From Acetobacteraceae bacterium (lineage in GTDB: Bacteria; Pseudomonadota; Alphaproteobacteria; Acetobacterales; Acetobacteraceae): 57,353 nt of DNA. How positions within the stretch are numbered: the first letter of the stretch is position 1; each line of letters begins with the position of its first letter. The position numbers were made by a program, and so were the translations under genes. The stretch covers positions 1 through 57,353 of the forward strand of contig JANXTL010000046.1 in assembly GCA_025352375.1 (NCBI GenBank), written 5' to 3'. The notes below the pieces were generated by a model. That model was given only the letters and a program-made list of their open reading frames with translations, did no database searches and was not told the DNA's origin. Below are positions 1-57,353 of the stretch, piece by piece.

Positions 1-1
1 G

Positions 2-334
2 GAACTCGAGGCCCAGATCCGCCGTCGTTCCGTTGGCCGCACGATCGCCGATATATGCATGGATTTCGGCGTCACCCCCAGCGGCTGCGAGAGCGGCTTC
101 TGGTATGAAATCTACCAGACACTGGCGCATTTCGGCGGCAAGTTCGAGCATGTCTTCGGCGTTCAGCAAAGCCGGAAGGAAGCGTTCCAGAAGGAACGGG
201 ATAAACTGCCCGAAACCTGGACCTTCGACTGGCGGGAACGCCCGAAGGAGGCAATCCGCCAAATTTTGGGATACCTGCTTGGCGAGCCACCGCCGCGCGG
301 CCCGCCGATCCCTCTGCTCACCGCCTCGCCATAG
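2..334 (+). CDS. Hypothetical protein, 5' end cut by the window edge
   Basis: An open frame runs from the first bases of the window to a TAG at 332-334, so only the C-terminal 110 or so residues are present. The visible protein begins with a charged stretch (ELEAQIRRRSVGRTIADIC), then an aromatic-rich helix region (SGFWYEIYQTLAHFGG) and ends in a Pro-rich tail. An R-x-IG-x-x-IADIC-type helix followed by an aromatic segment recalls short uncharacterised proteins common in alphaproteobacteria, but I cannot name a family. It converges on hpnH, leaving a 264-bp gap (335-598) in which I see no gene. No function is assigned; the start lies outside the window. Confidence 0.5.
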   Translation, partial: ELEAQIRRRSVGRTIADICMDFGVTPSGCESGFWYEIYQTLAHFGGKFEHVFGVQQSRKEAFQKERDKLPETWTFDWRERPKEAIRQILGYLLGEPPPRGPPIPLLTASP

Positions 335-598
335 CGGTCTGGACGTCCGCGCTCGGATTCGAGCGGTGCGGCGCGTTGGCGCTTGCTCGTTGGCCAGGCG
401 GGCGGAGGCTGCTTACCGCGCAGTAACCGCTGATACCGACCATCGCTTGGTTCGATATTTCGGTTTATCCGAAGGGTTTTGGCTCGGTCTGCAAACGGAT
501 CATGACCCGATGGAGCGGTGCACGAAAATCGTGAGCGAGCTTGCGCGGACCGAGCCCCGGCCGATAGCAGCCTGAGGCTCGTCCCAGCAACAGAAGAG

Positions 599-1759
599 CT
601 ACTCCGCCGCTTCGGCGACCTCTGCCACCGGCTGCTTCCGAGACCGAATCTCGGTCAGCGCGTTCTCCACATGCCGGCTGAACACGAATTCGGCCGGGCG
701 GGCGTTCTCCAGCGGGATGTCCTTGGCCATCGCACCCTCGGTGCGGATGCCGCGCACGACCTGCGCCAAGGCTCGCCAGGGCTTGCTGACGGTCTCGGCC
801 ACCGCCGTCGCCTCAAACCCGCAATGCACCATGCAATCGGCGCATTTTTCGTAATTCCCGACCCCGTACTTGTCCCAGTCGGTGTCCTCCATCAGCTCTT
901 TGTAGGTCTTCGCGTAGCCCTCACCCAGCAGGTAGCAGGGGCGCTGCCAGCCGAAATAGGTGCGGCACGGGTTGCCCCAGGGGGTGCACTTGAACGTTTG
1001 GTTCCCTGCCAGGAAGTCCAGGAACATGGACGACTGGTTGAACGACCACTTTTTTGCCCATGTTCCCTTACCCTGGAGGCGGAAAATTCCTCGGAACAAT
1101 TCCTTGGTTGCCAGGCGGTTCAGGAAGTGCTGCTGGTCCGGCGCGCGCTCGTAGGCATAGCCCGGCGACACCGAAATGCCGTCAACGCCCATGTTCATCG
1201 CATCGTCGAAGAACGCGGCCACCCGCTCCGGCTTCGAATTGTTGAACAGCGTCGCGTTGATGATCGTCCGGAACCCGCGGCGCTTGGACTCGGCGATCGC
1301 CGCCACCGCGCGGTCGTAGACACCGGTCTGGCAAACCGACGCGTCGTGGTCGTCCTTGCTGCCGTCCAAATGCACCGACCAGGAGAACCACTTGCTCGGC
1401 TTGAACAGCGACATCTTCTTCTCGAGCAGCAGGGCGTTCGTGCACACGATCACAAATTTCTTGCGGGCAATGGCGCCCTCGACGATTTGATCGATTTCAC
1501 GGTGCAACAATGGCTCGCCGCCCGCGATCACCACAACCGGCGCGCCGCAGTCGTCGATCGCTTCCATGCACGCGGCGACGGACAGGCGCTGGTTCAAAAT
1601 CTCGGCGGGGTAGTCGATCTTGCCGCAGCCGGCGCAGGCCAGATTGCAGCGGAACAACGGCTCCAGCATCAGCACCAAGGGATAACGCTTACGCCCGAGC
1701 AGATGCTGTTTGACGACGTAGGCGCCGACACGAAGGGCCTGATTCAAGGGTACGGTCAT
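599..1759 (-). CDS. hpnH: HpnH, radical SAM adenosylhopene synthase
   Basis: HpnH joins the 5'-deoxyadenosyl group of SAM to diploptene/hopene, giving adenosylhopene, the first step of hopanoid side-chain extension. The 386-residue protein has the usual family length. It carries the radical SAM cluster motif C38-x3-C42-x2-C45 (FRCNLACAGCGK), followed by a Gly-Gly-Glu SAM-binding segment (VVIAGGEPLLH). A Cys-rich C-terminal region (EKCADCMVHCG) fits a SPASM-like tail. The N-terminus (MTVPLNQALRVGAYVVKQHL) is typical of HpnH. It starts 12 bp after the ispH stop on the same strand, so the two are probably co-transcribed, coupling precursor supply to hopanoid modification. The AGGA upstream of ATG 1759 supports the start. 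Confidence 0.95.
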   Translation of the reverse strand: MTVPLNQALRVGAYVVKQHLLGRKRYPLVLMLEPLFRCNLACAGCGKIDYPAEILNQRLSVAACMEAIDDCGAPVVVIAGGEPLLHREIDQIVEGAIARKKFVIVCTNALLLEKKMSLFKPSKWFSWSVHLDGSKDDHDASVCQTGVYDRAVAAIAESKRRGFRTIINATLFNNSKPERVAAFFDDAMNMGVDGISVSPGYAYERAPDQQHFLNRLATKELFRGIFRLQGKGTWAKKWSFNQSSMFLDFLAGNQTFKCTPWGNPCRTYFGWQRPCYLLGEGYAKTYKELMEDTDWDKYGVGNYEKCADCMVHCGFEATAVAETVSKPWRALAQVVRGIRTEGAMAKDIPLENARPAEFVFSRHVENALTEIRSRKQPVAEVAEAAE

Positions 1760-1771
1760 AAGATGCGATCC

Positions 1772-2701
1772 TCAGGCGTCGACGAGTTGAAGGGGCAAAC
1801 GGAACTGCACGTCTTCGGCGACGCCGGCCATGGTCGAGATTTCCACTTCGTCGAACCGGCGCAGACCGTCGATCACGCCTCGCACCAACAGCTCGGGCGC
1901 GGAGGCGCCGGCGGTGAGGCCAACAGATTCCACGCCGACAAACCATTCAGGCCGCAGCGCTTCGGCGTCGTCGATGAGGTAGGCGGGTTTGCCCAACTCC
2001 TCCCCGATTTCGCGTAACCGGTTGGAATTGGACGAATTGCGCGATCCGACAACCAGGATCATGTCGACCTGGCCGGCCAAATCCCGTACCGCACTTTGGC
2101 GGTTCTGGGTCGCATAGCAGATGTCGCGCACGTCCGGCCCGACGATGGTGGGGAAGCGTTCCTTCAACGCGGCGATGATGCCGCGGGTGTCGTCGACCGA
2201 CAGGGTGGTCTGCGTGATGTAGGCCAGCTTATCCGGGTCCGCGACTTGCAGCGCCGGCACGTCCTCGACTGTCTGCACCAGATGTACTTTAGCGGGGACC
2301 TGACCGATCGTGCCCTCGACTTCGGCGTGGCCGGCGTGGCCGATCAGCACGATTTCGCGGTTCTGCCTGGCGTAGCGACGGCCCTCGTTGTGTACTTTTG
2401 CGACCAGCGGGCAGGTTGCATCGATCACCGGTAATCCGCGTTCGGCGGCCATTTCCTCGACCCGCTTGGCCACGCCGTGGGCCGAAAACACGGTCATCGC
2501 GCCGGGGGGAATCTCGTCCAATTCATCCACGAATACCGCCCCGCGGGTGCGCAGATCCTCCACGACGTGGCGGTTGTGCACGATCTCGTGGCGGACATAG
2601 ATTGGCGGCCCGTACTTTTTCAACGCGCGTTCCACGATTTCGATGGCCCGTTCGACGCCGGCGCAAAAACCGCGCGGCTGGGCCAGGACGACACGAATCA
2701 T
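1772..2701 (-). CDS. ispH: IspH (LytB), HMBDP reductase
   Basis: IspH is the [4Fe-4S] enzyme that reduces (E)-4-hydroxy-3-methylbut-2-enyl diphosphate to IPP and DMAPP, the last step of the MEP pathway. At 309 residues it has the normal length. The three cluster cysteines are C13 (PRGFCAGV), C97 (DATCPLV) and C195 ([11 protein letters not shown]). Substrate-binding residues are in place: H42, H75 (SAHGV), H125 and E127 ([10 protein letters not shown]), and the S-x-N block ([10 protein letters not shown]). It is the first gene of a leftward pair with hpnH and is divergent from ispA-dxs, so the last and first MEP enzymes share one intergenic control region. Confidence 0.97.
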
Positions 2702-3042
2702 ACGATGGTCTCTCCTGAGAGGTCCTTGACGAGCAGCGCTTTATCGGCCCTATCGCTATACTGGACCGGCCCGGTCGGGATTGGGCAAGCGGGATATGAC
2801 AGACTGAGCCATCCGCTGCAACGCCATGCTATTGCCACCAACGCATGGCAGTGCAACGCAGGGCGGTCCTCTGGCCAACGCCCCGACCTTGCTGTGAAGA
2901 CGCGTGGAAATGAAGACGGTGTGGTAGTTTTGTCACAAAAGCGACATTCCCTAGCGTTTCGCCATGCAAGGATAGGCGCTTCGTGCTAAGGACTAGGGGA
3001 CTACGCTCCACCTTACAGGGGTATCATGACACGAGGCTGGCA
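2702..3042. other. 341-bp divergent intergenic region, ispH/ispA
   Basis: No convincing gene is seen here on either strand. The region must hold the promoters of the leftward ispH-hpnH pair and the rightward ispA-dxs-hpnM-hpnI-hpnJ run. A TTGACG at 2726-2731 followed after 19 bp by TATCGC (2751-2756) on the + strand, and a nearby TATACT (2757-2762), are weak promoter candidates for the ispA side. No riboswitch-like fold or terminator stands out. Unlike many alphaproteobacteria, there is no xseB reading frame immediately upstream of ispA. Confidence 0.4.
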
Positions 3043-3963
3043 GTGACATCGGATAGCATAGTCGTGGTGAATACGGGTTCGGGCTTGACGCGTGCACTCG
3101 CTAATTCGGCGGAAGTGGTTGAATCCACACTGGATTATTTGCTGCCAATACCAGAAGGGGCGGAAGCTCGGCTAGCCGAGGCGATGCGCTACGCCACCCT
3201 CGGCGGCGGCAAGCGTCTGCGCGCCTTCCTGGTTATGCAAACTGCGTCGCTGTTCTCGGTGTCGGAAACCTGTGCGGCCCGAGTCGCTGCGTCGATCGAG
3301 ATGCTCCACGCCTATTCGCTGGTGCACGACGATTTGCCGGCGATGGATGACGATGACCTCCGCCGCGGTAAGCCTAGTACCCACAAGGCGTTCGATGAGG
3401 CCACGGCGATCCTGGCCGGCGACGCCCTGCAGTGCCGCGCGTTCGAGGTTCTGGCCGAACCCGACACCCATTCCGACCCGCAAGCGCGGTGCGAGCTGGT
3501 CGCCGCCCTCGGCGCGGCCTCAGGCTCGCGCGGGATGGCGGGCGGGCAGATGATCGACATGGTGACCGAGGGCCTGACGCTGGATGGGCCCGCTGTGACA
3601 CGATTGCAGGCTTTGAAAACCGGCCGGCTGATCCAATTTAGTTGCGAGGCGGGGGCGATCCTCGGTCGGGCACAGTCGCACCAGCGGCACCTGCTGGCGG
3701 CGTATGGGCGCGATCTCGGGGCGGCCTTCCAGATCGCCGACGATCTTCTGGACGTGGAAGGCGACTCGGCGGAAATCGGTAAGACGGCCGGCAAGGACGT
3801 AGCGGCCGGTAAAGCAACGATGGTGGCTGTGCTCGGCGTTGAAATGGCCCGCGCGCATGCCGATGCGCTGGCGAAGCAGGCAGCGAACCACCTGGACGGA
3901 TTTGGCGAAAAAGCAAGCCTGCTGCGGGATTTGGCGGCTTATGTCGTGCAGCGGCGAAGCTAA
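3043..3963 (+). CDS. ispA: Polyprenyl synthetase, farnesyl diphosphate synthase
   Basis: This enzyme condenses DMAPP with two IPP to give farnesyl diphosphate, the precursor of squalene/hopanoids, quinones and undecaprenyl carriers. With the start chosen here it has 306 residues, normal for bacterial IspA. It has the first Asp-rich motif ([16 protein letters not shown]96 onwards), the second one ([14 protein letters not shown]233 onwards), and the basic GGGKRLR block. The frame stays open upstream to a GTG at 2983, but GTG 3043 has a GAGG six bases ahead and gives the expected N-terminus. Dxs starts 17 bp downstream. Product chain length is inferred from the family and from the hopanoid context. 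Confidence 0.92.
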
Positions 3964-3980
3964 TTGGTGAGCGAAAACAG

Positions 3981-5915
3981 ATGAGCCCGGTGCAGACCCC
4001 CTTGTTGGATCGCGTTCGCTTTCCAGCCGATATGCGGAACTTCTCCCACGATCAGCTGCGGCAGCTGGCCGACGAGTTGCGGGCGGAGACCATCGATGCC
4101 GTCTCGGTCACCGGTGGCCATTTGGGCGCATCGTTGGGCGTGGTGGAACTGACGGTCGCGATCCACGCGATCTTCGACACGCCGCGGGACCGGCTGATCT
4201 GGGACGTCGGGCATCAAACCTATCCGCATAAAATTCTGACCGGGCGGCGCGACCGCATCCGCACCCTCCGCCAGGCCGGCGGCCTGTCCGGCTTCACCCG
4301 GCGCAGCGAGAGCGAATACGACCCGTTCGGCACCGCCCATTCTTCGACCTCGATCTCCGCCGGCCTCGGCATGGCGGTGGCGCGCGATCTGAAACACGCG
4401 CGCGGCGAGAAAGATGATCGCAACGTTATCGCTGTGATCGGCGACGGTGCCATGAGCGCCGGCATGGCCTACGAGGCGATGAACAACGCCGGTGCCCGTC
4501 ACACGCGCCTGATCGTCGTGCTGAACGACAACGACATGTCCATCGCCCCACCGGTCGGCGCCATGAGCGCCTATTTGTCCCGGCTGATGTCGTCCCGCAG
4601 TTTTTTGTCCCTGCGCGAGCTCGGCTCCAAGATGGCGAAGCGCTTCCCCAAGGGGATCGAGCGCACGTTGGGCCGCGCCGAGGAATACGCCCGTGGCATC
4701 CTGACCGGCGGCACGCTGTTCGAGGAACTGGGCTTCTATTATGTCGGCCCGATCGATGGGCATAACCTGGACCACCTGTTGCCCGTGCTGCGCAACGTGC
4801 GCGAAGCCGACGAGACCGGCCCCATCCTGGTGCACGTCATCACCCAGAAGGGCAAGGGCTACGTCCACGCTGAGGAGTCGGCCGACAAGCATCATGCGGT
4901 CTCGAAATTCAACGTAATCACTGGCGAACAGGCCAAGGCGCCCCCCGGGCCGCCGTCCTACACCAAGGTATTCGCCGACGCGCTGATCGCCGAAGCGGAC
5001 AGGGACCCGAACATCGTCACCATCACCGCGGCGATGCCATCCGGCACCGGCCTCGACCGCTTCGCCAAGAAATTCCCTGACCGTACTTTCGATGTTGGCA
5101 TCGCCGAGCAGCACGCAGTGACCTTTGCGGCGGGCATGGCGACCGAAGGGTTTAAGCCGTTCTGCGCCATCTATTCCACCTTCCTGCAGCGCGGCTACGA
5201 CCAGCTGGTGCACGATGTGTCCATCCAGAACCTGCCGGTTCGCTTCGCGATGGACCGCGCCGGGCCGGTCGGCAATGACGGCGCCACGCATTCCGGCAGC
5301 TTCGATATAGCCTTTCTGAACTGCCTGCCGGGCATCGTCATCATGGCACCGTCGGACGAAGCGGAGCTGATGCATACCGTCGCGACGGCCGCGGCGATCG
5401 ACGATCGCCCCAGCGCCTTCCGCTATCCGCGCGGCGAAGGCACCGGCGTGGTGCTGCCCACCCAGGGCGAGGTCATGACCCTGGGCAAAGGGCGCATCAT
5501 GCGAGAGGGTTCGAGCATCGCAATCCTGTCTCTTGGGCCGCGTTTGGCAGATGCGATGAAGGCGGCCGACGAACTCGCGGCGCGCGGCCTGACCTGCACG
5601 GTCGCCGATGCGCGCTTCGTTAAACCGCTGGACACCGCGATGGTCGAGCAACTCGCCAAGCACCACGAAGTCCTGATCACGATCGAGGAAGGCTCCATCG
5701 GCGGCTTCGGGGCGGCGGTTCTGCACCATCTCGCGTGGAAGGGCCTGCTCGATAACGGCCTGAAGGTCCGGCCGATGGTGCTGCCCGACGTTTATCTGGA
5801 CCACGACTCGCAAGCCAAGCAGCTCGCCGCCGCCGGCCTCACCGCTCGGGATATCGTGTCGACGGCGTTGACGGCGTTGGGCCTTACAACGGTGAAGCAT
5901 GCGGTGACGGCGTGA
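3981..5915 (+). CDS. dxs: Dxs, 1-deoxy-D-xylulose-5-phosphate synthase
   Basis: Dxs condenses pyruvate and glyceraldehyde-3-phosphate to DXP with thiamine diphosphate, the committed and usually rate-limiting step of the MEP pathway. The 644-residue protein is full length. It has the N-terminal TPP/Mg2+ motif ([18 protein letters not shown]), the glycine-rich HASTS-type region ([14 protein letters not shown]), the catalytic-Glu segment of the Pyr domain ([16 protein letters not shown]) and the C-terminal transketolase domain ([12 protein letters not shown]). It lies 17 bp after ispA, and its stop overlaps the hpnM start. The translational coupling suggests that flux into the pathway is set together with hopanoid-specific genes. 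Confidence 0.97.
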
Positions 5916-6538
5916 TGACCGGCCTGACCCGACGGAGCCTTTTGGTTTCAGCGGCCATAGCGCTGCCCGGCCGCGTTTGGGCGCAGGATACCGCTGCTAT
6001 CCGCAGGCCCATCATCGATTTGTATGGGGCACTGGAAGCATTGATGCGCACAGGCCGACCAACCCCGTTCCCTGACCGCTTCCGTACGTTGGCGCCCATA
6101 ATCGACCGCGTATACGATCTTACGACGGTCTTAAGCGTGTCGGTCGGTCTGCGCTGGCCCAGCTTCGACGAGAAGATTCGCAAAGAGCTAATGGACGCGT
6201 TCCGCGCCTTCACCATTGCCAGCTTCGTCGGCAATTTCGACAAATACGAGGGCGAGAAGTTCGAAGTTCTGCCCGGCACGCGACTGGTCGGTGCCGATCA
6301 GGTCGTGCAGACCCGAATCGTGCCGGGGACCGGTGAGCCGATTCGGTTGGATTATGTGATGCAACCCTCCGAAGCCGGGTGGCGAATCACAGACGTGCTG
6401 GTGGATGGGACCATCAGCCGCGTGGCCGTGCAGCGTTCCGATTTTCGGGCGCTGCTGGCACATGGCGATGCGAAAGAGCTGATCGCGAGCCTGTGGCGGA
6501 AAGTCGGGCACCTATCCGGCGGTACGATCGGGGCTTGA
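5915..6538 (+). CDS. hpnM: HpnM, MlaC/Ttg2-family hopanoid-associated protein
   Basis: This is a periplasmic MlaC-type (toluene tolerance Ttg2, phospholipid-binding) protein of the class named HpnM in hopanoid clusters; such proteins are thought to move lipids between membranes. It starts with a twin-arginine-like signal (TRRSLLVSAAIALPGRVWA, cleavage near AQ|D) followed by the usual MlaC pattern: I-x-x-LY-x-ALE near the N-terminus, FRTLAPIIDRVYDL, and the terminal strand block (YVMQPSEAGWRITDVLVDG). ATG 5915 overlaps the dxs stop; a GTG at 5912 would add one residue. The hpnI start lies 14 bp downstream. Family assignment is good; the cargo being hopanoid is inferred from position. Confidence 0.85.
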   Translation: MTGLTRRSLLVSAAIALPGRVWAQDTAAIRRPIIDLYGALEALMRTGRPTPFPDRFRTLAPIIDRVYDLTTVLSVSVGLRWPSFDEKIRKELMDAFRAFTIASFVGNFDKYEGEKFEVLPGTRLVGADQVVQTRIVPGTGEPIRLDYVMQPSEAGWRITDVLVDGTISRVAVQRSDFRALLAHGDAKELIASLWRKVGHLSGGTIGA

Positions 6539-6552
6539 GCCTTTTGGCCGTC

Positions 6553-7728
6553 ATGGACGCTGTTGCGATCTTCGCAGCCCTTCTGACGGTCGTCGGGATT
6601 GTTCAGAGTATCGCCGGATGGATTGCAACGGTTCGCTTCGCGGAACGCCCCCTGGCCGTGGCATTGGCATTGCCGCCCGTTACCGTCCTGAAGCCACTGC
6701 ATGGTGACGAGCCGCTGCTGGAGCAGGCGCTGTCCACGCTTTGCCAGCAGGATTACCCGGACTATCAGATCGTCTGCGGGGTGCAGGACGCGGCGGACTC
6801 GGCGATCCCCGTGGTCCAGCGTATACGGGCCGCATTTCCGAAGCGCGACATCGCCTTGGTGGTCGATGCGACAGAGCACGGACCGAACCGCAAGATCGCC
6901 AATCTGATCAATATGTTCCCGATGGGAAAGCACGACTTGCTGGTGATCGCCGATTCCGACCTGCATGTGCGCCCCGATTATCTCTCGGTTCTGGTGGGGA
7001 CTCTTGCAACGCCGGGAACCGGGTTGGCAACGACGCTCTATGCCGGCCTCCCGGCCTCGGGCCAAATACCCGCGCTGCTGGGCGCTACCCAGATCACCCA
7101 TGGATTTCTGCCGGGAGCTCTCCTGGCGCGGGCGATGGGGCGGCAGGACTGCCTTGGTGCGACGATGTGCCTGCGTCGGGACACGTTGATTCGGATCGGC
7201 GGGTTGCATGCCCTTGTTGACCATTTGGCGGACGACAATGTCCTGGGCCAATTGGTGCGCGGCCTGGGTTACAGGGTCAGTCTGGCCGGCACAATCGTCG
7301 CAACGACCGTGCCGGAAACGACCTTTGCGGCCTTGTATCGCCACGAGCTGCGCTGGGCGCGCACGATCGGGGCGCTGGTGCCGGCGGCGTTCGCGCTGTC
7401 CGTGCTGCAGTATCCAATCTTTTGGGCGTTGGTCGCCGTGCTGGCCTCCTTCGGCGCTTTCTGGGCCATCGGTTTGTTCTTCCTGGCGTGGGCCGGCCGT
7501 GCTCTAGCGGCCATGGGAATCGACCGAGCGTTGGCGCCAAAGCTGGAAAAGCTTGCATTTCCCGCCACGGTGGGGCTTTTGCCGCTGCGAGAGCTGCTGT
7601 CGGTCGCGACGATGCTGGCCAGCCATGCCGGAAAAACTGTGGACTGGCGCGGGCATACGATGCATGCGGCCGGCTACGATCCGGCCTCTCATTCTTCTCA
7701 CCCCGTCAAGGGATTGCACTCGCGATGA
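6553..7728 (+). CDS. hpnI: HpnI, hopanoid glycosyltransferase (GT2)
   Basis: HpnI transfers N-acetylglucosamine to bacteriohopanetetrol, the first step towards the cyclitol ether or glucosamine headgroup. The 391-residue protein has an N-terminal membrane helix (about 3-28) and a GT2 catalytic domain. The latter shows PPVTVLKPLHG, the metal-binding D134-S-D136 (VIADSDLHV), an acidic pair D227-D228 (LADDNVLG) and the HELRW motif (264-268). Three or so membrane helices follow. The frame is open to 6379 within hpnM, but ATG 6553 gives the normal family length; a TTG at 6544 is an alternative. Its stop overlaps the hpnJ start. The substrate is inferred from the HpnI family and its HpnJ neighbour. 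Confidence 0.9.
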   Translation: MDAVAIFAALLTVVGIVQSIAGWIATVRFAERPLAVALALPPVTVLKPLHGDEPLLEQALSTLCQQDYPDYQIVCGVQDAADSAIPVVQRIRAAFPKRDIALVVDATEHGPNRKIANLINMFPMGKHDLLVIADSDLHVRPDYLSVLVGTLATPGTGLATTLYAGLPASGQIPALLGATQITHGFLPGALLARAMGRQDCLGATMCLRRDTLIRIGGLHALVDHLADDNVLGQLVRGLGYRVSLAGTIVATTVPETTFAALYRHELRWARTIGALVPAAFALSVLQYPIFWALVAVLASFGAFWAIGLFFLAWAGRALAAMGIDRALAPKLEKLAFPATVGLLPLRELLSVATMLASHAGKTVDWRGHTMHAAGYDPASHSSHPVKGLHSR

Positions 7729-9152
7729 TGAAGACCCTGTTCCTGCAGCCGCCCTCCTTCGACGGGTTCGATGGTGGTGCTGGTTCGCGCTACCAAGCGA
7801 AGCGGGAGATTAAGTCTTTCTGGTTCCCAACCTGGCTGGCGCAGCCCGCCGCGCTGGTGCCGGGGAGCAAGCTGATCGATGCACCGCCGGCCCGCATCGG
7901 GTTGGAGACGGTGACGAAGCAAGCGAAAGACTTCGAGCTGTGCATCATCCACACCTCGACCCCGTCATTCGCGTCGGACGTGAAGGTCGCGGCGGCGATG
8001 AAGGCCGCCAACCCGTCGCTGAAGATCGGTATGGTTGGGGCGAAGGTCGCGGTGCAGCCGGCCGAAAGCCTGGCGCAGGGGGCGCCCATCGATTTCGTCG
8101 CCCGCAATGAGTTCGATTTCACCATCAAGGAAGCCGCCGAAGGCCGCGACTTTAGCGCCATCGACGGTATCTCCTACCGCAACAATGCCGGCGTGATCGT
8201 CCACAACAAGGATCGCGCGATCCTGGAGGACATGGACCAGCTGCCGTTCGTGACCGAGGTCTACAAGCGCGACCTGCGGATCGAGGATTACTTCATCGGC
8301 TATCTGATGCACCCCTACGTGTCGCTGTACACCGGCCGAGGCTGCAAATCGCGCTGCACCTTCTGCCTGTGGCCGCAGACGGTGGGTGGGCACAATTACC
8401 GCGTCCGCTCCCCCGGTCACGTTGCCGAGGAAATCCGTCTGGCCAAATCGTATTGGCCGCAGGTGCGGGAAATCTTCTTCGACGACGACACTTTCACGGA
8501 TAACCTGCCCCGCGCCGAGGCCATCGCTCGGGAATTGGGCAAGATGGGCGTCGTGTGGTCGTGCAACGCCAAGGCCAACGTGCCTTACGAGACGCTGAAA
8601 GTGCTGCGCGACAACGGGCTGCGCCTGTTGCTGGTCGGCTACGAGAGCGGCAATCAGCAGATCCTGCACAACATCAAAAAAGGCATGCGGATAGAAGTCG
8701 CGAAGAAATTCACCAAGGACTGCCACGAGCTCGGCATCAAAATCCACGGCACCTTCATCATGGGCCTGCCGGGTGAGACCAAGGAGACGATTGAGGAGAC
8801 GATCAAGTTCGCCACCGAGATCAACCCGCACACCATCCAGGTATCGCTGGCCGCACCGTACCCCGGCACGTTCCTGTACAAACAGGCGCTGGAAAACGGC
8901 TGGCTGGACGCGGATCACGCCGAACTGGTGGACGATCACGGTGTCCAGATCGCCCCGCTGCACTACCCGCATCTGTCGCACACGGAAATTTTCGACAATG
9001 TGGAAACGTTCTATAAACGCTTCTATTTCCGGGCGCCGAAGATCGCTTCGATTGTGGGTGAGATGGTGCGGTCGCCGCAAATGATGCGGCGCCGGCTACG
9101 CGAAGGCGTGGAGTTCTTCCAGTTCCTGCGGGAGCGTCACAAGACGGCTTGA
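7725..9152 (+). CDS. hpnJ: HpnJ, B12-type radical SAM hopanoid cyclitol enzyme
   Basis: HpnJ is the radical SAM enzyme proposed to contract the glucosamine ring on bacteriohopanetetrol to the cyclitol ether. The 475-residue protein has an N-terminal cobalamin-binding-like segment (about 60-150) and the cluster motif C207-x3-C211-x2-C214 (GRGCKSRCTFCLWP). Downstream are radical SAM barrel motifs (FFDDDTFTDN, LLLVGYESGNQQIL, GTFIMGLPGET). ATG 7725 overlaps the hpnI stop by four bases (ATGA), so the two are translationally coupled. HpnK, the deacetylase that acts between HpnI and HpnJ, is not found next to them or elsewhere in this window. This is the last gene of the rightward MEP/hopanoid run. 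Confidence 0.93.
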   Translation: MMKTLFLQPPSFDGFDGGAGSRYQAKREIKSFWFPTWLAQPAALVPGSKLIDAPPARIGLETVTKQAKDFELCIIHTSTPSFASDVKVAAAMKAANPSLKIGMVGAKVAVQPAESLAQGAPIDFVARNEFDFTIKEAAEGRDFSAIDGISYRNNAGVIVHNKDRAILEDMDQLPFVTEVYKRDLRIEDYFIGYLMHPYVSLYTGRGCKSRCTFCLWPQTVGGHNYRVRSPGHVAEEIRLAKSYWPQVREIFFDDDTFTDNLPRAEAIARELGKMGVVWSCNAKANVPYETLKVLRDNGLRLLLVGYESGNQQILHNIKKGMRIEVAKKFTKDCHELGIKIHGTFIMGLPGETKETIEETIKFATEINPHTIQVSLAAPYPGTFLYKQALENGWLDADHAELVDDHGVQIAPLHYPHLSHTEIFDNVETFYKRFYFRAPKIASIVGEMVRSPQMMRRRLREGVEFFQFLRERHKTA

Positions 9153-9322
9153 TTGATTTCCCTCCCGGCTGGCAGCCGCATTGTTTGAGCGTCTGCCGGC
9201 CGCCGGCGGGTCCCACGTCACCTGGGCGCCGGGAATGCAACTGGCCGCTCCCTCCGTGCGCTCACGACCCCCCTCATAATTCATACTGATCCAAAGACAT
9301 GTTCGAATAGTGGGTAATCGAT

Positions 9323-9341
9323 GATATCGCATCGCGATATC
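9323..9341. repeat. Perfect 8-bp inverted repeat at the MFS stop codon
   Basis: GATATCGC and GCGATATC are separated by ATC. The right arm includes part of the MFS stop codon (9340-9342). The site lies between the convergent hpnJ and MFS genes, where a hairpin could stop transcription. There is no T-run on either strand, so a Rho-independent terminator is not proven; a protein-binding site is equally possible. Confidence 0.4.
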
Positions 9342-10587
9342 AACCGCCCTCCTTATATTCTGGCACCGTAAACCAAACCCACACCAAATTCACCGCCATC
9401 AGCACCGTCGTCACCGCGAACACCCAGCGTATCCCCAGCCCCGCCGCCAGAATGCCCCCGGTCAGCGGCCCGAGCGAGTTTCCCAGAAATGTCGCCGATG
9501 CTGTCAGGCCGTAGACGGTGCCGCGGTTTTCCCGCGATACCGACCGCCCGATCAGCGCGTTCGCCGTCGGCAAAATCCCTCCGATGAACAGCCCGACCGC
9601 GAACCGTTCGGCCACAAACACCCAGTAATTGTCGACGAAAATCTGCGGCAGGCTGGTCAGGGTGGAACCAAGCAGACAGATCAGCAAAACGCGGCGGTAT
9701 CCGATGATGTCGCTTCGGCTCCCCAAAAACGGCGCCGACATCAAGTTCGCCAGCCCGGTGATGGAGAACGCCACCCCGGCCAGCGTGGCGATTTGCGGCG
9801 GGGAGCCGATCAGCTCCTGTACGAACACCGTCACTACCGGCTGCACCGTGCGCACCCCGAACTGCGCCATCAGCAGCACGAAGAACAGCGACATCAGCGC
9901 GCCGGACCCGGTCAGCAGCGCCAAGGTGCTGCCCATGGACCGGGACTTCACCGACGCGGATGGCGGTTTGAAGTCCTCATGGACAAAGAACCACACCATT
10001 GCCAGCGTCCCGAATGTCGCCGCCGCGGTCCAGAAGAATGGGGCACGGTAGCTGCCCGTCAGGTCCGCCATCGCTCCACCCAGCACCGGCCCGATTAGGG
10101 AGCCGACCATCTGCCCGGTGCTCAACCAACCCAGGGCGTAGCCGAGGCGGCGCTCCGGCACCTGGCTCGCCACCAGCGCGATGGCCGACGTCGAAAACCC
10201 CGCGAACAGCCCCATCGCCGCTCGGGCACCGAAGAACCACCATACGTTGGTCGCCAACCCCATCAGGCCGGTGAACAGCGCGATGAAGAAGCTGGACCGC
10301 AGCAGCGACAGCTTTCGCCCATGCTTGTCGGCGATGCGGCCCCACAAGGGCGAGGCGAAGGCGGCGATGAACGACGTCGATCCGGTGATCAGACCCGACC
10401 AGATGTCGATGCCCTCGATCGATTGAACGCCGAGTTCCGGCAGCATCAGCGGAATGATCGGGGACAGGAAGCTCATGGCGCCGGTCATGACAAACTGGAT
10501 GCCGACCATGGCCCAAAGGGTGCGCTGCCAGCCTTCCACGCCGGGCGGCATCCGGATCTCGGCTGATTGTTCGGTCTCGTCCGTCAT
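9340..10587 (-). CDS. Major facilitator superfamily efflux transporter
   Basis: A 415-residue inner-membrane protein with about 12 hydrophobic helices. It has the MFS motif between TM2 and TM3 (SPLWGRIADKHGRK), a drug-exporter-like TM5 segment (WLSTGQMVGSLIGPVLGG) and a second half-repeat (FLGSRSDIIGYRRVL). The N-terminus is cytoplasmic and acidic. It most resembles multidrug/metabolite-resistance MFS exporters of the DHA1 type, but the substrate cannot be told. It is divergent from the TauD/TfdA-type dioxygenase, with 60 bp between the starts, so a link with that oxidation pathway is possible. It converges on hpnJ. Confidence 0.88.
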   Translation of the reverse strand: MTDETEQSAEIRMPPGVEGWQRTLWAMVGIQFVMTGAMSFLSPIIPLMLPELGVQSIEGIDIWSGLITGSTSFIAAFASPLWGRIADKHGRKLSLLRSSFFIALFTGLMGLATNVWWFFGARAAMGLFAGFSTSAIALVASQVPERRLGYALGWLSTGQMVGSLIGPVLGGAMADLTGSYRAPFFWTAAATFGTLAMVWFFVHEDFKPPSASVKSRSMGSTLALLTGSGALMSLFFVLLMAQFGVRTVQPVVTVFVQELIGSPPQIATLAGVAFSITGLANLMSAPFLGSRSDIIGYRRVLLICLLGSTLTSLPQIFVDNYWVFVAERFAVGLFIGGILPTANALIGRSVSRENRGTVYGLTASATFLGNSLGPLTGGILAAGLGIRWVFAVTTVLMAVNLVWVWFTVPEYKEGG

Positions 10588-10647
10588 TGCCAGTCATTTG
10601 ACAGCCGGGGACGGGATGACACAATGGTAGCAGCCAGGAGAATACGC

Positions 10648-11553
10648 ATGAGCGCGACCATCGAGGCCCCTCGCCCCGCCCACGGCATTTTTCCGAGCGG
10701 CCCCACCGCGGACCAAACGGCGGGGTTGGAGGCGTTCGGCGGGATCGAGATCACCGACATCGATCTATCGCAGCCACTGACCGAGGCCGCGCGCGACCGC
10801 GTGATGCGCCTGTTCCGGTCGCACCCGGTGCTGGTTTTCCGCGATCAGTCCCTCACCAAGGACCAGCAATACGCGTTCACCCTGAATTTCGGGGAGATCG
10901 AGGGCGCCCACGTCAACCGCCTGATCGATTCGAAGAACTACACGCCCGTGCATACGGTTTCCAACCTGGACGCCGATGGCAACCCCTCTGAGATTCTGCG
11001 CGAACGGGGTAACTACTACTGGCACAGCGACAAATCGTACCACGCGGTGCCCTCGTTGCTGACCATGCTGCACGCGGTGGAACTTCCGCCCAAAGGGGGC
11101 GAGACCCAATTCGCCAACACCGCGCTCGGGTACGCCGCCCTGCCGTCGGAGACCAAGGCCGAACTGCAAGGTCTGCGCGCTATCCATAGCTGGGAGGCGA
11201 GCCGCATCCAGTGCGGCGGCCGCCCCGCGACCGAGGAACAAAAAGCCGAACGCCCGCCGGTCGAGCACCCGTTGGTGCGGATTCATCCCGATACCGGCGC
11301 GAGGGCGCTGTACCTCGGCAACCACGCCTCCCATGTTGTGGGCTGGCCGGTGGCAGACGGGCAGGCGTTATTGCGGCGGATGATCCAGCACGTGCAGCAG
11401 CCGGAATTCGTCTACACCCACCGCTGGCGGCAAGGCGATCTGGTACTGTGGGACAATCGCTGCTTGGTTCACCGCGCGTTGCCGCATGAGGCGATGGGCG
11501 TGCATCGCCGCGTCCTGCACCGAACGGTGGTCAAGGGCTCGGTGCCGTACTAA
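10648..11553 (+). CDS. TauD/TfdA-family 2-oxoglutarate dioxygenase
   Basis: A 301-residue Fe(II)/2-oxoglutarate-dependent dioxygenase. The facial triad is visible as H126-x-D128 (YYWHSDKSYHAVPS) and H275 (RCLVHRALPH), with the 2OG-binding Arg near 287-288 (HRRVLHRT) and the conserved LLTMLHAVELPPKGGETQF segment. Family members hydroxylate taurine, 2,4-D, alkyl sulfates or other acids; the substrate here is unknown. The frame is open back to 10567, but ATG 10648 has an AGGAG seven bases upstream, which decides the start. The next gene, a D-2-hydroxyacid dehydrogenase, follows after one base, so the pair probably acts on one pathway. Confidence 0.9.
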   Translation: MSATIEAPRPAHGIFPSGPTADQTAGLEAFGGIEITDIDLSQPLTEAARDRVMRLFRSHPVLVFRDQSLTKDQQYAFTLNFGEIEGAHVNRLIDSKNYTPVHTVSNLDADGNPSEILRERGNYYWHSDKSYHAVPSLLTMLHAVELPPKGGETQFANTALGYAALPSETKAELQGLRAIHSWEASRIQCGGRPATEEQKAERPPVEHPLVRIHPDTGARALYLGNHASHVVGWPVADGQALLRRMIQHVQQPEFVYTHRWRQGDLVLWDNRCLVHRALPHEAMGVHRRVLHRTVVKGSVPY

Positions 11554-11554
11554 C

Positions 11555-12529
11555 ATGAACATTGTCATCCCCGACGAATACCAGGACATCGTCCCCCGCC
11601 TGGACTGCTACAATCTGCTGGAGAGCCACGACGTTACGATCTACCGCGAGCCCGCACCCGATTTCGAAACACTTGTGGCACGCCTGCACCCGGCCGAGAT
11701 CGTCGTCGCGATTCGGGAACGGGTAGAATTCTCCCGTGCGCTCATCGCGCGGCTGCCCAACCTTAAAATGATCGCCCTGGTCGGCCGCAACGCGACCACC
11801 ATCGACTACGCCGCCGCGACCGAGCACGGGGTGATGGTTTCGACCGGCAAGAGCAACTCGCCGGTTGCCCCCGCCGAACTGACAGTCGCGCTGATGATGG
11901 CCGCCCGCCGCAACATCGTGTTGGAAGCCGAACGCATGCGCCGGGGCGAGTGGCCCATGACGCTGTCGCACCGGTTGCGCGGCACCACGCTGGGCATTTT
12001 TGGCCTGGGCAACATCGGCTCCCTGGTTGCCGAGGCCGGCGTTGGGCTCGGCATGAAGGTGCTGGTCTGGGGCCAGGAGGCATCTGCCAAACGCGCCGCC
12101 GAACGAGGTTACGGCGTGGCCGCCAGCAAGGCCGCGTTCTTCGAGCAATCCGACGTCCTGTCGCTGCACGTCCGCCTCCGCCCCGATACACGCGGCATCG
12201 TGGGGACGGAGGACCTTGCCCGCATGAAACCCACAGCGCTGATCGTGAACACCTCCCGAGCAGAACTGTTCGCCGCGGGCGCGCTGCTGGCGGCACTGCA
12301 AGCGGGAAGGCCGGGGTACGCGGCAATGGATGTGTACGACCAGGAGCCGATCGTGGATGGCGACCACCCGTTCCTGACGATGCCGAACGTGGTCTGCACC
12401 CCGCATCTCGGCTGGGCCGAATGGGACAATTTCGAGCTTTATTTTTCGGAAACGTTCGAGCAGATTACGGCCTACGCTGCCGGGCAGCCGCTGCGATTGG
12501 CAAACCCAACGGTGGTGCGGCGAAAATAG
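11555..12529 (+). CDS. D-isomer-specific 2-hydroxyacid dehydrogenase
   Basis: A 324-residue NAD-dependent dehydrogenase that interconverts a D-2-hydroxyacid and a 2-oxoacid. The Rossmann motif is G-x-G-x-x-G (GIFGLGNIGSLV), and the catalytic Arg lies in VNTSRAEL. The Glu of the relay is in DVYDQEPI, and the acid/base His is in TPHLGWAEWDN. The substrate-binding N-terminal lobe contains the loop NLKMIALVGRNATTIDYAAA. It starts one base after the dioxygenase stop, and an earlier open-frame ATG at 11486 lies inside that gene, so ATG 11555 is used. It resembles phosphoglycerate/hydroxypyruvate reductases, but the substrate is not determinable. Confidence 0.9.
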   Translation: MNIVIPDEYQDIVPRLDCYNLLESHDVTIYREPAPDFETLVARLHPAEIVVAIRERVEFSRALIARLPNLKMIALVGRNATTIDYAAATEHGVMVSTGKSNSPVAPAELTVALMMAARRNIVLEAERMRRGEWPMTLSHRLRGTTLGIFGLGNIGSLVAEAGVGLGMKVLVWGQEASAKRAAERGYGVAASKAAFFEQSDVLSLHVRLRPDTRGIVGTEDLARMKPTALIVNTSRAELFAAGALLAALQAGRPGYAAMDVYDQEPIVDGDHPFLTMPNVVCTPHLGWAEWDNFELYFSETFEQITAYAAGQPLRLANPTVVRRK

Positions 12530-12851
12530 GGTCGGTTAGGGGGACAAAGTGCCCGCTTCGATTGCCTTCGAGATAACGGACGATCCGATTGACGACGCGT
12601 TGGCGCGATCGGCGTTCTGCGAAACCCGCCGCCACCAGCGCTTCCACATCGGCATGCACCCGGCGGTCGTCCCGTCTCAACGCCGCCGCGAGGGCCCGCA
12701 CGCTCCGAATCTCGTGCGCATGGATGTGACGCAACAATGCAATTCGGCCCGGCGTTAGAGCGCGAAACAACAGGTATTTGTAACTGTGCAGCGAAGCGGG
12801 TAAAGCACCCGATTGACGCGCCCGCTGACCCCACCCTATGTTTGCTCCCAA
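12465..12851 (-). pseudogene. Probable remnant of a COG4190-type HTH regulator
   Basis: The central 50 residues match the helix-turn-helix of COG4190/HVO_A0114-type predicted regulators: LTPGRIALLRHIHAHEIRSV, then LAAALRRDDRRVHADVEALV and AGFAER. The sequence just upstream (SLHSYKYLLFRALTP) also fits the family. Outside this core the protein departs from the family: the N-terminus has only a TTG at 12851, and the C-terminal part (RQRVVNRIVRYLEGN) is unlike the usual strand segment. The frame also runs 65 bp into the 3' end of the convergent dehydrogenase gene and covers part of the livH leader. I read it as a decayed regulator, although a functional gene with a weak start is possible. Confidence 0.42.
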
Positions 12852-12898
12852 CGAGAACGGGGCCCGGACGGTCCCCTCAATCAGGGAGACCGCCCACA

Positions 12899-13780
12899 GT
12901 GGAAGACGCTGCGCGCCTGTTGCAGCTTGTCGTCAATGGTGCCGCCGCGGGCTGCATCTATGGCCTCATCGCGCTTGGCTTTGTACTGATCTACAAAGCG
13001 ACCGAGATGGTGAATTTCGCCCAGGGCGACATCATGATGCTGGGCGGCTTCGTCGCATACAGTCTGATCGCGCATTACGGGCTGAATTACTGGGTCGGCG
13101 CCTTGCTCGCTATCGCCATTACCGCCGCTTTCGGGTTCGCGCTGGATGCCGTCATCCTCCGGCGAGTCATCGGCCAACCGCAGTTCGCCGTGGTCATGCT
13201 CACCCTTGGGCTCGGTTTTATTTTCCGGGCCGGGGCGGGCATTGGCTGGGGTTACGATTCGGTCGGGTTCAACACGCCCTTCACCAATAAGACCGCGACC
13301 ATCGGCCAACTGGTGCTCGGGCAAGACAATCTCTCCATTATCGTCGGCACCGTGCTGCTGTGTGGTGTACTCTACGTCTTCTTCAGCAAAACCCGGCTGG
13401 GCGTGGCGATGCAGGCGTCGTCGCAGAACCAGTTGGCCGCTTACTATATGGGTATCCCGGTCCGGACCGTTTTCTCGCTCATTTGGGCGATCAGTGCCGG
13501 TGTCGCCGCGGTGGCGGGGATCTTGCTCTCCCCGGTATCGATGATCGACGTGAACATGGGCTTCCTCGGCATCAAGGCCTTCGCGGCGGCGGTCATCGGG
13601 GGCTTCGGTTCGATTCCCGGATCGCTGGTCGGCGGCGTAGTCGTCGGCATCGTGGAACAGTTAGCGGGCTACTACCTCCCCGCCGGTTTCCAGGAGGTTA
13701 CGTCCAACGTGGTGCTGCTCGCCATGTTGATCCTGCGCCCGCAGGGGTTGTTCGCCGAGCTGTCCGGGAAGCGAGTGTAG
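12899..13780 (+). CDS. livH: LivH-type ABC transporter permease
   Basis: A 293-residue inner-membrane permease of the branched-chain amino acid (HAAT/LIV) importer family. The start region (LLQLVVNGAAAGCIYGLIAL) and the motif YKATEMVNFAQGDIMMLGG are classical for LivH, as is the coupling segment (KAFAAAVIGGFGSIPGSLVGG). About eight hydrophobic segments are seen. The frame extends upstream to 12737, but GTG 12899 has an AGGGAG ten bases ahead and restores normal length. LivM follows after 3 bp. Substrates of such systems range from leucine to urea, amides and aromatic acids; nothing here fixes it. Confidence 0.92.
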   Translation: MEDAARLLQLVVNGAAAGCIYGLIALGFVLIYKATEMVNFAQGDIMMLGGFVAYSLIAHYGLNYWVGALLAIAITAAFGFALDAVILRRVIGQPQFAVVMLTLGLGFIFRAGAGIGWGYDSVGFNTPFTNKTATIGQLVLGQDNLSIIVGTVLLCGVLYVFFSKTRLGVAMQASSQNQLAAYYMGIPVRTVFSLIWAISAGVAAVAGILLSPVSMIDVNMGFLGIKAFAAAVIGGFGSIPGSLVGGVVVGIVEQLAGYYLPAGFQEVTSNVVLLAMLILRPQGLFAELSGKRV

Positions 13781-13783
13781 CCG

Positions 13784-14860
13784 ATGCGATATTTGTTCCG
13801 GACCGAATATCGGCAGGACACCTCGCTGGCGCGCCACGGGGGGGATTTCTTCTGGTACGGGCTACTGCTGGTCGCCATGATCGTCATCCCCATGTTGATG
13901 GGGGAGTTCTACGTGGGCGAGTTGGGCGGGGTGTTCATCTTCGCCATTGCCGGCGTCGGGTTGATGCTCCTGGTGGGCTACACCGGCCTAATAAGCCTGG
14001 GACACGCCGCATTCCTGGGAATCGGTGCTTATGTGAATTCGGTACTGCTGGCCAAGGGCGTACCCTTCGTGATCACGCTGCCGGTCGCCGGACTGTTCAC
14101 AGCGGCCTGCGGCGCGGCCATCGGCCTGCCGACCCTGCGCATGAGCGGGCTGTATCTCGCCATCGCCACCCTGGCATTCGGCAGCATCGTTGGCACGGTC
14201 TTTCAAAAATGGACATCCGTCACGGGCGGTTTCGACGGGTTCCCGGTCCCCACCCCCACCATCCTCGGGTTCGGTTTGGATGGCGCTACAGGCATCTACT
14301 ACGTCTCGCTGGTCGTCTTGATCTTCGTGCTGTGGGTGACAGCCAACATCCTCCGCAGCCCCATGGGCCGCGCGATGGTGGCGATTCGGGATAGCGAGGT
14401 CTCGGCGCAGAGCATGGGCATCAATCTGGCGCGTTACAAAGCGCTGGCGTTCGCCCTCAGCGCCGGCATGACGGGCCTCGCGGGTGCGCTATTCGCGCAT
14501 TACGTCCGGTTCCTCGCGCCCGATGCTTTCGACGTTCTGCTGTCGGTGCAGTTCGTGACCATCGTGTTCGTAGGGGGACTGGGCTCCCTGCACGGGGCGA
14601 TCTTCGGCGCCATCTTTGTCCGCCTGCTGCCGCAGTTCATCGCGATCGTGCGCGACGATTTGCCGTTCGGTATCGGCCGGCTGCCGGGGCTGGAACCGTC
14701 GTTGTTCGGCCTCGTGCTGGTGCTGGTCATCCTGTTCCAGCCGGGCGGCATCAACGGCCTCTGGCTGAAGCTGAAGCACTGGTTCACCGCTTATCCGTTC
14801 AAGCGGCAGACCAGTTCCCGGCGGCAAAAATCCTATGCGAAGTCGGAGCGCCTGCGATGA
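13784..14860 (+). CDS. livM: LivM-type ABC transporter permease
   Basis: The second permease of the HAAT importer, 358 residues, with about ten hydrophobic segments. The LivM hallmarks are [20 protein letters not shown], the substrate-pore region [16 protein letters not shown] and the coupling loop ([21 protein letters not shown]). It ends with a basic tail ([19 protein letters not shown]). It starts 3 bp after livH and overlaps livG by four bases, so the operon is tightly coupled. Confidence 0.92.
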
Positions 14861-15629
14861 GCCTGTTCGAAGCCCAGGGCATCTCCGTCCGGTTCGGCGG
14901 CATCCGCGCCGTCGACGACGTGTCGTTCGAGGTACGGAAAGGTGAGGTTTTTTCGATCATCGGACCGAATGGCGCCGGGAAGACAACGATTTTCAACCTG
15001 ATCAGCCGGATCTATAATTCGACGGACGGCAAACTGATCTTCGACGGTCAGGATATTACCAAAACGCCGCCAAACCAGGTTGCCGGTGTCGGGATCGCGC
15101 GTACCTTCCAGAACATCGAACTGTTTCCCAACGCGACGCTCTTGGAAAACCTGCTGATCGGGCGGCACCGCCATTCCAGCGTAGGGCTGCTGTCTCAGTT
15201 GGCGTTTCTGCCATCGACGCGCCGCGCCGAAATCCAACACCGCGAAAAAGCCGAGGACGTCATCGCCTTCCTCGGTCTGCAACGCTACCGCGACGCACTG
15301 ATCGCCAATTTGCCGTATGGCGTGCGCAAAGTGGTCGAGCTGGGCCGCGCACTGTGCATCGAACCGAAGCTGCTGCTGCTGGACGAGCCGTCCTCCGGCC
15401 TGAACGTCGAGGAGACGGAAGGCATGGGTTTCTGGATCGACGATATCAAAAAGGACCTCGGCATCACCGTTATCATGGTCGAGCACGATATGGCGCTGGT
15501 GAACCAGGTGTCCGACCGCGTGATGGCGCTGAACTACGGCAAGGTCATCGCGATGGGCACCCCGCGGGAGGTGCAAACCCATCCCGAGGTGATCAAGGCC
15601 TACCTCGGCGGCGATCTGGAGGACGCGGC

Positions 15630-15633
<4 letters not shown>
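14857..15633 (+). CDS. livG: LivG-type ABC transporter ATP-binding protein
   Basis: A 258-residue cytoplasmic ATPase of the HAAT importer. Walker A is GPNGAGKTT, and a Q-loop-type region ([14 protein letters not shown]) follows. The signature is degenerate ([15 protein letters not shown]), as is usual for LivG where it reads xYGxQR. Walker B is [12 protein letters not shown] and the switch His is in MVEHDM. The C-terminal LivG extension ([15 protein letters not shown]) is present. It overlaps livM (ATGA) and livF (GTGA). Confidence 0.93.
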
Positions 15634-16393
<760 letters not shown>

Positions 16394-16403
<10 letters not shown>

Positions 16404-17416
16404 CAATCCCCGCACTGGTATCCCAGCGCGCCGCCGCCAACGGCTCTGCCGTCGTGCTGCGAAAAAAAGACCGCGGCCTGTGGAAGGCCGTGACATGGTC
16501 CGATCTGGATTCGCGGCGGCGCGCCATCGCCCAGGCACTGAAAGCAGCCGATTTCCGCGTCGGCGACGTCGCCTGCATCCTCTCGGAAACCACCCCAGAT
16601 GCTGTCTATGCCGACTTGGGAATCCTCACCGCCGGTGGAGTCAGCCTGGCGCTTCACCCGGAGGCCGAAGCCGGGCAGGTCGGTGCGGCGCTGCGCGAAA
16701 CCGCCTGCCGCGTGCTGTTCGTGGAAAACGAGGAACAACTCGATAAAGCCCTGACGGTCCGCGAGAGCTGCCCCGCATTGGTCCGGATCGTGATCCTGGA
16801 CATGAAAGGGTTACGGGAATTCTCCGACCCCGGCTGCGCAAGTTTTAAAGCCTTCATCGAACGCGGCGTTCCCGGCGAACCCGTTGCCATCCGGCCCGAC
16901 CAACCGGCCGCGATCGTGGGCGGCGCAATCCGTACGCATGCGGAAGTCTCGGCCATGGTCACCGCGGCCACCCAGCAACTCAACCCCCGCGAGGGCGATG
17001 AGCGCCTCGCCGTGCTGCCGATGTCGGATCCGCTGGAGCGAATCCACGGCCTCTATCTCGCGCTCAGCACCGGGGTGGTCAGCAACTACCTCGAAAGCCC
17101 CGAAACCGCGCGCGAAAACCTCCAGCAACTGAAGCCCACATTTTTCGGTGCGGATATCGAGGCCTGGACCCGCCTGCACGCTCGCATTTCGGGCGCCGCC
17201 GCCGCCGCGACCGGCTTGCAGCGAATGCTGTATAACTGGGCCATCGGTGCTGGCCACGGTAACCCGCTCGCGAACGCCTTGGTGCTTCGGGCGGTTCGCC
17301 GCGAACTCGGGATGCAGCGCCTGCGGGTCGCCTACGTCGCCAACGCCAAACCACCCGCCGCGGTCACCGACTGGGCCGCGGCGCTGGGCGTGTCGATCCA
17401 GTCAGTCACAACGTAA
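16394..17416 (+). CDS. Acyl-CoA-synthetase-like fragment without catalytic motifs
   Basis: A 340-residue open frame homologous to the N-terminal part of the long-chain acyl-CoA synthetases that often accompany HAAT importers. Recognisable ANL segments are WSDLDSRRRAIAQALKAADF, REGDERLAVLPMSDPLERI and SNYLESPETARENLQQLKPT. Where the ATP-binding A3 motif (YTSGTTGxPKG) should be, the protein reads PAAIVGGAIRTHAEV (171-185), so the P-loop is lost. It also stops at LGVSIQSVTT, exactly before the A5 motif (YGxTE), so motifs A5 to A10 and the C-terminal domain are missing. Full-length relatives have roughly 600 residues. The frame itself is clean: ATG 16394, no internal stop, 25-bp gap to the next gene. 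It is either a recent remnant or a non-catalytic protein. Confidence 0.75.
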
Positions 17417-17441
17417 CGAACACGATCAGGGAGAAAAGACC

Positions 17442-18611
17442 ATGCGCAAAACGCTCATGGCCGCCGCACTGGCCGCCAGTTTCGCGACACCCGTCCTCGC
17501 CGCCGAGGCCGTACGGGGTGTGACCGATAGTGAAATCATCATCGGCACCTACACCGATCTGTCCGGTGTGACGGCGATGTGGGGCGTCAACAACTCCAAC
17601 ACCTGGCGCATGGCCTTCGATGAGGCGAACGCCGCCGGCGGCATCAACGGCCGCAAAATCAAGTACATCGTCGAGGATAATCAGTATCAAATTCCGCGTT
17701 CGGTGCAGGCGGCGAACAAGCTGATCAACAAGGACGGCGTGTTCGTCATGGTCGCTAATGGCGGCACGCCGATGAACAACGCGACGATGCCGGATCAGCT
17801 CGCCAAGGGCGTCGCCAATATCTTTCCGTTGACATCGGCCCGCTCGATGTACGAGCCGTTCCACCACCTGAAATTCGGTCTGGCGGCGTCGTATTACGAT
17901 CAGATGCGCTCCGGGGTGAAGCTGTTCGTCGAGCAGCACGGCAAAAAGAAGTTCTGCTCCATGTCGCAGGATACCGATTTCGGCCGCGACGTCATTGACG
18001 GCGCCCGGGACCAGCTCAAAGCGATGAACCTGGCGCTGGTGGCGGAAACGCTCCACAAACCCACCGACACCGATTTCAGCGCCCCGGTCGCCCGGCTGCG
18101 CGATGCCGGCTGCGACATCATCATCCTCGGAACCATAACCCGCGACACCATCCAGATCGTATCCTCCATCCGCAAGATCGGCTGGAACATCGATCTGCTC
18201 GGTCAGGCCGCGAGCTACGACGAAGCCGTCGCGGAAGTGCCCGGCGGCGCGACCGAGGGTTTCTTCTCCATGACCCCCGTCATCTTCGTCGCCGGCCACG
18301 ATGCGCGGCCGGCGGTCGCGGCCTTCGCCGAGAAATACAAGAAGCTGTTCGGCAAGGAGCCCAACTTCGCCGCCCAGCTCGGCTACACCGGCGCCCAGCT
18401 CATGATCCTGGCACTGAAGAACGCGGGCAAAGACCTGACCGCGGACACCTTTGTCACGGGTATGGAAGCGATCAAGGACTGGCACGACATCTTCGGCTCC
18501 CCGGCGATGACGTTCAGCAGCACGAAGCATCAGGGGTCGAACCAGTCGTTCCTGTGCGTTGTGAAGGCCGGCAAATGGGTGGCGGTCAGCACGACGTCGG
18601 TGGGCTATTGA
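17442..18611 (+). CDS. HAAT-family periplasmic substrate-binding protein
   Basis: A 389-residue LivK-like receptor (Peripla_BP_6 fold) for the importer encoded upstream. It has a signal peptide (MRKTLMAAALAASFATPVLA, cleavage at AEA) and the family opening GVTDSEIIIGTYTDLSGVTA. The ligand-cleft region ANGGTPMNNATMPDQLAKGV and the hinge-side segment FCSMSQDTDFGRDVIDGARDQ follow. GGGAG eight or so bases ahead of ATG 17442 supports the start; the longer open frame begins inside the preceding gene. The binding site does not let me name the ligand; relatives bind branched amino acids, amides, or aromatic and fatty acids. The stop overlaps that of mtnP by seven bases, tail to tail. Confidence 0.92.
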   Translation: MRKTLMAAALAASFATPVLAAEAVRGVTDSEIIIGTYTDLSGVTAMWGVNNSNTWRMAFDEANAAGGINGRKIKYIVEDNQYQIPRSVQAANKLINKDGVFVMVANGGTPMNNATMPDQLAKGVANIFPLTSARSMYEPFHHLKFGLAASYYDQMRSGVKLFVEQHGKKKFCSMSQDTDFGRDVIDGARDQLKAMNLALVAETLHKPTDTDFSAPVARLRDAGCDIIILGTITRDTIQIVSSIRKIGWNIDLLGQAASYDEAVAEVPGGATEGFFSMTPVIFVAGHDARPAVAAFAEKYKKLFGKEPNFAAQLGYTGAQLMILALKNAGKDLTADTFVTGMEAIKDWHDIFGSPAMTFSSTKHQGSNQSFLCVVKAGKWVAVSTTSVGY

Positions 18612-19483
18612 CCGGTTAAAATCCGCCCCGCCACCGCGTCCAACTTCGAAACCAGCCCCGGCGCACGCATCGCCGGGGCGGTGATCAGCGCATTATCCAG
18701 CGCGCGATCGCAACCGCACGGGCAAAGCTCGCGGTTGCCGCCAAGCGCCGGCACGATCTGTTGCACCAGCGACTTCGCTTTGTCGGCGTTCTCCAGCAAC
18801 AGCTTCACCACCGCGTCGACGGTCACGTGGTCGTGGTCCGGGTGCCAGCAATCGAAATCCGTGACCATGGCCACCGTGGCGTAACAAAGCTCGGCTTCCC
18901 GCGCGAGCTTGGCTTCCGGCATGTTGGTCATGCCGATAACGCTGCAACCCCAGGACCGGTACAGCTCGCTCTCGGCCTTGGTGGAGAATTGCGGCCCTTC
19001 CATCACCATGTAGGTGCCGCCGCGCGTGACCGGCAGGCCCAGACCGCGAGCGGCCGTTTCCAGCGCGTCGCCAAGGCGGGTGCAGACGGGGTGCGCCATC
19101 GACACGTGCGCCACCAATCCTTCGCCGAAGAAGCTTTTCTCACGCGCGAAAGAACGGTCGATGAACTGGTCCACGATGACGAAATGCCCAGGCGCCAGCT
19201 CGGCTTTAAGGCTGCCGACCGCCGACAGCGAGAGCACGTCGGTGACGCCGGAGCGCTTCAAGGCATCGATATTGGCGCGGTAATTGAGGTGCGTTGGGGA
19301 GCTCGGGTGCCCCCGTCCATGCCGCGGCAGGAACACGCAGCGCACGCCGGCCAGACGGCCGAACAGAAGCTCGTCCGACGGGTTACCCCAGGGGGTGGGA
19401 ACCCGTTGCCATACTTTGTCCTCGAGCCCGTCGATATCGTAGAGGCCGGAGCCGCCGATGATTCCGATGATGGGTTCTGGCAT
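18605..19483 (-). CDS. mtnP: MtnP, S-methyl-5'-thioadenosine phosphorylase
   Basis: MtnP splits methylthioadenosine with phosphate to adenine and methylthioribose-1-phosphate, recycling the by-product of polyamine and acyl-homoserine-lactone synthesis. The 292-residue protein has the phosphate-binding start (IGIIGGSGLYDIDGL), PRHGRGHPSSPTHLNYRANI, and the substrate motif MEGPQFSTKAES. The base-pocket region MTNMPEAKLAREAELCY and the Asp of TDFDCW are also present. It lies 54 bp downstream of the fused cytochrome gene on the same strand, with a hairpin in the gap, so its linkage to the bc1 operon is only partial. No other methionine-salvage gene is in the window. Confidence 0.95.
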   Translation of the reverse strand: MPEPIIGIIGGSGLYDIDGLEDKVWQRVPTPWGNPSDELLFGRLAGVRCVFLPRHGRGHPSSPTHLNYRANIDALKRSGVTDVLSLSAVGSLKAELAPGHFVIVDQFIDRSFAREKSFFGEGLVAHVSMAHPVCTRLGDALETAARGLGLPVTRGGTYMVMEGPQFSTKAESELYRSWGCSVIGMTNMPEAKLAREAELCYATVAMVTDFDCWHPDHDHVTVDAVVKLLLENADKAKSLVQQIVPALGGNRELCPCGCDRALDNALITAPAMRAPGLVSKLDAVAGRILTGQ

Positions 19484-19498
19484 GATGCACCTCCAACC

Positions 19499-19526
19499 GT
19501 CATGGCGTGCGCAGGCCCGCCATGAC
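19499..19526 (-). terminator. Perfect 9-bp hairpin between the bc1 genes and mtnP
   Basis: GTCATGGCG (19499-19507) and CGCCATGAC (19518-19526) are perfect inverted repeats around a 10-base loop. The hairpin sits 12 bp after the cytochrome b/c1 stop codon and 16 bp before the mtnP start, both leftward. There is no T-run, so it may be an attenuator, an mRNA-stabilising 3' structure or a processing site rather than a strict Rho-independent terminator. Confidence 0.5.
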
Positions 19527-19537
19527 GCGTGTGGCTG

Positions 19538-21517
19538 TTAGTGAATCGCCGCCCAAACCTTGCGCTTCAGCGCATAAGTCAGGCAGGCCATGAACCCGAG
19601 GTAAAGGACCACCCGGACGCCCAGCGCCTTGCGTTCCGTCTCCTCAGGGTTGGACGCCCAGTAAAGGAACGTCACCACGTCCTTCGCTTGCTGCGCGATG
19701 TTGCTCGGCGAGCCATCAATGAACGTCACCTGCCCGTCATGCAGCGGCTGCGGCATGGCGATCTGGTGGCCGGGGAAGTACATGTTGAAGCTCATCCCGT
19801 CCTGCATCTTAAAGTCCTTCGGCGCGTCGCCGAAGCCGACCATCAGGGCGTAGATGTAGTCCGCACCATGTTCGCGGGCATTGACGATCAAAGAAAGATC
19901 CGGCGGCAAGGCACCGTTGTTGCCTGCACGGGCAGCCAGATCGTTCTGGAACGGAGAGCGGAACTGATTGGCCGGAGTCCCCTGCCCTTCCTTCGGTTCA
20001 CCCGCGTCGTTCAGCCCCTGCGGAACCGTCACGGCGGCAGCGATCCCCTTGATCTGCTCCGGAGACAGGCCGATGCCGGCCAGGTCGCGGTAGTGCAGGA
20101 ACTTCATCCCATGGCAGGCGGCGCAAACCTCGGAATAGACTTTGAAGCCTCGCTGCGCGGACGCCATGTCGACGGTGCCGAACACGCCATCGAAGCTCCA
20201 TTTCTGCTCCGGCATCTTCGGCTCCGCCATCTCCGCGCGAGCCGGCTGCATCGCCGCCAACCCGAAGACGATGGCGACCAGCGCGGCGATCGCGCCTGAC
20301 CGAGCCACAACCGGATTGCTGATGCTTTCCGGCAGCGGCAGTGGACGCTCGATCTTACCGAGGATCGGCAGGATCACGAGGAAGTGGGCAAAGTAGTAAA
20401 GCGTGGCGACCCGGCTCAGGATGACCCAGATGCCTTCCGGCTTGTGCGCACCGCAAATGCCCAGCACGACGAACGAAATCACCCACAACCAAATCACAAC
20501 GCGGTAAATCGGACGGAAGCGCGCGCTGCGCACCCGGGACGTGTCGAGCCAGGGCAGAATGAACAGCACCAGGAGGGAGCCGAACATCATGCACACGCCG
20601 AGCAGTTTGTTCGGGACCGAGCGCAAGATGGCATAGTACGGCAGGAAGTACCATTCCGGCACGATGTCCGCCGGCGTTTGCAACGGATTGGCCGGAATGA
20701 AGTTATTCGCGTCGCCCAGGAAATTCGGCATGAAGCAGACGAACGCCGCCCAGATCATAAGGAACACGCAGACGCCCACGCTGTCCTTGATGGTGTAGTA
20801 CGGGTGGAACGGCACAGTGTCCTGCGGCGACTTCACGTCGATGCCCAGGGGGTTGTTGGACCCCACGATGTGCAGCGCGGCGACATGCAGGAAGATCACG
20901 CCCACCAGCACGAACGGCAGAAGGTAATGCAGCGCGAAGAAGCGGTTCAGCGTCGGCTGATCGACCGAGAACCCGCCCCACAACAGGGTCACGATGTACT
21001 TGCCGACAACCGGGAAGGCGGAGAACAGGTTGGTAATGACGGTCGCGCCCCAGTAGGACATCTGGCCCCAAGGCAGCACGTAGCCCATGAACGCCGTCGC
21101 CATCATCAAGATCAGGATGATCACGCCCAGCATCCACAATAACTCGCGCGGGGCCTTGTAGGACCCGTAGTACAGGCCGCGGAAGATGTGGATGTAGGTG
21201 ACGATGAAGAACATCGACGCGCCGTTCTGGTGCACATAGCGCATCAGCCAGCCGTAGTTCACGTCGCGCATGATGTGCTGCACGGACCCGAACGCGAGAT
21301 CGGCATTCGGCTGATAGTACATCGCCAGGAAAATACCGGTCAGCATCATGATCATCAAACAGACCATGGCGAGCGCGCCGAAGTTCCAGAAATAGTTGAA
21401 GTTCTTGGGAGTCGGGAAAACCCCGTACTCCTTTTGCATCATCGTGAAGATGGGCAGACGCGAATCGACCCAGTTGATCACCGGGTTGGCGAAATCGCTT
21501 TTATGCAGGCCGGCCAT
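19538..21517 (-). CDS. fbcH: Fused cytochrome b / cytochrome c1 of the bc1 complex
   Basis: One 659-residue frame encodes two bc1 subunits. Residues 1 to about 400 are cytochrome b: haem-ligand pairs H96/H110 and H197/H211, and the quinol-site PEWY motif at 287-290. Residues 406-428 form an internal signal sequence ([20 protein letters not shown], then RA|EM). From about 430 the protein is cytochrome c1, with the haem c motif C465-A-A-C468-H469, a likely Met ligand near M588 (HQIAMPQP) and a C-terminal membrane anchor ([16 protein letters not shown]). The arrangement is that of fbcH in Bradyrhizobium, where a polyprotein is processed into b and c1. No stop or frameshift lies between the halves. 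It follows the Rieske gene by 32 bp. Confidence 0.96.
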
Positions 21518-21549
21518 ATTGTGTTCCCTTGGGGCGCGGGGCGGCTGAA

Positions 21550-22122
21550 TCAGCCGATCTTGATCTTGCTATCGGATTCGAACGCATAGGGCGGGACGGC
21601 CAGATTGGTTGGCGCGGGCCCCTTCCGGATGCGGCCGGAGGTGTCATACTGACTGCCGTGGCAGGGGCAGAAATAACCGCCGAACTCACCCCGTACGTCC
21701 GCCGGCTTATTGCCCAGCGGAATGCAGCCCAGATGCGTGCAGATGCCGACCAGCACCAGCCACTGGTCGTGGCCGGCCTTCACGCGTGCGGCGTCCGTCT
21801 GCGGGTCGCCCAGTTCGCTGGGTTTCACGTCCTTGGCGGATTTGATCTCTTCTGGCGTACGATGGCGCACAAAGATCGGCTTGCCCTGCCAGGACACGAC
21901 GATGCCTTGGCCAGCCTGGATCGGGGTCAGGTCGACTTCCACCGAGGATAGCGCGAGCACGTCCTTGGCGGGGTTCATCGAACTGACCAGCGGCCAGACA
22001 ATCGCGGCGCCGAGAATCGCGGCGCCCGCGGTCGCCATCAGCTCGAGCATGTCGCGCTTGCTTGGGTCGGCTGGGTGACCCCCATGGGGGTCTACAGTGC
22101 TGGCGGCGGTCGGATCAGCCAT
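21550..22122 (-). CDS. petA: Rieske iron-sulfur subunit of cytochrome bc1
   Basis: The [2Fe-2S] subunit that takes electrons from ubiquinol and passes them to cytochrome c1. The 190-residue protein has both cluster boxes, C128-T-H130-L-G-C133 and C152-P-C154-H155-G-S. An N-terminal membrane anchor (about 28-48) is preceded by the Tat-like [18 protein letters not shown]; the signal is KR rather than the usual RR. Rieske proteins are exported folded by the Tat system. It is the first gene of the leftward operon, with fbcH 32 bp downstream, and is divergent from hemF across about 210 bp that must hold both promoters. Confidence 0.96.
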
Positions 22123-22334
22123 CTTCCCCTCTGTGTTCCGTTCGGTACCCCGAACGGTCTAAACCGGTTTGGGCCATCCGCTGCGCGCGGACAAACCCGG
22201 GCAGGCCGGCTGGCCGGCCCGTACAATCTACGATACCGGGTGGGTTGTAACGGGCACGCTCGCGCCCCGCAACTCACCCCTCCCGCATATTCCGGCCATG
22301 GGCTACCCTGCCTCAGCCGTTGGAACAAGTCTCC

Positions 22335-23210
22335 ATGACCGTGAAATCGTTCGATTCAGCCGCTCTGCCCGCCCATGTGGCATTGAGGAACCAGGCCTGT
22401 GCCTGGTTCGAGGCTCTGCGCGACCGCATTTGCGCGGCTTTCGAGGCAATCGATGGAGAAGGCCACTTCGAACGCACCGCCTGGCAACGCCCGACCGAGG
22501 ATGGCTCCGATGGCGGCGGCGGCGTCATGAGCGCGATGAGAGGCCGGGTTTTCGAGAAGGTGGGCGTCAACGTATCCACCGTCTCAGGCGAATTCAGCCC
22601 CGAGTTTCGGGCACAAATCCCGGGCGCCGAGCAGGACCCGCGATTTTGGGCCAGCGGCATCAGCTTGGTGGCTCATATGCGCAGCCCGCGCGTGCCGGCA
22701 GCGCATTTCAACACCCGCATGTTGATCACCACCAAAGGCTGGTTCGGCGGCGGCGGCGACCTCACTCCGATGCGACTCGACGCGCCCGAAGCCATCGAAG
22801 ACGCCGCCAGCTTCCACGCCGTGTTCAAAGCCGCCTGCGACCGGCACGACCCCGCATATTACCCCGATTTCAAGGCGTGGTGCGACCGCTACTTCTTCCT
22901 GCCCCACCGCAACGAGCCGCGCGGCGCCGGCGGCATCTTCTTCGACCGCCTGGACACCGGGTCGGTGGAACGCGATTTCGCTTTCGTCCGCGACGTGGGG
23001 GAGGCGTTTCTGGACGGCTATTCCTCCATCGTCCGCCGCCGCATGTACGAACCCTGGACGGCCGCCGAGCGGGAGCACCAGTTGATTCGGCGCGGGCGGT
23101 ATGTGGAGTTCAATTTGATCCACGACCGCGGCACGCTGTTCGGCCTGAAAACCGGTGGGAACGTCGAAGCGATTCTGATGAGTCTGCCGCCCGAGGTGAA
23201 GTGGGCATAG
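22335..23210 (+). CDS. hemF: HemF, oxygen-dependent coproporphyrinogen III oxidase
   Basis: HemF oxidatively decarboxylates coproporphyrinogen III to protoporphyrinogen IX in aerobic haem synthesis. The 291-residue protein has the family signatures: [20 protein letters not shown]-like start (here [20 protein letters not shown]), [26 protein letters not shown] and [14 protein letters not shown]. The C-terminal block is [21 protein letters not shown] 22320 would add five residues, but ATG 22335 is preferred. It is divergent from the bc1 operon that consumes its product. A palindromic repeat begins 63 bp after its stop and separates it from the convergent trmO. Confidence 0.95.
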
Positions 23211-23272
23211 GGAGAATCCACTCGATCCGCCAACAGTTTGCCAACCCGTTCCGTCCATTCCGAATCCCTGCT

Positions 23273-23390
23273 TAGAGCGTGATCGCCTGAGGTTGACTTC
23301 AACCTCGGGCGTGAATCACCCTCTCAAACAAAGGCTTAGACCATGATCCAACGCCGAGATCGCGTGCGACCTCAAACGATTATGGTCTAG
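23273..23390. repeat. Two-hairpin palindromic repeat between hemF and trmO
   Basis: The first hairpin (23274-23324) has outer arms AGAGcGTGAT / ATCACcCTCT and an inner perfect stem GAGGTTGA-ct-TCAACCTC. The second (23337-23389) has arms TAGACCAT and ATGGTCTA about 37 bases apart. The right arm of the second contains the trmO stop codon. AGAG-nnTGATC-type palindromes of this build recur between genes in many alphaproteobacteria, so this looks like a dispersed REP-like element. It could also act as a bidirectional transcription stop for two convergent genes. Confidence 0.65.
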
Positions 23391-23827
23391 TGGGACGGCG
23401 CGGGCTTTAAATCGATCAGCGGCGTACCATCAACGCAATCCATACCGCGCACCAGGACCGTCGAGCCCTCTACGCCGACCAGTTCGACCACCGACGACGC
23501 GATCGGGTTCGGCCGCACCGGAGAGCGCAGCGCGAATGTTCCCGCCACGATCGCTCGGCGGCGCGGTGCCTGCACGACCAGATCGCGCCGCGCCCGATGC
23601 ATCCAATAAAGCACCTGCACCTGGGCAGGCGGCTCCAGACCACGCAACGCCTCGGCCCAGCGCGGATCGATCTCGATGCTGCACACCGGGCCGTTTGGAT
23701 CGATCCGGCGGGGACAGTCCTCACGTGTCTTCCACGGCGTGCGTATCCTGCCGATGAAATAGACTCCGGCATCGGTGTGGTCGGGCAGGTCGACCGCGAC
23801 CTCGTTCGGGCGGATGTCGTCGCTCAT
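23387..23827 (-). CDS. trmO: TrmO (TsaA/YaeB family), tRNA m6t6A methyltransferase
   Basis: TrmO uses SAM to methylate N6 of t6A37 in threonine tRNAs. The 146-residue protein is the short form without the C-terminal extension of the E. coli enzyme. It has the family motifs: GRIRTPWKTREDCPRR at the beginning, the central LYWMHRARRD, the hallmark FALRSPVRPNPI, and the final RGMDCVDGTPLIDLKP. The UPF0066 beta-barrel is complete. The stop codon is embedded in a palindromic repeat, and the gene converges on hemF. It is divergent from the Fn3 protein gene across an AT-rich region. Confidence 0.9.
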   Translation of the reverse strand: MSDDIRPNEVAVDLPDHTDAGVYFIGRIRTPWKTREDCPRRIDPNGPVCSIEIDPRWAEALRGLEPPAQVQVLYWMHRARRDLVVQAPRRRAIVAGTFALRSPVRPNPIASSVVELVGVEGSTVLVRGMDCVDGTPLIDLKPAPSH

Positions 23828-23909
23828 AGGGCGTTTTCCTTTTACGCGGTCAGTCTAGCTGAGTGTGCCTTTTGTGCAACAGCCTTCCGTAAAACGGTCT
23901 CTGTGTGTT

Positions 23910-23926
23910 AGTTATATATTATAACT
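23910..23926. promoter_or_regulatory. 17-bp perfect AT-rich palindrome, putative operator
   Basis: AGTTATA-TAT-TATAACT is perfectly symmetrical and much more AT-rich than the surroundings. It lies in the 157-bp divergent region between trmO and the Fn3 protein gene, 58 bp ahead of the latter's ATG and 83 bp ahead of trmO. A smaller CCGTaaaACGG repeat is next to it (23887-23897). It could be a repressor or activator site or a melting region of a promoter; the regulator is unknown. Confidence 0.5.
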
Positions 23927-23984
23927 ATTGGTGTCGGTGCATAGCACACCATGTGTTTTCGACACTAACAGGAGCCAACCGCCT

Positions 23985-25052
23985 ATGCCAAACTCAACGA
24001 ACTCTATCCCGACCAACCCTCGCATGGCCGCGGTTCACACCTTCGGGCACCCCAGCGCCGCCCCGCCCCGCACCGGCTGGGTGCAACGGGGGCGCGGCGC
24101 GGCCGCCTCGCCGGGTGTGCCGCGTCAAACGCCGCTGCTCCCGGCCGCGCCGAACGGCTTGTCCCTCAGCCATGGTAGCGGCAGCGACCTGCTCGCCACC
24201 TGGTCCGCACCATCGGCCGATGCCACGCATGGCGCAGCGACGTCGTACAATCTCCGTTTCGGCCCCAGCGGCGCCGGGATCTGGACGGGCGTGGTGGGCG
24301 TGACCAGCCCCTACACACTCTCGGGCCTTACCGCCGGTGCGGCGTACGATGTGCAAATTCAAAGCGGCAACTCAACCGGACCCGGTCCGTGGTCGGCCAC
24401 CACGACGCTGTCCGCCACCGCATCGGGTCCTTTCGCACCCAATGCGCCGACCATCGCGAGCCTGGCCGCATCGGCAGACGGGACGAACAGCAAGTTACGG
24501 GTCGCTTGGACGGCGCCAGCCGTCGATGGAACCCACGGCGCCGCCACGGCCTACAACCTGCGCTTCAGCCCAACGGGCACTGGGACCTGGACCACGGTGA
24601 CGGGCGTCACCAGCCCGTACCCGATCGCCGGCCTGTCGGGTGCCGCCGGAATCGACGTTCAGGTCCAGGGCACAAACGCCGCCGCGAGCCCCGGGGCTTG
24701 GTCGGCCACCTCCACCGGCACGACATGGGGCGCCACGGTCGCGCCAGGCGGTTGGGTCCCCGCGACCAGCCAAACCCACGGCGCCAGCGTTGCCCCAAAT
24801 GGCGGGGCTCAGCTTGTGGCGGTCGCCGCACCCACCACGGTTACTGGCGCCGCCTTCGCGTGGTCGGCTTCGAACGCCACGGTCCCGACGTCGGGCCTGA
24901 TCTCGGCCACCGGCGACGGACAGGCCAACGGTTGGGGCCAATGGTTCAACGCACCGGCGACGGCTGGCACCTATTACCTATGGCTGCTGGCGCAAGGGAC
25001 CGGCGGCGTCACCACCGGCGCCCTGGTCACGGGCCCGATCACGGTTACGTAG
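23985..25052 (+). CDS. Protein with two fibronectin type III modules
   Basis: A 355-residue protein of unknown function. After a Pro/Gly-rich leader (1-50), two Fn3-like modules follow at about 51-145 and 150-245. They are clear duplicates: both contain W-x-AP-x-x-D-x-THGAAT-x-YNLRF, then G-x-W, then VTSPY. The remaining 110 residues (246-355) form a separate beta-rich, Gly/Ala/Thr-rich region ending in VTGPITVT. No signal peptide or membrane anchor is visible, so a surface role would need a non-classical route. ATG 23985 has AGGAG ten bases upstream; the earlier ATG at 23928 does not. The last 8 bp overlap the convergent SDR gene. Low-complexity composition limits any better call. Confidence 0.7.
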   Translation: MPNSTNSIPTNPRMAAVHTFGHPSAAPPRTGWVQRGRGAAASPGVPRQTPLLPAAPNGLSLSHGSGSDLLATWSAPSADATHGAATSYNLRFGPSGAGIWTGVVGVTSPYTLSGLTAGAAYDVQIQSGNSTGPGPWSATTTLSATASGPFAPNAPTIASLAASADGTNSKLRVAWTAPAVDGTHGAATAYNLRFSPTGTGTWTTVTGVTSPYPIAGLSGAAGIDVQVQGTNAAASPGAWSATSTGTTWGATVAPGGWVPATSQTHGASVAPNGGAQLVAVAAPTTVTGAAFAWSASNATVPTSGLISATGDGQANGWGQWFNAPATAGTYYLWLLAQGTGGVTTGALVTGPITVT

Positions 25053-25812
25053 CCGTCCACCCACCATCCACCGCATACGCCGCGCCGGTTACGTAGCTGG
25101 CGCGGTCGCTGCATAGCCAGACGACCATTTCGGCGATTTCCTCTGGCCTGCCCACACGGCCGAGCGGGGTGCGGCCGGCGATTTGGTCCTCGCGCGCTTC
25201 CAGAGTTTTCGCGGTCATGCGGGTGCGGATGAAGCCGGGGCAGACCGCGTTCACCCTGATGCCGACGTCGGCGTATTCCATCGCCGCGGTCTTGGTCAGG
25301 CCGATTACCCCGTGCTTGGCAGCGACATAGGCGGTTGCGTTCTTCAAACCGACCAACCCGGCGATGGAGGCGGTGTTCACGATCGCTCCGCCACCCTGCG
25401 CCTGCATCGCCGGAATCTCGTATTTCAGGCAAAGCCAGACGCTTTTCAGGTTCACCGCGATCATTCGGTCGAACGATTCCTCGGACCAGTCGCTGGTGAA
25501 CATGCCCGCGGCATCGACCTGATGCGGCGCGATGCCCGCGTTGTTGAAGGCACAATCCAGCCGGCCGTACGCCGCGACGGCCGCATCGATCATGGCTTTC
25601 ACCCGTGCCGAATCCGTCACATCGCCGGACAGCGAAATCGCCTGTCCGCCGCTTTGGTTGATCAGCGCGACGGTGGCGCCGCCCGCCTCCGCCTCATAAT
25701 CGGCAACCGCCACCCGCGCACCCTCCCGCGCCATCGCCATCGCCGCTGCTCGGCCGATGCCATTGCCACCGCCAGTGACCAACGCGGTTTTGCCGTTCAA
25801 TATGCCTGTCAT
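25045..25812 (-). CDS. SDR-family oxidoreductase (copy A)
   Basis: A 255-residue classical short-chain dehydrogenase/reductase. The cofactor motif is TGGGNGIG, NNAG is present, and the catalytic residues are the Ser of NTASIAG and Y-x-x-x-K in AYVAAKHG. The C-terminal block AVCPGFIRTRM and SDRASYVTGAAYAVDGGW is standard. ATG 25812 is the family start; the open frame to 26046 runs through the divergent pseudogene. The protein is clearly paralogous to the SDR at 43592-44359: same length, and identical stretches such as YGRLDCAFNNAGIA and IAEMVVWL. The substrate is unknown; fatty-acid, steroid or sugar SDRs share this pattern. Confidence 0.9.
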   Translation of the reverse strand: MTGILNGKTALVTGGGNGIGRAAAMAMAREGARVAVADYEAEAGGATVALINQSGGQAISLSGDVTDSARVKAMIDAAVAAYGRLDCAFNNAGIAPHQVDAAGMFTSDWSEESFDRMIAVNLKSVWLCLKYEIPAMQAQGGGAIVNTASIAGLVGLKNATAYVAAKHGVIGLTKTAAMEYADVGIRVNAVCPGFIRTRMTAKTLEAREDQIAGRTPLGRVGRPEEIAEMVVWLCSDRASYVTGAAYAVDGGWTAT

Positions 25813-25861
25813 GACGTCCCCCTGTTCCGATGCCTGGGTATCGCAGCATACTGTGCGCACC

Positions 25862-26133
25862 ATGACCACCGAAGCACCGACGATCCCCGTGTCCTGGGGC
25901 CAACTGGCCGAGGTGGCAGCGGTGCTGGCGCCGGTCGCCGAGACGATTGCGGTGGAACGATCCGCCCTGATGGCGGTGAACACCCGCCTGTGGGAGATCG
26001 AGGATGCCATCCGGGAGAAGGAAGCCGCGCAAGATTTCGGCGACACATTCGTCTAGCGCGGCCGGATCAAGGCAGCGATCAATCGCGTCCTGCGATCGGA
26101 TTGGTGGAAGAGAAGCAATATTCACGGTATTAA
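25862..26133 (+). pseudogene. Decayed DUF6165-family gene
   Basis: The frame from ATG 25862 reads MTTEAPTIPVSWGQL, then VLAPVAETIAVERSALMAVN and LWEIEDAIREKEAAQDFGDTFV before a TAG at 26054-26056. These match the start and middle of DUF6165 proteins, but a segment after SWGQL (normally with an ITILEIK-like stretch) is missing. Beyond the stop the same frame still reads RIKAAINRVL, and the C-terminal GLVEEKQYSRY follows in the +2 frame to a stop at 26131-26133. So the gene carries an internal deletion, a stop and a frameshift near 26093. It is divergent from SDR copy A. Family recognition is from memory of its conserved words. Confidence 0.7.
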
Positions 26134-26139
26134 TCGGCC

Positions 26140-26805
26140 ATGGACACACTCGATATCGCTGAAAACCTCCGCCGCATCCGGGATCGCATTGCCAAAGCGG
26201 CGATTGCTGCCGGGCGCAAGCCGGACGCTGTGACGCTGGTCGCGGTATCTAAAACAAAACCGGTGGAAGCCGTGCTGGCCGCGATGGCGGCGGGACAGGC
26301 GGTGTTTGGCGAAAACCGGGTGCAGGAAGCGGAAGGAAAATTCCCACCGCTACGGGCCTCCCATCGGTTCGATCTGCACCTCATCGGCGGCTTGCAAACC
26401 AACAAGGCCCGCGACGCCGTGCGCCTGGCCGATGTCATCGAAACGCTCGACCGTCCCAAGCTGGCCGACGCCATCGCCGCGGCGATGGAAAAGGAAGGCC
26501 GCCGGCCCAGGCTGCTGATCGAGGTCAATACGGGGTCGGAGGCGCAAAAATCCGGGGTGCCGCGCGACGACGCGGATGGTTTCATTGCCGACTGCAAAGG
26601 TCGGTTCGGCGATTTGCTGGTCGGGCTGATGTGCGTGCCGCCGCACGATGAGAATCCTCGGCCGCATTTCGAATGGCTCGCGGATCGCGCCGCGAAACAT
26701 GGGTTGGCGACGCTATCGATGGGTATGTCGGCGGATTTTGAGATCGCGGTCGCCGCCGGAGCAACGTGGGTCCGGGTCGGCAGCGCGATTTTCGGGTCGC
26801 GGTAG
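26140..26805 (+). CDS. YggS/PLPBP-type pyridoxal phosphate homeostasis protein
   Basis: A 221-residue single-domain PLP-binding protein of the YggS (COG0325, PROSC) family, which buffers pyridoxal phosphate and affects amino/keto acid pools but has no known catalysis. The PLP lysine is in VAVSKTKPVEAVLAA (about K38). Other signatures are FGENRVQEAEGKFP, HLIGGLQTNKARDAV, LIEVNTGSEAQKSGV and the phosphate-binding end LSMGMSADFEIAVAAGATWV. It starts 7 bp after the DUF6165 remnant, and a short hairpin follows the stop. Confidence 0.93.
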   Translation: MDTLDIAENLRRIRDRIAKAAIAAGRKPDAVTLVAVSKTKPVEAVLAAMAAGQAVFGENRVQEAEGKFPPLRASHRFDLHLIGGLQTNKARDAVRLADVIETLDRPKLADAIAAAMEKEGRRPRLLIEVNTGSEAQKSGVPRDDADGFIADCKGRFGDLLVGLMCVPPHDENPRPHFEWLADRAAKHGLATLSMGMSADFEIAVAAGATWVRVGSAIFGSR

Positions 26806-26806
26806 T

Positions 26807-26825
26807 CCCCGGGACACGCCCGGGG
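26807..26825. terminator. GC-rich hairpin between convergent yggS-type and NIPSNAP genes
   Basis: CCCCGGG (26807-26813) and CCCGGGG (26819-26825) form a perfect 7-bp stem with a five-base loop, just after the stop at 26803-26805 and 17 bp before the NIPSNAP stop. Symmetry lets it act on both strands. There is no T-run, so it is a weak intrinsic terminator at best. Confidence 0.5.
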
Positions 26826-26841
26826 ATGACGCTCCGAGGAA

Positions 26842-27165
26842 TTAACGAACGATCGGTGCGAAGGGCACGTCGTTCATCAGGTTGTTGCGCTGTGCGATCA
26901 GGTAGCCGGCTTCGGCCCCCTTTTGCATGAACACGTGCCATTCGGGATCTGCCTGCATCGCGGCCCGTTTCGCCGCGCGGTCGGCGGCATCCTTGTAGAC
27001 CCAAATGTGGATGTAGGTGTTCACTTCGCCGGACTCGGTGATCAGGTAGGCGAGCGGTTCGCCGAGGTGACGCTTCTGGGCTTTCAGGCCGTACTCCTGA
27101 TACAGCGCCATCTGCTTGGCCATGGTACCGGGCTTCACGGTGTAGGTGCGGTGGTCGACGAGCAT
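26842..27165 (-). CDS. NIPSNAP family protein
   Basis: A 107-residue ferredoxin-like dimeric alpha/beta barrel protein of the NIPSNAP family. The opening VDHRTYTVKPGTMAKQMALY and the middle LAYLITESGEVNTYIHIWVY are diagnostic, followed by KDAADRAAKRAAMQADPEW. Function is not established; members often sit beside catabolic enzymes. It stands alone here, convergent with the yggS-type gene and 41 bp downstream of the leftward fRMsr gene. Confidence 0.88.
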   Translation of the reverse strand: MLVDHRTYTVKPGTMAKQMALYQEYGLKAQKRHLGEPLAYLITESGEVNTYIHIWVYKDAADRAAKRAAMQADPEWHVFMQKGAEAGYLIAQRNNLMNDVPFAPIVR

Positions 27166-27206
27166 TTTGGATCTCCCTAAATTGGCGCCGCGGTTCGGCG
27201 ATCGGC

Positions 27207-27731
27207 TTAGGAAAGCACAGATCGGCGCAAATGCCGAACCACGATGGCGGCCAGGGCCTCACACCCCACCCGATCGTCGCTGTCGAAGCGGTTTAAATCG
27301 GGGCTGTCCAAATCCAGCACGCCGAGCAACCGATCCCCGTCCAGCAGGGGAATAACCAGTTCCGAACGCGATGCGGAATCGCACGCGATATGGCCCGGAA
27401 ATGCCGCCACATCCGCGACCACGACAGACCGTCGCTCCAGGGCGGCCGTGCCGCAGACGCCCTTACCCAGGGGGATACGGACGCAGGCAGGCTTTCCCTG
27501 GAATGGTCCAAGGACGAGCTCGTCGCCATGCAGGAAATAGAAGCCAGCCCAATTAAGCGCTGGCAGACTGTGGTAGATCGCGGCCGCCGCGTTCGCGGCG
27601 TTGGCCGTACGATCGGGCTCCCCGGCGAGGAGCGCCGCGAGCTCCTCCGCGAGGTCGGCATACAAAGCCGATTTATCTTTCGCCGCCCAAAGGTCCGAGG
27701 ACCATGGAGCCGCGTGTGTGGCGTCGTGCAT
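27207..27731 (-). CDS. msrC: Free methionine-(R)-sulfoxide reductase, GAF type
   Basis: A 174-residue GAF-domain enzyme that reduces free L-methionine-(R)-sulfoxide, repairing oxidative damage. The three catalytic/resolving cysteines are at C83 (GKPACVRI), C93 (GKGVCGTAA) and C117 (GHIACDSASRSE), spaced as in E. coli YebR (fRMsr). The active-site words NWAGFYFL and GVLDLDSPDLNRFD are also present. It starts 3 bp after the MarR-type gene, so the two form an operon. This suggests redox or methionine-sulfoxide-linked control, which is inference. Confidence 0.9.
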   Translation of the reverse strand: MHDATHAAPWSSDLWAAKDKSALYADLAEELAALLAGEPDRTANAANAAAAIYHSLPALNWAGFYFLHGDELVLGPFQGKPACVRIPLGKGVCGTAALERRSVVVADVAAFPGHIACDSASRSELVIPLLDGDRLLGVLDLDSPDLNRFDSDDRVGCEALAAIVVRHLRRSVLS

Positions 27732-27734
27732 CGT

Positions 27735-28127
27735 TTATCGCGCGGCGCGTCCGGCCTTTTTCTTCCCACCGGCATCGGCCGCGGGTTTCGCCTTCGCCGC
27801 ATCCTTCATGATGCCACGCAAGTCACGAATGAACGCCGTGCCCTTCGGCGTGCGCTGCACGAGGACGCTGCGTCGATCGGCCGGATCGGTCTTGCGGCGG
27901 ACCAGATCGAATTCCGCCAACCGGTCAAGCGCCCGCGTGATCGCGGGTTTGGAAACGTCCAACGTCGCCGCCAGACCGCGCACGGTTTGTGCTTCGGATT
28001 CGAGGTAGCACGTCAACAGAACTGCGAGTTGACGGGCGGAAAGATCGGGGCCATCGCGGCGCACCAGCGCAACCACGGTGCCGCGCAGGGTCCCAACCAG
28101 GCTTTCGGTATCGTCACTGCCACTCAT
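27735..28127 (-). CDS. MarR-family transcriptional regulator
   Basis: A 130-residue winged-helix regulator. The recognition region is DLSARQLAVLLTCYLESEAQ, then VRGLAATLDVSKPAITRALD and RLAEFDLVRRKTDPADRRSV, the last being the MarR wing. The C-terminus is basic and Ala/Lys-rich (DAGGKKKAGRAAR). ATG 28127 gives the normal start; the open frame back to 28235 has no homology. A single cysteine (LLTCYLE) lies in the domain and might be redox active, but that is speculation. It is followed after 3 bp by the fRMsr gene. Targets are probably its own promoter and that gene. Confidence 0.85.
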   Translation of the reverse strand: MSGSDDTESLVGTLRGTVVALVRRDGPDLSARQLAVLLTCYLESEAQTVRGLAATLDVSKPAITRALDRLAEFDLVRRKTDPADRRSVLVQRTPKGTAFIRDLRGIMKDAAKAKPAADAGGKKKAGRAAR

Positions 28128-28495
28128 TTTACTTGGACCTTTCAAGTTGGACCGGCACCGTGCTCGGAGCCGGCGAACCGGGTTTCGGATTCTCCCCCTT
28201 TTGCGAACGCTGTCACGGAACGAACGCGCATTCAAGTTAATTCGGGTCCATGCCGAAAAATCCGTAACAAAGACGCGATATCCCCGGCACGATCCGATGC
28301 GGCACGAATTCAGTCGGATCGAGACACGGTCTCAATCTCGATTTTCGCATAATACCGACCGGCATGACGATGAAACACCGGACAATGAGTCAGTGGTTTC
28401 GTCAGTCGATATAACAGCCTAGTTGTAAAGCTTCAGGTTAAGTTGTATCCGCGATTGCATCTGTCTGGCTCTTCGGCTGCTCTGCGACAAACACA
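28128..28495. other. 368-bp intergenic region upstream of the MarR gene
   Basis: No gene is seen in this stretch between the end of kup and the leftward MarR gene. It should hold the MarR/fRMsr promoter and the kup 3' end. A small inverted repeat GAGAC-acg-GTCTC is present at about 28320-28333. I found no clear terminator, tRNA or repeat family. Confidence 0.4.
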
Positions 28496-30385
28496 TCAGA
28501 TCGCGACCCGTACCCCCAGCTCGACCACGCGGTCGCTGGGGATACGGAAGAACTCGGTGGCTGGGACGGCGTTCCGAGCCATGACCAGGAAGAGCCACAG
28601 GCGCCACCAGGGCATCTTCGGCGCCATCGCGGGGACAAGCACCTCGCGCCCCAGGAAATAGCTGGCCTGCATCGGGTCGAAGGCGATGGTGCTGCCCAGC
28701 TCCTCCAGTTCCCGCGGAATGTTGGGGCTTTCCATGAAGCCATAGCGCAGCACCACCCGGTGCACGCCCGGCGTCAGTTCGGATACCGCCGCGCGTCGTT
28801 CCTGTGCGATCTCGGGCACGTCGTCATTCTGTACCGTGACGAACAACACGCGCTCGTGGAGTACTTTATTGTGCTTGAGGTTATGCAGCAGCGAGGTCGG
28901 TACATAATCCGGATTGCCGGTCAGGAAGATCGCCAGGCCCGGTACTCGCACGGTGCGGGACTGCGGCAGGCGCGCCAGGAAGGGTGCCAGCGGCATGCTG
29001 TCCTGCTGCCAGCGTGCCAGCATCAGATCGCGCCCGCGCTTCCACGATGTCATCATCGCCGTCAAGAACGCGCCCAGCGCCAACGGCACCCAGCCGCCCT
29101 CGACCACCTTCAGGGTGTTGGCCGAAAAGAACAAACCGTCGATGATGAAAAAGCTGCCGAACACGCCCACGGTGGCCAGCCGCGACCAATGGAACTGCCG
29201 GCGAAACACCACCATCGCCAGAACGGCGGTGCAGATGAAGGTGCCGGTGACCGCGATGCCGTAAGCGGCGGCGAGGTTGTCGGATGTCTTGAACGCCATC
29301 ACCAGGATGACGACGCCTACCATCAGCGCGGCGTTCACCTGGGGTACGTAGATCTGCCCTTCCTCGGTCGTGGAGGTATGGCGCACGGTCATGCGCGGCA
29401 GGAAGCCCAGCTGCATGCACTGCCGGGTCATGGAGTAGGCGCCGGAAATGACGGCTTGGCTGGCGATCACGGTTGCCACCGTCGCCAGCGCGACCATGGG
29501 GAAACGGGTCCAAGCCGGACCCAGCAGGAAGAATGGGTTTGCCACCGCGCCGGGATCGTGCAGCACCAGCGCGCCCTGGCCGAAATAATTCAGCACCAGA
29601 CACGGCAGCACGAAGCCGGTCCAGGCGTAACGGATGGGTTTGGCCCCGAAGTGCCCCATATCGGCATACAGCGCCTCGGCCCCCGTCACGCAGAGCACCA
29701 CGGCGCCCAGCACGACAAAGGCCAGACCTTTGTACTGAACGCAGAGTGCGAAGGCGTAGGTGGGGGAAATCGCCATCAGCACGAAGGGATGTTGAACGAT
29801 CTCGATCAGGCCCAGCGCGCCAATGATCAAGAACCACACCATCATGATCGGACCGAAAACCCGTCCGACCGAATGCGTGCCGCGATATTGCATCGCGAAC
29901 AGCAACACGATGATCGCGATACTGACGGGTATCACCACCTCTTTGAGGCCGGGGGCCGACACCTCCAGCCCCTCCACCGCCGATAACACCGAGATCGCCG
30001 GCGTGATGATGCCGTCGCCAAAGAACAGGCAGGCGCCCGCGATGCCGATCAGCGACAGCGTTTTGCGCATCGCGGCGCCGGACGACACACGAAGTGCCAG
30101 CGCCATGAGTGACAGGATGCCGCCTTCGCCGCGGTTGTCGGCGCGCATCACCAGCATCACGTATTTGATCGTGACGATGAGAATTAGGGACCAGAAGATC
30201 AGCGACAGAACGCCCATCACTTCCACGTTCGTGATGGGCAGGTCCTTGAACAGCTCCAGGCTCGCCTTGAAGGCGTAGAGCGGACTGGTTCCGATGTCGC
30301 CGTAGACGACACCCAGAACCCCCAACAGCATGCCTGCGGAAACTTTGGCTTTGCCAGCTGGGCTGGCCTGCGGGGCGTCGGTCAC
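28496..30385 (-). CDS. kup: Kup (TrkD) low-affinity potassium transporter
   Basis: A 629-residue K+/H+ symporter of the KUP family. The N-terminus contains the signature [16 protein letters not shown]. Twelve hydrophobic helices follow, including [20 protein letters not shown] and [18 protein letters not shown]. The cytoplasmic C-terminal domain (from about 460) is complete and ends in [15 protein letters not shown]. It is 134 bp downstream of gcrA on the same strand. In rhizobia and relatives, kup genes serve growth at low K+ or acid pH. I see no riboswitch in the upstream gap. Confidence 0.95.
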
Positions 30386-30519
30386 GGGCGCACCCGAACG
30401 TCGAACCCCGAAGCGGCGTCAGCCATGCGATCTCCTGTAAATGCGGCAACCTTGTGGCAAGGCGGCGGACGCATACGCCGCTCGCCCGCTGGGGGCAATA
30501 TGGGGAGACCGGGATGGAT

Positions 30520-31086
30520 TCAGGCGGCGTCCTCGCGGCGGTCGCGGACCTTCACATAGGCCAGCTTGGCATGCTCGTCGCAGTATGGTTTGCCGGGTTC
30601 CGACCGGTCGTCGCAAAACCGGAAGGTCTTGGTGCCGGGTTCGCCAATCGGCCAGCAGCAGGTCACGATGCGTCCATACGGTCGCGGTGCGACAGCCTGC
30701 GGTCGGGGTGCGACAGCCTGCGGTCGGGGCGGGGCGACCAATACCGGACGTGGCGGGACAACCTTCGCCTGAACGGGCACCGGTGGCGGCGCCACGGCAA
30801 CCGTCGCGACGATGACGTGCGCGGTGTCCATGGCCACGGGGCCACCCGAACTTGCCAACGGCGGCAGGGTCGGCCCTTCCACCCGGCGCGGCGCCGCGCG
30901 ACGTTCCGCCGATGGCTCACTGCCTTCGCGGCGAATGGGCGAGGGGCGGGCGGGAAGATCGAGGCGGTGCGCTTTGCCGACGATCGCGTTCTTGGAAACA
31001 CCAAGGCGGCGGCCGATCTCGGCTGTTGAGTGTCCTTCCGCCCAAAGCTCCCTGAGACGGCCGATGACTTCCTCGTTCCACTCCAT
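30520..31086 (-). CDS. gcrA: GcrA-type cell-cycle transcription regulator
   Basis: GcrA is an alphaproteobacterial sigma-70 cofactor that activates promoters carrying CcrM-methylated GANTC sites. The 188-residue protein has the N-terminal DNA-binding region (WNEEVIGRLRELWAEGHSTA, then EIGRRLGVSKNAIVGKAHRL). A long Pro/Ala/Arg/Val linker follows, then the C-terminal sigma-interaction domain with a Cys/His pattern (TCCWPIGEPG, FRFCDDRS, PYCDEHAKLAYV). The linker contains a heptad repeat (see 30679-30741). ATG 31086 starts directly at the domain. The upstream region contains a GANTC site and a DnaA-box-like sequence. Confidence 0.95.
   Translation of the reverse strand: MEWNEEVIGRLRELWAEGHSTAEIGRRLGVSKNAIVGKAHRLDLPARPSPIRREGSEPSAERRAAPRRVEGPTLPPLASSGGPVAMDTAHVIVATVAVAPPPVPVQAKVVPPRPVLVAPPRPQAVAPRPQAVAPRPYGRIVTCCWPIGEPGTKTFRFCDDRSEPGKPYCDEHAKLAYVKVRDRREDAA
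30679..30741. repeat. 21-bp tandem repeat inside gcrA
   Basis: Two nearly identical 21-bp units (30679-30699 and 30700-30720, one mismatch) are followed by a diverged third. They keep the frame and encode QAVAPRP repeats in the GcrA linker. Such in-frame repeats can change linker length by slippage. Confidence 0.7.
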
Positions 31087-31152
31087 CTTGTGGGTCCCCC
31101 TGCTAGTTTAACCACAAGATACGGTATAGACCTCGCCGTGGGGGTCAACAGC

Positions 31153-31186
31153 GAATCGAACGTAGAGTACAAAAAGTTGTGGGTAA
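31153..31186 (-). promoter_or_regulatory. GANTC site and DnaA-box-like sequence upstream of gcrA
   Basis: A GAATC (GANTC, CcrM methylation site) is at 31153-31157, 67 bp upstream of the gcrA ATG. A TTACCCACA on the minus strand (31178-31186) differs at one position from the DnaA consensus TTWTNCACA. In Caulobacter, gcrA transcription is activated by DnaA; here the sites are seen, and their use is inferred. Confidence 0.35.
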
Positions 31187-31207
31187 CTTTTCGCCGAACC
31201 ACAAGCC

Positions 31208-32149
31208 CTAGAGGATGAGGCCTTTGCGCAGCAGCCCGTGGACGCCCTTTTCACCATTCACCGTCTGGGTGACGTGGAAGTCCACCGCGAGGGAGCAGAA
31301 CTGGTAGGCTTGTTCCCGCGTCAAGTTGGTGCGGCTGGTAATGAAGGCGATCATCTGGCGCAGCGCCTGCTTCATCGCCTGATCCAGATCTTCGTTCATG
31401 CCCATGCTAATATAGTGGGTCGGGGTTTCCGCCCGAGGGTAGCTTAGGCCGGCGGATTTGTGCAGCGTGAAGGTGAAGGTGCCGGTCAGGCAGATCTCCA
31501 GCGCGTTGATGCAGACCTCCCCATCGCCCTGCACCCCGTGCCCGTCGCCGGCCGAGAACAACGCCCCTTCGGCCCAGACGGGCAGGAACAGGGTGGAGCC
31601 CTGCGTCAGCTCCTTATTATCGAGGTTACCGCCATGCTCCCGCGGCTGGATGGTCGAGATCGTGCCGTAGCTCGGCGGTGGGGCAACGCCCATGACCCCG
31701 AAGAACGGCGCGAGCGTCAGTTCCGTGCCCCAGGGCAGCTTGCACACGCCGCGTTGGCGGTCGACCGGAATGTGCGAAAGGTATTTTTCGGGAAAATCTT
31801 CCGGCAGGGTCCCGACCAACGGCCGAAAGCCGCAATAGCCCCAGTCGCAGCCGACCTCGATCTTGTCGATGCTAACTTCGAGCATGTCGCCGGGCATGGC
31901 ACCCGCGATGGCGACCGGCCCGGTCAGGATGTGACCGGGGCCGCGTGGCGGATTGGACGCATGAATCGCCGCCAGCGCCGGGGGCACGGTCAGGCCGGCC
32001 CCCGCTGGCGGCATGACCTCCGGCCCGCCGGAGACACACTCCAGCACCACCGTGTCACCGGAGTTCACCGTGATCAGCGGCGGAAAGGCGGCATCGAACA
32101 TGCCCCAACGGATGGTCTCGGGTGTCGAGGCAATGCGATGCGTGGCCAT
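31208..32149 (-). CDS. Acetamidase/formamidase family amidohydrolase
   Basis: A 313-residue enzyme of the FmdA/AmdA fold, which hydrolyses small amides such as formamide or acetamide to ammonia and the acid. Family segments are GHILTGPVAIAGAMPGDMLE and CDWGYCGFRPLVGTLPEDF. Others are the metal/active-site region PREHGGNLDNKELTQGSTLF and GDGHGVQGDGEVCINALEI. The length is that of the short acetamidase group. It begins 15 bp after tatA on the same strand; that pairing is unusual, and the protein itself has no signal peptide. Substrate not determined. Confidence 0.9.
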   Translation of the reverse strand: MATHRIASTPETIRWGMFDAAFPPLITVNSGDTVVLECVSGGPEVMPPAGAGLTVPPALAAIHASNPPRGPGHILTGPVAIAGAMPGDMLEVSIDKIEVGCDWGYCGFRPLVGTLPEDFPEKYLSHIPVDRQRGVCKLPWGTELTLAPFFGVMGVAPPPSYGTISTIQPREHGGNLDNKELTQGSTLFLPVWAEGALFSAGDGHGVQGDGEVCINALEICLTGTFTFTLHKSAGLSYPRAETPTHYISMGMNEDLDQAMKQALRQMIAFITSRTNLTREQAYQFCSLAVDFHVTQTVNGEKGVHGLLRKGLIL

Positions 32150-32164
32150 ATTCGGCCTCCGTGC

Positions 32165-32410
32165 TTAGCGCGTGGTGGTGGTGGTCGTGGTCTCGCGAGG
32201 CGTATTGGCCGGGTGCGCGCCAGGCAGGGTGCCAGCCGGCTTGTCGGCGCTGGCTTCCATCGAAGCGTCGTCCGGCTCTGCCATGTTCTTCTTGAAGGAT
32301 TTGATGCCCTTCGCGAAGTCGCCCATCAGGCTGCTGACCTTGCCGCCGCCGAACAGCAGCAGGACGACCACCAGCACCAACGCCCAGTGCCATATGCTTA
32401 AACCGCCCAT
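32165..32410 (-). CDS. tatA: TatA-type twin-arginine translocase subunit
   Basis: An 81-residue TatA/E protein that polymerises to form the Tat translocation site. It has one N-terminal membrane helix ([18 protein letters not shown]), the hinge G, and an amphipathic helix ([20 protein letters not shown]). The acidic tail ends with seven threonines (ETTTTTTTR). No tatB or tatC is nearby, so it is an orphan copy or tatBC lies elsewhere. Rieske PetA and HpnM in this window are likely Tat clients. It may be co-transcribed with the amidase gene downstream. Confidence 0.9.
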
Positions 32411-32506
32411 AAATCCTCCATACCGGATTGGCGGCGAACATGCTCACCCATCCGTGCGGCGCACTCTATAGGCCTACGCGCGGGGGCTGCCAACGGATTG
32501 TACGGA

Positions 32507-33709
32507 TCAGATCGCGCCGATGTCCCGCAACCGCGCCATCTCGACGTCATCCAACCCCAGCATGCACCGGTAAATCTCGTCGTTATGCGCCCCCAGCGCT
32601 TCCCCAAGCCAATGAACGGCGCCGGGGGTTTCGCTCAAGCGGGGGACGAGATTAGGGACCGCCAGTTCGCCCACACGTGGGTCCTGCACCCGTAAAATAT
32701 TGCCGCGGGCGGCGTAGTGGGGGTCCTCGAAGATTTCGTCGATCGCGTAGACCGGGCCGCACGGCACCTGGTTGGTTTCGCAGACTTGCATCAAATCGGT
32801 GCGGTCATAGGTCGCGGTCCACGCTGCGACCGTTTCATCGACCTTTTCCCGATCGCGTTCCCGATGCGCCAGCGGACCCCAGCTTTCCAAACCAGCCAGA
32901 TCGGGTCGCCCCATCGCCTCGGCAAGTCGGGAAAAGATCTTGTCGTTGGTGCAGGCGATGGCAATCCAGCGGCCGTCTTTTGTGGGGTAATGGCTGTGCG
33001 GCACCACGTTCACCGTGCCCGGACCCATGCGCTGGCGCACGAATCCTTTGTGCTGAAACGCCGGAGCCAACTCGTCCAGGATGCGGAAAATCGGCTCGTA
33101 AAGCCCGATATCCACCATTTGCCCGCGCCCGGTTTTCTCGCGCGCCTGCATGGCCAGCAAGGTGCCCATCGCGCCGTAGATGCCTGCCATATAGTCGGGG
33201 ATGGTCGCCGAGCCCGGTGTGACCGGGGCGCGATCCGGGTACCCCGCCAGGAATGACAGGCCACCGAACGCATTGCCGATGCGGCCGAAGCCTGGGCGGT
33301 CCTTGTACGGACCCGTCTGCCCATAGCCGGAGATGCGGACCATGATCAGGCGTGGATTGACCGCCGAAAGAATGTCCCAGCCGAGGCCCCATTTCTCCAG
33401 CGTGCCAGGCTGAAAATTCTCGATCAGCACGTCGGATTTTTCGACCAGGCGCTTCAGCAGCGCCACGCCATCGGGTTTGCGCAAATCCAGTGTGATGCAC
33501 TTCTTGTTGCGCGATTCAGACAGCCACGGCAGCGAATCGCCGCACTCGGTCATGGTCCCGAACCGGCGCGTGGCATCGCCGACGCCGGGCAACTCGACCT
33601 TGATGACCTCGGCGCCGAACTCACCTAACTGAGTGGCGCAAAACGGCCCCGCCAGGAACGTTGCGATATCGAGCACGCGGCATCCTTGCAGCGCCTGAAC
33701 GTCGATCAT
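32507..33709 (-). CDS. CaiB/BaiF family class III CoA-transferase
   Basis: A 400-residue family III CoA-transferase, which moves CoA from one thioester to another carboxylate without free intermediates. The catalytic Asp is D172 in PDYMAGIYGAMG. Other signatures are LDIATFLAGPFCATQLGEFGA, KKCITLDLRKPDG and DVLIENFQPGTLEKWGL. ATG 33709 overlaps the stop of the CitE-like gene (ATGA); the longer open frame to 33988 is in that gene. It is the last gene of a five-gene leftward operon. Its likely task is to activate the operon's acid intermediate as a CoA ester, from succinyl-CoA or a similar donor; the substrate is unknown. Confidence 0.92.
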   Translation of the reverse strand: MIDVQALQGCRVLDIATFLAGPFCATQLGEFGAEVIKVELPGVGDATRRFGTMTECGDSLPWLSESRNKKCITLDLRKPDGVALLKRLVEKSDVLIENFQPGTLEKWGLGWDILSAVNPRLIMVRISGYGQTGPYKDRPGFGRIGNAFGGLSFLAGYPDRAPVTPGSATIPDYMAGIYGAMGTLLAMQAREKTGRGQMVDIGLYEPIFRILDELAPAFQHKGFVRQRMGPGTVNVVPHSHYPTKDGRWIAIACTNDKIFSRLAEAMGRPDLAGLESWGPLAHRERDREKVDETVAAWTATYDRTDLMQVCETNQVPCGPVYAIDEIFEDPHYAARGNILRVQDPRVGELAVPNLVPRLSETPGAVHWLGEALGAHNDEIYRCMLGLDDVEMARLRDIGAI

Positions 33710-34557
33710 TGAATGCCTCCGCGTGCCAGCACCTGCCGAGCACGTTGCACGATGGGATAATCGATGAACTGGCCATCGAGCTGGATCGACGCCAGGCCCT
33801 GTTTTTCCGCCTCGTCGAAGGCCGCGATCACCCGGCGGGCTTTCGCGACGGTCGCATCGTCCGGGGTGAACGCGGCGTTGGTGACCGCAACCTGATCGGG
33901 GTGAATGCACATCTTGCCCTGGAAGCCGAGCGCGGCCGCGCGTTGCGCCGACAGCGCGAAGCCTTCGGTATCCCGCAGATCCGCCCACACCGTATCCAGC
34001 GGTGAATCCATCCCCGCCGCTCGGCAGGCCACCACACAGGCAGCGCGATGCGGCGACAATTCCGATTCATCCCGTGACCAGATCATACCGAGGTCGAGCG
34101 TAAAATCCCCTGCCCCGAACGCGACCGTGCGTGCCCGCGTGCCGGCACCGCAGATCGACGACAGAGCCTGAATGCCCTTCGCCGTTTCGATGATCGGTAT
34201 CAGATCGATACCGCCTTGTTTCAGCCCGCGTTCCCGCTCCAGCGAGCCGATGACCCAGTCGGCGGATTTCAATTCATCGGCGCTTTCGGTTTTTGGCAGG
34301 ACGATGCCGTCCAGACCCGCATGCACGACTGCGGCCAAATCGGCAAAGCACCACTCGGTGGAAAGCGCGTTCACCCGCACATAAAGCTTGCCGTGGCGGG
34401 GCGCTTTATAGGTCGCCACCACCAGCGCGCGCGTCGCGGTTTTTTCGCTGATGGCAACGGCGTCTTCCAGATCGAGGATGACTCCGTCGGCCGGTAAGGT
34501 CAGTGCCTTTTCGACACGCCTTGCATGGTTGCCCGGTGCGAACAGGAGGCTTCTCAT
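33706..34557 (-). CDS. HpcH/HpaI-CitE-like aldolase/lyase
   Basis: A 283-residue TIM-barrel lyase of the CitE/malyl-CoA lyase group. It has RSLLFAPGNHARRVEKAL, the Mg2+-region GVILDLEDAVAISEK, KLYVRVNAL and LPKTESADEL. Further conserved blocks are IPIIETAKGIQAL, FGAGDFTLDLG and GFQGKMCIHPDQV. Such enzymes cleave or form 3-hydroxy-acyl-CoA such as (S)-malyl-CoA, beta-methylmalyl-CoA or citramalyl-CoA. It overlaps both neighbours by four bases (LLM enzyme before, CoA-transferase after). Next to a CoA-transferase it would cleave the CoA-activated product into acetyl- or propionyl-CoA plus an oxoacid; this is inference. Confidence 0.9.
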   Translation of the reverse strand: MRSLLFAPGNHARRVEKALTLPADGVILDLEDAVAISEKTATRALVVATYKAPRHGKLYVRVNALSTEWCFADLAAVVHAGLDGIVLPKTESADELKSADWVIGSLERERGLKQGGIDLIPIIETAKGIQALSSICGAGTRARTVAFGAGDFTLDLGMIWSRDESELSPHRAACVVACRAAGMDSPLDTVWADLRDTEGFALSAQRAAALGFQGKMCIHPDQVAVTNAAFTPDDATVAKARRVIAAFDEAEKQGLASIQLDGQFIDYPIVQRARQVLARGGIQ

Positions 34558-35921
34558 TGTGTGGCCTTCCGAGCGATGTGGTAGTCGCGGGCGCGGGGGA
34601 TGTGGAGGCCGAGGTTTTCTCGGAGCGTGGTGCCGCGATAATCCTTCTGGAACAACCCGCGCCGTTGCAGTTCCGGCACCAGTAGACGTACGACGTCTTC
34701 GTACGAACCCGGCATGTGCGTCGCGGCCAACACGAAACCGTCGCAGGCGGGGGCGACGAACCATTCTTCCATCTGATCGGCGACCTGCCTGGGGGTGCCG
34801 CAGAACATTTTGTGTTCTTTCACGGTGCCGCGGCCGGAGATTTCGACGAAATCGCGCACGGTGGGGTTTTTGTGGCCGGAGTGCTGGATCACGCGTTCCC
34901 GGAAGCCGTGCCAGCTGAAGCCGGCGAGCTCTTCGTCGCTGAATGGCTCGTCGTAGCCTTTCGCGCCGAAATCGTAGTTCAGAACCTCGGAGATCAAGAC
35001 CAGCGCGTCGACCGGGCGCGCGGTCGCTTCGACGATGGCGCGTTTTTCTTGCGCGGCTGCCTCGGATTCCGCGACGCAGACGTAACAGGCCGGCGCCATA
35101 TGCACGGACGCGGGATCGCGGCCGCCGGCGGCGACTTGTTCCTTAAAGGCCTTGTAAGCAATCTTGCCGGCTTCGAGGTTGTGATGGATGACGAACACCA
35201 GCTCTGCCCATTTCGCCGCGAAGGCCTGCCCGCGGCCGGACTGCCCAGCCTGAATCAGCACCGGATGCCCCTGCGGCGAACGCGGCACGCTGAACGGCCC
35301 TCGCGACTTGAAATATTTTCCAGCATGATCGAGCCGATGAACCATCGAGCCGTCTGCGAAACGTCCAGACTCTTTGTCCAGGATGAGAGTATCATCGTCC
35401 CAGGTATTCCAGTGGCCCATCACCACGTCCATGAATTCTTCGGCGCGATCATAGCGCGCGTCGTGCTCCATGTGTTCGGCGTGGCCGAAATTCGCGGCCT
35501 CGGCGCTGTTCAGCGAGGTCACGATGTTCCAGGCAACGCGGCCCTTCAGCATCAGATCCATCGTCGCGAATACGCGGGCGACGTGATACGGCTCATAATA
35601 CGTGGTTGAGTATGTCGTCCCCAGGCCCAGCTTCGACGTCGCCATGCCCATCGCCATCAGCAATGTCGACGGGTCCATTTTCACTGCGCGCACGCCGGCG
35701 TTGATCGCTTCCAGATGGTTGCCGGTGTAAAGATCGGGCAGCGCCAAGCGGTCGTCGAAAAACGCCATCTGGATCTTGCCGTCTTCCAGAATGCGTGCGA
35801 TACGCTGGTAGTATTCCGGCGTCATGAAATCCATCATGGTCGATGGATGCCGCCACGATCCCGGCAGGTTGGAACAGTTTTGCGCCTGTAAGAAGGCGAC
35901 AAGGGTCATCATGCGATTCAT
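34554..35921 (-). CDS. LLM-class flavin-dependent monooxygenase (NtaA/SnaA/DszA group)
   Basis: A 455-residue bacterial-luciferase-fold monooxygenase that uses reduced FMN from a partner reductase. Group features are WRHPSTMMDFMTPEYYQRIA, the insertion KLGLGTTYSTTYYEPYHVAR and GRVAWNIVTSLNSAEAANFG. Further blocks are RYDRAEEFMDVVMGHWNTWD and PVLIQAGQSGRGQAFAAKWA. Relatives open or desulfurise polyamino acids, dibenzothiophene sulfone and similar compounds. No flavin reductase gene is in the operon, so reduced flavin must come from elsewhere. It starts 9 bp after the DUF4387 gene and overlaps the CitE-like gene. It is probably the oxygenating step of the pathway. Confidence 0.9.
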   Translation of the reverse strand: MNRMMTLVAFLQAQNCSNLPGSWRHPSTMMDFMTPEYYQRIARILEDGKIQMAFFDDRLALPDLYTGNHLEAINAGVRAVKMDPSTLLMAMGMATSKLGLGTTYSTTYYEPYHVARVFATMDLMLKGRVAWNIVTSLNSAEAANFGHAEHMEHDARYDRAEEFMDVVMGHWNTWDDDTLILDKESGRFADGSMVHRLDHAGKYFKSRGPFSVPRSPQGHPVLIQAGQSGRGQAFAAKWAELVFVIHHNLEAGKIAYKAFKEQVAAGGRDPASVHMAPACYVCVAESEAAAQEKRAIVEATARPVDALVLISEVLNYDFGAKGYDEPFSDEELAGFSWHGFRERVIQHSGHKNPTVRDFVEISGRGTVKEHKMFCGTPRQVADQMEEWFVAPACDGFVLAATHMPGSYEDVVRLLVPELQRRGLFQKDYRGTTLRENLGLHIPRARDYHIARKATQ

Positions 35922-35930
35922 GGCAAAACC

Positions 35931-36242
35931 TCAGATCGGTAAATCGACATCCAGCAGCGGGGCATGCTGCTGGCAACCGTAGACATCCGTATCCCCAAAT
36001 TCACCGGCCGGAACCAGGCGCGGGAACGTCGCCTTGAACGCCAAGGCGGCGTCGTAGGGGGTGAACAGCACGTGCTCTGCTGGCACATTATACAATCGGG
36101 CAAAAAGCTCAGGGCATAAAACGCCGCTCGCTTTCACCTTTCCATACGTGGAAGAATCGTCGAACACCACGTCGATGGTCAGTTCGAACGGCCCGGCATT
36201 CTTGCTTTTGCAGACGCGGGCGGCATCGCGGATCAGGGTCAT
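35931..36242 (-). CDS. DUF4387 family protein
   Basis: A 103-residue small protein of DUF4387, found almost always next to an AtuA-like DUF1446 gene, as here (4-bp gap after it). The start IRDAARVCKSKNAGPFELTI and the middle CPELFARLYNVP are family words. No catalytic motif can be pointed out and no signal peptide is present. It probably forms the small subunit of the DUF1446 protein or regulates it. Confidence 0.85.
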   Translation of the reverse strand: MTLIRDAARVCKSKNAGPFELTIDVVFDDSSTYGKVKASGVLCPELFARLYNVPAEHVLFTPYDAALAFKATFPRLVPAGEFGDTDVYGCQQHAPLLDVDLPI

Positions 36243-36246
36243 TTTT

Positions 36247-37617
36247 CTACATCATCTCGTATTCGATGGGGAACATCTCGCGGGGGTCGGCGACATCGGC
36301 GACGTGGTAGACGCTGAAGCGGTAGACCGGCCCGACCTCGATATCGGACGGTGAGAACGGAAAGGCCATGTTGCCTTCGCGGCACAAGCGTCCGGGGAAA
36401 TCGGTGTGCAGCATGTTGGCCCGAGCGACACCCAACACAGCGCTGGCCATTTCCTGGGATTGTTGGCCCACAACCTCGATCACGAACCCGACCTCGTGCG
36501 GGACAGCGTTACGGACGGGTTCGCGTTCGGCCATCACGCCATCGCGGCCGTAGACACGAAAGCCCAGCTTATAGGTATCCGGAGAGGCGCCGAACGCGGC
36601 GGCCTTCACTGCGACCTCCGACCGCACGGACGCCAAGAACGAATCCAACCGCCCGATCAGCAGAGGGTCGCGCGTCCCGGCGATGCACATGGCGCGATAA
36701 CCCGCCAGTTCCACTCCCTCCAACTTCACCGTGTATTGCGGCGCCGGCGTCCATTTCATGCCTGAAATCCGCACGGCGCGATCGCTGACCGCATCGAACC
36801 GGCAATCGGAAGTATCCAGCATCCCGCCGGGCTCGATGTGATGGATCGGGCTGGCGTTTTCGTGCAGCGAATGGTTTGCGATCGACAGCGGCGTGCAACG
36901 GCGGATCGGATTGCACGGCTCGCATTCCATGTGATCCTCGCGCACGGTCACGAACAGCGAATCATGCCCCTTGGGAATCGATGGCGTGGCGCCGCATTCC
37001 AGCATTTTCCCCGCGTACCAGGCCGGTGCCGGCGGCAGCTGCGCCCGTATGCACATCGCCGCCCAGGGCGCGGGGTCCGAACTGCGGCCGGCCAGCACGA
37101 CCTGGGCGCCGTTGTCCAACGCCTCGATAAACGGTTCCGGCCCCATCATCCCGACAATGCGGGTGGACCGGTCCACCACGGCGTCGGTCAGCTCCGGCTG
37201 ATGCGCCAGCGGGTGAATACCGCCGGCTGCGATGCGGCGTTTGATCTCCGCCGGGCTTTGCTCCGCGTGAATCAGCGCCATCTTGAAGTGCAGCCCATCC
37301 TCGCGCGCGATCTCCCGCGCCATATCGGCGACCAGGTTCAAATGGGGTTCGCCGCCCGCGCCGCCGCAGGTGCCGATCACCATCGGAATGCCCGCCTCGA
37401 TCGCCGCGTGCAGCATCAGCCGCAAATCCCGCCGGATCGAAATGGGGGAGCAGAACGGCTTCCCCACCCCCAAATAATGCGGCCCAGGATCGGAGCTGCC
37501 GCCGTCCACCCCGATCATGTCCGGCTTGCGCGCCATGCCGGCTTTCAGGGATGCCTCGGGGAACCCGTAACCCAGGATGGCGCTGGTCGAGAGCAGGCGG
37601 ATTTCCTTGGCGGACAT
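36247..37617 (-). CDS. AtuA-like acyclic terpene utilization protein (DUF1446)
   Basis: A 456-residue protein of the DUF1446/AtuA family. It has ILGYGFPEASLKAGM, the Gly/Asp-rich DMIGVDGGSSDPGPHYLG and a second Gly loop (VIGTCGGAGGEPHLNLV). Downstream are ALDNGAQVVLAGRSSDPAPW, the His-rich HHIEPGGMLDTSDCRF and the final VGQQSQEMASAVLGVARANM. AtuA from Pseudomonas is needed for citronellol/geraniol use, but its biochemical role is unsettled; many homologues sit in other catabolic operons. It is the first gene of the five-gene leftward operon and is divergent from a class II aldolase remnant. Confidence 0.9.
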   Translation of the reverse strand: MSAKEIRLLSTSAILGYGFPEASLKAGMARKPDMIGVDGGSSDPGPHYLGVGKPFCSPISIRRDLRLMLHAAIEAGIPMVIGTCGGAGGEPHLNLVADMAREIAREDGLHFKMALIHAEQSPAEIKRRIAAGGIHPLAHQPELTDAVVDRSTRIVGMMGPEPFIEALDNGAQVVLAGRSSDPAPWAAMCIRAQLPPAPAWYAGKMLECGATPSIPKGHDSLFVTVREDHMECEPCNPIRRCTPLSIANHSLHENASPIHHIEPGGMLDTSDCRFDAVSDRAVRISGMKWTPAPQYTVKLEGVELAGYRAMCIAGTRDPLLIGRLDSFLASVRSEVAVKAAAFGASPDTYKLGFRVYGRDGVMAEREPVRNAVPHEVGFVIEVVGQQSQEMASAVLGVARANMLHTDFPGRLCREGNMAFPFSPSDIEVGPVYRFSVYHVADVADPREMFPIEYEMM

Positions 37618-37705
37618 GGTTGGACGGTCTCCGGACGCTGTTGAGATACCACTACAACGTCCCGCCCGACCGGTCTAACCTGCGGTCGATACCGGGAGGA
37701 AATCC

Positions 37706-38033
37706 ATGATCTCGTGCTTCTGCTGCCAACCGGGCAGCCTCGGCCGTCGCGCCCTTTTGGCGAGCGCTGTAGCGTTCGCGGCCATACCGGCGCGCGCCGA
37801 AACAACCCCCGCATCGGGCGGCTCCGTTGACCCCGCGGTGATCGAGGACCTCGTTGCCGGCGACCGATAGGCTGATCCGCAATGCCGCTTTGGGCAAAGC
37901 TTTGGCAACCAAGCTGGGACAGCACTCCATCATACTGATGCGCGGCCACGGTTCCGTCGCCGCCACCAAAACGAACGAGGCACGGGTCGGACGCCCGTGG
38001 GAGCTGTGGAAGCGCCGTGCCATGGCGAAATAG
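37706..38033 (+). pseudogene. Class II aldolase/adducin family pseudogene
   Basis: From ATG 37706, with GGGAGGA five bases upstream, a secretion leader (LGRRALLASAVAFAAIPARA) is followed by SVDPAVIEDLVAGDR and a TAG at 37868-37870. VIEDLVA-x-x-R is the opening of class II aldolase/adducin proteins. In the next frame, from about 37872, the sequence reads IRNAALGKALATKLGQHSII, LMRGHGSVA and RPWELWKRRAMAK to a TAG at 38031-38033. These are the middle and the very end of the same family. About half of the normal 240-260 residues is gone and the pieces are out of frame. The ribosome site survives, so the decay is probably recent. It is divergent from the AtuA-like operon and may once have belonged to it. 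Confidence 0.72.
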
Positions 38034-38034
38034 C

Positions 38035-38430
38035 TCAGCCCAAACAAGCCGCGTTCAGCATCCCCAGCACCACCGAGACCGACGCCAGAAAGATCCCCTC
38101 GGCCATGTCGCCCTTCACCAGGGCGGCACTGGCGTCGCGGCGCAGCAAGCGCATCGCGGCAAAGCACAACAACTGCACCACCAGCGCCACCGCAGCCGTT
38201 ACGACCATATCGGCCAGCCCCCCGCTGTGGTTGATCGCCGACGCCAACGGCAGCGCGAACCCGATCATCGCCCCGCCTAACGCCAGCGCCGTGGCGCTGT
38301 TGCCGGAACGGATCAGCTCCCATTCCTTGATCTGGGTCGCGAGCGTGTAAGCGGCCAGAAATGCCGCGAACAACAGGACCGCCGTACCGAAATAGCTCAA
38401 AAACAGCAGTATGGCGTTGGGATCGCTCAT
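38035..38430 (-). CDS. DUF350 (UPF0719, YjfL-like) membrane protein
   Basis: A 131-residue inner-membrane protein with four hydrophobic helices (about 8-28, 45-67, 73-95 and 107-130). DUF350 words are the ALALGGAMIGFALPLASAI block and DMAEGIFLASVSVVLG. It overlaps the glutathionylspermidine synthase-like gene by four bases and comes third after the YgiB-like gene. The same trio (DUF1190, GSP-synthase-like, DUF350) occurs in enterobacteria as yjfM/yjfC/yjfL. Function unknown; a membrane-bound role with the ATP-grasp enzyme is inferred. Confidence 0.85.
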   Translation of the reverse strand: MSDPNAILLFLSYFGTAVLLFAAFLAAYTLATQIKEWELIRSGNSATALALGGAMIGFALPLASAINHSGGLADMVVTAAVALVVQLLCFAAMRLLRRDASAALVKGDMAEGIFLASVSVVLGMLNAACLG

Positions 38431-39539
38431 GGCGGGCTCCGGAAGTAATGCGGGACGAAGCGGCTGGTGTCGCGGGTGATGGGGGTCGAGTCCTCACGGA
38501 TGCCGATGCCGTGCGATTTGCCGGCGACGATCCAGGCACCGATCACCGGGTAGTTGCCACCGATTTTCGGCAATGGCCACCAGAGTTGGTGGACATATCC
38601 CTCCGAACCGTACGGCCCTTCGGTCTTGATGCCGGGGGCGTCGATGTTGGCACCCTCCCGCCCGAACAACGGCTTGGCGATTTCCAGCTGGCCGGTGCGG
38701 TTGGGTTCGCGGAACGCGGGCAGCAGGTTGGGGTGATTGGGAAACAGCTCCCACAACAACGCCAGGATGCCCTTGCTGGACAGCAGCAACCGCCACGCCG
38801 GCTCGATCCATTGGGTCGCCGCACTGGCGACGTTGCGGCCGAATTCGTCCCGCAACAGGAACTCCCACGGGTAGAGTTTGAACATGGCGCGTATCTCGGT
38901 CCGGTTCATGTCGACAAACCGGCGCCCATCCCAGCCGATTTCGTCGATGAACAGAAACGGCGCGTCCAGCCCCGCCTGCATCGCCGTGTCGCGGAGGTAG
39001 TCGGTGTTACCCTTATCCTCCGCCGTGTCGCGCATGCAGGTGAAATGCACCTGTTTCGGCAGCCGCAGGCTGCCCCAGGCAGCGATCAGTGCTTCATGGA
39101 TGGAGTTGAACTGGTCCGCGTCGGGATAGGCGCATTTCAGCCACTCCCACTGGACCACGCTGCTTTCGAACAGCGATGTCGGGGTGTCGGCGTTGTATTC
39201 CAAAAGCTTGGGCGGGCCCGTCCCGTCCCAGCACAAATCCATGCGGCCGTACAGGCTGGGTTCCCGCCGTTCCCAGGATCGCACCAGGATTGGCCACGCG
39301 CCTTCGGGGATGCCCAGCTCGACGCGCTTGTTGAACCGAACCGCATGATCCGCCGCCAGTTGGGTCAACCGTTCCAGCTCAGTCACGGCATCGTCGAGAA
39401 CGTCCACCTCGGCAGCGGTAAATTCCCAACAAGCCGTTTCGTCCCAATAGGGCTCTCCCGCGATTTCAGCATACGAAAAGCCGAGGTCGCGCGCGCGATC
39501 GCGCCAATCGTGCCGGGGCGGGATGCTATGGCGCCGCAT
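38427..39539 (-). CDS. Glutathionylspermidine synthase-like ATP-grasp ligase (YgiC/YjfC type)
   Basis: A 370-residue stand-alone ATP-grasp domain related to the synthetase half of Gss. Signature segments are GRMDLCWDGTGPPKLLEYNA, DTPTSLFESSVVQWEWL and IGWDGRRFVDMNRTEIRAMF. Further blocks are KYPWEFLLRDEFGR-like sequence (here LYPWEFLLRDEFGRN), KGILALLWELFPNHPNLLPA and KPLFGREGANI. The Gss amidase half is missing, as in YgiC. It lies 5 bp after the YgiB-like gene and overlaps DUF350. The true peptide substrate of YgiC-type enzymes is not established. Confidence 0.9.
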   Translation of the reverse strand: MRRHSIPPRHDWRDRARDLGFSYAEIAGEPYWDETACWEFTAAEVDVLDDAVTELERLTQLAADHAVRFNKRVELGIPEGAWPILVRSWERREPSLYGRMDLCWDGTGPPKLLEYNADTPTSLFESSVVQWEWLKCAYPDADQFNSIHEALIAAWGSLRLPKQVHFTCMRDTAEDKGNTDYLRDTAMQAGLDAPFLFIDEIGWDGRRFVDMNRTEIRAMFKLYPWEFLLRDEFGRNVASAATQWIEPAWRLLLSSKGILALLWELFPNHPNLLPAFREPNRTGQLEIAKPLFGREGANIDAPGIKTEGPYGSEGYVHQLWWPLPKIGGNYPVIGAWIVAGKSHGIGIREDSTPITRDTSRFVPHYFRSPP

Positions 39540-39544
39540 ACCGG

Positions 39545-39811
39545 TCAGGAGCCCGCGTGGTGGGCGGAACCGGACGATCCGAAACCGCTGCGAGCGACAG
39601 ACGAAGACGAATGGGTGCCGCTGATGCTCTTGCCGGTGGAACTGGTGTAGCTATGGAAAAACCAGTAGCTGCTACCCGAGCGGCCGTAGGAATTCGAACA
39701 GGCGATCGGTTCGCCCGTCGCCGGGTCCTGACAGCGTTTGGTGTTGTTCACGGCCATGGCCGTGGCGCCGCCGCCGAGCAAGACCAGAGAGATGGCTATG
39801 GCTGTTCGCAT
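39545..39811 (-). CDS. Small exported Ser-rich protein, YgiB (DUF1190)-like
   Basis: An 88-residue protein with an N-terminal signal peptide (MRTAIAISLVLLGGGATAMA). The mature part has two cysteines (KRCQDPATGEPIACSNS) and a long Ser/Gly/His-rich tail (SSYWFFHSYTSSTGKSISG and beyond). It is much shorter than YgiB, but its position before the YgiC-like gene, the CQD-x4-P-x-AC pattern and the tail composition suit a DUF1190 relative. ATG 39811 lies close after an A/T-rich sequence with a TTGACA at 39843-39848 (minus strand), a possible promoter. Confidence 0.7.
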   Translation of the reverse strand: MRTAIAISLVLLGGGATAMAVNNTKRCQDPATGEPIACSNSYGRSGSSYWFFHSYTSSTGKSISGTHSSSSVARSGFGSSGSAHHAGS

Positions 39812-39967
39812 AATCGCGATTTGTCCATGTTGCTGGGGATGCTGTCAAATGTTCTGATATCGATATAAAAATCCATCTCCGACGAGTGGACGTCGCGATG
39901 TTAGCCCGACATTGTTCCACTGCCATATGCAGGCGCACAGAGATTATGGGTTTGCGGCGTTGTTCCA

Positions 39968-40819
39968 TTACGCCCGATCGTGCTCCGCGAAGAATGCGGT
40001 CAAATGTCCCAGCAACACATCCGGCTGCTCCTCCGGCATCCAATGGCCGCAATCTTCGACGATCCCGCCGCGTACGTCGGTGGCGAGGCGCCGTAACGAC
40101 TCAACCACCTCCATCCGCCGGCCCCAGGCGTTGTTGCCGCCCAATGCCAGCACGGGCATGGGGAGTTTGAAATCCTTCGCGATGGCTTCATTGTCGGCGA
40201 TGTCGCGCGGGATGTTGCGGTAATAGGCGAAGCCCGCCCGCAACGCCCCGATCTGGCGGTAGGTGCGCAAATACTCGGCAATGTCCGCCTCCGGTATGAC
40301 ATTCGGATGGTGGCCGTAATTGCGGTAGAACCAGCCGAAATAGATGTCCTCCCGCCCGGCGACCAACGCCTCCGGCAGATCGTGGGTCTGGTGGAAGGCG
40401 TGGTGCCAGCGGCGTCCGCCCTGACTGATATTGGGGCTGCCATCGCCGGGGATCGTCACATCCAGGATGGTGAGCGTGCGAACGGACTCGGGGTGCGCCG
40501 CTGCGACGGCATAGGCCGTCGGGCCGCCCCAGTCGTGCCCGACCAAATGGAACGCATCGATGCCCAGATGGTCGTGCACCAGCCGCCAAATATCGTTGCC
40601 AATTGTCTTCTTGTCGTAGCCCTCCGCTGGGCGGGAGGAATCACCCAGGCCGCGCAAATCCGGTGCGATGACCCGATACCGTTGCGCGAGTTCCGGCATG
40701 ACATGCCGCCACTCGTACCAGGTCTGCGGCCAACCATGCAGCAGTACGACGGGGAATCCCGCCCCAGCGGTGACGTAGTGCAGGCGGACGTCGCCCAGAT
40801 CGGCGTGGTGGTGGATCAT
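39968..40819 (-). CDS. Alpha/beta hydrolase, epoxide hydrolase-like
   Basis: A 283-residue alpha/beta hydrolase. The oxyanion motif is HGWPQTWYEWR (HGxP), the nucleophile is Asp in LVGHDWGGPTAY, and the base is His in EDCGHWMPEE. Tyr-rich lid segments (DIYFGWFYRNYGHH, LRAGFAYYRNIP) are typical of epoxide hydrolases and fluoroacetate dehalogenases. ATG 40819 is preceded by TGAGGA at five to six bases; the open frame to 40999 runs into the divergent gene and is not used. The reaction would be hydrolysis of an epoxide or haloacid through an ester intermediate; the substrate is unknown. Confidence 0.88.
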   Translation of the reverse strand: MIHHHADLGDVRLHYVTAGAGFPVVLLHGWPQTWYEWRHVMPELAQRYRVIAPDLRGLGDSSRPAEGYDKKTIGNDIWRLVHDHLGIDAFHLVGHDWGGPTAYAVAAAHPESVRTLTILDVTIPGDGSPNISQGGRRWHHAFHQTHDLPEALVAGREDIYFGWFYRNYGHHPNVIPEADIAEYLRTYRQIGALRAGFAYYRNIPRDIADNEAIAKDFKLPMPVLALGGNNAWGRRMEVVESLRRLATDVRGGIVEDCGHWMPEEQPDVLLGHLTAFFAEHDRA

Positions 40820-40925
40820 CGGTATCCTCAGGGTCGGGGCGGCGATCATGGCCTGACCCATGACTTTTCGTCCACCGCCCAAACGCTTCATGACAGCCAA
40901 GCGGGCCGCTGATACACTCGCCGGT

Positions 40926-42614
40926 ATGAAATATGCCCGATGTGCCAGCCGCACTGCATTCCTGACTCTGTCGTTGCTCGCGGTTTGTGCCGCTGGCAAC
41001 CCGCCCCCTGGTAACGCGCCGCTTGGCGGATCGACCGCCCGGCTCGACTATCCCGCCGGCGCCTTCGGCCATTACCTCGCCGGCCGCTTCGCCGCGGCCC
41101 AGGCCGATCCCAGCACGGCCGCGAGAGAACTGGCCCGCGCGGTGGAACTGGATGCGAACGAACCGGCCCTGACCGAGCAGGCATTTGTGGCGGCCCTCGC
41201 GGCGGAGCAGCCGGAGGCGACCGCGCTCGCTCGGCTCATTCCGGACAATCAGATCGCCCAGCTTGTCCTGGCCGGCGAAGATATGCGGGCAGGCCGCTGG
41301 GATGCGGCGGAGAAAATCTACCACGCGCTGCCCCGGGAAGGTCTGACGCAACTGCTGCAACCGTTGTTGATCGCCTGGGCGCAGCAAGGCAGTGGAAAGA
41401 CGGACGCGGCGCTGGAAACCCTGCGCCCGTTCGCCGAAAATCCGCGCTTCAGGGGTATCTTCGCCGAGCATGCTGCCATGATCGCCGACCTTGCGAACCG
41501 GCGCGCGGAGGCGACGCGGTACTATGAAATGGTGGCCGGCGGTGCTTCGGACACCAATCTACGCCTGGCCCAGGTTCTGGCCAGTTGGATGGCGCGTAAC
41601 GGTCAGGCCGATCTCGCGCAACAACTCCTGACCGCGGTCGCGGACCGCTCCCCGGAAATCCGAATCGCGCTACCGGATTTGGTGACCCACCTGCGGGACC
41701 GGCCGGTCGATAGTGTTAACGATGGCGTTGCTGAGTCGTATGTCGCTCTCGCGGCAGCCTTGCGCGCAAACGATCAGAACGAGCTCTCGCTGCTGATGCT
41801 GCACCTCGCGTTTCGCGCCCGGTCAGACTTTTCCGCCGCGCGGCTTCTGGCGGAAGAAATCCACATCTCGGAAAAGCACTACGCCCTGGCATTGCAGGAA
41901 GTGGAGGCCATCCCGCAGCGCGATCCACTGATCGCCATGGCCCGGCTCCGGCGGGCGGCGCTGTTGGCGCAACTTGAGCATTCCGATCAGGCTATGGAAC
42001 TGTTGCAATCCATGTTGACCGACTATCCCGATAGCGCGCTGCCGGATATCCAGCTGGGCGATGTCCTGCGCGTCAAACGCCGCTTCGGCGATGCTATCGC
42101 GGCCTACACCAAAGCCATCGGACGCATCGATATCCCGCAAAAATCCGATTGGGGGGTGTTCTACAATCGTGGCGTCGCCTTCGAGCGGGCCGGCAAATGG
42201 CCGTTGGCGGAAGCCGACCTTAAAATGGCGCTGCAACTGTTTCCTGGCCAACCCTTCGTGCTGAACTACCTCGGCTACACTTGGGCCGACATGGGCCGCA
42301 ACCTGCCCGAGGCTCGGACCATGATCCAGGCCGCCGCGATCGCCCGCCGGAACGATGGCGCCGTGACCGACAGCCTGGGCTGGGTAATGTTCCGCATGGG
42401 CGACGTGGCCAGTGCCGTCAGCGCCTTGGAACGCGCGGTGGAACTGGAGCCCGAAGATCCGACCATCACCGACCATCTCGGAGACGTCTACTTCGCGGCG
42501 GGACGAAAGTTGGAGGCTCGCTACGAGTGGAAGCGCGCGCTGACCCTCAACCCAACACCTGAGGACGCGGTCAAGATCGAAACCAAACTGACAAACGGCC
42601 AACCCGCCCCGTGA
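40926..42614 (+). CDS. Exported tetratricopeptide repeat protein
   Basis: A 562-residue protein with a signal peptide ([17 protein letters not shown]; a lipoprotein box is possible at LLAVC). About ten TPR-like helical pairs follow, clearest in the C-terminal half ([60 protein letters not shown]). TPR proteins act as docking scaffolds. Upstream of ispE, such proteins are common in alphaproteobacteria. ATG 40926 follows CCGGT with no strong ribosome site. Its stop overlaps the GTG of ispE, so the two are translationally coupled. Role unknown; envelope assembly is likely. Confidence 0.87.
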
Positions 42615-43465
42615 GACTGTCGGAATCCGCCCCGGCGAAGATCAATCTTACGCTCCATGTCACCGGCAAGCGGGCGGATGGCTACCATCTGCTCGATAGT
42701 CTGGTGGTATTTGCCGGCATCGGCGACCGGCTGCATGCCGAACCAGCAGATGGACTTTCGCTGCGTGTGAACGGCCCCTTCGCGGCGGGCTTGGACGGCG
42801 AGAGCGACAACCTGGTATTGCGTGCCGCTCAGGCGCTGGCGGATGCGGCCGGAATCCCGCCGAACGCGGCGTTGGTGCTGGAGAAAAACCTGCCCGTGGC
42901 GTCCGGCATCGGTGGCGGATCCGCCGACGCGGCGGCGGCATTGCGCCTGCTGTCCCGCCTTTGGGCGGTCACCCTCGACCCCAGGGCCATGTTCGGACTG
43001 GCGGAACGCCTGGGCGCCGATGTGCCGGTGTGCCTGGCGGGTCAACCCACCCGCATGCGCGGTGTCGGTGAGCGGCTCGATCCCCCGCCAACGATGCCGG
43101 ACTACGGCCTGGTGCTGGTCAATCCAGGCATAGCACTCAGCACCGCGGACGTGTTCCGCGCACGCCGGAGCGATTTTTCGCAGGAGGCCGATCTGCCCGC
43201 GGGATGGGACAGCGCAGCGTCGATGGCGGCCGAATTGCGCGGCCTGACCAACGATCTGCAAACGCCCGCGATCGCGTTACGCCCCGTGATCGGCGATGTT
43301 TTGGCAGCGCTAACCGCCCGCCCCGGCTGCCTGCTGGCGCGCATGAGCGGGTCCGGCGCCACCTGTTTCGGCCTGTTCCCGGACCCCGATCATGCGATGC
43401 GGGAAGCCGCTTTCCTGGCACGCGAGGGCTGGTGGATCTGGGGCGGCGGCATGGCAAGCGCATAA
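42611..43465 (+). CDS. ispE: IspE, CDP-ME kinase
   Basis: IspE phosphorylates 4-diphosphocytidyl-2-C-methyl-D-erythritol at the 2-hydroxyl, the fourth MEP step. It is a 284-residue GHMP kinase. The start is [20 protein letters not shown], the ATP-binding motif is [17 protein letters not shown], and the C-terminal motif is [17 protein letters not shown] 42611 overlaps the upstream stop TGA (GTGA). It lies 35 kb from ispH/dxs and is the fourth isoprenoid gene of the window. tRNA-Gln follows 46 bp after. Confidence 0.95.
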
Positions 43466-43511
43466 CACGCTTGCCGCGAACGCCGGCCCGACCTATCAAC
43501 GCGGCGCGCGA

Positions 43512-43586
43512 TGGGGTGTCGCCAAGCGGTAAGGCAACGGATTTTGATTCCGTCATACGGAGGTTCGATCCCTCCCACCCCAGCCA
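43512..43586 (+). tRNA. tRNA-Gln (TTG)
   Basis: A 75-base cloverleaf with encoded CCA. The acceptor stem TGGGGTG pairs with CACCCCA, followed by discriminator G and CCA. The D stem is GCC/GGC. The anticodon stem ACGGA/TCCGT encloses TTTTGAT, with anticodon TTG. The T stem GGAGG/CCTCC has loop TTCGATC. It follows ispE and lies 5 bp from the convergent SDR stop. Confidence 0.93.
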
Positions 43587-43591
43587 ATCCC

Positions 43592-44359
43592 TCAGACCGC
43601 CATGTAGCCGCCGTCGACGTTGTAGCACGCCCCGGTGACATACGACGCGCGGTCGCTGCTGAGCCAGACGACCATTTCGGCGATTTCCTCGGGCTTGCCC
43701 ATGCGGCCAAACGGCGTGCTCGCCATGATCTCGGCGCCGCGCCGGCGCATCGTGTCGGCGGTCATGTTCGTTTCGATATAGCCGGGGCACACCGCGTTCA
43801 CGCGGATGTTGTCGCCGGCATATTCCAGCGCCGCCGTCTTGGTGAGGCCGAGCACGCCGTGCTTGGCGGCGACGTAGGCGGAGGAGGTGCGCAGACCCAC
43901 CAGCCCGGCGATCGAGCCGGTGTTGACGATCACCCCGCCGCCCTGGGCGATCATTTGCGGCAGCTCGTGCTTCATGCACAGCCACACGCCTTTCAGGTTC
44001 ACGCCGATCATCCGGTCAAACGATTCGTCGGCCCATTCGTGCGTGCGCTTGCCCGAGGCATCGACCTGGAATCCGGCGATGCCCGCGTTGTTGAAGGCGC
44101 AATCGAGGCGCCCATAGGCCGCGACCACCGACGCGACCATCGCCTTGACTGTCGCGCTGTCGGTGACATCGCCGGTCAGGGTCATCGCCTGCCCACCGGC
44201 CGCGTTGACCAGCGCTACGGTTTCCTGCGCCGCTTGTTCATTGAAATCGGCGATCGCCAGCCGCGCACCTTCCCGCGCGAACGCCAGCGCCGTCGCTCGG
44301 CCGATGCCGCCGCCACCGCCAGTGATGAGGGCGGATTTTCCTTCGAGTATGCCGGACAT
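43592..44359 (-). CDS. SDR-family oxidoreductase (copy B)
   Basis: A 255-residue classical short-chain dehydrogenase. The cofactor motif is TGGGGGIG, NNAG is in LDCAFNNAGIAGF, the catalytic Ser is in NTGSIAGL, and Y-x-x-x-K is in AYVAAKHGVLGLTK. The C-terminal block is SSDRASYVTGACYNVDGGY. It is a close paralogue of the SDR at 25045-25812: same length and many identical blocks. It ends 5 bp from the tRNA and lies 85 bp after the quinone oxidoreductase on the same strand. Substrate unknown. Confidence 0.9.
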   Translation of the reverse strand: MSGILEGKSALITGGGGGIGRATALAFAREGARLAIADFNEQAAQETVALVNAAGGQAMTLTGDVTDSATVKAMVASVVAAYGRLDCAFNNAGIAGFQVDASGKRTHEWADESFDRMIGVNLKGVWLCMKHELPQMIAQGGGVIVNTGSIAGLVGLRTSSAYVAAKHGVLGLTKTAALEYAGDNIRVNAVCPGYIETNMTADTMRRRGAEIMASTPFGRMGKPEEIAEMVVWLSSDRASYVTGACYNVDGGYMAV

Positions 44360-44444
44360 GATGTTTCGTTCCTTATAAGGCCGCCAAGGTGAAACGGCCC
44401 CGAACTTTCGCCCAGGGCCGCGTCGAACGCCGATCCGGAGAAAT

Positions 44445-45416
44445 TTACGGAATCAGCACCGTGCTCCCCGTCGTCTTGCGCGACTCCAGCGCGATATGCG
44501 CCTCGGCCGCGTCCTTCAACGCGTAGGTCTGGTTGACCTGGATCTTTACAGCGCCGCTCGCCACCACGCCGAACAGGCTGGCCGACACGGTGCGCAGATC
44601 CGCCGTTTTCGCGGTGTAGGTCGCTAGCGACGGCCGCGTCAGGAACAGGCTACCCTTCGCCGCCAGCACACCGATATCGAACGGCGGCACGGGACCGGAG
44701 GCATTGCCGTAGCAAACCATCATCCCCAACGGCGCCAGACAATCGAGCGACGTCGTGAACGTGTCCTTACCGATACTATCGTACACCACGGGAACCATGG
44801 CACCGCCGGTAATGCGCTTCACCTCGGCCACAAGGTTCGCGTATCCGACCACCGTGTGCTGCGCGCCGTTGGCCCGGGCCAGCTCGGCTTTCTCGTCGGA
44901 GGAAACGACGCCGATGACGGTGGCGCCGATGTGCTTCGCCCACTGGCACATGATCAGACCCACGCCGCCGGCCGCAGCATGCACCACGATGGTATCGCCC
45001 TTCTTCACGGGGCACGTGCGGTGCAGCAGGTACTGCGCGGTCATGCCTTGCAGCATCATCGACGCGCCGGTCTTGAAGTCGATCGCCGCCGGCAGTTTCA
45101 CCAGCTTGTCGGCCGGGATCACCCGGTCGGTGGCATACCCGCCGAGCGAACCGGCATAGGCGACACGGTCGCCAGCCTGAAGGTCGGTGACTCCCGCACC
45201 CACCGCGGTCACCGTCCCCGCGCCTTCCTGCCCAATGATCAGCGGCATGTTCGGGGCCTTATAGAGACCGGTGCGGAAATACACGTCGATGTAGTTCAGG
45301 CCTACCGCTTCCTGCTTGATCAGCGCTTCTCCCGGGCCGGGCTCAGGGGTGGGGATGTCTTCCCACTTCATGACCTCGGGGCCGCCATTGGCGTGGATGC
45401 GGATGGCCTTCGACAT
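44445..45416 (-). CDS. qor: NADPH:quinone oxidoreductase, zinc-free MDR
   Basis: A 323-residue medium-chain reductase that transfers hydride from NADPH to quinones. Family words are GPGEALIKQEAVGLNYIDVY and PLIIGQEGAGTVTAVGAGV. The nucleotide site is VVHAAAGGVGLIMCQWAKHI, followed by VYDSIGKDTFTTSLDCLAPL. No zinc ligands are present, as usual for QOR. ATG 45416 has GGAG seven bases ahead; the open frame to 45581 lies in ogt. A terminator-like hairpin sits between ogt and this gene. Confidence 0.92.
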   Translation of the reverse strand: MSKAIRIHANGGPEVMKWEDIPTPEPGPGEALIKQEAVGLNYIDVYFRTGLYKAPNMPLIIGQEGAGTVTAVGAGVTDLQAGDRVAYAGSLGGYATDRVIPADKLVKLPAAIDFKTGASMMLQGMTAQYLLHRTCPVKKGDTIVVHAAAGGVGLIMCQWAKHIGATVIGVVSSDEKAELARANGAQHTVVGYANLVAEVKRITGGAMVPVVYDSIGKDTFTTSLDCLAPLGMMVCYGNASGPVPPFDIGVLAAKGSLFLTRPSLATYTAKTADLRTVSASLFGVVASGAVKIQVNQTYALKDAAEAHIALESRKTTGSTVLIP

Positions 45417-45430
45417 GGTGTTCTCCGTGT

Positions 45431-45455
45431 AAAAAACGCCGCCCGACGGGCGACC
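45431..45455 (-). terminator. Hairpin with T6 run between ogt and qor
   Basis: On the minus strand a CGCCC-GTC-GGGCG stem (45440-45452) is followed three bases later by six T (45436-45431). It lies 18 bp after the ogt stop and 15 bp before the qor ATG, so it looks like an intrinsic terminator or attenuator. The stem is short. Confidence 0.55.
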
Positions 45456-45469
45456 CAAAAGGTTTTTCG

Positions 45470-45925
45470 TTAGAGCAAGGTGCCGGCGGCGCCTTCCAAA
45501 GCGAGCAGCCAGCGTTTGGTTTCCGCCCCATCGCCGCCGGAATAGCCCCCCAGGTGCGATCCCGCCACTACCCTGTGACAAGGAATGATCAGCGGTATGG
45601 GGTTCGATCCATTGGCCTGCCCGACGGATCGGGCGCTGCCCCCCGCCACCGCGGCAATCTCCCCGTATGTGCGGACAGCGCCATAGGGAATATCGATCAG
45701 TGCCTGCCAGACACGCTGGCGGTACGGAGTGCCGAACGCTGCCAGCTTCAGGTCGAATGTCTTGCGTTCACCGTCCAGATAAGCATGCAACTGTGCCTCG
45801 GCCTCCAACAGCAAAGGCGTGGACGACTGCTCCACCACCCAGCCCCAGTCTACCGAGACGATAGCCCCGTCCTCCTCGGACACGGTGATGTCGCCTACGG
45901 GTGTGTGCAAGGAGCGTTGGGGCAC
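45470..45925 (-). CDS. ogt: Ogt-type methylated-DNA-protein-cysteine methyltransferase
   Basis: A suicide repair protein that takes methyl groups from O6-methylguanine in DNA onto its own cysteine. The C-terminal domain has FGTPYRQRVWQALIDIPYGA, RTYGEIAAVAGG, RSVGQANGSNPIPLIIPCHR and VVAGSHLGGYSGG; the acceptor is the Cys of PCHRV. GTG 45925 (151 residues) has AGGAA about ten bases upstream; a TTG at 45982 would add 19 residues. The N-terminal domain is short. It is divergent from the PAS-GGDEF-EAL gene and followed by a hairpin before qor. Confidence 0.92.
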   Translation of the reverse strand: MPQRSLHTPVGDITVSEEDGAIVSVDWGWVVEQSSTPLLLEAEAQLHAYLDGERKTFDLKLAAFGTPYRQRVWQALIDIPYGAVRTYGEIAAVAGGSARSVGQANGSNPIPLIIPCHRVVAGSHLGGYSGGDGAETKRWLLALEGAAGTLL

Positions 45926-46073
45926 GGGCGCTAGGTTCCTGGCGGAAGTTGGGATGGCAGACCTGCGCGCGGCGCGAGTCAAGTCTCAAAGAAAATGCGA
46001 GCGCGTTAACTATTTGTTCATACCTCCCTGCCCATACTGCCGCGAACATCCTCATGCCATTGGTGGTGAGTAC

Positions 46074-47846
46074 ATGCGACTCGATATGATTCTGATGATG
46101 GGCGGGGCCTTCGCGATGGCGGGCACCATTCTGGGCTGGTTGACGCTCTGGCCCAGTTTCCGTCGCATGGCGCAGGATTTGCGCATGCGGGATTGGAACC
46201 TGGCGCATCTGCGGGCCGAGCACGCGGACCAGCAGTTGCTGTTTCAGGCGCTGGTGGAAGAGGGGCCGCAGATCGTCGTGCGCCTCGATGCGGTCGGCCA
46301 GCCGGTCTACGTATCGCCATCGTGCTTGGCGGTGCTGGGGTTCGCTCCAGCCGATATTCGGCAACGGACCGACCTCGATCTGATCCGCCCGACCGCCTCA
46401 ACACGCCTCAGCGTGCGGCACCGGGAAGGCCATATGATGGCCTTGAGCACGCTGACACGGCCGTTATCCGATGGCCACGGCACAGCCTTGATACTGACCG
46501 ACATCACCGAGCAGGCCAGAACCGAGGCGCTGCTGGCCGAAGCTCGGGGCAAACTGCGGCAGCGGACGTCGCGGGATTCGCTGACCGACCTTGCGAATCG
46601 CGACTGTTTCCTCGCCACCCTGGAACATGCCCTCACGGAACAGCAGGAGGTCGCGGTGCTGTTGCTCGATCTCGACCGCTTCCGGCCGGTCAACGATCAA
46701 TATGGGCATGACACCGGCGACCGGCTGCTGCGAGAGGTCGCGGCCCGCCTGACGCTGACGATGGTGGGGGAACCGCTGGTAGCCCGCCTCGGCGACGACG
46801 ATTTCGCCGTGCTCTTGCGCGTCCCCGACGGCGATTCCGCGATCGCGTCGCGAGCCCGCGATCTGATCCGCACACTCAGCGCGCCCATCCCGACAGGTTC
46901 GGTCACAGTCGATATCGGCGCCAGCATTGGCATCGCTGTCAGCCCACGCGATGGCATGTCCGCCATTGGGCTGCTGCGTGCCGCCGACATCGCCATGACC
47001 CATGCCAGGGCGGCTGGGGGCGACACGTACCGTTTCTTCGAAACCCGCATGGCCGATGCGCTTACCCGAGCCGACGAACTCCGTCGTGAATTGCGCGCCG
47101 CGATCGCCGCGGGCGACATCGTGCCTTACTTCCAGCCGCTGGTGCGGATAGACGACAATGCGATCATCGGGTTCGAGGTGCTGGCCCGCTGGCCGCATGC
47201 CGCGAAAGGGATGCTGTTACCCGCCGAGTTCCTGCCGCTGGTCGAAGAAAGCGGGCTGTCGGCCGCGATGTTCGAATCGATCCTGACTCGCGCCTGCCTG
47301 GCGGCGCTGGACTGGCCGCCAGAGATCAAACTCGCGGTCAACATGTCGCCCATCGAACTCCAGGACACCAACCTGCCGGACGCGGTGCGGGAGATTCTGG
47401 CGAACACCGGCTTCCCTGGCGACCGGCTGGAGGTCGAAATCACCGAAAACGCCCTGGTGCACGACGAGAAAATCGCGCGGCAGGTTCTGGATCGCCTGCG
47501 CCGGCTGGGACTGACCATCGCGCTGGACGATTTCGGCACCGGCTTCTCCAGCCTGTATCACCTGCGAGAGCTGCCATTCGACAAGGTGAAGATCGACAAG
47601 GCGTTCATGCGCAACCTCGACACCGATCCCGAGGCATCCCGCTACGTCGCCGCGATCATCGACTTCGGCCACGCACTCGGCCTGGACCTGACGGCGGAGG
47701 GGATCGAGACCCAAGCCACGCTGGATCGCCTCCGCGAGCTGGGATGCACGTATGGGCAGGGCTATTTGCTCGGCCGCCCCATGCCGGCAGAGGACGCGGA
47801 CCGGCTCATGGCGGGCACCCGGCTAGGAGCACTGGCGGCGGATTAA
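46074..47846 (+). CDS. PAS-GGDEF-EAL protein, probable c-di-GMP phosphodiesterase
   Basis: A 590-residue membrane-tethered signalling protein. A helix at 5-25 anchors it, a PAS-like domain spans about 55-150, GGDEF about 160-320 and EAL about 340-580. The GGDEF active-site loop reads GDDDF (240-244), so cyclase activity is probably lost. The EAL part is intact: EVL (368-370) in place of EAL, NMSPIEL, ITENALV, DDFGTGFSSLYHL, KIDKAF and AEGIETQ. It therefore probably hydrolyses c-di-GMP, with the GGDEF domain as a possible GTP sensor. ATG 46074 is preceded by GGTGAG. The stop overlaps the bcp stop by four bases. Confidence 0.92.
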   Translation: MRLDMILMMGGAFAMAGTILGWLTLWPSFRRMAQDLRMRDWNLAHLRAEHADQQLLFQALVEEGPQIVVRLDAVGQPVYVSPSCLAVLGFAPADIRQRTDLDLIRPTASTRLSVRHREGHMMALSTLTRPLSDGHGTALILTDITEQARTEALLAEARGKLRQRTSRDSLTDLANRDCFLATLEHALTEQQEVAVLLLDLDRFRPVNDQYGHDTGDRLLREVAARLTLTMVGEPLVARLGDDDFAVLLRVPDGDSAIASRARDLIRTLSAPIPTGSVTVDIGASIGIAVSPRDGMSAIGLLRAADIAMTHARAAGGDTYRFFETRMADALTRADELRRELRAAIAAGDIVPYFQPLVRIDDNAIIGFEVLARWPHAAKGMLLPAEFLPLVEESGLSAAMFESILTRACLAALDWPPEIKLAVNMSPIELQDTNLPDAVREILANTGFPGDRLEVEITENALVHDEKIARQVLDRLRRLGLTIALDDFGTGFSSLYHLRELPFDKVKIDKAFMRNLDTDPEASRYVAAIIDFGHALGLDLTAEGIETQATLDRLRELGCTYGQGYLLGRPMPAEDADRLMAGTRLGALAAD

Positions 47847-48307
47847 AGGCTTTGTGCCGCCTTCAACACCTCGGCCGCGTGCCCCGTCACGCTGACCTTG
47901 CGCCACACTTTGGCGATCTTGCCGGTCTTGTCGATCAAGAACGTGCTGCGCTCCATACCCATGTACTTGCGGCCGTACATCGATTTCTCGACCCAGGTGC
48001 CGTACCGCTCCGCCACCGCCTTGCTCTCATCCGACGCCAGGGGAAAGGTCAGCCCGTATTTGGCCGCGAACTTGTCAATCGGTTTCATCTTGTCGGGCGA
48101 CACGCCGATCGCATCCAGCCCGATATGTCCCAGCTGCGGCAGCGCCTCCTGGAACGCGCAGGCTTCCTTGGTGCAGCCGGGGGTATCGGCTTTGGGATAG
48201 AAATACAGAACGAAGGGTTTGCCAGCCATCGCGGCCAGGCTGACGGTGCGCCCGCCGGTGGCCGGCATTTCGAAATCCGGTGCCATGTCGCCCTCTGACA
48301 CGCTCAT
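47843..48307 (-). CDS. bcp: Bcp-type thiol peroxidase (peroxiredoxin Q)
   Basis: A 154-residue peroxiredoxin that reduces hydroperoxides with thioredoxin. The peroxidatic and resolving cysteines are C45 and C50 in DTPGCTKEACAF. GDMAPDFEMPATGG and GKPFVLYFYPKADTPG are typical of the family. Its ATG overlaps the glnE stop (four bases), so it is the downstream partner in a glnE-bcp transcription unit. It converges on the GGDEF-EAL gene. Confidence 0.93.
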   Translation of the reverse strand: MSVSEGDMAPDFEMPATGGRTVSLAAMAGKPFVLYFYPKADTPGCTKEACAFQEALPQLGHIGLDAIGVSPDKMKPIDKFAAKYGLTFPLASDESKAVAERYGTWVEKSMYGRKYMGMERSTFLIDKTGKIAKVWRKVSVTGHAAEVLKAAQSL

Positions 48308-51261
48308 GATCCTATCTCCCCGATGTGGCGGACGAATATTGCCCGCACCTGTTGCGCCAGATAATCCAGGGTGGAGCGGAGTCCCGCCACGTCTGCCGCT
48401 TCCAGCTTCGCCGCTCGCGCCGCCGCCAGCAAGGGTCGGGCCGACGCATCCGGCAACGTGTCGCCAACGGATCGGCCAACGACGATGCGCAGCATGCCTT
48501 GCACGGTCCGCCAGACTCGATCGGCATGGATCAGCAGCGCCGCATCCGCCACGGGCAATGCCCCGGCCTCGGCCAGCCGGCGCAGTGCGATCCGCAGCGT
48601 TGGGTGGCAGACCTCCGGCCGGGTGCGGGCATGTACCAACTGCAAAACCTGGCCGACGAACTCAACTTCGATCTGGCCGCCGGGGCGGAGTTTGACATCC
48701 CACGGGCCCTCCGGTGGCAGGTCCCGCAGCATGCGCGCCCGCATCGCGGCGGCGTCGGCGCGAATGGTCGCCGGGTCGCCCGCCTTGACGATAGCGTTGG
48801 CGATGGTTGCCTCCACCTTGGCCTTCAAACCCGGCGGGCCCGCGACGACGCGCGCGCGGGTCAGCGCCATACGCTCCCAGGTCCAGGCGTCCTCGGCGTG
48901 GTAGCGCTGGAAGCTGGGCAGCGACACCGCGACCGGGCCTTTATTGCCGGACGGGCGCAGCCGCATGTCGACCTCGTATAACGGACCCTCGATCCCCGGC
49001 GCGGTCACTGCCGCGATATACGCGTGGGCCACCCGCACGAACCACTGACTGGCCGGCAGACTGCGCGCACCGCGACTTTCGGTCACGCCCTCCGGGTGGT
49101 CGTAAATCAGCATCAGGTCGAGGTCCGACCCGGCCATCATTTCCCGCCCTCCGGCCTTGCCCAGCGCCACCACGACCATGCCGCCGCCGCGCACTTTCCC
49201 GGAACGCTCGGAAAAATCGGCAAGCACCGGCGGCAGGATCGCGGTCAGCGCCGCCTGCGCCATGGCGGCGCGGCGTTCCCCGGCGGCATCGGCGTCCAGG
49301 CGCCCCTCCATTTGCCCCACCGCCACAGCGAAATTTTCGGACTTCACGGCGCGGCGGGTGATTTCGATGACATCTTCGAGCAGACGCGCGTCCCGCAGCC
49401 GGGCGCGGAGTTGCAACGGCGGCGGATCGCTTTCTTCCGGCCAGAGCAATCCCTCCAACGACGCCGGATGCAGCGCCAAATGATCCGCCAGCCGTTGGGA
49501 TGCGCCCAGCACGGCGGCGACGCGATCCAGCAGCGCCGGATTGTGCTGGAACAGCGACAGGAGCTGCACCCCGGTCGGCTGGGCGGCGATGAAGCGGTCG
49601 AACCGGCTGAACGTCTCATCCGGTTGCGGCTGCGCCGCGAGGCGCCGCAGGATCGCCGGCAGCATGGTCGCCATCAATTCCCGAGCACGCGCGGACCGTA
49701 GCGCCCGAACATGCCCGGCCAGCCACGCGCGTACCGCCGCGACCACCCGCTCGGGTGTCTGGAAGCCCATGTCCCGAAGCGCGCCGATCGTTGCGGGTGC
49801 GGCCGGTCCTTCGCCGGCAAAATCGAGTGAGTCCCCGTTCGGCGCGCCGTTCAACGGTTCGGGCACACGCGCGAAGACATCCCGATAATGCGCCCTCACC
49901 CGCCCAAGCTGGCGGAGCAGGGCCTTCGCGAAGGTTGTCACATCGGTGTAGCCCATGAACACCGCGATACGCGCGATCTCGGCCGGCGCCTTGGGTATGT
50001 CATGTGTTTGGCGGTCGGCGACCATCTGCAACCTGTGCTCCACCTGCCGCAGGAAACGGTAGGCGGATGCCAGCTCCGTCGCTGCACGCGCCGGGATCAG
50101 CGCCGCGCGCGACAGCAGGCGCAGCGCCGCCAGCGTCATGGGCGTGCGGAAAGTCGGGTCCCGCCCGCCCCAGACCAATTGCAGCGTCTGCGCCATGAAT
50201 TCGATCTCGCGGATGCCGCCTTCGCCCAGTTTCACGTTATGGCCCGCGATCCGAGCCACGGGATCGCGGGACGCGCTCAACGCGGTGCCCTTGTGAGCGT
50301 CGATGCGCCGCTTCATGGCGTAGATGTCGGCCACGGCAGCGAAATCCAGGCCGCGGCGCCAAACGAAGGGGCGAATGGCCTCGAGAAACCGCCACCCCAG
50401 CGCGAGATCGCCGGCAACGGGCCGGGCCTTGATCATGGCTGCGCGTTCCCAGTTCTGACCCATACTCTCGTAGTAGGTGATGGCTGCCTCCAGCGCGATC
50501 GCGGGAGGGGTCGCGGCGGGATCCGGGCGCAGACGCAGATCGGTCCGGAAGACGTAACCGCCGCTGTCGCGCGCTTCCATCAGCGACACGAGGTCGCGCG
50601 ACAGGCGTACCATGAACTGCCCCATGGCATCGCCGGCCGTCCGGTGTGTGTAGACACCTGCGTCCGGATCGTAGATCAGCACGAGGTCCACGTCGGACGA
50701 GTAATTCAGCTCCCGAGCGCCGAGCTTGCCCATGCCGAGGACGGTGAAGCCGGAGGCGGTGGCGGGTTGTGTGGGGTCGGGCAGGCGCAAATCGCCGGCA
50801 TCGTGCGCGGCTCGCAGCAGATGGGCGACGCTCAGTGAAAGGGTAGCTTCGGCCAAAGCGGACAGCGCTTCGGTGATTTTTTCCAGGCGCCATAGGCCAC
50901 CGATATCCGCCACGGCGACCGCCAATGCGACGATCCGCTTAGTTTGACGCAGGATTGCGGCAATGCGATCGCGTTCCCTGTCGGGCGCCGTGCCGGTCAA
51001 TGCCGCCATTGCGTCGTACACGACATCATCGGGACCATCGGCGGCCAAACGGGCGATTGTCGCGGCCTCTCGCACCGCCAAATCCGACAAAAAGGGGCTG
51101 TTACCACCGAGGCAGCGCAGCAGCGCCGCGATCGCTGGGCGTGCGGTCAGTCGTTTTTCGGTCCGGCCTGCCTCCGCAAACCGCTCGATCAGACGTTCCG
51201 CCGCCGACGGATCATGCGGCGCCGGCCAGTGCTGGGGAAACGTGTACGAGGAAGGAACCAT
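48304..51261 (-). CDS. glnE: GlnE, bifunctional glutamine synthetase adenylyltransferase/deadenylase
   Basis: GlnE adenylylates glutamine synthetase when nitrogen is plentiful and removes AMP when it is scarce. The 985-residue protein has both nucleotidyltransferase domains. The N-terminal one carries GMGKLGARELNYSSDVDLVL, and the C-terminal one carries GKAGGREMMAGSDLDLMLIY; both keep the D-x-D metal site. Between them lies the linker with HDIPKAPAEIARIAVFMGY. It is divergent from the AsmA-like gene by 149 bp, and bcp follows with a 4-bp overlap. The order is common in alphaproteobacteria. Confidence 0.96.
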   Translation of the reverse strand: MVPSSYTFPQHWPAPHDPSAAERLIERFAEAGRTEKRLTARPAIAALLRCLGGNSPFLSDLAVREAATIARLAADGPDDVVYDAMAALTGTAPDRERDRIAAILRQTKRIVALAVAVADIGGLWRLEKITEALSALAEATLSLSVAHLLRAAHDAGDLRLPDPTQPATASGFTVLGMGKLGARELNYSSDVDLVLIYDPDAGVYTHRTAGDAMGQFMVRLSRDLVSLMEARDSGGYVFRTDLRLRPDPAATPPAIALEAAITYYESMGQNWERAAMIKARPVAGDLALGWRFLEAIRPFVWRRGLDFAAVADIYAMKRRIDAHKGTALSASRDPVARIAGHNVKLGEGGIREIEFMAQTLQLVWGGRDPTFRTPMTLAALRLLSRAALIPARAATELASAYRFLRQVEHRLQMVADRQTHDIPKAPAEIARIAVFMGYTDVTTFAKALLRQLGRVRAHYRDVFARVPEPLNGAPNGDSLDFAGEGPAAPATIGALRDMGFQTPERVVAAVRAWLAGHVRALRSARARELMATMLPAILRRLAAQPQPDETFSRFDRFIAAQPTGVQLLSLFQHNPALLDRVAAVLGASQRLADHLALHPASLEGLLWPEESDPPPLQLRARLRDARLLEDVIEITRRAVKSENFAVAVGQMEGRLDADAAGERRAAMAQAALTAILPPVLADFSERSGKVRGGGMVVVALGKAGGREMMAGSDLDLMLIYDHPEGVTESRGARSLPASQWFVRVAHAYIAAVTAPGIEGPLYEVDMRLRPSGNKGPVAVSLPSFQRYHAEDAWTWERMALTRARVVAGPPGLKAKVEATIANAIVKAGDPATIRADAAAMRARMLRDLPPEGPWDVKLRPGGQIEVEFVGQVLQLVHARTRPEVCHPTLRIALRRLAEAGALPVADAALLIHADRVWRTVQGMLRIVVGRSVGDTLPDASARPLLAAARAAKLEAADVAGLRSTLDYLAQQVRAIFVRHIGEIGS

Positions 51262-51325
51262 GCCCCAACAGGCTGGCCGCCGCGCGGACGCTGGGTCAAG
51301 CCGATTTTGTTGACCCTTGATTTCA

Positions 51326-51354
51326 TTGACCCCTGGCGGACCACGCCGTACATA
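51326..51354 (+). promoter_or_regulatory. Possible sigma-70 promoter for the AsmA-like gene
   Basis: TTGACC (51326-51331) is followed after 17 bp by TACATA (51349-51354). A second TTGACC lies 16 bp before the first (51310-51315). The distance to the proposed start at 51411 is about 50 bp from the expected transcription start. The -10 match is weak. Confidence 0.35.
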
Positions 51355-51410
51355 CCAATATCGGCGCGGCGTGCTTTCGCGCCCGAACCCAGGTGGGGGG
51401 GACGAAATAA

Positions 51411-54400
51411 TTGCAGTCGTGGCACCCTGATGCCCGCTCCCTCGAACATGAGAACCCCACCCTGAGACACCTCCACATCAGCCTTCGAATCACGCACAAG
51501 ATCGCCACCGTCCTGTTCGGGGCCGTGTTGCTCGGTTTTGTGCTGCTAACACTGCTTGCATGGCGGTTATCGCAAGGGCCGGTCGACCTGAATTTCCTGA
51601 CGGGCCGGCTGGAAGCGGCGCTGAACACCGATGGCGCACCGACCCAAATCAAAATCGGCGGCATCGCCTTGGCGTGGGAGGGATTTAACCGAGGCCGCGA
51701 CAGCCCGTTGGACCTCCGGCTGCACGACATCGCCATCGTCGACAATACCGGCCACAAACGGCTGGAGATTCCCAGCGCACTCACGACCTTGGCAGTGCCA
51801 AGCCTGCTGATCGGCCGAGTCGTGCCGCGCGCCGTGGAACTGGACGGAATGCGCCTCACGCTGACGCGCGGGGCCGACAACACAATCGGCATCGACATCG
51901 GAACCCTGCTGGAATCGACTGACTCGCCCAACCCGGATACAGCGGGTTTCGTCACCGACCTGTCCGAGTTGATGCGACCGTCGGATGCCGAGTCCATTCC
52001 GGGGCATAACGTCCTGAGTCAGCTCCGGCGCTTTCGCCTGCACGACCTGACGTTGCATGTGGTCGACCATGCGCTCGGTTCGGCCTGGACGGCCTCCCAT
52101 ATCGAATTCGACCTTAGGCGCCGAAGCAGAGGAGGGGTCGACGTCGCTGGTTCGGCAGTTGTGGCCATGAAAGATCAGCAGGCGACGCTCACGCTGGCCG
52201 CTATGTCCGCACCCGACCTAAAAACGACGTTGGTCCGGGTTTCCCTCGGTGCAGTGGTCCCGGCGGCGTTAGGGCTGCCGGGGCTGGACGCCGTGAATGC
52301 ACCCGTGTCGGTCGAAGCCACGCTGACACTGTCACCGACGTTGGCGATACAATCCGGCACCGCCAAGCTGCACGTCAACGCCGGTACATTGCGTTTGGGA
52401 ACCGGCGAGATGCCAATACACTCGGCGTCCCTCGTCGTTACCGGCACGCACGACGCGCTGACCTTGGAGAGCGCCAGCCTGGTGCTGCCGGGACTGAACG
52501 GGCAGGCGGACACCACCCTCTCGGCAGCTGGGACCGCACAATTCGGGCCGCTCAGGTTGACGGCGACGCTGGACCTTGGCCTCGATCGTGTCGGCTTCGC
52601 CGACCTGCCGCGCTTGTGGCCCACTGGCGTGGGCGGCGGCGCACGGCCTTGGCTGACGGAAAATATCACCGACGGCTTCGCCCACGATCTTCACGTGGCG
52701 CTGGCGTTGGAGGCGAACAACGATTTCAGCGACCTGACCCTGACGCGCGCCACGGGCACGATCGAGGGCGAGGGCATGACGGTCCATTGGCTACGGCCGG
52801 TCCCGCCAGCCGAGCAAGCGCGCGCGCACGTGCGCATCGTCGACACCGATACCATCGACATCGCCATTGCCGGCGGACAACAGCGGATCGGCACCCGAAC
52901 CCCGATCGCCATCACCGGCGGCATGCTGCACATGACCGGCATGGCGGCGAAGGATCAGTTCGCCGATATCGCCGTGCAGGCCAACGGACCGTTCGCGGAT
53001 TTCATTGCGCTGTTGAAAGACCCCCGGCTAAAACTGCTCAGCAAACACCCGATCGACCTGCGCGAGCCAGCGGGTGACGCCACCGTCTCGGTGAAGATCA
53101 AACTCCCGCTGGAAAACAAAGTGACGATGGACGACGTTGACGTCAGCGTCACGGCCCATCTGCGGCAAGGCCATCTTTCGGCGATCGCCGCCGGCCGCGA
53201 CCTCGATAAGGCCGAATTGGATATCGCGGCGAACAAGGACCAACTCACGCTCAAAGGAACCGGCCTGATCGGCGGCATCGCCGCCACGATCGACGGGTCG
53301 ATGAATTTCCAGGCCGGCAAGCCGCAGGATGTCACCCAGCGCATTACCGTCGCCGGCAAGGCATCCATTCGGCAACTCGCGGCCACCGGCCTGGACCTGA
53401 GCGATGTCGTGTCCGGCGATGTCCCGCTGTCCGCGGTGTGGAGTCAGCAGCGAAGCGGCAGCGGTGAGATCGCTTTGGACGCCGATCTCGGCGGCTCGAC
53501 AGTGTCGTTTCGCCCTCTGGCCTGGCAAAAACCGGCCGGCACCCCCCTCAGAGCGTCTGCACGCCTTCGGCTGACCGGCGGCCGGCTGAGTAGTATCGAC
53601 AGCGTCGTCGCCGACGGCACGAACATGACACTTCGCGGTTCGGCTGACATGACGGCCGGCCATCTGACGGCGGTTCGGCTCGATCGCATTGTGCTGGGCC
53701 GCAACGATCTCAGTGGGACGGTGCGCATGCCACCGGGGGGACCGATCGCGGTGGCACTGTCCGGCGCCAGCCTGGATGTGGCGGCGAAACTGGCGGAGAA
53801 GGCGCCCGCCCACGATCGCGCGAAGCCGGATCCGCCAGCTGGCCCGGCGTGGACGCTGACGGGCCATTTCGGCCGGGTGCTGCTGGCGAACAATGCGATC
53901 GTGCTGAACGTCGATGCCACCGCCGCCAACGACGGCCGAATTTTCAGCAGCCTCCGGGTCACTGGGCTCACCCAGCCGGCCGGACAGTTCAGCGCGGACA
54001 TCGGTCCAGGCAATGGCGCGCGCCGAATGACCGTGACGGCCGCGGACGCCGGTGCCTTCCTGCGCGGACTGGATGTCATCCGTACCATGGAGGGCGGTAC
54101 CATGAGCCTGAGCGGCACGTTCAACGACACGACCGCCGCGCACGCGCTGACCGGTACCGCTGAGCTCACCGACTTTCGCGTCCGCAATGCCCCCGCGCTC
54201 GGCAGGCTGCTGCAATCGATGACATTGTACGGGCTGGTGGACGTGGTGAGTGGTCCCGGTTTGGCCTTTGCCCGCCTGACCGCGCCTTTCGTCCTGGCAG
54301 ACGAGGACTTGGAACTGCGTGAAGCCCGCGCCTTTAGTCCCTCGTTGGGCATGACGGCGAAAGGGCATATCAATCTGCGGGCCGAGACCATCGACGTTCA

Positions 54401-54605
54401 GGGCACCATTGTCCCGGCGTATTTCTTCAACGCCATGTTGGGTAAAATCCCGTTCTTCGGTGGGCTGTTCCGGAATGAGGAAGGTGGTGGACTGTTCGCG
54501 GCGAACTATTCGCTCAAGGGGCCGCTGGCCGACCCGTCGGTGTCCGTCAACCCGCTGAGCATGCTGACTCCTGGCTTCCTGCGGCAGATCTTCGGCGATT
54601 TTTGA
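51411..54605 (+). CDS. Large AsmA-like (DUF3971/YhdP type) envelope protein
   Basis: A 1064-residue inner-membrane-anchored protein. A single N-terminal helix (IATVLFGAVLLGFVLLTLLA, about 26-45) is followed by a long periplasmic region of beta-repeats with many short Leu/Thr/Ala strands. It ends in an AsmA-like C-terminal domain (NAPALGRLLQSMTLYGLVD and IPFFGGLFRNEEGGGLFAAN). Members of the AsmA/YhdP group are thought to bridge the membranes and move phospholipid. No in-frame ATG lies near the helix: TTG 51411, with a G-rich box nine bases upstream, is the best start, though the N-terminus is not certain. It is divergent from glnE. Confidence 0.85.
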   Translation: MQSWHPDARSLEHENPTLRHLHISLRITHKIATVLFGAVLLGFVLLTLLAWRLSQGPVDLNFLTGRLEAALNTDGAPTQIKIGGIALAWEGFNRGRDSPLDLRLHDIAIVDNTGHKRLEIPSALTTLAVPSLLIGRVVPRAVELDGMRLTLTRGADNTIGIDIGTLLESTDSPNPDTAGFVTDLSELMRPSDAESIPGHNVLSQLRRFRLHDLTLHVVDHALGSAWTASHIEFDLRRRSRGGVDVAGSAVVAMKDQQATLTLAAMSAPDLKTTLVRVSLGAVVPAALGLPGLDAVNAPVSVEATLTLSPTLAIQSGTAKLHVNAGTLRLGTGEMPIHSASLVVTGTHDALTLESASLVLPGLNGQADTTLSAAGTAQFGPLRLTATLDLGLDRVGFADLPRLWPTGVGGGARPWLTENITDGFAHDLHVALALEANNDFSDLTLTRATGTIEGEGMTVHWLRPVPPAEQARAHVRIVDTDTIDIAIAGGQQRIGTRTPIAITGGMLHMTGMAAKDQFADIAVQANGPFADFIALLKDPRLKLLSKHPIDLREPAGDATVSVKIKLPLENKVTMDDVDVSVTAHLRQGHLSAIAAGRDLDKAELDIAANKDQLTLKGTGLIGGIAATIDGSMNFQAGKPQDVTQRITVAGKASIRQLAATGLDLSDVVSGDVPLSAVWSQQRSGSGEIALDADLGGSTVSFRPLAWQKPAGTPLRASARLRLTGGRLSSIDSVVADGTNMTLRGSADMTAGHLTAVRLDRIVLGRNDLSGTVRMPPGGPIAVALSGASLDVAAKLAEKAPAHDRAKPDPPAGPAWTLTGHFGRVLLANNAIVLNVDATAANDGRIFSSLRVTGLTQPAGQFSADIGPGNGARRMTVTAADAGAFLRGLDVIRTMEGGTMSLSGTFNDTTAAHALTGTAELTDFRVRNAPALGRLLQSMTLYGLVDVVSGPGLAFARLTAPFVLADEDLELREARAFSPSLGMTAKGHINLRAETIDVQGTIVPAYFFNAMLGKIPFFGGLFRNEEGGGLFAANYSLKGPLADPSVSVNPLSMLTPGFLRQIFGDF

Positions 54606-54665
54606 TATGGCGGCTTGACCGGGTTGCCCGATCCGGGTTGGGTTGGTGCCAACACAGGAGATGTC

Positions 54666-55376
54666 ATGGCCAAGCAACCGGTTGCGATCGTATTCGACAC
54701 TTTTGGAAGTGTGGTCGACTGGCGCGGCAGCCTGATCGCCGATCTCTCTGCGTACGGCGCCCAGCGCGGCGTGACCGCCGATTGGCCGGCTTTGGTGGAT
54801 GCATGGCGCGCGGCCTACCACCCCTCAATGGACCGTGTACGAAAGGGCGAACTGCCCTGGACCAAGCTGGACGCGCTGCATCGTGCATCGCTGGACAGCT
54901 TGGTGGCGGACTTCGGCATCAAGGGCTTGAACGAGGCCGATCTGGTGCACATTAACCTCGGCTGGCACCGGCTGAACGGTTGGCCGGACTCGGTGCCGGG
55001 GCTGACCCGGCTGAAGGCAAAATACGTAATCGGGCCGCTATCGAACGGAAACGTTTCGCTGCTGACCTACATGGCCAAGCATGCGGGCCTGCCATGGGAC
55101 ATGATATTTGGGTCCGATCTGTTTGGGCATTTCAAGCCGGATCCAGAGACTTATCTGGGCGTGGCCAAGCTGATGGACCTGGAGCCGGGTCAGGTGATGA
55201 TGGCGGCAGCGCATAACGACGATTTGGGCGCGGCGCGCAGGGCCGGACTGATGACCGCATTCTGGCCGCGCCCTACCGAATATGGCCCTCACCAGAAGCG
55301 CGATTACGCGGCCGACCAGGCCTGGGACATCGTCGCAACCGATATCGAAGATCTGGCGAGGCAACTGGGCGTATGA
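54666..55376 (+). CDS. HAD-family hydrolase, haloacid dehalogenase type II
   Basis: A 236-residue HAD enzyme. The nucleophile is D11 in VFDTFGSVVDWRGSL, the Ser-Asn-Gly motif is PLSNGNVSLL, the Lys lies in FKPDPETYLGV, and the acidic motif is AAAHNDDLGAARRAG. This pattern fits (S)-2-haloacid dehalogenases, which replace halogen by hydroxyl, but the family also includes other phosphatases. A CAGGAG box five bases before ATG 54666 supports the start. The stop (55374-55376) is where similarity to a broken IS5-type transposase begins, so the C-terminus may have been trimmed or changed by the insertion. Confidence 0.85.
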   Translation: MAKQPVAIVFDTFGSVVDWRGSLIADLSAYGAQRGVTADWPALVDAWRAAYHPSMDRVRKGELPWTKLDALHRASLDSLVADFGIKGLNEADLVHINLGWHRLNGWPDSVPGLTRLKAKYVIGPLSNGNVSLLTYMAKHAGLPWDMIFGSDLFGHFKPDPETYLGVAKLMDLEPGQVMMAAAHNDDLGAARRAGLMTAFWPRPTEYGPHQKRDYAADQAWDIVATDIEDLARQLGV

Positions 55377-55952
55377 GGCCGTCGCGACGTGGAATGCCGA
55401 GCCACTCACGACCCGGCGCGGACAGCGGTCCTACTCGCCCCTGGCCATCCTGACAGCGCTGACCATGCGGGCCGGGTTCCGGCTGGCGCTTCGCCAGACC
55501 CAAGGGCCGATCGGCTCCGTCATCCACCTGCTTGACCTTACGCCGGCTGTTCCGGACCACACCACCTTAAGCAGTCGGGCGGACACACTCGATATACCAC
55601 GGCTACGGCGGTCCAGCGCTGGTCGCGATGCCGGGCCCGTGCATCTGCTGATAGATAACACGGGGCTGAAGCTCTGTGGCGCGGACGCATGGCTGCTGGA
55701 GAAGCACGGCACGAAGGTGCGCCGGTGGGAAGGCGTCGCCACCAGCGTCGCCGAGAAGGGCAGGATGGGGTGGCAGAAAGCGCCAGGATAGAACACCCGT
55801 GCCTGGATCGAAGCCGCCATCGGCAAGTTCACGCAGGTGATGGGTTGCGCTTGCGCACGGAACAGCGTCGCGCGACCGAGGTGGACGTCCCCGTCCATGT
55901 GCTGAACCGCATGCTGGATTTGGGACGCCCGATCTCCGTCTGCATTGCCTGA
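55370..55952 (+). pseudogene. IS5-family transposase remnant
   Basis: The frame reads YEAVATWNAEPLTTRRGQRS, then YSPLAILTALTMRAGFRLAL, VPDHTTLSSRADTL and GPVHLLIDNTGLKLCGADAW. It continues with LLEKHGTKVRRWEG until a TAG at 55789-55791. Beyond it, TRAWIEAAIGKFTQVMG continues in the same frame, and GLRLRTEQRRATEV with VLNRMLDLGRPISVCIA continues in another frame to a stop at 55950-55952. So the central catalytic part is deleted, a stop is present and the end is frameshifted. No intact terminal inverted repeats were found. It sits directly after the HAD gene and before a dctM remnant, which it may have disrupted. Confidence 0.78.
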
Positions 55953-55962
55953 ACCCAGACGG

Positions 55963-56503
55963 GGTGGAGGGTCATTGCGCCCGCGCCGCCGATCCCCGCA
56001 ACACGGCCTAACGCGCGCGGACTTTCTGCAAGCGCTACTACAGGCGACCCGCACGGCGGCGGCGATGTTTACCGTCCTGAACGGGGCGACCCTGTTCGGG
56101 TATTATCTGACAGTCACGCAGACTCCGCGGAAGGTTACGGCGTTCATCACCGGGCTGGGCCTCGGGTGCTTACTGGTCATTATGGGGATGTACGCGATCC
56201 TTGGCGGCCTGATGGACGCCATGGCGATGATCGTCCTGACGGTGCCCATCATCTTCCCGGTGATCACCGAACTGGGGTTCGACCCGGTGTGCTTCGGGGC
56301 GACCATCGTGATGACTGTGGAGCTGGGGCTCATTCACCTGCCGGTCGGGATGAACGTGTTCGTCATCGAGACGGTGGTGAAGGACGTGAGCTTCCCCACC
56401 ATTTCCGTGGGGGGTGCTGCCATTCGTGGCCACCGACCTGATCCGGCTGGCGATCCTGATATTATTCCCCGCTATCGCGCTTTGGTTGCCGTCTCGGATG
56501 TAG
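55963..56503 (+). pseudogene. DctM (TRAP transporter large permease) C-terminal remnant
   Basis: The recognisable part starts around 55976 and reads LTRADFLQALLQATRTAAAM, LFGYYLTVTQTPRKVTAFIT, AILGGLMDAMAMIVLTVPII and GFDPVCFGATIVMTVELGLI. These are the last transmembrane segments of DctM, including the PVGMNVFVIETVVKDVS block. In a run of G at about 56409-56414 the frame shifts, and VLPFVATDLIRLAILILFPA and IALWLPSRM follow in another frame to a TAG at 56501-56503. The 5' two thirds are missing, replaced by the IS5 remnant. No DctP or DctQ genes are seen nearby. Confidence 0.78.
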
Positions 56504-56529
56504 GATGGGCCTTGCGCTCGGATGGGAAA

Positions 56530-57342
56530 TCAGGGGCAGGCGCTCTGGCCGGCTATGACCGTCCCGTTAACGATGGTGGTGGCTCCACCACAAAAATCCA
56601 ACGATCCATTCGGCTGTTGCCAGACGGTATAGGTAAAGCTGCCGGCACCGGTGTAATTATATACAACCGTGTCGCCGGAGAGGGCCCAGCTTCCAATTGT
56701 CTTTGTCGGGTCCTTGGCGTCGGAGGCTCCAAGTTTCCAGTCTATGATAGAGCCGCTCCCGGTACCGGCATGAAATTCTTGATTTTGCCTGTTGCTGCCT
56801 GCGCCCACGCAAACCGTTTTCGAACTGAGCGAGGAACTCAGCTGCCCGCCGGTCGGCGAACCGTCGACCTCGATCACCGATGCGGAGGATCCTGTTACCG
56901 ACAGGTTCGCCACGTTCGTATTCGGCGTTGAGCTGCGGAAGGTGACCTTGTTGCTGCTGGCGGGCCCCGAGGTCCAACCGGACAAAGTCCCAGTCTTCGT
57001 ACAACCACCTGGGACACCGGGTCCCGACGAGCCATCCGAGAGATTTTGGAAGAAAGATGCCAATGTGCTAGCGGTCACACCGGAACCGTTACCACAACTA
57101 AACTGCAGCCCCCCCACCGTGACGTTATTACTATTGCTCCCGTTCCCTAAGGTAGAGAAGGTCACGGTCCCAGTCTCCGTCACTCCCGACGTCAACTGTG
57201 TCGCGGGAGACCCGCAGACCGCGAGCGCCGCGGTGGTCCCAAGCGCCGCCATAACACCCAATGAAAGGACCGTCAGGCTCAGCGGATAGTCAATACAGCC
57301 TCGTACGACCGAACATGGAATTTTCATCCGATGATACGCCAT
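56530..57342 (-). CDS. Secreted protein of unknown function
   Basis: A 270-residue protein with a signal peptide (LSLTVLSLGVMAALGTTAALA, cleaved before VCGSP). Residues about 45-150 form a Ser/Thr/Gly/Asn-rich beta domain (GTVTFSTLGNGSNSNNVTVG, SSNKVTFRSSTPNTNVANLS). The second half has an aromatic/Gly pattern (NQEFHAGTGSGSIIDWKLGA, TVWQQPNGSLDFCGGATTIV) and a terminal Cys. Six cysteines suggest disulfides. Composition is richer in A+T, Ser and Asn than its neighbours, so it may be acquired. It reaches within 12 bp of the window end. ATG 57342 or ATG 57327 may be the start. No function is assigned. Confidence 0.72.
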   Translation of the reverse strand: MAYHRMKIPCSVVRGCIDYPLSLTVLSLGVMAALGTTAALAVCGSPATQLTSGVTETGTVTFSTLGNGSNSNNVTVGGLQFSCGNGSGVTASTLASFFQNLSDGSSGPGVPGGCTKTGTLSGWTSGPASSNKVTFRSSTPNTNVANLSVTGSSASVIEVDGSPTGGQLSSSLSSKTVCVGAGSNRQNQEFHAGTGSGSIIDWKLGASDAKDPTKTIGSWALSGDTVVYNYTGAGSFTYTVWQQPNGSLDFCGGATTIVNGTVIAGQSACP

Positions 57343-57353
57343 TGTGTCAACCC

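Follow-up and report, generated by a model that had tools for sequence, protein, structure and literature searches.

Operon organization and enzyme families

Which pathway would employ an AtuA-like (DUF1446) protein, a DUF4387 protein, an LLM-class flavin monooxygenase, a CitE-like lyase, and a class III (CaiB-like) CoA-transferase encoded side by side? The five leftward genes in question (37617 to 32507; Table 1) lie in a 57,353-nucleotide stretch of Acetobacteraceae DNA (hereafter, the window), which a sequence-only reading had interpreted as containing a candidate catabolic operon. Our preferred answer, to which we assign a probability of roughly 45%, is a catabolic operon in which the monooxygenase product would become a citramalate-like hydroxy acid, to be split either by the AtuA-like/DUF4387 pair, in the manner of citramalate lyase CmlAB, or by the CoA-transferase together with the CitE-like lyase. 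The compound degraded is probably carboxylated.

All five genes are real and lie at the coordinates that the sequence-only reading gave. They are also as tightly packed as it claimed: gaps of 4 and 9 bases separate the AtuA-like from the DUF4387 gene and the DUF4387 from the LLM gene, respectively, and the LLM/CitE-like and CitE-like/CaiB-like pairs each overlap by 4 bases. The start codons of the last two genes (CitE-like and CaiB-like) were shifted inward to ATGs. The family assignments hold for all five proteins, with every Pfam score over the gathering score, and none of the five enzymes passed a specific-function (equivalog) cut-off. A scan of the operon region found no promoters or terminators in excess of those in shuffled sequence.

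Table 1. Coordinates of the operon genes and the adjacent aldolase remnant in the window.
Feature	Coordinates	Strand	Basis
AtuA-like (DUF1446) protein, 456 aa, CmlA homologue	36247..37617	-	PF07287 75.4 bits; 9erq_A; fold 9evf
DUF4387 protein, 103 aa, CmlB homologue	35931..36242	-	PF14330 114.2 bits; 9erq_B
LLM-class flavin monooxygenase, 455 aa, NtaA/DmoA family	34554..35921	-	PF00296 142.6 bits; TIGR03860; PDB 5tlc
CitE-like CoA-ester lyase (malyl-/citramalyl-CoA lyase superfamily), 283 aa	33706..34557	-	PF03328 159.2 bits; PDB malyl-CoA lyases, CLYBL
Class III (CaiB/BaiF) CoA-transferase, 400 aa	32507..33709	-	PF02515 391.4 bits; PDB 9br7
Class II aldolase remnant, signal-like N-terminus, divergent	37706..38030	+	tblastn with full-length L037 and L040 copies

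Conservation across orthologous loci

All five genes occur together in 14 of the 22 orthologous loci examined, 19 of which belong to the same genus. The AtuA-like, DUF4387, and LLM genes co-occur in 21 of the 22, the exception being L036, a contig that ends after DUF4387. Such co-occurrence indicates that the grouping is not due to chance. The sequence-only reading had called for a check of gene-order conservation, and beside the 14 loci with all five genes this check revealed order variants in L055 and L056, where the LLM gene precedes the AtuA-like gene. All five genes also lie in one region, in a different order, in L153 (Neoroseomonas marina; L234 denotes the identical stretch) and L235. 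Reduced versions were found as well: L046 and L048 have the first three genes only (AtuA-like, DUF4387, and LLM), and L050 and L052 have no CaiB gene at the locus.

The dead class II aldolase gene reported at the divergent position is confirmed by a remnant in two pieces (N-terminal, 37706-37867; C-terminal, 37857-38030), which lie in different frames and lack the middle part of the gene, and by full-length copies in relatives. These copies are found beside the operon, also divergent, in L036, L037, and L040, three of the five closest relatives. The L037 copy scores 104.9 bits against PF00596, and by eye the full-length copies start with a signal-like stretch with twin arginines. In a tblastn search of 125 loci with the L037 copy, no full-length aldolase was found in other loci, apart from L083 and L084, which duplicate the contigs of L036 and L037. 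The proposal that a sixth enzyme may have been lost therefore stands for this genome, but with this distribution the aldolase is unlikely to have been a core pathway enzyme and seems to be an accessory of the closest relatives.

The AtuA-like/DUF4387 pair resembles citramalate lyase

The view that DUF1446 and DUF4387 have no settled biochemistry requires revision, because both proteins have a solved relative that the PDB lists as subunits A and B of citramalate lyase (9erq, 9evf); the CmlAB reaction is taken here from these deposited PDB names. In a PDB sequence search, the AtuA-like protein matched subunit A (9erq_A, E 2.8e-112) and the DUF4387 protein matched subunit B (9erq_B, E 1.6e-22). 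The predicted AtuA-like fold (pLDDT 87.3; residues 408-418 under 50) has a single match below E 0.001, namely 9evf (TM 0.91), which is a citramalate lyase-ADP-pyruvate complex according to its entry title. As for CmlAB, the two genes are adjacent, and DUF4387 lies within three genes of the AtuA-like gene in 76 of 78 named loci (the best 80 of 531 relatives, with L119 and L142 dropped for having no AtuA gene called). Among 22 AtuA-like proteins, 103 columns are invariant, and in 67 of these the same residue occurs in CmlA and in its relatives from E. coli, Klebsiella, and Prevotella.

However, the remaining 36 invariant columns are not common to the whole CmlA group, and 23 of these differ in CmlA itself. 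In a tree built by a quick method, the AtuA-like relatives fall outside the CmlA clade, in a set of 88 rows with an SH-aLRT value of 100; CmlA itself joins the E. coli protein, also at SH-aLRT 100, separate from the LLM-rich set. The window protein is not a row of this tree, in which its 91-95% relatives L036-L040 were included; rows exclude named loci that duplicate unnamed contigs, and the LLM tree excludes near-copies too. Given the separate clade and the 36 unshared columns, the substrate of the AtuA-like protein need not be citramalate. The operon partner also differs, being a flavin monooxygenase in the window and methylaspartate ammonia-lyase for CmlA relatives. The E. coli gene, which pairs with CmlA in the tree, and the Prevotella gene lie behind glutamate mutase and methylaspartate ammonia-lyase genes and near fumarase-type genes, contexts that fit the methylaspartate route at its (S)-citramalate step (PMC8473912). 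The Klebsiella plasmid relative lies beside dehydrogenase genes and fumarate hydratase, with no methylaspartate genes in the stretch seen, and none were found among the genes around the window operon.

The best reading of these comparisons is that the AtuA-like and DUF4387 proteins may work like CmlAB, in C-C cleavage of a hydroxy acid. Alternatively, the pair could be an early nucleotide-using enzyme that activates or opens the substrate, similar to hydantoinase A/B, with the LLM enzyme acting next and only the CaiB- and CitE-like proteins cleaving the carbon skeleton. The ADP named in the 9evf title would suit such a role, as would the 23 clade-invariant residues that differ in CmlA and the hydantoinase A-like genes found beside the AtuA clade in 7 of 81 loci, none of them with an LLM gene (one representative each of hydantoinase A and B was profile-scanned). 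We nevertheless consider this alternative unlikely, as 9evf also holds pyruvate, a cleavage product, and bears a lyase name, and 67 of the 103 invariant columns are common to the CmlA group. Moreover, in searches of 299 other genomes of the order, which scored the 5 to 8 top candidates of each genome and may have missed matches, 25 of the 31 AtuA-LLM loci found outside the genus lack a CitE or CaiB match within 10 kb, such that an early-acting pair would need another cleaving enzyme.

The monooxygenase and the CoA-dependent enzymes

The LLM enzyme exceeds the cut-off of TIGR03860 (NtaA/DmoA family FMN-dependent monooxygenase; 488.6 bits vs. 279.7), and its nearest solved relative by sequence is DszA (PDB 5tlc, 366 bits). 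The substrate of DszA is a sulfone. The window operon differs from the DszA system in having neither dsz-type genes nor a flavin reductase gene; three PF01613 genes are located elsewhere in the genome. In some relatives, a flavin reductase gene adjoins the LLM gene. The pyrimidine Rut pathway also combines an LLM enzyme (RutA) with a flavin reductase (RutF), and the relative L143 has a RutF-like reductase (130.6 bits, under the cut-off of 254.75). However, the window enzyme is far under the RutA cut-off (51.2 bits vs. 498.3), and there is no other Rut gene among the five. The LLM paralogues in the same genome (57-58%) have varied contexts and provide no functional lead.

For the last two enzymes, the sequence-only reading had proposed that an acid is activated and then cleaved, an order that the CaiB and CitE families fit. 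Over its RVN, ETA-G, G-DF, and DG-ID stretches, the CitE-like protein can be aligned with CLYBL and malyl-CoA lyases. The stretches with the catalytic Arg, Glu, Asp, and C-terminal Asp of the superfamily line up with those of CLYBL and a malyl-CoA lyase. The CaiB-like protein covers positions 1-366 of the 366-position PF02515 profile and matches the succinate-hydroxymethylglutarate CoA-transferase of PDB 9br7 (E 1.5e-60). An Asp that aligns with 9br7 and 10uh is presumably the catalytic Asp of class III CoA-transferases. The best model with a named substrate is succinate-glutarate CoA-transferase (255.4 vs. cut-off 750). The CaiB-like protein has no relative above 41% in its own genome, and LLM-linked CaiB proteins of other genera are 52-74% identical to it.

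A class III CoA-transferase adjoining a CitE-like lyase is reminiscent of the itaconate/citramalate CoA route, which uses a CoA-transferase and a citramalyl-CoA lyase (RipC/Ccl). However, there is no itaconyl-CoA hydratase gene among the five operon genes, the CitE-like protein scores under the cut-offs of the RipC (179.8 vs. 375) and citE (229.6 vs. 443.4) models, and the window operon adds the monooxygenase and the CmlAB-like pair.

Exchange of gene modules

Among the 78 named loci, an LLM gene (>55% identity) lies within three genes of the AtuA-like gene in 50. CaiB-like (>50% identical), CitE-like, and flavin reductase genes lie within six genes of AtuA in 13, 12, and 10 loci, respectively, all of them LLM loci. 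The window genus accounts for seven and Belnapia for four of the CaiB loci, and the same numbers apply to the CitE loci. Because these neighbourhood counts derive from a simple codon-usage gene caller and BLAST labels, single gene calls can be wrong. Twenty stretches from the 299-genome searches were picked by hand. In these searches, an LLM match was found within 6 kb of 38 of 44 AtuA, 19 of 36 CitE, and 21 of 43 CaiB matches. The LLM label requires 12 changes on the AtuA tree, suggesting that the AtuA-LLM link was gained or lost repeatedly.

Taken together, the wider searches revealed one monooxygenase subfamily with two separable partners, namely the AtuA-like protein with DUF4387, or a CitE-like protein and/or CoA-transferase without AtuA. 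The window operon joins both modules. A conserved catabolic-looking unit is supported, but the set of five is not the natural unit, as both modules occur apart with the same monooxygenase subfamily.

Such separability raises the possibility that two pathways share one operon by chance or regulation, one consisting of the LLM, AtuA-like, and DUF4387 proteins and the other using the CitE- and CaiB-like proteins for an unrelated itaconate- or citramalate-type acid. This scenario would account for the four reduced loci described above (L046, L048, L050, and L052), for the 25 of 59 LLM matches outside the genus that have AtuA alone within 10 kb, and for the 17 of 36 CitE and 22 of 43 CaiB matches with no LLM match within 6 kb. 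Nonetheless, other genera also have CitE and/or CaiB genes close to this LLM subfamily, whether or not AtuA is there and in varied orders, and each CaiB (>50%; 13 of 13) and CitE (12 of 12) gene found near AtuA in the named loci has LLM as a companion, albeit in few lineages. For these reasons, we regard two independent pathways as rather improbable.

Several other genes recur in parts of the locus set, including transporters of the TTT, TRAP, MFS, and ABC types, a lactonase-like MBL protein, a HisD-like dehydrogenase, and an HpaB-like monooxygenase. MmgE/PrpD proteins (a loose BLAST label) lie within six genes of AtuA in 16 of the 78 named loci. As a guide to the substrate, these neighbours point to no single compound, and therefore none is named here.

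Proposed pathway and implications

In the pathway that we favour, the DszA-like monooxygenase, which would receive reduced flavin from a reductase encoded outside the operon, would oxidise or open the substrate. Its product would lead, immediately or through additional steps, to a 2-hydroxy dicarboxylic acid resembling malate or citramalate. This hydroxy acid could then be split by the AtuA-like/DUF4387 pair, with a nucleotide in the site as in CmlAB, in a CoA-free reaction that yields a 2-oxo acid together with a short-chain acid. The equivalent cleavage by the CoA-transferase and CitE-like lyase would proceed through a CoA thioester and release an acyl-CoA together with a 2-oxo acid. What the data show is homology, fold, conserved gene order, and module exchange; each of these reactions, their sequence, and the action of both lyases on the same product are inferred.

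The statement that no described pathway has exactly this set of enzymes was borne out among the matches listed in the open-licence literature, which likewise included no publication describing 9erq or 9evf; the papers matching these codes concerned, by title, HIV drugs or patients. The open-licence literature searched had no mention of DUF4387 and named DUF1446 in seven papers, and open-licence papers on citramalate lyase since 2018 did not refer to CmlAB in their titles or the beginnings of their abstracts. The phrase "acyclic terpene utilization AtuA" does occur there, in work on iron deficiency in Bacteroidetes.

A role in an acyclic terpene (Atu-type) pathway, to which the Pfam family name points (75.4 bits vs. 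a cut-off of 22.8) and which would match the terpenes that the sequence-only reading had listed among growth substrates to test, is rejected as highly improbable because a far better AtuA-family member (468.6 bits) is encoded on another contig of the same genome; in addition, the nearest solved relative is a citramalate lyase, and the five genes include no acyl-CoA carboxylase or dehydrogenase gene and no other gene of the atu cluster.

Beyond this operon, we tentatively suggest a widespread, undescribed aerobic pathway of Alpha- and Betaproteobacteria, in which a DszA-like LLM enzyme may feed a CmlAB-type C-C lyase that uses a nucleotide but no CoA and for which the CoA-transferase and CitE-like lyase can substitute. 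If so, the presence of both lyase systems in the window operon would imply one intermediate that can be cleaved in two ways. Since CoA-independent and CoA-dependent lyases are exchanged around one monooxygenase, the intermediate should suit both, which is directly testable. If this pathway is real, the DUF1446/DUF4387 family would have another physiological role in addition to that in the methylaspartate route, and a concrete downstream chemistry could be linked to a subfamily of DszA-like monooxygenases that are so far unassigned.

Operon organization and conservation

Five leftward genes in the window are packed in operon fashion, in the order AtuA-like (DUF1446), DUF4387, LLM-class flavin monooxygenase, CitE-like lyase, and CaiB-like class III CoA-transferase. 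The successive junctions are gaps of 4 and 9 bases and two 4-base overlaps. Each family label is backed by Pfam. Among the five proteins, only the LLM enzyme passes an NCBIfam cut-off, that of the NtaA/DmoA subfamily model; none reaches a specific-function (equivalog) cut-off, and the AtuA-like and DUF4387 proteins have no NCBIfam matches. The host genome comprises 5.1 Mb in 355 contigs, and named relatives carrying 92–95% identical AtuA-like proteins are labelled Acetobacteraceae.

Coordinates of the operon and other features
Feature	Position	Strand	Remark
Five-gene operon	37617-32507	-	
Class II aldolase remnant	37706-38030	+	two out-of-frame pieces
TatA-like frame	32165-32410	-	small, downstream of operon; by eye
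Acetamidase/formamidase-family gene	31208-32149	-	downstream of operon; 70% relative on another own-genome contig (L071)
DUF350 gene overlapping glutathionylspermidine synthase preATP-grasp gene	38035-39539	-	just past aldolase remnant
Cytochrome b (both parts) and c1 domains fused	19541-21517	-	single frame
Second AtuA-like/DUF4387 pair (L058)	4559-7474 of own-genome contig C307		order reversed

In a conservation search of 78 relative genomes (own included), 38 matched at E 1e-20 or better. Among 22 orthologous loci examined in other genomes (64–95% identity; 19 in the same genus), 14 have the complete set on the same strand and in the same order. The gene set noted in the sequence-only reading is real and conserved. 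Two loci (L050 and L052) have four of the genes, without CaiB. Only three are present in L046 and L048 of the genus and in L054, L055, and L056 of other genera; the L054 contig stops at that point, and LLM precedes the others in L055 and L056. In L036, the operon is truncated by the contig end. The flanks vary from genome to genome, indicating that the five-gene block stays together while its surroundings change.

The sequence-only reading also raised the loss of a sixth enzyme. The aldolase loss is real, but full-length, divergent class II aldolase genes stand at the operon edge in three of the five closest relatives (L036, L037, and L040), with no match in any other of 125 loci searched except two duplicates. 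The lost enzyme is thus an accessory of a small subgroup.

Relationship to citramalate lyase

The only PDB protein matched by the AtuA-like protein at E values up to 1 is 9erq_A/9evf (E 2.8e-112), named citramalate lyase subunit A (CmlA); for DUF4387, searched up to E 10, it is subunit B, 9erq_B (E 1.6e-22). The initial reasoning was half right: the unit is real and conserved, but the premise that DUF1446 and DUF4387 lack settled biochemistry is outdated. An AlphaFold2 model of the AtuA-like protein (built from 22 sequences; pLDDT 87.3, with residues 408–418 under 50) matches 9evf at TM 0.91, and a fold search with this model returned only 9evf below E 0.001. The title of 9evf is a citramalate lyase-ADP-pyruvate complex. 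The CmlAB reaction is taken here from the names deposited with the PDB entries, since no publication on the structure was found in the open-licence papers searched.

Sequence comparison nevertheless argues against the AtuA-like protein being a literal citramalate lyase. Of the 103 columns that are invariant in the AtuA-like clade, 36 are not common to the whole CmlA group; 23 of these differ in CmlA itself, and two lie outside the compared stretch. A second point against it is that members of the clade are also found at loci lacking LLM.

In the AtuA tree (110 rows; a quick method that gave SH-aLRT support only and long-branch warnings), CmlA and the E. coli protein form a pair (SH-aLRT 100). 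The E. coli gene follows those for glutamate mutase and methylaspartate ammonia-lyase and is itself followed by genes for a symporter and a class I fumarase; the Prevotella neighborhood is similar. Both contexts fit the citramalate cleavage step included in the methylaspartate route, as outlined in PMC8473912. A Klebsiella plasmid relative has dehydrogenases and fumarate hydratase as neighbors instead. DUF1446 beside the ammonia-lyase gene is described as a protein of unknown function in PMC4682846.

Two separable modules around LLM

Among the best 80 of 531 stretches encoding AtuA-like relatives, AtuA was called in 78 (raw counts, kinship ignored). LLM lies within three genes of AtuA in 50, is absent from 19, and is absent with the locus end near in nine; 76 of the loci have DUF4387 nearby. 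CaiB above 50% identity (13/78), CitE-like genes (12/78), and flavin reductase (10/78) stand no more than six genes away, in each case at an LLM locus. The window's genus and Belnapia account for seven and four of the 13 CaiB loci, and for seven and four of the 12 CitE loci, so that these counts reflect few independent events. The LLM label requires 12 changes on the AtuA tree. Hydantoinase A-like genes (representatives scanned) occur at 7/81 AtuA loci, none with LLM. Annotated plasmids of Methylobacterium (LLM, flavin reductase, AtuA, DUF4387) and Diaphorobacter (LLM, AtuA, DUF4387, MmgE/PrpD, and a divergent flavin reductase) carry related sets.

Six LLM-AtuA loci (L122, domain-scanned; L123, L126, L159, L120, and L088) contain HisD-like genes of the histidinol dehydrogenase family; some of these lie close to SDR and TRAP-transporter-like genes (recognized by eye or in a single scan of L126). 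The more distant L058 pair adjoins an amidohydrolase-family gene, with similar neighbors in other genomes of the genus, and puts the same family of lyases to a further use.

A survey of 299 genomes from the order, excluding the window's own, places an LLM match within 6 kb of 38/44 AtuA, 19/36 CitE, and 21/43 CaiB matches. For the 59 LLM matches outside the genus, the partners within 10 kb are AtuA only (25), CaiB only (7), CitE only (6), AtuA and CaiB (4), CitE and CaiB (3), or all three (2); 12 have none. In the LLM tree, ten proteins from AtuA-less loci form one clade (100/99). Within the stretch covered, eight of them have a CitE, PrpD-like, or CaiB gene close by and two (L241 and L242) have none of these; the window's genus forms a separate clade of 18 rows (100/100). 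Five AtuA-less loci (L224, L225, L227, L229, and L238) have CaiB beside or one gene from a 504–516 aa frame, which in L227, the sole one scanned, is a 4-hydroxyphenylacetate 3-hydroxylase (HpaB) family protein; CitE-like genes occur in four of these stretches and are absent from that of L227.

Two other genomes also carry the complete set: L153 (L234 being one and the same stretch) and L235. Their order is CitE and CaiB, followed by LLM, AtuA, and DUF4387; further genes are interspersed, one on the opposite strand. In Belnapia the arrangement is CaiB-LLM-receptor-AtuA-DUF4387, and a different member of the CitE family lies upstream. The best own-genome relative of the window CaiB is at most 41% identical (45 matches), so the LLM-adjacent relatives (52–74%) are unlikely to be random paralogues. 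The small number of lineages behind the CaiB and CitE counts does not alter our confidence, because this part of the argument rests on the rearranged loci and on the survey of 299 genomes.

Proposed chemistry

In alignment, the CitE-like protein retains the catalytic residues of malyl- and citramalyl-CoA lyases. The nearest PDB relative of the CaiB-like protein is succinate-hydroxymethylglutarate CoA-transferase; these lyases and this transferase are both dicarboxylate enzymes. From homology, conservation, and the modules, we infer that the LLM product, or a derivative of it, may be a citramalate-like hydroxy acid, which could be cut either directly or as a CoA ester. None of the five operon genes encodes a flavin reductase, so the partner must be supplied by another part of the genome, which contains three candidate genes. 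The operon couples a lyase of an established type and CoA enzymes of known kinds to a DszA-like monooxygenase.
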